Shown here: positions 1 to 21,997 of the stretch, piece by piece
How positions within the stretch are numbered: position 1 is the stretch's first letter
Layout: every line of letters starts with the position of its first letter
DNA from: a virus
Virus record (IMG/VR): IMGVR_UViG_3300020396_000040
Span: 1-21,997 of that record
Reading direction: 5' to 3' (one strand)
DNA: 21,997 nt
The notes under the pieces: generated by a model
The model's database searches: none
Seen by the model: only the letters and a program-made list of their open reading frames with translations
Told to the model about the DNA's origin: nothing
Program-made: the position numbers and the translations under genes

Positions 1-1272
1 TCTTTATATTATTGGATAGGTTGGTCATTTGGTGGTTTAAATAGATTGTTTACTCTTGAAAAAGAAAGTGATTCTTGGAATTTTGTTAAAACTGTATCTA
101 ATCATCCAAGAATGACAGGAAACCCTAATGCTTTTATTTACGCAAGTAAAGCTGATAAATATTATGCAATGGGTAGTGCAATTGGTGAGTATGATAATAA
201 TTTTGTACCAACTCAAAAAGGTTATAATTTTGCTTTAGCAGATAGTTCATACGCTTATGATTCAAAAAGAAATTACATTATTTGTAATTCAGTTAGACCT
301 GATGGTGGTGGAAATAGATGGTTAACTCAGTTACTTTTAGATTCTCCTACAACTGATGAAGGTCCTCTTTTAAATCAGTTTGCTAGAAATCATTTAGCTT
401 TAATGACTAACAATAGAATTAAGTTTTTAACTTATAGTTCATTTGATGATAATTATTATTTTACAGATGTATTTTCTATTGTAAGAATTAGTGCTGAAAC
501 TGGTGGTGGTCAAGCTGTAGTTCAAAAAGGAACTAATATGCTTGGTTTAATGATTGAAGAAGGTAGTTCTTTTGGTTATTATGCTTATCAAGATGTTAAT
601 GATGTAAAGATTTCAAAATTTCATTTAACAAATTACTCTGATGTATATCCTATAGTAAACTTAGGAAACATTAGTAATTTTGTTTTTCTATATGTAGGTA
701 AAGTAGTTTTAATAAATTATAAGAAAACTGATTTAGATGTTCATTGGTCAACTATAGCTTACAATACAGATTTAACTTTAGATTTAACTTACGAAAAAAA
801 TCTTTATCATGTTAAAACTGGAACAACTTCATATCATTCAAGAGTTGCTCACAACATGTATCAATCATTAACCTCTCCTACTAAGTATTATATAAATAGT
901 AATCCTTCACAAGTTGTAAGACCTTTAAGTAATGATGAAGTTAACATACATATTCCTGTACAAATAGGTGGCTTAGGTAATCCATTTCGTACAACTTCTC
1001 ATATGCAGAATATAAATCCTGTTACTCCATATCCTACTGTAACTACACCTGCTGCTTTAGTAGATTGTTGTTTAGATGAACTTAAATGTGATATAAACAC
1101 TAAGTTAGCGAGTAAGAGTTGTGAAGTAACTAACAGAGCAATAGTAGGTAAGCACTATGGTGGAATGGCTGACGATTCAGAATTATTAGAAGCATTACTT
1201 TGGATAACAACTTTTGACTGTTTAACTTGTGATGAAATAGAAAAACTTAGATGTATAACTTCAAAAATATAA
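1..1272 (+). CDS. tail/structural protein, 5'-truncated by window edge
   Basis: The frame is open to base 1 (first codons read SLYYWIGWSFGG), so the gene starts outside the window; the TTG at 46 is only an internal codon. About 423 residues are visible, rich in Tyr, Asn, Ser and short beta-like stretches, as in phage tail or appendage proteins. The last 70 residues change character and carry a Cys-rich tail (DCCLDELKCD, then KSCEV, then DCLTCDEIEKLRC). The next gene starts 4 bases after the stop and is itself Cys-rich at its N-terminus, so the two may act in the same tail structure. I recognise no catalytic motif. Tail role is inferred from position and composition. Confidence 0.75.
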   Translation, partial: SLYYWIGWSFGGLNRLFTLEKESDSWNFVKTVSNHPRMTGNPNAFIYASKADKYYAMGSAIGEYDNNFVPTQKGYNFALADSSYAYDSKRNYIICNSVRPDGGGNRWLTQLLLDSPTTDEGPLLNQFARNHLALMTNNRIKFLTYSSFDDNYYFTDVFSIVRISAETGGGQAVVQKGTNMLGLMIEEGSSFGYYAYQDVNDVKISKFHLTNYSDVYPIVNLGNISNFVFLYVGKVVLINYKKTDLDVHWSTIAYNTDLTLDLTYEKNLYHVKTGTTSYHSRVAHNMYQSLTSPTKYYINSNPSQVVRPLSNDEVNIHIPVQIGGLGNPFRTTSHMQNINPVTPYPTVTTPAALVDCCLDELKCDINTKLASKSCEVTNRAIVGKHYGGMADDSELLEALLWITTFDCLTCDEIEKLRCITSKI

Positions 1273-1276
1273 AACA

Positions 1277-1993
1277 ATGAGTGACTGCGGATGCGGATGC
1301 AATGGGGCTGGAAATTGCACAGATAATTTAAACAGCAATACAAAAAATGCACAACTAACAGGAAACATTAATTATGATGGTTCTGCTATATCTTGTACAA
1401 GCGATACTAGTATTAATGTAGCAAACGGAGAAGGTTTAAATTCTGTTTTACAAAAAGTACTTACTGCTTTGTGTCCAATAACTCAAGGAAATCAAAGTTA
1501 TTTAGCTCACACTAGTGTAGACAACAACCTTACTGCTGCTATTAACACTCCTCAAACATTAAATTCTTTTGAGTTTGACGGTGTAAATAATATTAAGGAC
1601 AATGAAATGATTAAAATTAAATACTCAGGAAGTCTTAGTACTGTAGCTTCTACGGGTGGTTTAACTATAAACTTTACTATTTTTGGAAAAGATTCTTCAG
1701 GTGCTACTACAACTCCTGTAAATTTTATTAGTGCAACTGTTTCTGCAGGTCAAACAATAACAGATCAATTTGTTTATTCTGTAGAAATAATTAAAATTTC
1801 TAATACTATTTTACATTTTTCTGTAAATGGTAAAACAAGATTAGCTTCTATACCTATTAATATTAGCAATAATAATATTGGAATGGCTAACTTATCTGTA
1901 TATGATTTAGTTATTAATGCTACTGCATCAAGAAATAATATTGGTGATGTTTTTAATCTAGATTATGTAAGCATGGAACACCTTAGACCTTAA
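1277..1993 (+). CDS. Cys-rich N-terminus tail/appendage protein
   Basis: The 238-residue protein begins MSDCGCGCNGAGNC, a dense Cys cluster in the first 14 residues. A segment at about 30-66 reads INYDGSAISCTSD...GEGLNSVLQKVLTAL, which resembles the [Y-D/T-G ... C ... G-L-N-x-V-L-Q] module I associate with tail and baseplate appendage proteins of Bacteroidota phages. The rest is a beta-rich, Ser/Thr/Asn-rich domain ending YVSMEHLRP. It is 4 bases downstream of the preceding structural gene and probably cotranscribed. A virion role is inferred; the exact part is unknown. Confidence 0.75.
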   Translation: MSDCGCGCNGAGNCTDNLNSNTKNAQLTGNINYDGSAISCTSDTSINVANGEGLNSVLQKVLTALCPITQGNQSYLAHTSVDNNLTAAINTPQTLNSFEFDGVNNIKDNEMIKIKYSGSLSTVASTGGLTINFTIFGKDSSGATTTPVNFISATVSAGQTITDQFVYSVEIIKISNTILHFSVNGKTRLASIPINISNNNIGMANLSVYDLVINATASRNNIGDVFNLDYVSMEHLRP

Positions 1994-2043
1994 TTATTTT
2001 TTAGTATTTTAGCTATATAACAATTTTATAAAAGAAAAAGAAA

Positions 2044-2502
2044 ATGGAAGCAATTGCAGAAGCACAGTTAGTGCAAGAAGAACAAAAGGTAACAAATGAA
2101 ATCGTTTTAATTTTAGGTAAAGCAATTATTGATTTATTAGAATCAACTCCTACAGTAAATGGGAAAATGCTTTATGCTTTAGGTAAGAATGAATCTAAGT
2201 TTGAGTCTATAGCTAAACAGTATAGACAGTATCAATTTGAATTGTTAGAAAAGTACGTTGAAAAAAATGAAGATAATTCTTTTAAAATTTTAACAGAAGA
2301 AGAAGCTAACGGAAATCCTAATAGGTTTGTTTTTAAAGGAGAAGATGAAGAGCAAAAGTATGAAAGTAAAATGACTGAATACTTAAAAGCTCCAATTGAA
2401 ATTGAATTACACAAAGTTGATAAAGCTTTATTTGAAATTTTAAATATCAATCCACAAAAAAATAGAAGCTTTACTATAATGGTAGATTTTTTATCAAAAT
2501 AA
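2044..2502 (+). CDS. conserved small phage protein, DUF1617-like
   Basis: A 152-residue, mostly helical, acidic protein. The pattern of a basic, short helical start (KMLYALGKNESKFESIAKQY), a central FKGEDEEQKYESKMTEYL stretch and a C-terminal half with EIELHKVDKALFEIL recalls the small phage family DUF1617, which sits among tail and lysis genes and has no known function. The likeness is by eye only. It lies 50 bases after the previous gene with an A-rich leader (aaaagaaaaagaaa) before ATG, and only 3 bases before the endolysin, so the two are probably translated together. Confidence 0.7.
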   Translation: MEAIAEAQLVQEEQKVTNEIVLILGKAIIDLLESTPTVNGKMLYALGKNESKFESIAKQYRQYQFELLEKYVEKNEDNSFKILTEEEANGNPNRFVFKGEDEEQKYESKMTEYLKAPIEIELHKVDKALFEILNINPQKNRSFTIMVDFLSK

Positions 2503-2505
2503 AAA

Positions 2506-3324
2506 ATGGAAGAGTTACTAAATAGAACTGATTACTTGCTTGAGTTAAAACCTCCAAAGAAAATTTTGGAAGTTGGAACTAAAAAAGATGGCTGGGCTAA
2601 AAAAGTTCAAGAGTGGTTAAATCTACATAGGTTTCATACTACTAAATTTAGTACTCGTGTTGACATAGATGATTGGTACGGAAACGCTACAGCATCAGCT
2701 GTAAAAGAGTTTCAGTCAATTAAAGGTATAGAGCAAACAGGTCAAGTAGATATGACTACTTGGCTTCGTTTGGTCGCCCCTATGAGAAGGGCTTTTAGAG
2801 AAGTAAAAGGTGAAGTTGATGTAAAGCTTAGATTAGTTGAATACATGCAACAGTTTTGTGAAGAACACCCTACAGAGATACACGCTAATAGTGGTCCTTG
2901 GGTAAGAGCCTTTATGAAGGGTAATGAAGGTGATTGGGCTGCTTGGTGTAATGGAGTTGTATCTACGGCATTAGATCATTCATGCGCTTCTTTAGGTATA
3001 GATATGCAAGACATTATGAAGTGGTCATGGTCTTGTGAAGAAACTAAACAGTATGCTATAAAAGATAGTACTACTGCAACATATTACTCTCCTGAACAGT
3101 TAAAGAAAGGAGAAGCATCTCCAGAATTAGGAGATTTATTTTTGGTTATTAGAAAATCTGATAACCGAGCAAGGCACATTGGTGTTATAGAAAAAGTAGA
3201 AGAAAGTATTGCATCTTGTATAGAGGGTAATACAAATGACGAAGGTAGCCGAGAAGGTTATGAACTTTGTAAAAGAAAACGAAATTTATCCAATGGCAAT
3301 TACGGTATAATTAAATTAAAATAA
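2506..3324 (+). CDS. endolysin, peptidoglycan-binding plus CHAP/NlpC-type domain
   Basis: This 272-residue protein should cut host peptidoglycan at lysis. Residues about 30-92 form a PG_binding_1-type domain (VQEWLNLHRF, then DDWYGNATASAVKEFQ, GQVDMTTW). Residues about 105-272 form a papain-like amidase/endopeptidase of CHAP or NlpC/P60 type: Cys148 in DWAAWCNGVV is the expected nucleophile, His224 in RARHIGVIEKV the base, and Asn242 or Asn244 in EGNTND the third residue. There is no signal peptide, so release would need a holin; candidates lie at 7969 and 8540. It sits between a DUF1617-like gene (3-base gap) and a decoration-like gene. The bond cut, amide or peptide, cannot be told from sequence. 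Confidence 0.88.
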   Translation: MEELLNRTDYLLELKPPKKILEVGTKKDGWAKKVQEWLNLHRFHTTKFSTRVDIDDWYGNATASAVKEFQSIKGIEQTGQVDMTTWLRLVAPMRRAFREVKGEVDVKLRLVEYMQQFCEEHPTEIHANSGPWVRAFMKGNEGDWAAWCNGVVSTALDHSCASLGIDMQDIMKWSWSCEETKQYAIKDSTTATYYSPEQLKKGEASPELGDLFLVIRKSDNRARHIGVIEKVEESIASCIEGNTNDEGSREGYELCKRKRNLSNGNYGIIKLK

Positions 3325-3333
3325 ATTGCTATT

Positions 3334-3693
3334 ATGGGAAATCTAGACCCTAGAAATACTACAGAGTTTTTACTACAAGAAAACAATCGACTAGTTACAA
3401 ATCTTATTAGTGTATCAGGTGGAGGTTCAGCAAGTACTTCTGCTACAAGTAGTGTATCTTCTAGCGCAACTTCTGTACAACTTTTAGCAGCTAATACAAG
3501 TAGAGTAGAAGGTGTTATTACAAACGAAAGTACAGCTATTCTTTATGTTAAGTTAGGAACTGGTGCAACTACTACAGATTATAGTATTAGTGTAAGTCCT
3601 AGTGAAACATTAATTATTGATAAATACAACGGTGTTATACATGGTGTGTGGTCTGCTGTAAATGGTAATGCAAGAATAACAGAAACTTCATAA
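3334..3693 (+). CDS. small virion protein, decoration/tail type
   Basis: A 119-residue protein with a short helical start, a Gly/Ser/Thr/Ala linker (about 28-46) and a compact beta domain reading VQLLAANTSRVEGVITNEST, LYVKLGTGATTTDYSISVSP and GVIHGVWSAVNGNARITE. This matches a small domain I have seen beside phage tail-fibre genes, whose role is unclear; it is likely exposed on the virion. It lies 9 bases after the endolysin and 9 bases before the large fibre gene. No catalytic motif is visible. Confidence 0.7.
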   Translation: MGNLDPRNTTEFLLQENNRLVTNLISVSGGGSASTSATSSVSSSATSVQLLAANTSRVEGVITNESTAILYVKLGTGATTTDYSISVSPSETLIIDKYNGVIHGVWSAVNGNARITETS

Positions 3694-3702
3694 AAACTAG
3701 CT

Positions 3703-6540
3703 ATGTACAAATTAGGAGATTATATTTCAAAATCACAAAAAGGTGTAGCTGATGGTATTGCTACGCTTGATAATACAGGTAATGTTCCTGCTTCTCAATT
3801 AACTAATGCTTCAGCAGCAGATTCAATTTACACAGCAAACGGGACAACGGGAGCGAGAACGGTTACAAGTACGGGAGATTTAACTTTTGCAACGGGTACG
3901 AATGATTTTATTATTGATAATAATTCTCTTTTTAAAATACACGAAACGGGTTACATTCAAAATATTTCAGTTGATGGTATTAATTTACTTAATTTAAGTA
4001 ACACAGCAGGAACAAGAGAACTTTCATTAGCAGGTAATACTTTTACAGTTAAAGCAGTTGAAACTAATTTTTGGAATCAAAACACAACTACTCGTTTAAG
4101 AATTGAACACCTTCGACCTAAAGTTGAATGGATTTTAAATGGTAGCATTGTTCATACTATAAGTGGTCAATACCGAACTAAATTTTATGTTGACGGATAT
4201 ACAAATGCGAGTCAATTTTTTATAATTGGTGCTAACGATTTAGTAGGAAGTGAAGATATTTCTTTGCAAGGTGAAACTATTATAAAAGGACAAGGAACTT
4301 CAACGGGTTCAACTTTGGCACTTTATGACAATGATTCAACGCCTAATAAAACTTGGGAATGGCTCGATAATGGAAATGTAAACATTGGTCAAAATAGTAT
4401 TGTTGATTTAGACAATAAAAAAATAACTTTTGATGCAGGTACTTTAGCAAGTGGAACGAGTAATGATTTAGGATTAATTATTGATGGTTCAAATATTACT
4501 AGAACGGGTTCTACTTCATCACCATTGTTAAGAGTAGATGGAGATTTAGGTACAGTTTTTACCGTTAATAGTGGGGGGTATTTTAACACTGTTTCGGATT
4601 ATACCGATTTTATTGCTCTAATGAAAAACAGAGCAGGCACAAGAGGTTTTTTACTAAAGGGTACTTTATGCGATTTAGCGTCGACAAATTTCAGACACGT
4701 TGGGGCTTTAAACAATACGGCAAACAGAATTGACCAATATGTATCAAGTAACTTCCAACAGTGGGCAATGGTTGATAATAACGTCACTAATCATTGGATA
4801 AGAAACGGCGATTCATTTGCACAAGCATCTTTTTTTATAGAAGGAATAACGGGAAGGGGTTTCAATGTTGGGGGAGGTTTACCAATAGGAACGGAAGATA
4901 TTAGCTTACAAGGTGAAACGCTTATATCTAAAAAATTAGAACTATCTACTACAACAGATGGTTTTCTAATGCCTAGGCTAACAACTGCTCAAAAAAATGC
5001 AATAAGTTCTCCCGATACCAACTTAATGTTATTTGATACGGACTTAAATAGTTTACAAAGGTATAATGGTTCAGCTTGGGTTGATGTTTCTAGTGGAGGC
5101 GATTCAATTTATACGGCAGACGGAACATTGTCAGGAAATCGAGTACTTGATATAAACAACAAAACCCTTGAATTTAAAAACGGTTCAACAGAGTTATACG
5201 CTACTAATGACCACGGTTCACACGTTTTTGACGGTGACGGAGGGGTGAACAATTTTTTGTTTTTTAGAAAAGGAGGAACGGATATATTTAGGTTAGGAGC
5301 AGGAAGTCAAGGAGTGGTAAATACAAATTTATTTGCTTTTCGTAATGGTGCGGTAAGCACTAATGATAGAATGGAAATAAACTTGGCTGAAGATAATCAC
5401 TTCGGTTGGTTCAATAGTTCAGACACGGAAGGACATAGAATAAGATACGGAAGTTTTAACCACGTAGGTTTTTTTCTTGATGGGGCTTTTGGGTGGAAAG
5501 GTTTTACAGTTGGGGGTGTAAATAGGGTAGCAAGTGAGGATATTTCTTTGCAAGGCTCAACATTAATCAAAGGTCAAGGTACTTCTACGGGTACAACTTT
5601 AGCACTTTATAACAACGATTCAACACCAAGTAAGACTTGGGAATGGTTGGATAATGGAAATGTAAACATTGAGCAAGATAGTACAGTTGATTTAGACGGA
5701 AACAAATTAACTTTTGATTGTGGCGACAATGTGGACGGGGGGTTATTAATTGATGCTTCGGCATATACGGGAGCAGACGACCCCGTTTTAAAAATAAACG
5801 GAGTTAGCAATAGTTTTACAATAACCGAAAAAGGCTATATGTCTAACACTTCTATTCAAGGAAGTAACTGTTTTTTATTTAATAACTCATCGGGAACGGC
5901 AGGAATACAAATTGGGGCAAACGGGCATTTATACGCAAGTAGTAACTTTCTTTTTCAAGCAGGGGCAACGGCTACAAATAGAATTAAATTGTATCAAGGG
6001 CGAACCATTCAAATGGAAGAAGGTTCGGGGAGTACATTAGTTCATTGGTTAAGGGTTGGAGATTCAAGGGCAGCACATTTTTTTAGAAATGGAGTAGTTG
6101 ACAATGGTTTTATTGTTGGGGCAAGTGCAAAAATTGGAACGGAAGATATTAGTTTACAAGGTGCAACATTAATAAATGATACTTTGGATATGAATAACAA
6201 CCGTATATTAAATGCAGTTGTTAATCCATCAGTCCAAGAAACAACAAGTTCGGCAACCTTTACAATAAATTCAGACCAACAAAGTGATGGTGTTTTAACA
6301 GCTATGGCAGCAGCTACAACAATAGCAGCTCCAACTGGTACACCTGTACAAAGTCAAAGTTTAATATTTAGATTTAAAGACAATGGAACGGCTAGAGCAA
6401 TTACTTGGAACGCTATTTTTAGAGCGATTGGAATTACTTTACCAACTACAACAACAGCAAGTAAATTACTTTACGTAGGCTGTAAATACAATTATACAGA
6501 TACTAAATGGGATGTTGTAAGCGTACAAGAAGAAGCATAA
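3703..6540 (+). CDS. large repetitive tail fibre protein
   Basis: At 945 residues this is the longest gene here. The N-terminus (LGDYISKSQKGVADGIATLD, then NVPASQL) is the usual start of fibres of this type. Four divergent units of about 200-210 residues each end with EDISLQGxTLI, at about residues 184, 398, 612 and 814. The DSIYTAxGT unit start occurs twice, near residues 40 and 467, so the protein is a doubled half. At about 410-465 a GFLMPRLTTAQKNAI...YNGSAWVDV module, frequent in Bacteroidota tail proteins, closes the first half. The last 100 residues form a separate beta domain ending WDVVSVQEEA; there is no peptidase S74 chaperone signature. Codon use (many ACG and GGG) differs from the neighbours, which suggests exchange of the repeat region. 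Host-recognition role is inferred. Confidence 0.88.
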   Translation: MYKLGDYISKSQKGVADGIATLDNTGNVPASQLTNASAADSIYTANGTTGARTVTSTGDLTFATGTNDFIIDNNSLFKIHETGYIQNISVDGINLLNLSNTAGTRELSLAGNTFTVKAVETNFWNQNTTTRLRIEHLRPKVEWILNGSIVHTISGQYRTKFYVDGYTNASQFFIIGANDLVGSEDISLQGETIIKGQGTSTGSTLALYDNDSTPNKTWEWLDNGNVNIGQNSIVDLDNKKITFDAGTLASGTSNDLGLIIDGSNITRTGSTSSPLLRVDGDLGTVFTVNSGGYFNTVSDYTDFIALMKNRAGTRGFLLKGTLCDLASTNFRHVGALNNTANRIDQYVSSNFQQWAMVDNNVTNHWIRNGDSFAQASFFIEGITGRGFNVGGGLPIGTEDISLQGETLISKKLELSTTTDGFLMPRLTTAQKNAISSPDTNLMLFDTDLNSLQRYNGSAWVDVSSGGDSIYTADGTLSGNRVLDINNKTLEFKNGSTELYATNDHGSHVFDGDGGVNNFLFFRKGGTDIFRLGAGSQGVVNTNLFAFRNGAVSTNDRMEINLAEDNHFGWFNSSDTEGHRIRYGSFNHVGFFLDGAFGWKGFTVGGVNRVASEDISLQGSTLIKGQGTSTGTTLALYNNDSTPSKTWEWLDNGNVNIEQDSTVDLDGNKLTFDCGDNVDGGLLIDASAYTGADDPVLKINGVSNSFTITEKGYMSNTSIQGSNCFLFNNSSGTAGIQIGANGHLYASSNFLFQAGATATNRIKLYQGRTIQMEEGSGSTLVHWLRVGDSRAAHFFRNGVVDNGFIVGASAKIGTEDISLQGATLINDTLDMNNNRILNAVVNPSVQETTSSATFTINSDQQSDGVLTAMAAATTIAAPTGTPVQSQSLIFRFKDNGTARAITWNAIFRAIGITLPTTTTASKLLYVGCKYNYTDTKWDVVSVQEEA
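4249..4434 (+). repeat. fibre direct repeat, copy 1
   Basis: A 186-base in-frame segment encoding SEDISLQGETIIKGQGTS through VDLDNKKITFD. It recurs without any indel at 5533-5718; most positions match, and most differences are third-codon or conservative. Confidence 0.85.
5533..5718 (+). repeat. fibre direct repeat, copy 2
   Basis: Second copy of the 186-base segment (SEDISLQGSTLIKGQGTS through VDLDGNKLTFD), exactly 1284 bases after copy 1. The DSIYTAxGT starts at 3820 and 5101 are 1281 bases apart, so both marks fit one duplication of about 1.28 kb inside the gene. Confidence 0.85.
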
Positions 6541-6570
6541 ATAAATAAATAAATAAGTAAATAAAAAGCT

Positions 6571-6927
6571 ATGATTAAGAATAAAATACATTATCAGATT
6601 ACAGGAGATTTAGTTGCTGATTACGGAGTAACAGTAAGCAATCCAATTATTAAAATAGCAGTATCAGACAGAGGAGTAATTTCTGATGGATTGTTAAAAT
6701 GTGAATACAATATTTACATTTCTAATGAATCTTATTCAAGTGGTAAATACTTTTTTAAGGCTGAGAAGGAAGGAGAAAGATTAATTAATTTTAACTTTCC
6801 AATTGCTGATGTACCAAATTGGGGTATTCAAAGCTATAAAGAAGATCAGAGAAAGATTATTGCTGATACTTTTGGATTTGATGTTGCAAGTGTTGTATTG
6901 GTTGAAGAGCCAGAAGAAACAGAATAA
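6571..6927 (+). CDS. hypothetical phage protein downstream of fibre
   Basis: A 118-residue protein I do not recognise. The N-terminal half is beta-rich (HYQITGDLVADYGVTVSNPI, then LLKCEYNIYISNESY) and the C-terminus is acidic (VLVEEPEETE). The start follows a run of ataa tetranucleotides (6541-6566) and aaaaagct, an A-rich leader. It is 2 bases before the next gene, which suggests one operon with the virion genes. A fibre-assembly or small virion role is possible but not shown. Confidence 0.65.
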   Translation: MIKNKIHYQITGDLVADYGVTVSNPIIKIAVSDRGVISDGLLKCEYNIYISNESYSSGKYFFKAEKEGERLINFNFPIADVPNWGIQSYKEDQRKIIADTFGFDVASVVLVEEPEETE

Positions 6928-6929
6928 TT

Positions 6930-7211
6930 ATGATAACAATAATTAGTAAAATAGAACTAGAAGGTTCTGATTATCTAAAATATACAGATATCGGTCATAC
7001 TCAAGACGTTAATATTATTAATCAAATTAACGAAGATTATGATGCTTCATTAGGTTTGTTTTTAGGAGAAAACAGAACAAAGCTTGAACTTGGAATTGTA
7101 AGTGTAAGTGCTTTTTTTGCTAACACTCCTTTTGTAACTGAAGCTAGAACTCAAGTAGAAGATACAGAAAGTTTAGGTTTAATTGAAGTAACTGATATAA
7201 ATCAATTATAA
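6930..7211 (+). CDS. hypothetical 93-residue phage protein
   Basis: A small acidic protein with no motif I recognise. It starts 2 bases after the previous stop, and its TAA shares its last A with the ATG of the next gene (taATG), so the three genes are tightly linked. The content (ITIISKIELEGSDYLKYTDI, FVTEARTQVEDTESLGLIEV) suggests a mixed alpha/beta fold. Function unknown. Confidence 0.62.
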   Translation: MITIISKIELEGSDYLKYTDIGHTQDVNIINQINEDYDASLGLFLGENRTKLELGIVSVSAFFANTPFVTEARTQVEDTESLGLIEVTDINQL

Positions 7212-7876
7212 TGGCTGTACCAACTAAAGGAAATACAACAAACTCTAGTTCTACTCCTGGTGCTAATTTTAAAAACTACACTCATAATCAAAATTCAGGT
7301 AGTAATGGTTTAGTTGTAGTTCAACTATCTATGACTAATAGTAGAACTTTTACAACAGCTACTTATGGTGGTCAATCTATGACTTTGTTATATCAAATTA
7401 ACAGAAGTGGATTAGGTCAAAGAATGGCTTTTTTTTACTTAGAAAACCCTCCAACTGGAAGTAACACTTTAAGAGTTAATTTTAATAATTCAGTTTGGAA
7501 TGGTGTAAGTGTACATATTAGAAGCTTTACAGATAGTGGTGGTATTGGTGCATCTGTTAGAACAGGAGGAAGTTCAACTCCTCACACTCAAAGTTTAACT
7601 GTTGAACAAGATTCTTTAATAATGATAACTTCTTGTTGTGTAAATGTTATTTTAACTCAGCAGATACCAACAGGAACAAATCAAAGTTTTACTACACACA
7701 ATGTTAATAGACAAGTAGCAACAGGAGCTATATCTTCTAATGCAGGTCATAGTGCAGGAGCTATATCGTTAAGAGCAACATCAGGAAGTGGTAATTTAAC
7801 TTTAGATAGAACAGAAATAAAAGGACTAGGAGGAGGTGGTGGCACAAATAATGGCAACTTCTTTTTAGTTATGTAA
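7211..7876 (+). CDS. beta-rich virion protein, jelly-roll-like
   Basis: A 221-residue Ser/Thr/Asn/Gly-rich protein. The pattern TFTTATYGGQSMTLLYQI, then MAFFYLENPPTGSNTLRV, fits a beta-sandwich module (ATYGGQSMT...FYLENPPxGxNTL) that is common in phage and bacterial surface proteins. A Gly run near the end (LGGGGGTNNGN) and the closing FFLVM suggest a small tail or spike piece. The start overlaps the previous stop by one base. No enzymatic residue is seen; adhesion or structural role is inferred. Confidence 0.7.
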   Translation: MAVPTKGNTTNSSSTPGANFKNYTHNQNSGSNGLVVVQLSMTNSRTFTTATYGGQSMTLLYQINRSGLGQRMAFFYLENPPTGSNTLRVNFNNSVWNGVSVHIRSFTDSGGIGASVRTGGSSTPHTQSLTVEQDSLIMITSCCVNVILTQQIPTGTNQSFTTHNVNRQVATGAISSNAGHSAGAISLRATSGSGNLTLDRTEIKGLGGGGGTNNGNFFLVM

Positions 7877-7968
7877 AAACAATATAATATTATTAACGTA
7901 GAAATAATAAATAGATTTCACTTTGTAGTAATAGTATAAAAAACTTATTTTTAGTAAAACCAAGTGAA

Positions 7969-8325
7969 ATGAATTTATTTCTGCTCAATGCAAAAGCTAA
8001 TGTTTCGGTTACAGATGTTGATTTACCGATTATGGTTGTCGCTCAATTGGTTATTTTTGTAGGATCGCTTGTTGGTTTTTGGTTTAATATAAAAAACAAA
8101 ACAGCTATGAATACAAGGTTAAATAAAGAATTAAAAGAAAAACTAACTGAGCATATGGCTGAATCAGTTAAAAAAATAGACTCTTATAGACATGATTGTA
8201 ACGAAGCTTATACAAAGCTAGAAACTAAAATGTGTGTAATGGAAAAGCAAGTAAATAACATAACTGTAGGAATAGCTAATATTGAAGGCTACATGAAAGC
8301 AATGTGTGACAAAAATAAAAAATAA
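7969..8325 (+). CDS. membrane-anchored coiled-coil protein, lysis candidate
   Basis: The 118-residue protein has one clear membrane helix at about residues 20-40 (IMVVAQLVIFVGSLVGFWF) followed by a charged helical segment of about 65 residues (NTRLNKELKEKLTEH, then KLETKMCVMEKQVNNI) that should form a coiled coil. A short N-terminal part precedes the helix. This layout suits a holin accessory, XhlA-like or spanin-like protein, and it lies near a second one-helix protein (8540) and downstream of the endolysin. The 92-base gap before it holds a 9-base inverted repeat whose right arm covers the ATG. Lysis role is inferred from layout only. Confidence 0.65.
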   Translation: MNLFLLNAKANVSVTDVDLPIMVVAQLVIFVGSLVGFWFNIKNKTAMNTRLNKELKEKLTEHMAESVKKIDSYRHDCNEAYTKLETKMCVMEKQVNNITVGIANIEGYMKAMCDKNKK

Positions 8326-8329
8326 TATT

Positions 8330-8392
8330 ATGGCAAAGAAAAAAGTAAAAAAACCAAAAAAACCTAAAACAAAAACAAAAACAGGTTATTAA
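8330..8392 (+). CDS. 20-residue Lys-rich peptide
   Basis: A tiny ORF starting 4 bases after the previous stop: MAKKKVKKPKKPKTKTKTGY. Eleven of 20 residues are Lys, with Pro and Thr spacing, like a histone tail. Placement in a tightly packed run of same-strand genes, an ATG with A-rich surroundings and its strong composition favour a real gene, though an A-rich sequence gives Lys by chance. If real it could bind DNA or membrane, or be packaged. Function unknown. Confidence 0.5.
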   Translation: MAKKKVKKPKKPKTKTKTGY

Positions 8393-8421
8393 ATAAATTG
8401 TTAATTTTTAAATTTTAAATC

Positions 8422-8532
8422 ATGGGTTACGGAGGAAGTAAAAAACCAGTAAAAGGATTAGTAGTATTAACTAAGCCAAAAAGTTACGGAGGAACTAAGA
8501 ACAATACATATATTAGACCTCAACCAAAATAA
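8422..8532 (+). CDS. 36-residue YGG-motif peptide
   Basis: Begins MGYGGSKKPVKG and repeats the motif as SYGGTKNNTY, ending IRPQPK. The internal YGG-(S/T)-K repeat is not expected from random AT-rich sequence and supports a real gene. It lies between the Lys-rich peptide and the holin candidate, 7 bases before the latter. The leader at 8393-8421 is pure A/T up to the start codon. No function is known to me; a small virion or lysis-associated peptide is possible. Confidence 0.6.
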   Translation: MGYGGSKKPVKGLVVLTKPKSYGGTKNNTYIRPQPK

Positions 8533-8539
8533 TCAAACA

Positions 8540-8746
8540 ATGAAAAAATTGTTAGGATTAGCCAAAATGTTTTTCTTTAAAGAAGGAGCAGTAGAAAAAA
8601 CTGTTGATGGTATTGAAAAGATTGGCAAATTAAGGCTTGATAGAAAGAAAGTTACTTTGTGTATCGTTATTGTACTAGCTATATTAACAATATTCGGTGT
8701 TATCAGCGAAGAAACTTTTATAGAATTATTTAAAGACGTTAATTAA
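8540..8746 (+). CDS. small one-helix membrane protein, holin candidate
   Basis: A 68-residue protein with an amphipathic, basic N-terminus (MKKLLGLAKMFFFKEG), a charged linker (KIGKLRLDRKK), one membrane helix at about 38-55 (VTLCIVIVLAILTIFGVI) and a short acidic C-terminus. Size and topology fit a phage holin or antiholin, and the endolysin upstream lacks a signal peptide, so a holin is expected nearby. Its stop codon lies inside a 12-base-pair stem-loop (8730-8761). The membrane helix is clear; the holin role is inferred. Confidence 0.65.
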   Translation: MKKLLGLAKMFFFKEGAVEKTVDGIEKIGKLRLDRKKVTLCIVIVLAILTIFGVISEETFIELFKDVN

Positions 8747-8761
8747 TTTTAACGTCTTTAA
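8730..8761 (+). terminator. strong stem-loop at end of lysis cluster, possible terminator
   Basis: Arms TAAAGACGTTAA (8731-8742) and TTAACGTCTTTA (8749-8760) pair perfectly around a 6-base loop, with one more outer T-A pair. It covers the holin stop codon and lies 17 bases before the next start. No T-run follows on either strand, so it is an atypical terminator and may instead be an RNA-stability or protein-binding site. Confidence 0.45.
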
Positions 8762-8778
8762 TTAGATAGAAAAAGAAA

Positions 8779-9000
8779 ATGACTGAAATAATTGAGGTAA
8801 AAGTAGTAAATAAGAAAGGCGACTCACAAGATTACGTTATCAATAAAGATAAAGTAACTTACTTTAGAGGCTATGTCGAAACTAGCTTTGAGGTAAAGAG
8901 TCAACCTAAACTTAAAACTGCTGTATATCTAATGGGAAGTACTAAAGCTTTGATATTAGATATAAGTTATGACGAATTTAAAAGGAAATTTCAGTTATAA
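8779..9000 (+). CDS. hypothetical 73-residue protein, last plus-strand gene
   Basis: A small beta-rich protein (IIEVKVVNKKGDSQDYVINK, YVETSFEVKSQPKLKTAVYL, then DISYDEFKRKF). I recognise no family. The A-rich leader (agaaaaagaaa) before ATG is like that of 2044. It is set apart from the holin candidate by the stem-loop at 8730-8761 and converges with the J-domain gene, with only 34 bases between the two stops. Separate transcription from the lysis cluster is possible. Confidence 0.6.
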   Translation: MTEIIEVKVVNKKGDSQDYVINKDKVTYFRGYVETSFEVKSQPKLKTAVYLMGSTKALILDISYDEFKRKFQL

Positions 9001-9034
9001 AAACCATTCCTCAAGCATAAAAGCTTAAAAAATT

Positions 9035-9634
9035 TTATTCTTCTAGCATTATTTTTGAATTAGGATTGTCTTGATACGAATAATAAAATTCGTGGTTCTT
9101 GTATATTTCATTTATTAACTCGTCGAACATTTCTATTTCTACTGACAATTCATTTTCATTGTTTTGCAACTCTTCTATTTTAAATATAAAATTTTCATAA
9201 AAAAACTGTGGATTGCAATTTTCTTTTTTGTGAATTTTCTTATAGAAGTTTCTAAGCATTTCTACTTTATTAGCAATTTCTTTTTTCTTGTCTTTAAGCT
9301 TCATCATCATTTTGTTTAACTCTCCGATAACATCGCTTAATGTTTGAAATTGTGATTCAGTAATAACATTTACTATCAGTCCTTCAAAAACAGATTTAAA
9401 ATATTCTATTTTTATCTTTTCAGTAATCTCTGTAGTACTTCCAGTAATATCATAAGTTTGTCTACGCTTAGAATTAGACAACACATTATAAGCTTCTTTA
9501 ATAGCCTTAAATTCTTTTTCTTTACCTTTTATTAAGTCAGGGTGATTGAGTTTAACTAGCCGTTTATAGGCTAGTTTAATCTCTTTATCAGTAGCTTTTT
9601 TATCTACTTCTAATAATTCATATAAGTCTTTCAT
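9035..9634 (-). CDS. J-domain (DnaJ-like) co-chaperone protein
   Basis: Residues 2-63 form a J domain: DLYELLEVDKKATDKEIKLA in helices I-II, the invariant HPD at 31-33 and FKAIKEAYNVLSNSKRRQ in helix III. J domains stimulate the ATPase of Hsp70/DnaK, so the protein should recruit the host DnaK. No Gly/Phe region, zinc fingers or client-binding C-terminal domain follow; instead residues about 80-190 are helical and probably coiled-coil (ELNKMMMKLKDKKKEIANK), likely a phage-specific target-binding part. It is the last gene of the minus block, and its ATG shares one base with the YopX-family stop. The HPD is intact, so activity is expected; the client is unknown. Confidence 0.88.
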   Translation of the reverse strand: MKDLYELLEVDKKATDKEIKLAYKRLVKLNHPDLIKGKEKEFKAIKEAYNVLSNSKRRQTYDITGSTTEITEKIKIEYFKSVFEGLIVNVITESQFQTLSDVIGELNKMMMKLKDKKKEIANKVEMLRNFYKKIHKKENCNPQFFYENFIFKIEELQNNENELSVEIEMFDELINEIYKNHEFYYSYQDNPNSKIMLEE

Positions 9635-10011
9635 TATTTTGAATCTTTAATATTACCAATTATAACTGCTCTTTCGTTTAATGGAAACAACATACGTTCT
9701 CCATGACCTTCGTACATTTTAAGTCTAAACATTCCCATTATCTTATTAAAACAAACTACCCATTTTTTAGGAGTTTCGTCTTCATAATTTATTTCAATAA
9801 TATCATTTTCAAAAATCTCATTAGACATAGAGTCTTTTAAAAATGTATTTTGACATATACTTCTTTGCTTAATGTTATAAGCATTACCTGAATTATCAAT
9901 AACTTCTGTTAGTTTTAATCCTTCTTTTCCTTCCCAAGAATACTTAGGAGCGCCTATAACCCATTCTCTAGGAATATCATCTCTACGCGCTTTAACTAAA
10001 ATATTTTTCAT
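9634..10011 (-). CDS. YopX-family protein
   Basis: A longer frame would start at 10041, but that start lies inside the terminator hairpin at 10022-10057, so the ATG at 10011 (MKNILVKARR) is chosen, giving 125 residues. The C-terminal half shows the YopX signature: TFLKDSMSNEIFENDIIEI at about 56-74 (family form: TGLKDKNGKEIYEGDIV) and RAVIIGNI at about 114-121. YopX proteins are small beta proteins found across phages and prophages, of unknown function. ATG follows the T-run of the hairpin by 10 bases. Confidence 0.82.
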   Translation of the reverse strand: MKNILVKARRDDIPREWVIGAPKYSWEGKEGLKLTEVIDNSGNAYNIKQRSICQNTFLKDSMSNEIFENDIIEINYEDETPKKWVVCFNKIMGMFRLKMYEGHGERMLFPLNERAVIIGNIKDSK

Positions 10012-10021
10012 AATTAATTTT

Positions 10022-10057
10022 AAAAAAAGTAGCAACAGCATTACGCTATTGCTACTT
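10022..10057 (-). terminator. Rho-independent-type terminator directly before YopX-family gene
   Basis: On the minus strand a 9-base-pair stem (AAGTAGCAA with TTGCTACTT), an inner AGC/GCT pairing and a small loop are followed by seven T. It starts 5 bases after the stop of the 10062-10340 gene and ends 10 bases before the next ATG. Confidence 0.8.
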
Positions 10058-10061
10058 ATGG

Positions 10062-10340
10062 TTACTTAATATCAGCTACACTTGCTCTAGTTCTAAATAC
10101 GTTAGAATTAAATTCTTTCATAAACTTACGACTGTAGTATGGCTTATAATCATTATTAATCTTAAAATCTTCACCACGTGTTTCTATGGTTGTGTACCAT
10201 CTTATTTGATTAAAGATAGCTTCTGCTGAATACTTTTGATAACCAGCATTCATTACTTGTTTAGTAAAATAACAAAACAATCTAAAAACTTCAGGATTGT
10301 TAGCGTGATACTCTTCAAATTCCTCTCTAGTTTTTGCCAT
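10062..10340 (-). CDS. conserved small phage protein
   Basis: A 92-residue protein of a type I recognise from many phage genomes without a known function: FEEYHANNPEVFRLF at the start, KYSAEAIFNQIRWYT in the middle and FKINNDYKPYYSRKFMKEFN near the end. The many conserved aromatic residues suggest a compact helical fold. It lies 1 base after the exonuclease gene and is followed at once by a terminator (10022-10057), so it closes this transcription unit. A role in DNA metabolism is inferred from its place only. Confidence 0.75.
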   Translation of the reverse strand: MAKTREEFEEYHANNPEVFRLFCYFTKQVMNAGYQKYSAEAIFNQIRWYTTIETRGEDFKINNDYKPYYSRKFMKEFNSNVFRTRASVADIK

Positions 10341-10341
10341 T

Positions 10342-11199
10342 TTAATACAATGTTTGACTAATGAATTTTCTACTTACATCTAAATCAGGATTAGACAAAT
10401 GATAAGTCAAGTCTTTTAAACCTTGAGTGTATTTTTCTCTACCTCTGTCTAAAAATGAACTGTCTGCTTTAAATACACCTACATTATAAGGGTACATAGT
10501 TTCTACTACAACAAAGTAATAGTCTTTAACATCAACAATATCACAATATAATGCAGCAGCTTGATCATAGTCATACATTCTACAACTTTTAGCAAATTCC
10601 ATTGCATTAGAACTTGTAGTCTTTAAATCAACGACAAAGTTATCAAACTTTATACCATCAACTTTACACTTAACTTTAGTTCCGTTAAAATCATTAGTAT
10701 AAATGTTTTCTACTAAATCACAAGCTTTAATTAAATTTGTTGCTTCATCTATTTTAGAAAATGATGCAAACATTTTATCTAAGTTGTTCATTTCATCTCT
10801 CGATAAAATAGTCATTCCTTCAGCAGATGGCTTAATTTCTTCTTCATACCATTGCTTATACTTTTTAGTCATTCTAGGTTTTTTACCACCTATCTCTTCG
10901 CACATTTCTTCATCGTCAAATACAAAATATCTAATACCAAATTCTTCTGGTTCTAAAACCATACAATGAAACGCACTACCAATATCAAAAGCCTTTGATG
11001 ACTTTTTAAGTTCTCCATTTAGGTAACACATATAATTTCTTATACCACCTTTTTGGAATTGTTTTAGCATTGAATTGGATATATAGTCCTTTTCATCAAA
11101 ATACCAACTGTCGTCCTTATCAATTCTTCTTTTTTGATTTGGGTCGGTTTTTTTCAAATGCTCTAAATAATCTTTTGCTTGTTCGCTACTTGTTATCAT
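10342..11199 (-). CDS. PD-(D/E)XK exonuclease, RecE/DUF3799-like
   Basis: A 285-residue nuclease predicted to chew DNA ends for recombination. The N-terminus shows the family start ISNSMLKQFQKGG (41-52) and KAFDIGSAFHCMVLEPEEF (69-87, GSAFH marking the first conserved block). The catalytic core is KCKVDGI (Asp181), VVDLKTT (Asp191 and Lys193) and the following YDYDQAA (Gln213), which is the D...(D/E)xK...Q order of RecE and YqaJ-like exonucleases. It overlaps the upstream gene by 14 bases. In this window it sits with a Sak4-like ATPase, an SSB-like protein and NinB, which together make a plausible phage recombination set. No RecT-type annealing protein is seen; Sak4 may fill that role. Confidence 0.85.
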   Translation of the reverse strand: MITSSEQAKDYLEHLKKTDPNQKRRIDKDDSWYFDEKDYISNSMLKQFQKGGIRNYMCYLNGELKKSSKAFDIGSAFHCMVLEPEEFGIRYFVFDDEEMCEEIGGKKPRMTKKYKQWYEEEIKPSAEGMTILSRDEMNNLDKMFASFSKIDEATNLIKACDLVENIYTNDFNGTKVKCKVDGIKFDNFVVDLKTTSSNAMEFAKSCRMYDYDQAAALYCDIVDVKDYYFVVVETMYPYNVGVFKADSSFLDRGREKYTQGLKDLTYHLSNPDLDVSRKFISQTLY

Positions 11200-11677
11200 T
11201 TACCTTTACTTTTTCAATTAAACTTTTTACTTCTTCTATTAACTGTTCTGTTTGTTGCTCTAACTTTATTGCTTCAAACTTTAATGCGTTTTTACTCATA
11301 TACTCCAACGGAATTTCTTCTTTTGGATTTATTCGTGGTTTTTTCTTTTTTGGAAATAAATTATTAATAGCATCAATATCTATAATTTCCCAATCAATTT
11401 GTTTTTGTTTAACAAATTCAATTAATAAATCAGCGTCTAATAAGACATCTCTAATTTCAGAAAGACTAATTGGTATTGTATCAACACTTTCTTTGTCTTT
11501 ATAAAATTCTACAATTTCATCAACAAAAGCTTTAGGAATTTCTTCTTTAGCTTTTAGTTTATCCACTAACTTGTTTAGTGAATATTTGCTGTACTTAAAT
11601 TTTGTTACTGCTGTACTAACATACTCATTTGATTGATTGTGTAAAATCACATAACCTCTGTCGAAGCTATCAATCAT
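11186..11677 (-). CDS. hypothetical protein with C-terminal coiled coil
   Basis: The frame is open from 11755, but the ATG at 11677 is preferred because it gives the tight ATGATTGA overlap with the stop of the endonuclease gene (coupled translation), instead of an 86-base overlap. That gives 163 residues. The N-terminal third is beta-like (DRGYVILHNQSNEYVSTAV); the middle is helical and acidic; the last 40 residues (KLEQQTEQLIEEVKSLIEKV) look like a coiled coil. A Lys/Pro stretch (FPKKKKPRINPKEE) lies before the coil. I recognise no family. Its place between two nucleases suggests a partner in DNA processing, which is inference only. Confidence 0.65.
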   Translation of the reverse strand: MIDSFDRGYVILHNQSNEYVSTAVTKFKYSKYSLNKLVDKLKAKEEIPKAFVDEIVEFYKDKESVDTIPISLSEIRDVLLDADLLIEFVKQKQIDWEIIDIDAINNLFPKKKKPRINPKEEIPLEYMSKNALKFEAIKLEQQTEQLIEEVKSLIEKVKVNDNK

Positions 11678-12296
11678 TATGTGTTTTTGCTTGTACCTCA
11701 TTAACAAACTGTTCCAGGTTTCTAACTTTAAATTTGATTTTTCTGAGTTTTGCACTTTTATCGGTTATTAAAAATCGAGTTGGCACAAAGTACTTTTTAA
11801 ATAAGCTTGGTAATTTAACGAGATTAACAAATACTGCTTCTCGTTGAAAAAGCCAATTCATTTTTACTTTAGTGTACCTAGTCATGTTATTTTGGTCAAA
11901 ATCAGGTTTAACTTCAAAGACAGTAATTACATCAATGCCTCTAATTGTTCCTATAAACATAGTTTGTGATTGACCTTTCATCAACTTATCCTTAGTGTTT
12001 AATGTTTCTACAAAAACACCTAAAGCTTTTTGTGTCCAATGGACTACAAAATCAGGAGTATAAACCAATCCTTTTTGAATTGTTTCCTCTCCTTTGGTTG
12101 TTTTTAATTTTGTTTTTAATTGCTCTTGTTTTACAAATGACTTTGTAACTGCATCAGACAACTCGTAAGTGTACGGTTCGTATAAAACATTACTTACATA
12201 GCCAGCATTGTAAAGGTCTACTAAAAACCAATAAAAAAACCTTTCTTCTTTCGACTGAAAATCATTAGTATTAACTCTTGGAAATAAATCGTTCAT
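11670..12296 (-). CDS. predicted PD-(D/E)XK endonuclease
   Basis: The frame allows a TTG at 12308, but that codon lies inside the leader hairpin, so ATG at 12296 (MNDLFPRVNT) is chosen, giving 208 residues. An N-terminal SKEERFFYWFLVDLYNAGYV block holds a candidate Glu (18), LVYTPDFVVHW holds Asp82 and VFEVKPDFDQNNMTRY holds Glu128 and Lys130: the E...PD...ExK order of phage resolvase-like and DUF1064-like nucleases. The distance between PD and ExK (46 residues) is longer than the usual 9-20, so an insertion is present. A junction or branch nuclease role is inferred. A leader stem-loop of the shared type (12307-12335) precedes it. Confidence 0.72.
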   Translation of the reverse strand: MNDLFPRVNTNDFQSKEERFFYWFLVDLYNAGYVSNVLYEPYTYELSDAVTKSFVKQEQLKTKLKTTKGEETIQKGLVYTPDFVVHWTQKALGVFVETLNTKDKLMKGQSQTMFIGTIRGIDVITVFEVKPDFDQNNMTRYTKVKMNWLFQREAVFVNLVKLPSLFKKYFVPTRFLITDKSAKLRKIKFKVRNLEQFVNEVQAKTHND

Positions 12297-12306
12297 AATA
12301 AAAATC

Positions 12307-12335
12307 AAAGAGCAAAGGGAAAACCAATGCTCTTT
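12307..12335 (-). promoter_or_regulatory. leader stem-loop, element A
   Basis: Minus-strand arms AAAGAGCA and TGCTCTTT (8 pairs) enclose TTGG-TTTT-CCC-TT with an apical GG/CC pairing; the tail GATTTTTATT runs into the ATG. TTGGTTTTCCCTTTG is identical in element B (16524-16557). It may also end the upstream transcript. Confidence 0.65.
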
Positions 12336-12341
12336 ATAAAT

Positions 12342-12725
12342 TTAATGGTTTGCAATAACTTTTTTCATAACCTCACTAAATCTTTCTTCATATTCTTCAG
12401 TACCGTACATATTGTTTATGTCATCAAATAACTTCTTTAAAAAGAATAAATTATATAACATATCTTCTCCATGTATAGGTTCTAAGTTTATAGTTAAAAC
12501 TGTAAAACAATCATCGTTATAAATACAATCCCAACTAGAAACTATATAATTAATAGATTTAAATAACACAATAAATTCTTCATGTATTACGTCTTCAAAT
12601 TCTTCTTTTAATACTTCAAAAGAAACTTTAAATTTTATTTCTTTGCTATTAATACCAAAGTTATTAGGTAGTTTAATTTTCTTAAACTCCTCTATTAGCT
12701 TTCCACGCTTCGTAAATGTTAACAT
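12342..12725 (-). CDS. hypothetical 127-residue protein
   Basis: I do not recognise this protein. It is acidic with alternating hydrophobic beta-like segments (KEIKFKVSFEVL, EEFIVLFKSINYIVSSWD, CFTVLTINLEPIHGEDML) and a helical C-terminus (FDDINNMYGTEEYEERFSEV). The start lies 44 bases inside the upstream 54-residue ORF, in another frame. It is followed 6 bases after its stop by leader element A, so it probably ends a transcription or processing unit. Confidence 0.65.
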   Translation of the reverse strand: MLTFTKRGKLIEEFKKIKLPNNFGINSKEIKFKVSFEVLKEEFEDVIHEEFIVLFKSINYIVSSWDCIYNDDCFTVLTINLEPIHGEDMLYNLFFLKKLFDDINNMYGTEEYEERFSEVMKKVIANH

Positions 12726-12846
12726 TATCTTCTATTTTATTAAATATTTCTTCTATCCTGTCTTCAAAAGGATAAAACTTTTCTAAATCAAATTTTAATT
12801 CAACATTATCAGCAATCTCTTCTATTTTTTCTTCTATGCTTAACAT
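12682..12846 (-). CDS. 54-residue acidic peptide between NinB and next gene
   Basis: An ORF found by hand: MLSIEEKIEEIADNVELKFD, then LEKFYPFEDRIEEIFNKIED, ending RGV. Its ATG overlaps the NinB-like stop by 7 bases (ATGTTAA), the coupled arrangement used elsewhere in this block, and it fills a gap of about 110 bases. Composition is strongly helical and acidic with heptad-like Ile/Leu spacing. It overlaps the downstream start by 44 bases. Function unknown. Confidence 0.6.
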   Translation of the reverse strand: MLSIEEKIEEIADNVELKFDLEKFYPFEDRIEEIFNKIEDNVNIYEAWKANRGV

Positions 12847-13280
12847 ATTTGATTAATAAAATTATCTTGGTTTGGGTCTGGTATTATAATATCTTTTTCT
12901 GCAAAAGCATTTTGTAATCTTTTGTAAAACTCGTTAAACTCCTCTACAGTCATGTCAGAAGTTCTTTTTTGCTTTACTTCTAAAACATTATGTCCAAACA
13001 ACATTTTAGATTCTAACTTAATACCATCAGTTATATTCAAAGCTAATGCGTGAGCAGTATCTTTCGCTAACACTTCACCACTTTGTTTCTCTATGCCTTT
13101 TATAATCGTTGGAATAGCAACTCCCCAATACCATCTATTCTGTCTATCACTACGTTTTCTTACAAGTTTTTGTATTCTAACAGAAACATTTTTACCTTCT
13201 AAACTTTGTACTTGTAATTCTAATATTTCTCTGTTAAAGAAAATTATTTGTCCTTGTTCTACTTTTGCTATATACTCCAT
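12840..13280 (-). CDS. ninB: NinB/Orf-like recombination protein
   Basis: A 146-residue protein with the core block of the lambda NinB (Orf) family: KRSDRQNRWYWGVAIPTI at 42-59, a His-containing helix (AKDTAHALALNI, 72-83), KRTSDMTVEEFNEFYKRLQ at 105-123 and IPDPNQDNF near the end. NinB helps recombination proteins load on single-stranded DNA bound by SSB, and an SSB-like gene lies directly upstream. ATG follows a terminator-like hairpin's T-run without a gap. The family call rests on motif pattern; sequence is far from lambda. Confidence 0.82.
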   Translation of the reverse strand: MEYIAKVEQGQIIFFNREILELQVQSLEGKNVSVRIQKLVRKRSDRQNRWYWGVAIPTIIKGIEKQSGEVLAKDTAHALALNITDGIKLESKMLFGHNVLEVKQKRTSDMTVEEFNEFYKRLQNAFAEKDIIIPDPNQDNFINQIC

Positions 13281-13315
13281 AAAAAAGAAAAGGAAGCTTT
13301 TACACTTCCTTTTTT
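13281..13315 (-). terminator. terminator hairpin abutting the NinB start
   Basis: Minus strand: AAAAGGAAG, 8-base loop, CTTCCTTTT (9 pairs), then C and six T, and the NinB ATG comes next. It starts 4 bases after the SSB-like stop. The T-run doubles as the start-codon leader of the next gene. Confidence 0.75.
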
Positions 13316-13319
13316 GTAT

Positions 13320-13976
13320 TTACATTATTGAATCAAAAGGATCACTACTTTCTTTAGTTAAGAAATCCTCTTCTTTTTCTACTCCTCCATGTAATTTATC
13401 CCAATAAGACTTAGCATCGTCATATGCTTTTCTTCTTTTAGGATTTAATGGAATGATTTTTTGAATGTCATTCATACTTTTGTTAATTGTATTGTTAGGG
13501 TGTTCTACAATGCTAACTTTAGTAAAGTTCTTTAATAAAGGTTCTTTACTATCTCTATCAACTATAAAAGCTTCTTCTAATACTATAACAATTTTAACTT
13601 GTTTACTTAGTAAATCAGCACATAGCTTTTGTCTATTTGCTTTATAACTAGGATAATCAGTTGCTTCACAACTTTCGCATAATCTTTTAAAGATTGAACC
13701 TTTAACTTCATTTGCTTTTTCATTAAAACTAGGGTGTGGCAAAACTGCTTTATACCTAATAATATCACCAGCATTTTCAGCTGATTTAGCTTTGTTTTGA
13801 CTTGCTGTTGTAAGCAATCTAAAAACAATATCAAACATTTCTGCATCAGGTGTTTTACCAAATGCTCCTTGTTTATAATCTACACTTTCTATTACTGCTA
13901 AAGCAATGTCAGGGTGTTGTGCGTAACTTGGAGTTGACTTCAACTCTGATTTTTGAACTAAATCGAATGCATCCAT
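13320..13976 (-). CDS. SSB-like single-stranded DNA-binding protein
   Basis: A 218-residue protein directly downstream of the Sak4-like ATPase. The N-terminal 160 residues look like an OB-fold type domain (ALAVIESVDY, AEMFDIVFRLLTTASQNK, then KQVKIVIVLEEAFIVD). The C-terminus is acidic and ends ESSDPFDSIM, which resembles the acidic tip of bacterial SSBs that recruits partner proteins, although here four residues follow the DPF. Sak4-type phage recombinases are known to work with a cognate SSB encoded beside them, and this order (sak4, ssb, ninB) fits. A DUF2815-like protein is an alternative. Start is the first ATG, 22 bases after the ATPase stop. Confidence 0.65.
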   Translation of the reverse strand: MDAFDLVQKSELKSTPSYAQHPDIALAVIESVDYKQGAFGKTPDAEMFDIVFRLLTTASQNKAKSAENAGDIIRYKAVLPHPSFNEKANEVKGSIFKRLCESCEATDYPSYKANRQKLCADLLSKQVKIVIVLEEAFIVDRDSKEPLLKNFTKVSIVEHPNNTINKSMNDIQKIIPLNPKRRKAYDDAKSYWDKLHGGVEKEEDFLTKESSDPFDSIM

Positions 13977-13998
13977 TTTTACTACTTTTTAAATTTTA

Positions 13999-14685
13999 CT
14001 ATAAATAATTATCAATACTAGGTAACTCTTCATTTGTCTCAAAATACTTTTCACAACGTTCTTGAAATAAGTTTAAATCGTTTGGAATGTACTCAGGTGC
14101 TAAACCTAAAGGTGTCTTAGCTGAAACTGTACTGTATTTAGAATTTTTGTTTGTTAAAAATACATACTTAAACTCTGAATCTTGTTCTTCAACAGTTGAG
14201 TACAATACATTTACAAACTCTTTTTCAATAGACTTTTTCCATCTATTACCTTGTACTACAGCATATCTTTCAGATATACCTTCAGCACTTTCAATAACTT
14301 GGTCAATAGAAATCATAGCAACATACTTATCTAAAGAAGATTTTGACTTCTTAAATACTTCAGATAAAGTTTGATTGTATAAATTCCATTTGTCAAAACC
14401 ACCTCCCGTTACACGTTCAGCGTGTTCATCAATCATTTCTATCAAAGACGTTAATGACTCAACTACTATATGAGTTATTTTATCGCTTTTTAAAGCCTTT
14501 TCAAAAGCTTTGTCAAACTGTGGATAGTTATGTATCGCAAAGTTCATTTTAAAATCTTTACCTTCTCTAAACGGCAACGTTTTTCTCTCTGTATTAAAGA
14601 TAATTGTTGTGTCTTTGGGTAAATTTCTGATACTAGAAGATTTTCCTGTACCAGATGGTCCTAGAATTAGCGTGTTTGGCTTCAT
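13999..14685 (-). CDS. Sak4-like RecA-fold ATPase (AAA_24)
   Basis: A 228-residue P-loop ATPase. Walker A is GPSGTGKSS (9-17) very near the N-terminus; a strand with acidic end THIVVESL (71-78) serves as Walker B, with Glu76 as the acidic residue; the C-terminal half holds YVFLTNKNSK and ends ELPSIDNYL. Length, early P-loop and the phage setting fit the Sak4 group of single-strand annealing/RecA-core proteins, which act with SSB in phage recombination. Neighbours agree: SSB-like, NinB-like and RecE-like genes follow. ATG is 1 base after the stop of the upstream 80-residue gene. Confidence 0.82.
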   Translation of the reverse strand: MKPNTLILGPSGTGKSSSIRNLPKDTTIIFNTERKTLPFREGKDFKMNFAIHNYPQFDKAFEKALKSDKITHIVVESLTSLIEMIDEHAERVTGGGFDKWNLYNQTLSEVFKKSKSSLDKYVAMISIDQVIESAEGISERYAVVQGNRWKKSIEKEFVNVLYSTVEEQDSEFKYVFLTNKNSKYSTVSAKTPLGLAPEYIPNDLNLFQERCEKYFETNEELPSIDNYL

Positions 14686-14686
14686 G

Positions 14687-14929
14687 TTAATTTAAAAATA
14701 AAAGTTGATAATCGTCGTTTTCTTGTGCGAATTTTAATTGTTCTTTTGTTTCTACTTTTTGTAAAAAACCTGTTTCTAAATGATACCATAAAGCAGGTTT
14801 TAAAAGTTTTTCCTTGTCGTTTAATGTTTTTATTCCCAACTCTATCAGCTGCCTACAAACTTTTTCAAAGTCATTACTGTTCTCAATAACGCTTTTTTTA
14901 ATTATAAGTCTAAACATATCTCCTACCAT
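14687..14929 (-). CDS. hypothetical 80-residue protein
   Basis: A small basic protein I do not recognise: MFRLIIKKSVIENSNDF, FEKVCRQLIELGIKTLNDKE, then LWYHLETGFLQKVETKEQLK. Two starts are possible. The ATG at 14929 is only 1 base after a promoter-type TACATTTG, so a transcript from there would be leaderless; the ATG at 14917 (residue 5) would have a short leader and is a reasonable alternative. The gene is 1 base before the Sak4-like gene and thus likely the first gene of the recombination operon. Confidence 0.65.
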   Translation of the reverse strand: MVGDMFRLIIKKSVIENSNDFEKVCRQLIELGIKTLNDKEKLLKPALWYHLETGFLQKVETKEQLKFAQENDDYQLLFLN

Positions 14930-14930
14930 A

Positions 14931-14960
14931 CAAATGTAATTAATTTACAATAAAATTCAT
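14931..14960 (-). promoter_or_regulatory. candidate Bacteroidota-type promoter
   Basis: Minus strand TACATTTG (14938-14931) matches the -7 consensus TAnnTTTG. Exactly 19 bases upstream lies ATG in place of the -33 TTG (one mismatch). It points to the Sak4/SSB operon. The -33 half is weak. Confidence 0.45.
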
Positions 14961-14965
14961 AACTT

Positions 14966-15145
14966 TTAGTTCTCTTTTTTTTTCAAAAACATGAAATAAC
15001 CTTTGAAATTTATTTCACGTTTTTGTTTTAATAATTTTCTTACAGAGTTCCAAAAAGCTTTGATTATTATCGTTACTATAACTGCTTTAAGTTTAGTGTT
15101 TTTGCACACTAATTGCTGAATTTGCCAATATTTGGATTTTTGCAT
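14966..15145 (-). CDS. candidate 59-residue basic peptide overlapping the dnaB 3' end
   Basis: An ORF found by hand in the dnaB/14929 gap: MQKSKYWQIQQLVCKNTKLK, then a hydrophobic stretch AVIVTIIIKAFW and a basic tail (RKLLKQKREINFKGYF), ending KKKEN. It fills 127 bases of otherwise empty sequence and overlaps dnaB by 53 bases in another frame. The hydrophobic 8-12 residues are short for a membrane helix, so surface membrane binding is more likely. It competes with the view that this region is a structured leader: a 16-base-pair inverted repeat lies inside it. Moderate support only. Confidence 0.42.
   Translation of the reverse strand: MQKSKYWQIQQLVCKNTKLKAVIVTIIIKAFWNSVRKLLKQKREINFKGYFMFLKKKEN
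14984..15025 (-). repeat. 16-base-pair inverted repeat upstream of the Sak4 operon
   Basis: Arms 14984-14999 and 15010-15025 pair over 16 positions around a 10-base loop. The single plus-strand A/C mismatch becomes G-U in minus-strand RNA. On the minus strand it is followed by nine A, not T, so it is not a usual terminator. It could be a regulatory hairpin, an origin structure or chance within the 59-codon ORF. Confidence 0.6.
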
Positions 15146-16493
15146 TTTCTTTAAAATCGCTTATGAATTTAACATACTTACTAACGTAGTTTGCATAAAC
15201 AGTTCCAACGCCAGTACTTCTACCCTTTGCAATAATAATCTCAACATCAGTTTCTAACTCAGGTATTCCTCTTTCTTGCATTTCATAATAAGCAGGTCTA
15301 TATGGAAATATAACCATGTCTGCGTCTTGTTCTATTGCACCCGACTCACGTAAATCTGAAAGCATAGGTCTTTTGTTTGGTCTAGCATTAACTTGTCGAT
15401 TTAACTGACTTAACGCTATAACTACAATCTTTAACTCTGCTGCAACTTCTTTCAACGACCTAGATATAGAAGCAATTTCTTGCTCTCTGTTACCAGATTT
15501 AGACTTAAATGATATTAACTGCAAGTAATCTATAATAACTAGCTTAGAACCATGTCTAATGACTTGTTTTCTAATCTGATTAATAATTTTACCTAGTTTT
15601 CTTGAAGTATCATCTATAAAATAATTTCTAGATTTAAACGTATTTACGGTTTTTTGTACTTGACCTTTATCAATACTATCTAAAGATTTATCTCTAAACT
15701 TATACATTTCAATACAACTATATGAACTAATTAATCTCTTAGTTAATTCTAAATCTGTCATTTCTAAACTAAAGAAAAGAGGATTAACGTTGTCAAACAT
15801 GATGTTGTTTTTAAATATCTCTAATGCAAATGCTGTTTTACCCATTGAAGGTGCGCCAGCTATAATTATTAGATTATTTAAATCAAACTGATAAATAAAT
15901 GAATCTAAACAAGGTATGCCACTTCTGACTCCTAGTGAAACTTCACTTTCTAAATCATTAATAAAATTAATCATAGATTTCTCTACGTTAAAATCTTCAA
16001 CTTCTGCTAATTCTTGAATATCTAATAGACTTTTATGTATAGATTGTATAATTTCTATACCGTCTTGACTATCATTACACATTTCGCTAATATTTCTCGA
16101 TAATGAGAATAATTCTCGTCTTTGTGTATAACCATTCAATATTTTAACATGATCTTTTATGTTTTTATCAGTATCAGCTTTATCACATATCATTTCTAAA
16201 TAACTAATAAGATTGATTTCGCTTTTTACATTTGATAAAATGACATATTTTTTTCTAATTAGCATATCTGTAACAGTAGTAATATCTATTTTAGATACTT
16301 TACTTAAATCAGATATAGCAGCATAGATTAATCTTGTTTCAGTAGTTGAAAAGTCTTTCACAGAAACACTATCAGATAATAAATAGTAAGTATCTCCGTA
16401 ATTAATAAAAGTGCCTAAAACAGCTTCTTCTATCTCTACATTCGTTTGCCCAATAAAATTCGGTAAGTTGTCAAAACTTAACTGTTCTCCCAT
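15093..16493 (-). CDS. dnaB: DnaB-family replicative helicase
   Basis: The frame opens at 16523, but ATG at 16493 (MGEQLSFDNLPN) is preferred because it lies after the leader stem-loop and begins just before the conserved DnaB N-terminal domain (NVEIEEAVLGTFI). That gives 466 residues, the usual size. The RecA-type motor shows Walker A GAPSMGKT (213-220), Walker B LVIIDYLQL (318-326), NREQEI (335-340), ALSQLNR (360-366) and the arginine-finger block DLRESGAIEQDADMV (380-394). It should unwind the phage fork as a hexamer. The N-terminal domain suggests use of a DnaG-type primase, but no primase or polymerase gene is in the window. The PRTRC module ends 200 bases upstream. Confidence 0.95.
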   Translation of the reverse strand: MGEQLSFDNLPNFIGQTNVEIEEAVLGTFINYGDTYYLLSDSVSVKDFSTTETRLIYAAISDLSKVSKIDITTVTDMLIRKKYVILSNVKSEINLISYLEMICDKADTDKNIKDHVKILNGYTQRRELFSLSRNISEMCNDSQDGIEIIQSIHKSLLDIQELAEVEDFNVEKSMINFINDLESEVSLGVRSGIPCLDSFIYQFDLNNLIIIAGAPSMGKTAFALEIFKNNIMFDNVNPLFFSLEMTDLELTKRLISSYSCIEMYKFRDKSLDSIDKGQVQKTVNTFKSRNYFIDDTSRKLGKIINQIRKQVIRHGSKLVIIDYLQLISFKSKSGNREQEIASISRSLKEVAAELKIVVIALSQLNRQVNARPNKRPMLSDLRESGAIEQDADMVIFPYRPAYYEMQERGIPELETDVEIIIAKGRSTGVGTVYANYVSKYVKFISDFKENAKIQILANSAISVQKH

Positions 16494-16523
16494 AATAAAT
16501 AATGAATTAAATAACCAAGCCAC

Positions 16524-16557
16524 AAAGGGAAAACCAAACTAATGTTCGGTTTCCTTT
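16524..16557 (-). promoter_or_regulatory. leader stem-loop, element B
   Basis: Minus strand AAAGGAAACCGAAC, loop ATTA, then a GTTTGGTTTTCCCTTT arm: 14 pairs with a 2-base bulge and one G-U. It spans the stop of the 54-residue membrane ORF. An alternative fold pairs AACCGAAC with the downstream GCTTGGTT, leaving GG-TTTT-CC apical as in the other elements. ATG of dnaB is 30 bases further on. Confidence 0.62.
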
Positions 16558-16703
16558 ATGTCTTTACAATTACTTTCAACTGATTTTGAATTTTTCTCAC
16601 AGTTTTTAATTTTTACAATTGATACAACTGATATTCCTATAGTTGTTATTGCTATTGTAAAAAGTAGTAGAAATAAATTTCTTCTAAATTTAATCAATTC
16701 CAT
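16539..16703 (-). CDS. 54-residue single-helix membrane peptide after ThiF
   Basis: An ORF found by hand: MELIKFRRNL, then the membrane helix FLLLFTIAITTIGISVVSIV (11-30) and a polar tail with two Cys (KNCEKNSKSVESNCKDIK). The positive-inside rule (KFRR before the helix) places the tail outside. Its ATG lies within the end of the ThiF gene and overlaps the ThiF stop by 10 bases (ATGGAATTGA), the coupled layout of this operon, and it fills most of the 200-base gap before dnaB. Size and shape fit a small Rz1-like or toxin-like peptide, but nothing fixes a role. It may belong to the conjugation module by position. Confidence 0.6.
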   Translation of the reverse strand: MELIKFRRNLFLLLFTIAITTIGISVVSIVKIKNCEKNSKSVESNCKDIKETEH

Positions 16704-17440
16704 TGAATACTTTTTGAAGATAATGTTTCTAATGAAACATAAATACCTTTGTAAATCATTTGTTCTTTTGTTAATAGCTCGTCTAAAAGATTAAGTCCAT
16801 GACTAGCAAGTAAAGGATTCATAAACAACTTTTGTTTTGATATAGCTTCTGCTATAGAGCAACTAGGTTCATTTAAATCTTCTTTAGTTTTTAAATAATC
16901 TTTAGGAAAACCATAACTAGCTGTTTCTGTTTTAACATTTTTTCCAGGAACGTAACTAACATATACTTGTCCATAATCATAACTGTTACCAAAATCAACA
17001 ATATAAACACCTTCTCCGTAATTTATATCTTGTCCTTTTATTTTATGAGAAACATAGTTGTAAACTTGTTTTCTTACTTTCATGTTATCAGGACACAATA
17101 TAATTACTTGTGTTTCTTTGATTTTTTTAACATCATATTCATCTTCATAAGCATTCCAATCAAAGCCATAATTTCTGTTAATATTACTAACAATAGTTTT
17201 AGCTTTACTTTCTCCTATTTCATCGTCGTTATATAGTTGTCTTACTGTGTTAGACTCACTTATAACGTCAGGGTCATAAACATTTACATTTATGCCTTGA
17301 CTATTCATTACAACTTCATTATGTACTAAATTTAGTTTTGCTAAACCTTGTAAAACATAAGAACCTGTACCTCCAACGCCTATTAAGTCTATCTTAATAG
17401 GCGATAAAGGATTAGAGAGAAACCTTTTTGTTAAGTGCAT
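16694..17440 (-). CDS. PRTRC-type ThiF (E1-like) activating enzyme
   Basis: A 248-residue E1-like enzyme expected to adenylate the C-terminus of the ubiquitin-like protein C and pass it on as a thioester. Visible marks: nucleotide loop IDLIGVGGTGS (17-27), VYDPD with Asp56 and Asp58, NTVRQ (64-68, Asn and Arg that touch ATP), Lys79 in GESKAK and ILCPDN with Asp118. PSCSIAEAISKQ at 192-203 has Cys194, the probable catalytic Cys, in a context I associate with PRTRC ThiF proteins. The following FMNPLLASHGLNLLDELL helix is also family-typical. It overlaps the B gene by 29 bases. No zinc-binding Cys pairs of canonical ThiF/MoeB are seen, as expected for this group. Confidence 0.93.
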   Translation of the reverse strand: MHLTKRFLSNPLSPIKIDLIGVGGTGSYVLQGLAKLNLVHNEVVMNSQGINVNVYDPDVISESNTVRQLYNDDEIGESKAKTIVSNINRNYGFDWNAYEDEYDVKKIKETQVIILCPDNMKVRKQVYNYVSHKIKGQDINYGEGVYIVDFGNSYDYGQVYVSYVPGKNVKTETASYGFPKDYLKTKEDLNEPSCSIAEAISKQKLFMNPLLASHGLNLLDELLTKEQMIYKGIYVSLETLSSKSIQWN

Positions 17441-18116
17441 TTAATACGTTTTTAATTTTTTTACCACTATCAATATGATTTTGACTTTGTTCTTTTTCAG
17501 TCATTTCATAAAATAAGTTTGTATCAAATTGTAAACCTGACTGCAAATGATTGTTGAAATTAGAGTTCCAAAATAAATCATGAAGATTAGTTTTAAGCAT
17601 TCTTAAACTTTTAAAAACATAATCTCTTCCTTTTAAAGAATTTCCCCAACATATTTTACCATCGTCATAAACATTAGGAGTAGCTAATCTATAAAGTTTA
17701 GTTTCTAAATGTCTAAATTTCTTATAAGCATAAACATAAACTTCATTACCGTCATATACCCAAAAAGTACTAGGACAATAATAAATTTCATTTTTAGTAC
17801 CCATAGAAATTATTCTTTTACTAGGTTTGTCTGTCCACGCTATTAAAGTGTTTTCAGGAGAATTATCTAGCCAAAAAAATGTATTAGGCTTACAGTCTAC
17901 ATTAATTGCAATGTTTGTACCTTTTTCAACAACTAAATCTTTTAAGAAATTAATTGTTTTTATGCTAGCAGGCTTACCTACTAGCATTTTACCATTTTTA
18001 TCTATATCTCTTACTTCTACATAATCATTACCTTCATTATTATTATAAAAAATCATTGTTTTTTTAGGTAATAAATTTTGTATTGGTTTAAATACAGCGT
18101 TTTCTAAATCTGCCAT
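17412..18116 (-). CDS. PRTRC system protein B, E2-like (UBC-fold) protein
   Basis: A 234-residue protein of the PRTRC B family, which Iyer, Burroughs and Aravind placed among prokaryotic E2-like (UBC-fold) proteins. The beta-meander runs through NTLIAWTDKPSKRIISM, YYCPSTFWVYDGNEVYVYAY and LYRLATPNVYDDGKICWGN (142-160). Cys156 in DGKICWGN sits where the E2 active Cys is expected after the conserved NVxxDGxxCxGN stretch. The tail is helical (MTEKEQSQNHIDSG...). It overlaps F by 13 bases and ThiF by 29 bases, so stoichiometric expression is likely. It should accept the ubiquitin-like protein from ThiF; its substrate is unknown. Confidence 0.87.
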   Translation of the reverse strand: MADLENAVFKPIQNLLPKKTMIFYNNNEGNDYVEVRDIDKNGKMLVGKPASIKTINFLKDLVVEKGTNIAINVDCKPNTFFWLDNSPENTLIAWTDKPSKRIISMGTKNEIYYCPSTFWVYDGNEVYVYAYKKFRHLETKLYRLATPNVYDDGKICWGNSLKGRDYVFKSLRMLKTNLHDLFWNSNFNNHLQSGLQFDTNLFYEMTEKEQSQNHIDSGKKIKNVLNALNKKVSL

Positions 18117-19114
18117 AAGTAATCTATTAATTTTTTAATGTATTGAACTGTTTTAAATTGTTTTGTAGTATTTACAATTCCATCTAAAGAGTACTCTTTT
18201 TTATAAATTAGTCTTTCAAATTCATAGTTATTCCAGTAGTCGTTTAAATGATGCTCATACTCTTTAAAAATCTCATCATCTTTAGGTAAAAGACACATAT
18301 AATTTTGAAAAGGAATAATTTCTTCGTTTTCAATATCTTCTATTTTTGTAACTAAATCAGAGAATTTAAAATCATTACAACTATAACTGTTGTAATGATT
18401 AATCATTTTTAACATGATTTTTGCTTGAGGACAATGATTAGGATTTTCCATTATGTAATCGTAATGCCAATCATTATTCCCTTTAACAAATTCATTTATA
18501 CACTGCTGTAATTTTTTATCATATTCTGCAATGTAATCAGATTCATTTATTTCTAAATCTAAATCTTCATTTTCATCACTAAGACAGTATTCTAAAGTCA
18601 TACGAAAAGTAACATTAGTATTAATAGTTGGATAGTCATACTTAATAACTAAACTTCCAATTACATACCTTATTATCTTTTTAAGATTTTCGTCTTCTAC
18701 ATTATCAATACAATCAAAAGTAAAACAATTGCCAACCTCTGGTTCCTCATGATATAAAATAATTGATTTACCGTCAAAAGTTATATTGTCATAATTGAAA
18801 TATTCTTTTTCTGATTTTAATAAATCATTTAAATTAGAGTTTAAAAAGTTGATTAACTGTTCTTGGTTAAAATTTGAAATACATTTTAAGTCTATATCAG
18901 TATATTTGTGTAACACACTTAATAAAGACAATAGAAGATTCTCAATTTTATCAATTCTAAATTTGTCTAATACAGAAATTACAGGGTAAAACGTGAGGTT
19001 CCTTTCGGAACCTTTATACGTTTTTCTTCTTTTGACTCGTTTAGGATTCTTGAGCACATTTTTGTATGTAACGCATTGTCCAACATAACGCATCTTTTCT
19101 TTTCTTTTTTGCAT
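18104..19114 (-). CDS. PRTRC system protein F (probable)
   Basis: A 336-residue acidic, helical protein in the slot where PRTRC operons carry protein F, between C and B, and with the right length (about 330-370). Conserved-looking start of the folded part: ERNLTFYPVISVLDKFRIDK (38 onward). The interior is rich in Asp, Glu and Asn (SDENEDLDLEINESDYIAEY). The call rests on order and size more than on motifs. The N-terminal 37 residues are very basic and overlap the 67-codon ORF out of frame by 136 bases; ATG at 19093 (MRYVGQC) is an alternative start. Role in the conjugation system is unknown; an adaptor is possible. Confidence 0.65.
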   Translation of the reverse strand: MQKRKEKMRYVGQCVTYKNVLKNPKRVKRRKTYKGSERNLTFYPVISVLDKFRIDKIENLLLSLLSVLHKYTDIDLKCISNFNQEQLINFLNSNLNDLLKSEKEYFNYDNITFDGKSIILYHEEPEVGNCFTFDCIDNVEDENLKKIIRYVIGSLVIKYDYPTINTNVTFRMTLEYCLSDENEDLDLEINESDYIAEYDKKLQQCINEFVKGNNDWHYDYIMENPNHCPQAKIMLKMINHYNSYSCNDFKFSDLVTKIEDIENEEIIPFQNYMCLLPKDDEIFKEYEHHLNDYWNNYEFERLIYKKEYSLDGIVNTTKQFKTVQYIKKLIDYLWQI

Positions 19115-19182
19115 ATCTCTAATACTTTTTCAACTACCCTTTTAGGTAATGATTCGTAAACCTTGTTAATTAAACTTTTCAT
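18979..19182 (-). CDS. 67-residue basic ORF between PRTRC C and F
   Basis: Its ATG overlaps the stop of gene C as ATGA, the classic coupled start. The first 35 residues are amphipathic and helical (MKSLINKVYESLPKRVVEKV, LEICKKEKKR), and the tail is basic (EEKRIKVPKGTSRFTL). Two thirds of it overlaps the start of F in another frame. Either both frames are used, or one start is wrong. The shared bases fold into an AGGTTCC-GAAA-GGAACCT hairpin with a GNRA-type loop. No canonical frameshift heptamer was found that would join it to F. Confidence 0.5.
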   Translation of the reverse strand: MKSLINKVYESLPKRVVEKVLEICKKEKKRCVMLDNALHTKMCSRILNESKEEKRIKVPKGTSRFTL

Positions 19183-19385
19183 CCTTTTGTTCCTATTTTA
19201 GTTTCAAACGTATATTCAATTTTGTTGTTCACTACGTTAGGTTCAGATAAATGAGAGTTTACTAACTCTGGATAAGAGTTTGCATAAAAATCCAAAACTT
19301 GTTTTAAAGTAAAGTTTTGATTAGGATCTGAAAGCATAAGTTCTTTGAACTTAAATACTCTTTCTAGTCTTTCTGTTTTAGCCAT
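19179..19385 (-). CDS. PRTRC system protein C, ubiquitin-like
   Basis: A 68-residue protein of the PRTRC C family (the beta-grasp group known as Prok_Ub). Family marks: RVFKFKELMLSDPNQNFTLK (9-28), VLDFYANSYPELVNSHLSEP (30-49, with the YPEL block) and a C-terminus ending YTFETKIGTKG. The terminal Gly is exposed with no extra residues after it, so no processing would be needed before activation by the ThiF protein. It overlaps E by 8 bases and the next ORF by 4 (ATGA). It is the likely modifier that gets attached to target proteins or other acceptors, though conjugation by PRTRC has not, to my knowledge, been shown. Confidence 0.88.
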   Translation of the reverse strand: MAKTERLERVFKFKELMLSDPNQNFTLKQVLDFYANSYPELVNSHLSEPNVVNNKIEYTFETKIGTKG

Positions 19386-19986
19386 TAAAATTAATTTTTT
19401 TGTATCTATCTTCCATCATTGATTCAATTTGCTCAGGAGTTAATTGTTTAGATTCAATAACTTTAGGCTCTGCTGGTGCTGTGTAAGCTTGTTCTTGAAA
19501 TAAACCAACACTTTTGTTGTTGTCATCAAGTTTTTGCTTACAAGACTTAGCTAAGGAGCTTTCTGAGTCAATCTTTAAAGCTTCATCAATTAACTTTTGT
19601 GCTTCTTTAAAAGATTTTTCTTCAATTAGTTTATCAATACCTTCTAATTTCTTTTTCACTTTTTCGTTAAGAGTTTTTTGTTTTTTCTTCTTCTCTTCTG
19701 CCATTTTTGACTCTGCTTTCATCTTTTCTGCCGAATTGATAAAATCATTCATGTTGGTTGTTACTTGTGAAATTTTAGGTAATTGATTTTCTAAAGATTT
19801 ACTTAACTCTTCTAATACACTTTGAACATCTGTACCTGTAACAATAAACGGTACAATTAACTTCGCACTTTCGTCTGAAGTTTTTGGCTTTGGCAATACT
19901 GAAACAGTAAATTCATCGCCAATTTTCTTGAATGCTACAACAACATCAATGTTGTCTAGCTTTTCTAAAATTTGTGTAAATATCAT
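19378..19986 (-). CDS. PRTRC system protein E
   Basis: A 202-residue protein at the head of the module. The N-terminal domain shows the PRTRC E pattern: MIFTQILEKLDNIDVVVAFK, DEFTVSVLPKPK and VPFIVTGTDVQSVLEEL (45-61, family form PLxLTGTPxELD). Residues 90-112 are Lys/Glu-rich; 116-154 form a TPR-like helix pair (IDKLIEEKSFKEAQKLIDEA); the C-terminus has a short helix LTPEQIESMMEDRYKKI. ATG comes 11 bases after the leader stem-loop D. The molecular role of E is not known; as the first cistron with its own structured leader it may set the level of the module. Confidence 0.85.
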   Translation of the reverse strand: MIFTQILEKLDNIDVVVAFKKIGDEFTVSVLPKPKTSDESAKLIVPFIVTGTDVQSVLEELSKSLENQLPKISQVTTNMNDFINSAEKMKAESKMAEEKKKKQKTLNEKVKKKLEGIDKLIEEKSFKEAQKLIDEALKIDSESSLAKSCKQKLDDNNKSVGLFQEQAYTAPAEPKVIESKQLTPEQIESMMEDRYKKINFNG

Positions 19987-19997
19987 AGTTTTAAATT

Positions 19998-20048
19998 TTA
20001 ATTATCAAGCCACAATGGGATATACCCACTGTAGCTTTTGATAATTAA
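19998..20048 (-). promoter_or_regulatory. leader stem-loop, element D (before PRTRC E)
   Basis: Outer arms TTAATTATCAA and TTGATAATTAA pair perfectly (11 pairs); an inner GC pair, then CAGTGGG and CCCATTG (7 pairs with one G-U) around TATAT. The plus strand would have an A/C mismatch at that G-U, so the fold belongs to minus-strand RNA. It includes the stop of the DUF932 gene. Tail AATTTAAAACT leads to ATG at 19986. Confidence 0.7.
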
Positions 20049-20941
20049 GCGTAAACTAATTTAGAAATTTCACTAAATGCTTTGTTGTCTAATTTTTGAC
20101 CTGAACCAATCATTTTACTTTCCATTAAATCTTTATTTCCAGGTAAATCTCTATTAGTATAAGAGGTTACTCCTGAAAATAATCCCCATAAAGTTTGACC
20201 TTTTTGAGAAGATTCTTCAGCAATACGAAGAGTTAAATTCTTTGCTTTGTTTATAGAATTTGTAGAATACTTTTCTCTCGCTTCTTCGCTAGTCATTTCT
20301 ACATCAACACCTACTAAGCTTTTGATTAAGCGCTTAATATCGTTAGGTTTAGATTCTATATCATTCATTCTTGTAAAGGTTTCGTAAAGGCTTAATTCTG
20401 ACTCTTTAAAGTCATCAATACCAAACATAATAGTGTCTATTTTTTCACGCATAGTTTTAGTATGTCTTACTTTATGAGCTAAATCTCTATAAGCTTTATG
20501 AAAAATATTACTACAGCTAATAGTTTTGTTAGTCATTCCTAATCCTACTCCTGAACTACCATCATGACTATTTGTTATAGTTATGTATTTATCAATTTGA
20601 TCGTTGTTAAGACCAATATTCTTGATAGAGCCGCTATCAATTTGCATAAATACTTTACGACCATCTTGTAAAGCACCTCCTTTTACAATATCTCCACCTA
20701 ATTTTGTGGCAATTTCGTGAGTTAATTCTGCTAAATCCCAATTCTGAAATATTTCATAACTGTCTTTACAAGTCATAAACTCTTTGTCAATATCTGACCT
20801 ACGAATAGATAAATAATTTGATTCAATCCCTTCTCTAGTGAAAAGATTTTCTTTTTTGACTTCCCAAAAAAGATTGTGTTGTTCTAACAAGTCCATTACC
20901 ATTTGTCCTTTGTTTTCAACTTCGTTAATTTGATTTTCCAT
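20045..20941 (-). CDS. DUF932 phage/plasmid-like protein
   Basis: A 298-residue protein of the DUF932 group (TIGR03299-like, phage and plasmid proteins of unknown function). Marks: LFWEVKKENLFT (24-35), NYLSIRRSDIDKEF (42-55), YEIFQNWDLAELTHEI, KLGGDIVKGGALQDGRKVF (80-98), DKYITITNSHDGSSGVGLG (116-134) and ISCSNIFHKAYRDLAHKVRH. Such proteins are common near early genes and on plasmids. Its stop is within the outer helix of leader element D, and the PRTRC E gene follows, so expression of the two may be linked. Start is ATG at 20941, 20 bases after leader element C. Confidence 0.88.
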   Translation of the reverse strand: MENQINEVENKGQMVMDLLEQHNLFWEVKKENLFTREGIESNYLSIRRSDIDKEFMTCKDSYEIFQNWDLAELTHEIATKLGGDIVKGGALQDGRKVFMQIDSGSIKNIGLNNDQIDKYITITNSHDGSSGVGLGMTNKTISCSNIFHKAYRDLAHKVRHTKTMREKIDTIMFGIDDFKESELSLYETFTRMNDIESKPNDIKRLIKSLVGVDVEMTSEEAREKYSTNSINKAKNLTLRIAEESSQKGQTLWGLFSGVTSYTNRDLPGNKDLMESKMIGSGQKLDNKAFSEISKLVYA

Positions 20942-20961
20942 AATAAATTAAATTTTAAATA

Positions 20962-20993
20962 ACCAAAACACAAGGGGAAACAAGTGTTTTGGT
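20962..20993 (-). promoter_or_regulatory. leader stem-loop, element C (before DUF932)
   Basis: Minus-strand arms ACCAAAACAC and GTGTTTTGGT (10 perfect pairs) around TTGTTTCCCCTT. The right side CCCCTTGTGTTTTGGTTA is close to CCCTTTGTGGCTTGGTTA after the CCC of element B. Nine T precede it on the minus strand, before the RHH stop-side. Confidence 0.68.
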
Positions 20994-21002
20994 AAAAAAA
21001 AA

Positions 21003-21182
21003 CTAAATGATTTTTAAAATTAAATCCCTAATTAAAGATGAAACATGAATATTATTATCATTACAATAATCTTTAAGTTTTTTTGATTCAGACTTAGTTA
21101 AATAAGTAAGTGTTCTTTTACTTTTTTGTTCTTCTTCATCTATTTTTTGAAAACCTTTTAAACCTTTTTTAGTAAATCCCAT
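21003..21182 (-). CDS. 59-residue ribbon-helix-helix regulator
   Basis: An ORF found by hand, below the usual length cut-off. After a basic start (MGFTKKGLKGFQKIDEEEQK), residues 21-59 match the ribbon-helix-helix fold: strand SKRTLTYLT, helix SESKKLKDYCNDNN and helix HVSSLIRDLILKII, the layout of CopG/Arc DNA-binding proteins and phage regulators. It starts 1 base after the stop of the 83-residue gene and ends 10 bases before element C. A dimeric repressor of early genes is likely; the target is unknown. The T-rich stretch and stem-loop next to its end could be its operator region. Confidence 0.7.
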   Translation of the reverse strand: MGFTKKGLKGFQKIDEEEQKSKRTLTYLTKSESKKLKDYCNDNNIHVSSLIRDLILKII

Positions 21183-21183
21183 T

Positions 21184-21435
21184 TTAAATTATTTTTTTAG
21201 TTTTTTTATCAAATCTAATTTCTTTTAGTATTTCATTATCAACACTAAATTTAAAAATGATTTCGTTATCAACTTCTCTTCTAGTTGTACATATTTGTGC
21301 AATTTCATGAGAGTTTTTTGCACTTGTACCTACCATAATAGTTTGTGTACTCGTGTCTTTTGCTCCAAAAGATTTATCTGACTTGTAAATACAAGCTTCT
21401 ACTTTTGTCCATATTGGGTAACTTCTACTTGCCAT
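21184..21435 (-). CDS. hypothetical 83-residue protein
   Basis: A small protein that begins MASRSYPIWTKVEACIYKSD and continues FGAKDTSTQTIMVGTSAKNS. It is beta-like and ends basic (IRFDKKTKKII). I do not recognise the family, though the first part looks conserved in character. It lies 2 bases after the SPL-like gene and 1 base before the RHH gene, so the three form one operon. Function unknown. Confidence 0.62.
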   Translation of the reverse strand: MASRSYPIWTKVEACIYKSDKSFGAKDTSTQTIMVGTSAKNSHEIAQICTTRREVDNEIIFKFSVDNEILKEIRFDKKTKKII

Positions 21436-21437
21436 AA

Positions 21438-21997
21438 TTAAAATATATATCTGATTTTATTCCATTTAATAATGCTATCATGAAGTTTTATAAACGATTG
21501 AATATAATCACGTTTTAAATTGTGTTCATATCTAATGTTTGTACCTCCATAGCTAGAAACTTTGCTTTCTTGGTTTTCTGGTGTCCATAACAAACTTTCT
21601 CCTTTTTTGTCGTTTGTAACATTTTTATAATGTTTTTTTTCGTTGTGAGTTAAAAAGATTACTTCGCATTTTACTTGGTCTTTGTAATCAATATAATCAT
21701 TACAAAGTTGAAATAAATACTTATAGTCTTTTAACCAATCAGGATAAACAACAACAGGACTAAAGTTTAAATGAACATCATATCCTGCATCAATAAAAGC
21801 GTTTACAGCTTTTATTCTATCAATAATTTTAGGTGTGCCTGGCTCAAGATAATCTGAAATCTTTTGAGGCATTAAGCTAAATCTAATTCTTACTTTACCA
21901 TTTGGGTTATAATTAATAAATTCAATAGGTATAATTTTAGTGGCTAGAGTAGCCATAGCTATAGGATGATTTTTAAAGAAATCAAAAATCTTTTCCC
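21438..21997 (-). CDS. spore photoproduct lyase-like radical SAM protein, N-terminus cut
   Basis: The frame continues to the right edge (upstream residues read EKIFDFFKNHPIA), so the ATG at 21956 is internal and only the C-terminal 186 or so residues are visible. The pattern NHPIAMATLATKI, RIRFSLMPQKISDYLEPGTP and RIKAVNAFIDAGYDVHLNFSPVVVYPDW matches the SplB family (VRFSLNPxEIxxxxEPGTP, then AxxxxxAGYxVGFHFDP). SplB reverses the thymine spore photoproduct with a 4Fe-4S cluster and SAM. The CxxxCxxC cluster motif would lie outside the window and must be checked. In SplB the radical path uses a conserved Cys and Tyr; Cys in KCEVIFLTH is visible. Phage relatives may act on other DNA bases. Confidence 0.8.
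   Translation of the reverse strand, partial: EKIFDFFKNHPIAMATLATKIIPIEFINYNPNGKVRIRFSLMPQKISDYLEPGTPKIIDRIKAVNAFIDAGYDVHLNFSPVVVYPDWLKDYKYLFQLCNDYIDYKDQVKCEVIFLTHNEKKHYKNVTNDKKGESLLWTPENQESKVSSYGGTNIRYEHNLKRDYIQSFIKLHDSIIKWNKIRYIF

Follow-up and report, generated by a model that had tools for sequence, protein, structure and literature searches.

The 21,997-nucleotide stretch of viral DNA analyzed here (the window; IMG/VR record IMGVR_UViG_3300020396_000040) carries a compact and actively maintained set of overlapping genes in the order E-C-F-B-ThiF on the minus strand (16694-19986, Table 1). It is a reduced PRTRC set as found in Bacteroidota plasmids and ICEs, and corresponds to operon type 6d of Iyer, Burroughs and Aravind (2006). 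We propose that it forms an intact, JAB-less cascade of a crAss-like-related Bacteroidota phage lineage that tags replisome proteins; the chemistry, the targets and the benefit are what we infer, and we hold this reading to be right or wrong with about equal probability. A preliminary description of the same DNA had recognized E, C, F, B, and ThiF as a single overlapping operon, and both coordinates and motifs confirmed this. It had missed a small gene between C and F, and also that PRTRC A (JAB) and ParB are absent.

Table 1. Genes of the PRTRC-type module and features surrounding it in the window
Feature	Position	Strand	Remarks
Sak4-like recombination protein	13999..14685	-	phrog_2872, E 1.1e-24
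DnaB replicative helicase	15093..16523	-	PF03796, 263.9 bits; next main gene downstream of ThiF
PRTRC ThiF, E1-like	16694..17440	-	248 aa; predicted catalytic Cys194
PRTRC protein B, E2-like	17412..18116	-	234 aa; predicted catalytic Cys156, His190
PRTRC protein F	18104..19114	-	336 aa (longest ORF); by position and profile
Small conserved protein	18979..19182	-	67 aa; between C and F; coupled to C by an ATGA overlap
PRTRC protein C, ubiquitin-like modifier	19179..19385	-	68 aa; ends ...GTKG
PRTRC protein E	19378..19986	-	202 aa; first module gene; 8 nt overlap with C
DUF932 protein	20045..20941	-	298 aa; PF06067, 78.1 bits; immediately 5' of E
SPL-family radical SAM gene, 3' part	21438..21997	-	fragment, TIGR03886, 195 bits; gene cut by the window end

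Family models support C, ThiF, B, and E. C consists of a single Prok_Ub domain (80.6 bits, cut-off 25), scored above the cut-off of the PRTRC C model as well (TIGR03738, 67.7 bits, cut-off 45.95) and ends exactly in ...GTKG, as the preliminary description had stated. Its residues Gly65, Lys67, and Gly68 are invariant in alignment A1, and the terminal glycine is retained in 175 of 176 loci. ThiF exceeded the equivalog cut-off of the PRTRC ThiF model (TIGR03736, 168.6 bits, cut-off 144.75), and its profile matched an adenylation domain of human UBA6 in a search of the PDB, where neither C nor B matched any chain. The motif GxGGTG and the residues Asp56/58, Arg67, Lys79, Asp118, and Cys194 are invariant among 190 homologues. 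In B, which scored 52.9 bits against Prok-E2_D (cut-off 25), Cys156 is invariant across 82-86 diverse homologues and His190 is present in at least 90% of them; a downstream histidine has been noted for type 6d E2s (PMC1779556). The earlier reading of Cys194 and Cys156 as the E1-like and E2-like cysteines agrees with this invariance. The expected match to the PRTRC models held above cut-off for C and ThiF, for E against PF19556 (55.5 bits, cut-off 26) but not against TIGR03741 (32.2 bits, cut-off 37.95), and failed for B, which reached 41 bits against the equivalog cut-off of 131.45 of TIGR03737.

Structures were predicted from inputs in which rows from the plasmid and phage collections were left out. 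The AF2 model of B had a pLDDT of 85, and a fold search against the PDB gave no match below E 0.01. Hits to Rad6 and TSG101-UEV, at E about 1 only, were discounted as fold support. This failure to confirm an E2 fold, together with the similarity of ThiF to MoeB/ThiF, is what a pathway other than conjugation would draw on, in which C would serve as sulfur carrier, or as ligand for some other product, with ThiF as its adenylyltransferase and a degenerate E2-like B as partner. We consider such a pathway very unlikely. Cys156 is invariant and His190, the histidine noted for type 6d (PMC1779556), near-invariant in B (82 diverse sequences), the sister group with a tailed C has a JAB partner, and the identified neighbours are replication genes, with none for sulfur transfer or cofactor synthesis among them.

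F was assigned by position and profile. It had no match in the family libraries (none in NCBIfam at E up to 1), and an iterative profile search linked it to the F proteins encoded on plasmids and ICEs of Bacteroidota. An equivalence with the proteobacterial F is not claimed, profile-profile comparison (hhalign) having given a probability of 10%. The protein is mostly helical and rapidly diverging; its AF2 model (pLDDT 72) found no match below E 0.4 in a fold search against the PDB. The true start of F is uncertain, as about 45 first codons of the longest ORF overlap the small gene. Within this overlap, the frame of the small gene showed a coding pattern (variable sites by codon position 0.36/0.25/0.44) and the frame of F showed none; this pattern rules out that the small ORF is a chance frame inside F. 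The small protein had no match in any family library. In most PRTRC loci, a short ORF lies immediately after C.

The phage origin of the window, as initially proposed, was borne out by its parent contig, which is 99.96% identical over the shared part. This contig is a closed phage genome of 69 kb with an end repeat of about 153 bp, and it encodes terminase, portal, and capsid proteins, the terminase and capsid resembling those of crAss-like phages. TerL, portal, and MCP gave strong PHROG matches; for these three proteins the nearest phages are crAss-like phages and the Flavobacterium Fpv phages, at 24-29% identity. The virus is one of Bacteroidota bacteria and probably a distant relative of the gut crAss-like phages.

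The operon is retained in phages whose terminase shares just 62-65% identity and is therefore a long-held part of the phage replication region. The order module-DnaB-Sak4 is conserved in those relatives wherever the contig reaches. In the ThiF tree, the 18 phage rows are explained by at most two changes, possibly one, and in the sampled members the module is kept throughout the lineage rather than patchily. C, E, ThiF, and B are under purifying selection (dN/dS 0.10, 0.15, 0.16, and 0.30), while F and the small gene diverge faster (0.41 and 0.43). That these are passenger genes with no effect on the phage would agree with the fast divergence of the latter two, but is hardly credible given the constraint on the other four and the retention across deep phage divergence.

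According to the preliminary description, PRTRC sets are known mainly from plasmids and integrating elements. Most indeed lie on plasmids and ICEs, but other phages carry them too: in IMG/VR, 170 stretches encode a relative of the window ThiF (some of them ICEs or prophages), and the isolated, Mu-like Burkholderia phage BgVeeders33 (OK665841) holds a full E-C-small-F-B-A-ThiF set that is not annotated as PRTRC. Its gene order resembles that of the window, whereas the JAB protein A, a tail of 62 aa after GTKG on C, an integrase, and the Pseudomonadota host set it apart. A scan of the genome contigs with the window ThiF alone gave no match.

Canonical PRTRC (TIGR03734-03742; type 6d, PMC1779556), which has six major proteins including ParB and ThiF, shares with the window the order of E, C, F, B, and ThiF, a ubiquitin-like protein ending in G-x-K-G, an E2 cysteine with a downstream histidine, and a stand-alone ThiF. 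The window phage differs in that its closed genome lacks both A (JAB) and ParB, its F is not recognized by the models, and the set is located within a phage replication region. The searches found no match to TIGR03735 or Prok-JAB in G001 (the closed parent genome), G002, and G007, with BgVeeders33 as a positive control, and no match to TIGR03734 (ParB) in G001, G002, G008, and G015; a search for PRTRC D was negative, as were its controls. Since ParB and JAB are missing and B and E stay below the NCBI PRTRC cut-offs, the set is not canonical PRTRC. The preliminary description was right in seeing an E1/E2/Ubl set of PRTRC type among the replication genes of a phage. With regard to type 6d, the stand-alone Ubl with a C-terminal glycine, the stand-alone E1, the E2 with cysteine and downstream histidine, and a rapidly diverging helical protein (F) are all present, and the JAB protein in the operon is absent. 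According to the 2006 study, all of its sets had a JAB either fused to them or next to them (PMC1779556).

Close counterparts in composition are Bacteroidota plasmid and ICE sets (e.g. Parabacteroides NZ_OY725769, Tunicatimonas NZ_CP120684), which agree with the window in the five genes, their order, the absence of JAB, and the C-terminal glycine of C, although their ThiF is just about 30-37% identical. Another Bacteroidota PRTRC set, in the tractable laboratory strain B. thetaiotaomicron VPI-5482, lies around BT2645-BT2649 and is annotated in PMC10434189. Replicon maintenance or partition, with the phage persisting extrachromosomally, would fit the PRTRC (ParB-related) name, the prevalence of PRTRC on plasmids and ICEs, and the closed genome, in which no integrase was found, as is the case for phages that are lytic or plasmid-like. 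It is a distinctly unlikely role, as PRTRC ParB was not found in the phage and none is annotated near the Bacteroidota plasmid sets.

The absence of JAB is associated with the form of C. In the sampled loci, JAB goes with a tail of 57-100 aa after GTKG and is present only where C is tailed or within the tailed clade; where C ends in glycine, as in the window, JAB is missing in all loci outside that clade. The counts by JAB and tail (147, 45, 3, and 0 loci) are not independent observations, as the association amounts to one split in the tree and two tail losses.

Both DnaB and Sak4 lie downstream of the module on the same strand, in accordance with the neighbourhood noted initially. DnaB is at most 400 bp from the module in 14 phage loci and Sak4 at 1.9-5.4 kb in 16. 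Within phages, this linkage is weak evidence by itself because any phage early region clusters replication genes. In about 19 distinct loci of other elements, dnaN abuts the operon or sits inside it, and its place is nearly always immediately 5' of E (identity confirmed by Pfam in 5/5 checked loci); it is absent from the window phage and from BgVeeders33. Furthermore, topB is located about 1 kb from PRTRC in about 37 loci, ssb beside it in 15-16, and DUF932 in 20; a DUF932 gene near PRTRC was also seen in 15 Bacteroidota chromosomal loci. Chromosomal Bacteroidota sets occur together with topB, ssb or conjugation genes, in contrast to DnaB and Sak4 in the window. These counts cover sequence-identified families only, because shadow ORFs dominated the clustering of neighbours, and the survey is biased toward the relatives closest to the window. 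Of the three roles suggested earlier (action on the host, on rival phages, or on the phage's own replication proteins), the last is best supported by the DnaB, DnaN, TopB, SSB, and DUF932 neighbourhoods.

Based on the conserved residues, ThiF would adenylate C at its C-terminal Gly68, which is already mature, and C would then be held as a thioester on Cys194 of ThiF and handed on to Cys156 of B, with His190 providing the usual E2 histidine function. As C is produced in mature form, the JAB maturation protease would not be needed. E, the small protein, and F may guide B, which would join C to lysines of DNA-replication proteins, either of the phage's DnaB-centred replisome or of a recruited host clamp and polymerase, to the benefit of phage replication. 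Without JAB, the mark would last through the short infection or be removed by another factor. The dnaN genes beside related sets hint at a possible ubiquitin-like tagging of the replication machinery by bacteria and phages. The wider proposal that PRTRC-type cascades are the prokaryotic counterpart of PCNA/replisome ubiquitination, in which C on DnaN or DnaB steers the replisome to mobile-element replication or repair and the JAB-less mark is lasting, seems unlikely to hold.

Annotated since 2006, PRTRC has stayed functionally dark as a bacterial E1/E2/Ubl system, and a search of open-access papers turned up no functional work on it. The location of the module beside DnaB and, in relatives, the leading position of dnaN in the operon point to a specific, testable target class, the replisome. 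With its mature Ubl and without JAB, the reduced phage set is a small version to reconstitute, which would show if bacterial Ubl tagging serves DNA replication besides phage defence.

A comparison with the defence systems CBASS and Bil had also been drawn at first, and it is weakened here. Cap2 of CBASS is an E1-E2 fusion; B and ThiF of the window are separate, and JAB and cyclase were not found. PADLOC yielded only weak E1-E2 matches for ThiF (best 1.3e-5) and none for B, C, and F. Bil (BilABCD) has a two-domain Ubl and a JAB, as opposed to the single Ubl domain without JAB in the window, and what these systems have in common with it is the E1/E2/Ubl logic (PMC11354881). This logic, the occurrence of the module on mobile elements, and the fast evolution of F and the small protein, as expected in conflict, would suit a weapon or shield, with tags placed on host defence proteins or on rival phages' structural or replication proteins, in the way Bil tags phage tail parts. 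We regard this role as rather doubtful in view of the weak PADLOC matches, the retention of the module through the sampled lineage, and neighbours that belong to replication and not to defence. Additionally, deletion of a 'Bil-like' system in one B. thetaiotaomicron strain (PRTRC identity not stated) left hankyphage assembly unchanged (PMC12135933).

Pairs of an E1-like and a JAB-like gene in crAss001 (gp76/gp77) and DAC15 (gp88/gp89) likewise place a ThiF-like gene in a crAss-like replication region. They differ from the window in that ThiF is fused to another N-terminal region and the JAB-like neighbour is weak and below cut-off; no Prok_Ub or Prok-E2_D was found with them in the scans made. 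Finally, the SPL-family radical SAM ORF cut by the window end comprises 286 aa in the parent contig and includes the radical SAM motif CLLDCTYC.

The PRTRC module lies on the minus strand, running from 19986 to 16694 in the order E, C, small gene, F, B, ThiF (see table). Neighbouring genes overlap by 8 nt (E/C), 4 nt (C/small gene, ATGA), 13 nt (F/B) and 29 nt (B/ThiF), an arrangement as in a translationally coupled operon; coordinates and overlaps agree with the single overlapping operon of E, C, F, B and ThiF proposed in the preliminary description. DUF932 is located directly 5' of the module, DnaB directly 3', and Sak4 beyond DnaB.

Genes of the PRTRC operon and their best evidence of family membership
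Gene	Position	Strand	Evidence
E	19378-19986	-	PF19556, 55.5 bits; TIGR03741 below cut-off
C	19179-19385	-	Prok_Ub, 80.6 bits; TIGR03738, 67.7
Small gene	18979-19182	-	between C and F; 67 aa; unannotated
F	18104-19114	-	position and iterative profile search
B	17412-18116	-	Prok-E2_D, 52.9; PRTRC_B equivalog, 41
ThiF	16694-17440	-	TIGR03736, 168.6 bits

Pfam and NCBIfam models confirmed ThiF, C, B and E, the latter two through Prok-E2_D and PF19556, respectively; B stayed below the PRTRC_B equivalog cut-off of 131, and E below that of TIGR03741. F matched no Pfam or NCBIfam model, and an iterative profile search groups it with the F proteins of Bacteroidota plasmids and integrative and conjugative elements (ICEs). 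The predicted structures of B (pLDDT 85) and F (72) gave no significant fold match against the PDB.

The PRTRC-type identity assigned previously stands for ThiF, C, B and E; PRTRC A (JAB) and ParB were not found anywhere in the whole phage genome: the module is a reduced PRTRC. The same order E-C-F-B-ThiF without JAB occurs on Bacteroidota plasmids and in sampled Bacteroidota loci. According to a 2006 paper (PMC1779556), a JAB always accompanies such E1 genes; this rule fails for the Bacteroidota branch. Among the surveyed loci, 147 lacked A and had a C ending at Gly, 45 combined A with a tail of 57-100 aa after GTKG on C (L003, L039, L060, L069, L072 and others), three had A without a tail, and none had a tail without A. 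After removal of duplicate contigs (130/42/2, the last being L089 and L105), the pattern on the tree amounts to one split plus two tail losses and therefore falls short of a statistical demonstration. It is nevertheless coherent with a tailed C precursor that would pair with its protease, as in the defence-type Bil system, where BilA is matured by BilC (PMC11354881). PRTRC A of the isolated Burkholderia phage BgVeeders33 was confirmed as a JAB protein.

The carrier is a genuine phage, as its parent contig encodes terminase, portal and major capsid proteins (PHROG 6681, 6547, 11589). The window matches 38445-60440 of this 69,355-base IMG/VR contig (G001) with 99.96% identity over its whole length. 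The contig ends share a repeat of about 153 bases, indicating that the genome is closed and about 69.2 kb long; no integrase was found in it. Among named phages, crAss-like ones and the Fpv group of Flavobacterium phages are nearest in the three proteins (24-29% identity), and the host group is probably Bacteroidota. The early cluster also encodes a DnaJ-domain protein (9035-9634) with homologues near PRTRC in 14 viral loci. The window ends within a radical SAM gene of the SPL family (spore photoproduct lyase-like; 21438-21997, continuing in the G001 stretch L026:1-741); in the parent phage it encodes 286 aa with a CxxxCxxC motif and misses the first ~65 model positions. Elsewhere in G001, L026:3567-4844 encodes a protein of 425 aa (phrog_8203) that shows a weak match to SprT-like sequences close to its C-terminus, and the structural region contains a 3360-aa ORF (L024:3618-13700; G001 23618-33700), the scanned part of which had no PHROG match.

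The module is an old, lasting part of this crAss-related lineage. Close versions were found in seven IMG/VR contigs (C 82-100%, ThiF 84-100% identical). E, C, B and ThiF are also present in four phage contigs (L056, L061, L117, L162) with terminases 62-65% identical to that of the window's phage and ThiF only about one-third identical; the order module-DnaB-Sak4 is retained wherever these contigs extend that far. The same four genes occur in a more distant 102 kb contig (L083, terminase 25%). In the ThiF tree, 18 rows were assigned to this lineage, several of them short contigs included via DnaB/Sak4 order and not via terminase; these rows need at most two changes and are compatible with a single origin of the module.

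Conserved catalytic residues and low dN/dS show that the set is maintained. Gly21/23/24/26, Asp56, Asp58, Asn64, Arg67, Lys79, Asp118 and Cys194 of ThiF were invariant across 190 homologues. In B, Cys156 was invariant over 82-86 diverse homologues and His190 present in at least 90%, so that both cysteines singled out earlier held up; a histidine downstream of the cysteine also characterizes type 6d E2 proteins (Iyer et al., PMC1779556). The terminal Gly of C was found in 175 of 176 loci, tailed forms being scored at the Gly preceding the tail. We infer the enzyme chemistry from these residues. Mean pairwise dN/dS among the phage relatives was 0.10 for C, 0.15 for E, 0.16 for ThiF, 0.18 for DUF932 and 0.30 for B, compared to 0.08 for DnaB and 0.09 for Sak4; the values for F (0.41) and the small gene (0.43) are not independent, given their shared overlap.

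The small gene is absent from the preliminary description. A similar short ORF directly 3' of C recurs in about 158 of 176 PRTRC loci, in phage, Bacteroidota and proteobacterial (BgVeeders33) forms alike. It is mostly 41-67 aa long, and its C-terminus repeatedly shows a pattern such as LP(P/S)...(P)LP or ...LF; a profile from chromosomal loci retrieves only some of these putative homologues. The small gene of the window shares 136 nt with the longest F ORF. Within this overlap, site variability at successive codon positions was 0.36/0.25/0.44 when read in the small frame and 0.44/0.36/0.25 when read in that of F. Constraint there acts on the small frame, and F may therefore start later than its longest ORF.

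Because the survey was seeded with the window's own sequences and took the best matches first, its counts do not represent population frequencies; within it, a gene for the DnaN sliding clamp borders the operon or is embedded in it in 21 loci, or about 19 after merging contigs present in two collections (among them L049, L054, L059, L063, L065, L070, L071, L074, L075, L077, L080, L086, L093, L097, L106, L109, L111 and L122). It nearly always stands directly 5' of E (DnaN-E-C-F-B-ThiF); in L054 it lies between C and B. Pfam identified a beta clamp in all five examined. The clamps of the different loci share only about 25% identity, which makes the linkage either old or recurrent, and the DnaN label requires nine gains or losses on the tree. 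Furthermore, topB lies about 1 kb from PRTRC in about 37 Bacteroidales chromosomal loci, DUF932 and ssb are nearby in Flavobacteria and relatives, and DnaB is less than 400 bp from the module in 14 phage loci. Any one such linkage is weak, since early regions and mobile elements often contain replication genes; the weight is carried by its recurrence over different element kinds. For this reason, among the three roles considered previously, action on replication proteins is favoured, and we give the whole explanation, replisome targets included, about an even chance. A Bil-like weapon comes second and appears rather unlikely. On a Tunicatimonas plasmid, umuD and a Y-family polymerase gene (L038:12975-14573) lie ~5 kb downstream of PRTRC ThiF, a further link to DNA repair.

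PRTRC is a known family, and phages carrying it, including BgVeeders33, are in public records; among the open-access papers searched, none dealt with PRTRC in phages or with PRTRC biochemistry. As far as checked, four features are new: the long-term retention of the JAB-less module in a crAss-related phage lineage, the relation between a mature Ub-like protein and the missing JAB, the operons headed by dnaN, and the small gene. In the crAss-like Steigviridae phages crAss001 (gp76/gp77, L004:4250-6648) and DAC15 (gp88/gp89, L002:4596-6705), an E1-like protein with an unexplained N-terminal region of 107-160 aa stands beside a weak JAB match; this pair is possibly a separate Ub-like-type system.

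Follow-up and report, generated by a model that had tools for sequence, protein, structure and literature searches.

In the spore photoproduct lyase (SPL) of B. subtilis, SplB, residues C141, Y97 and Y99 have been shown to carry out the reaction: C141 gives its hydrogen to the thymine radical, and Y99 takes the next step of the relay, which regenerates SAM (PMC3742179). Structures are available for the enzyme of G. thermodenitrificans (PDB 4FHC-4FHG, 4K9R, 4RH0). SPL-family proteins are also annotated in non-spore-formers, including Deinococcus, Methylobacterium and Streptomyces plasmids, and two plasmids of non-spore-formers carry the gene beside DNA repair genes (UDG and dinB with L059; photolyase with L062). 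Family genes in proteobacteria are predicted to be SOS-regulated (PMC3323433), and a family protein is UV-induced in Curtobacterium, where the authors leave its role open (PMC12029717). Dry DNA forms spore photoproduct without spores; according to one review, no such lesion is seen when DNA is irradiated in its physiological aqueous state (PMC3231322). An initial annotation of the locus described here regarded an SPL as out of place with a non-spore-forming host; the presence of the family in many non-spore-formers, its predicted SOS regulation and UV induction, and the formation of the lesion in dry DNA all speak against that view.

The window (the whole stretch of viral DNA that was analysed, 21,997 bases) comprises an entire record, and its SPL gene, which has its stop codon side inside the window and a frame that stays open through the right edge, is therefore cut by the contig end. 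The whole window lies inside the IMG/VR contig IMGVR_UViG_3300030390_001781 (G001; 69,355 bp) with 99.96% identity over 21997 bases, and the complete gene of 286 aa was read there (locus L002). All catalytic residues are encoded in the portion beyond the window edge (Table 1). The short ORF directly downstream of the gene had no family match in the family scans. It is kept in only six close relatives and is probably a neighbour rather than a required partner; a role as obligate partner was rejected on the same count. Elsewhere in the window the phage carries a PRTRC gene set, a group of genes that is mainly plasmid-borne, and a gene for a DnaJ-domain protein.

Table 1. Location of the features discussed in the text. 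Handles beginning with L or G denote the loci and contigs compared.
Feature	Location	Strand	Remarks
SPL-family radical SAM gene, C-terminal part	window 21438..21995	-	residues 102-286 of 286; 185 aa
SPL, first 101 residues	G001 ~60439-60741 = L002:5698-6000		start at L002:5698; holds C31/C35/C38, Y37, Y39, C88; basis: contig G001
83-aa ORF	window 21184..21435	-	immediately downstream of SPL, 2 bases past its stop
PRTRC gene set	window 16694-19986	-	ThiF (TIGR03736, over cut-off), E2-like PRTRC B, PRTRC C (over cut-off), PRTRC E, then DUF932
DnaJ-domain protein	window 9035-9634	-	phage-encoded
Split intein at C38 (third cluster Cys)	L021:1966-3788; L026:512-2361		breaks SPL gene exactly at C38
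Group I intron in C88 codon	L019: about 4970-5959		RF00028, 61.3 bits
ThyX (thymidylate synthase, PF02511)	L024:7361-8050		example of six phage loci
tmRNA gene	L042:8428-8816		RF00023; tRNA genes also on this SPL-bearing phage contig
Tandem SPL-family genes	G662 C1:4201572-4203700		Adhaeribacter aquaticus
Glu-type cellular TIGR03886 proteins	L123-L143 (most), L181-L186, L193, L201-L207		annotated spore photoproduct lyase family

The window portion alone scores 58.3 bits against Pfam SPL (PF20903), above the gathering cut-off of 27, and 208.6 bits against NCBIfam TIGR03886 (E 1.4e-61). For the whole protein, TIGR03886 is the best-scoring sequence family (292.8 bits, E 3.4e-87, profile 62-346), and TIGR04070 (SplB) gives 87.4 bits (E 8e-25) over profile positions 65-337 only. 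The protein reaches neither the equivalog cut-off set by NCBI (437.55 bits for TIGR03886; 400 bits for TIGR04070) nor the full length of either family, and all 16 of the phage contigs tested (205-314 bits against TIGR03886) likewise fall under the cut-off. These scores lie below the curated values because profile positions 1-61, some 60 N-terminal residues, have no counterpart, and for the same reason substrate binding may differ from that of SPL. As both cut-offs are missed, we label the protein a short phage-type SPL subfamily within Pfam SPL, belonging to neither NCBI equivalog. Other radical SAM families were rejected, with the Rv2578c, PA0069 and MiaB-type models at E 1e-4 or worse.

An AlphaFold2 model built from the phage alignment (pLDDT 82.8, pTM 0.85) has the SPL fold, with low confidence at residues 1-9 and about 29-47, where the cluster loop (29-36, 39-47) is modelled at pLDDT <50. 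In a Foldseek search of the PDB the top six entries are all SPL (TM 0.77-0.81, E ~1e-15) and the next match has an E of 3e-4. Among BFVD structures no SPL-like match was named (TM <=0.63).

The cluster motif CxxxCxxC is present as CLLDCTYC at residues 31-38 (C31, C35, C38), Y37 and Y39 lie either side of C38, and C88 sits within YDIACNED. Both MAFFT and a profile search align C88 with the hydrogen-donor Cys of SPL (C141 in B. subtilis, C140 in G. thermodenitrificans); a profile of 30 phage sequences pairs C88 with C140 of the solved enzyme and scores the wild-type chain (68.5 bits) above C140A (64.7 bits) and C140S (64.5 bits). In B. subtilis numbering, C31/C35/C38, Y37, Y39 and C88 correspond to C91/C95/C98, Y97, Y99 and C141. 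All six are invariant in the 30-sequence phage alignment, C88 is found in 54/54 phage copies readable at that position, and Y37 and K121 are also kept. Two copies are defective, L042 being truncated and frame-shifted and L051 having Tyr for C35 in the cluster motif; these defects may be assembly errors. An apparent loss of the cluster motif in L021, L026, L028, L030, L032, L034, L036, L019 and L042 was rejected, as the cases trace to a split intein, a group I intron, start-codon choice or a broken copy. Likeness to SplB thus covers the cluster motif, the catalytic Cys, the two Tyr adjoining the third cluster Cys and the fold (TM 0.81). SplB differs in its length of ~342 aa, whereas the phage form lacks the N-terminal part, is ~20% identical and sits on phages of non-spore-forming Bacteroidota. 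Judged from its residues, the phage protein is apparently a shortened yet catalytically complete version of the spore enzyme.

The initial annotation had proposed an SPL-like enzyme on a phage, and this identification is borne out by the PF20903 and TIGR03886 matches, the SPL fold and the phage structural genes described below. It had suggested looking for CxxxCxxC and the conserved Cys and Tyr beyond the right edge, where all are now found on G001, and its two reservations, that the cluster motif might be absent upstream or that another radical SAM family might match better, are answered by CLLDCTYC and by a next best family at only E 1e-4.

The phage SPL is under purifying selection, with pairwise dN/dS among copies of about 0.08-0.31. 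Homing elements favour strongly conserved codons, so the two sites at which the gene is interrupted agree with the inferred active site. The broken gene of L021 and L026 consists of two ORFs: in the first, residues 1-37 of SPL lead into an intein N-part (TIGR01445, 30.5 bits against a cut-off of 24.5), and in the second an intein C-part (TIGR01443, 20.9 bits against 15.6) leads into SPL from C38. In L019, the intron ends were placed where group I introns are normally bounded (U just ahead, G as the last base), and intron removal then rejoins T|GC to restore the Cys codon of C88. An antisense ORF between the intein halves is HNH-like by eye and an ORF inside the intron is GIY-YIG-like by eye; neither has a Pfam match. 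The insertions at C38 and C88 provide independent support for strong conservation of both codons.

The closest sequence family, TIGR03886 of non-spore-formers (Deinococcus, Methylobacterium, Streptomyces, Microbacterium and cyanobacteria), is ~37-43% identical over the window part and shares the motifs YDIG-N-D, RIRFSLMP, EVIFLTHN and a C-terminal IRYxF. Its members are ~350 aa long and carry Glu (GEN[SG]D), whereas the phage copies carry Cys ([AS]CNED) and score under the cut-off. Glu is usual among cellular TIGR03886 proteins (YDIGENSD). In even genome samples, which are small, matches over the family cut-off have Glu in 6/6 Pseudomonadota, 7/8 Actinomycetota (the other, L208, has Thr) and 1/1 Cyanobacteriota, and Cys in 2/2 Bacteroidota. 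Among the 80 closest GTDB loci, Bacteroidota keep Cys with one exception seen (L121, Glu), and the planctomycete L122 has Cys. Second, SplB-like copies in several of the sampled genomes keep Cys as well (FEVSCYTD). The Cys/Glu reading is firm because the motif alignment is gap-free among TIGR03886-type proteins. We know of no assayed substrate for the TIGR03886 group; its split into Cys-bearing (Bacteroidota, phages) and Glu-bearing (most others) proteins predicts different chemistry.

Bacteroidota chromosomal SPL-like proteins (Spirosoma, Pontibacter, Rufibacter, Mucilaginibacter) keep the Cys (GCNSD) and are 42-48% identical to the phage form, but they are full length (~345 aa) and form a separate clade. 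In a quick tree, the phage proteins and a few short cellular proteins fall together in a clade with support 84, next to that of the Bacteroidota chromosomal proteins and a mainly Glu clade; the deeper order is unsure because branches are long. The short cellular proteins within the phage clade (Cesiribacter L120, Odyssella L070, L068, L069 and L164) also lack the N-terminal part, but their cluster motif is CX3CX4C (e.g., CAGGCRNSYC), unlike the phage CxxxCxxC. Such spacing is unusual for radical SAM enzymes. L070 and L120 have chromosomal surroundings, and L070 lies one gene downstream of a metK-like gene. In Adhaeribacter aquaticus two SPL-family genes stand in tandem, one TIGR03886-type and one distant; in other genomes both kinds are present but apart.

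The SPL gene occurs in 57 IMG/VR loci, and the larger contigs examined are mostly from crAss-like-related phages. The terminase, portal and major head protein of G001 match PHROG families 6681, 6547 and 11589, as do proteins of the 122-kb contig G011. The G001 terminase is 24-29% identical to those of crAss-like phages and Flavobacterium phages, and recurs in six other SPL contigs (G004, G005, G006, G008, G010 and G016) at ~27-33% identity over the main pieces; it was not found in the remaining SPL contigs, some of which are fragments. SPL identity among these phages is 51-77%, that of the terminases is about 30%, and SPL has no constant neighbour, so the gene has apparently moved between phages. 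Two GTDB loci belong to other phage types: L065 has a terminase of phrog_38, and L066 is a prophage in a Kordia MAG, in which SPL adjoins genes for a head maturation protease and a tape measure. The host very probably belongs to the Bacteroidota, given that the terminase, portal and head proteins are of the crAss-like and Flavobacterium-phage type. Of the flavobacterial-type host assumed in the initial annotation, the phylum is a sound inference and the family a guess. Flavobacteriaceae genomes hardly ever carry the gene: a real SPL match was found in only 1/251 sampled Flavobacteriaceae genomes, and that match is the Kordia prophage copy. Across the Bacteroidota sample, 2/396 exceed the family cut-off and two more have short forms.

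No conserved repair gene stands beside SPL among the phage loci compared, and no conserved neighbours surround the Bacteroidota chromosomal genes. Many phage loci have SPL near replication genes. Six phage loci have ThyX at a distance of ~0.7-1.7 kb from SPL. In 50,697 named phage records, the window part as query found no match, B. velezensis SplB found two weak matches in unannotated faecal records, and L054 found one. We found no paper on phage-borne SPL in the open-licence literature, which is weak evidence of absence.

The most likely task of the phage SPL is to reverse spore photoproduct, or a thymine-dimer lesion close to it, in the DNA of the phage. From the observed family, fold, catalytic residues, conservation, purifying selection and distribution, we infer a reaction, substrate, timing and lesion in virion DNA. 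A [4Fe-4S] cluster on C31/C35/C38 would cleave SAM to give a 5'-deoxyadenosyl radical, which would abstract the C6 hydrogen of the methyl-joined (methylene-linked) thymine dimer; the dimer would split, C88 would supply the 3'-thymine with a hydrogen, and the radical would return by way of Y39 (together with Y37) so that SAM is regenerated. Early after infection and in the dark, the enzyme would serve to repair the phage's own incoming DNA. A shortened SPL with SPL chemistry, used by the phage to repair its own DNA, is the best explanation available, and one in which our confidence is evenly balanced. The repair genes next to cellular SPL genes and the UV response of the family speak for it too; against it count the missing N-terminal residues with the scores under the cut-offs, the poorly modelled cluster loop, the review's statement on aqueous DNA, and the lack of a conserved repair gene beside the phage gene or of any conserved neighbour around the Bacteroidota ones.

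The first alternative, that the SPL fold and radical chemistry act on another DNA substrate, is possible though doubtful. Repair or editing by the enzyme might be aimed at some other pyrimidine photoproduct or at a modified base that the phage derives from thymine, a reading consistent with the absent N-terminal part, the scores under the curated cut-offs, a closer overall match to TIGR03886 than to canonical TIGR04070, and the ThyX genes nearby. The initial annotation had leaned toward such a lesion or modified base, for which no positive evidence emerged: no base-modification gene was seen among the part of the G001 genes scanned. Canonical chemistry is instead argued for by the full canonical residue set, including the hydrogen-donor Cys missing from cellular TIGR03886 proteins outside the Bacteroidota.

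A radical SAM enzyme that has the SPL fold and is directed at the host, RNA or protein, for example in tRNA modification or counter-defence, is unlikely. Phages use many radical SAM enzymes, and this gene passes between phage lineages with no constant partner, in the manner of accessory genes; in many loci it is found close to replication genes, yet in the Kordia prophage it stands beside head genes. However, the combination of a Cys at the C88 site and the Tyr pair is specific to SPL, and in most radical SAM relatives outside SPL the aligned residue is Glu or some other amino acid. Finally, a decaying passenger gene without phage function is barely credible, since the broken copies L042 and L051 that would suggest it may be assembly errors, while dN/dS well below 1 largely refutes it, the active site is invariant over 30 divergent copies, and the layout of the intein and intron allows the intact product to be recovered.

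Capsid DNA is dense and poorly hydrated; virion DNA, densely packed and partly dehydrated, might form spore photoproduct in sunlight. TT steps, common because the phage DNA is 29.5% G+C, make up 14% of its dinucleotide steps (mean over both strands). No report of spore photoproduct in virions was found in the open-licence literature, again weak evidence of absence. A broader proposal, which we put forward tentatively and consider somewhat improbable, is that virion DNA is photochemically like spore DNA, packed and dehydrated such that sunlight would generate spore photoproduct, and that a group of phages of Bacteroidota brings along a SAM-recycling lyase, working without light, that clears the lesion as the phage enters a host without such an enzyme. 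If so, the cellular branch without the catalytic Cys would do a different reaction.

In summary, SPL-family proteins in non-spore-formers were already known; what is new is a phage-type subfamily with a putatively complete relay, as read from its sequences, and its contrast to the Glu-type cellular branch. The UV repair enzymes known from phages are of the photolyase and endonuclease types. An SPL carried by a virus would be a route that reverses the damage directly and needs no light, and it would raise the testable question of whether capsid DNA forms spore photoproduct.
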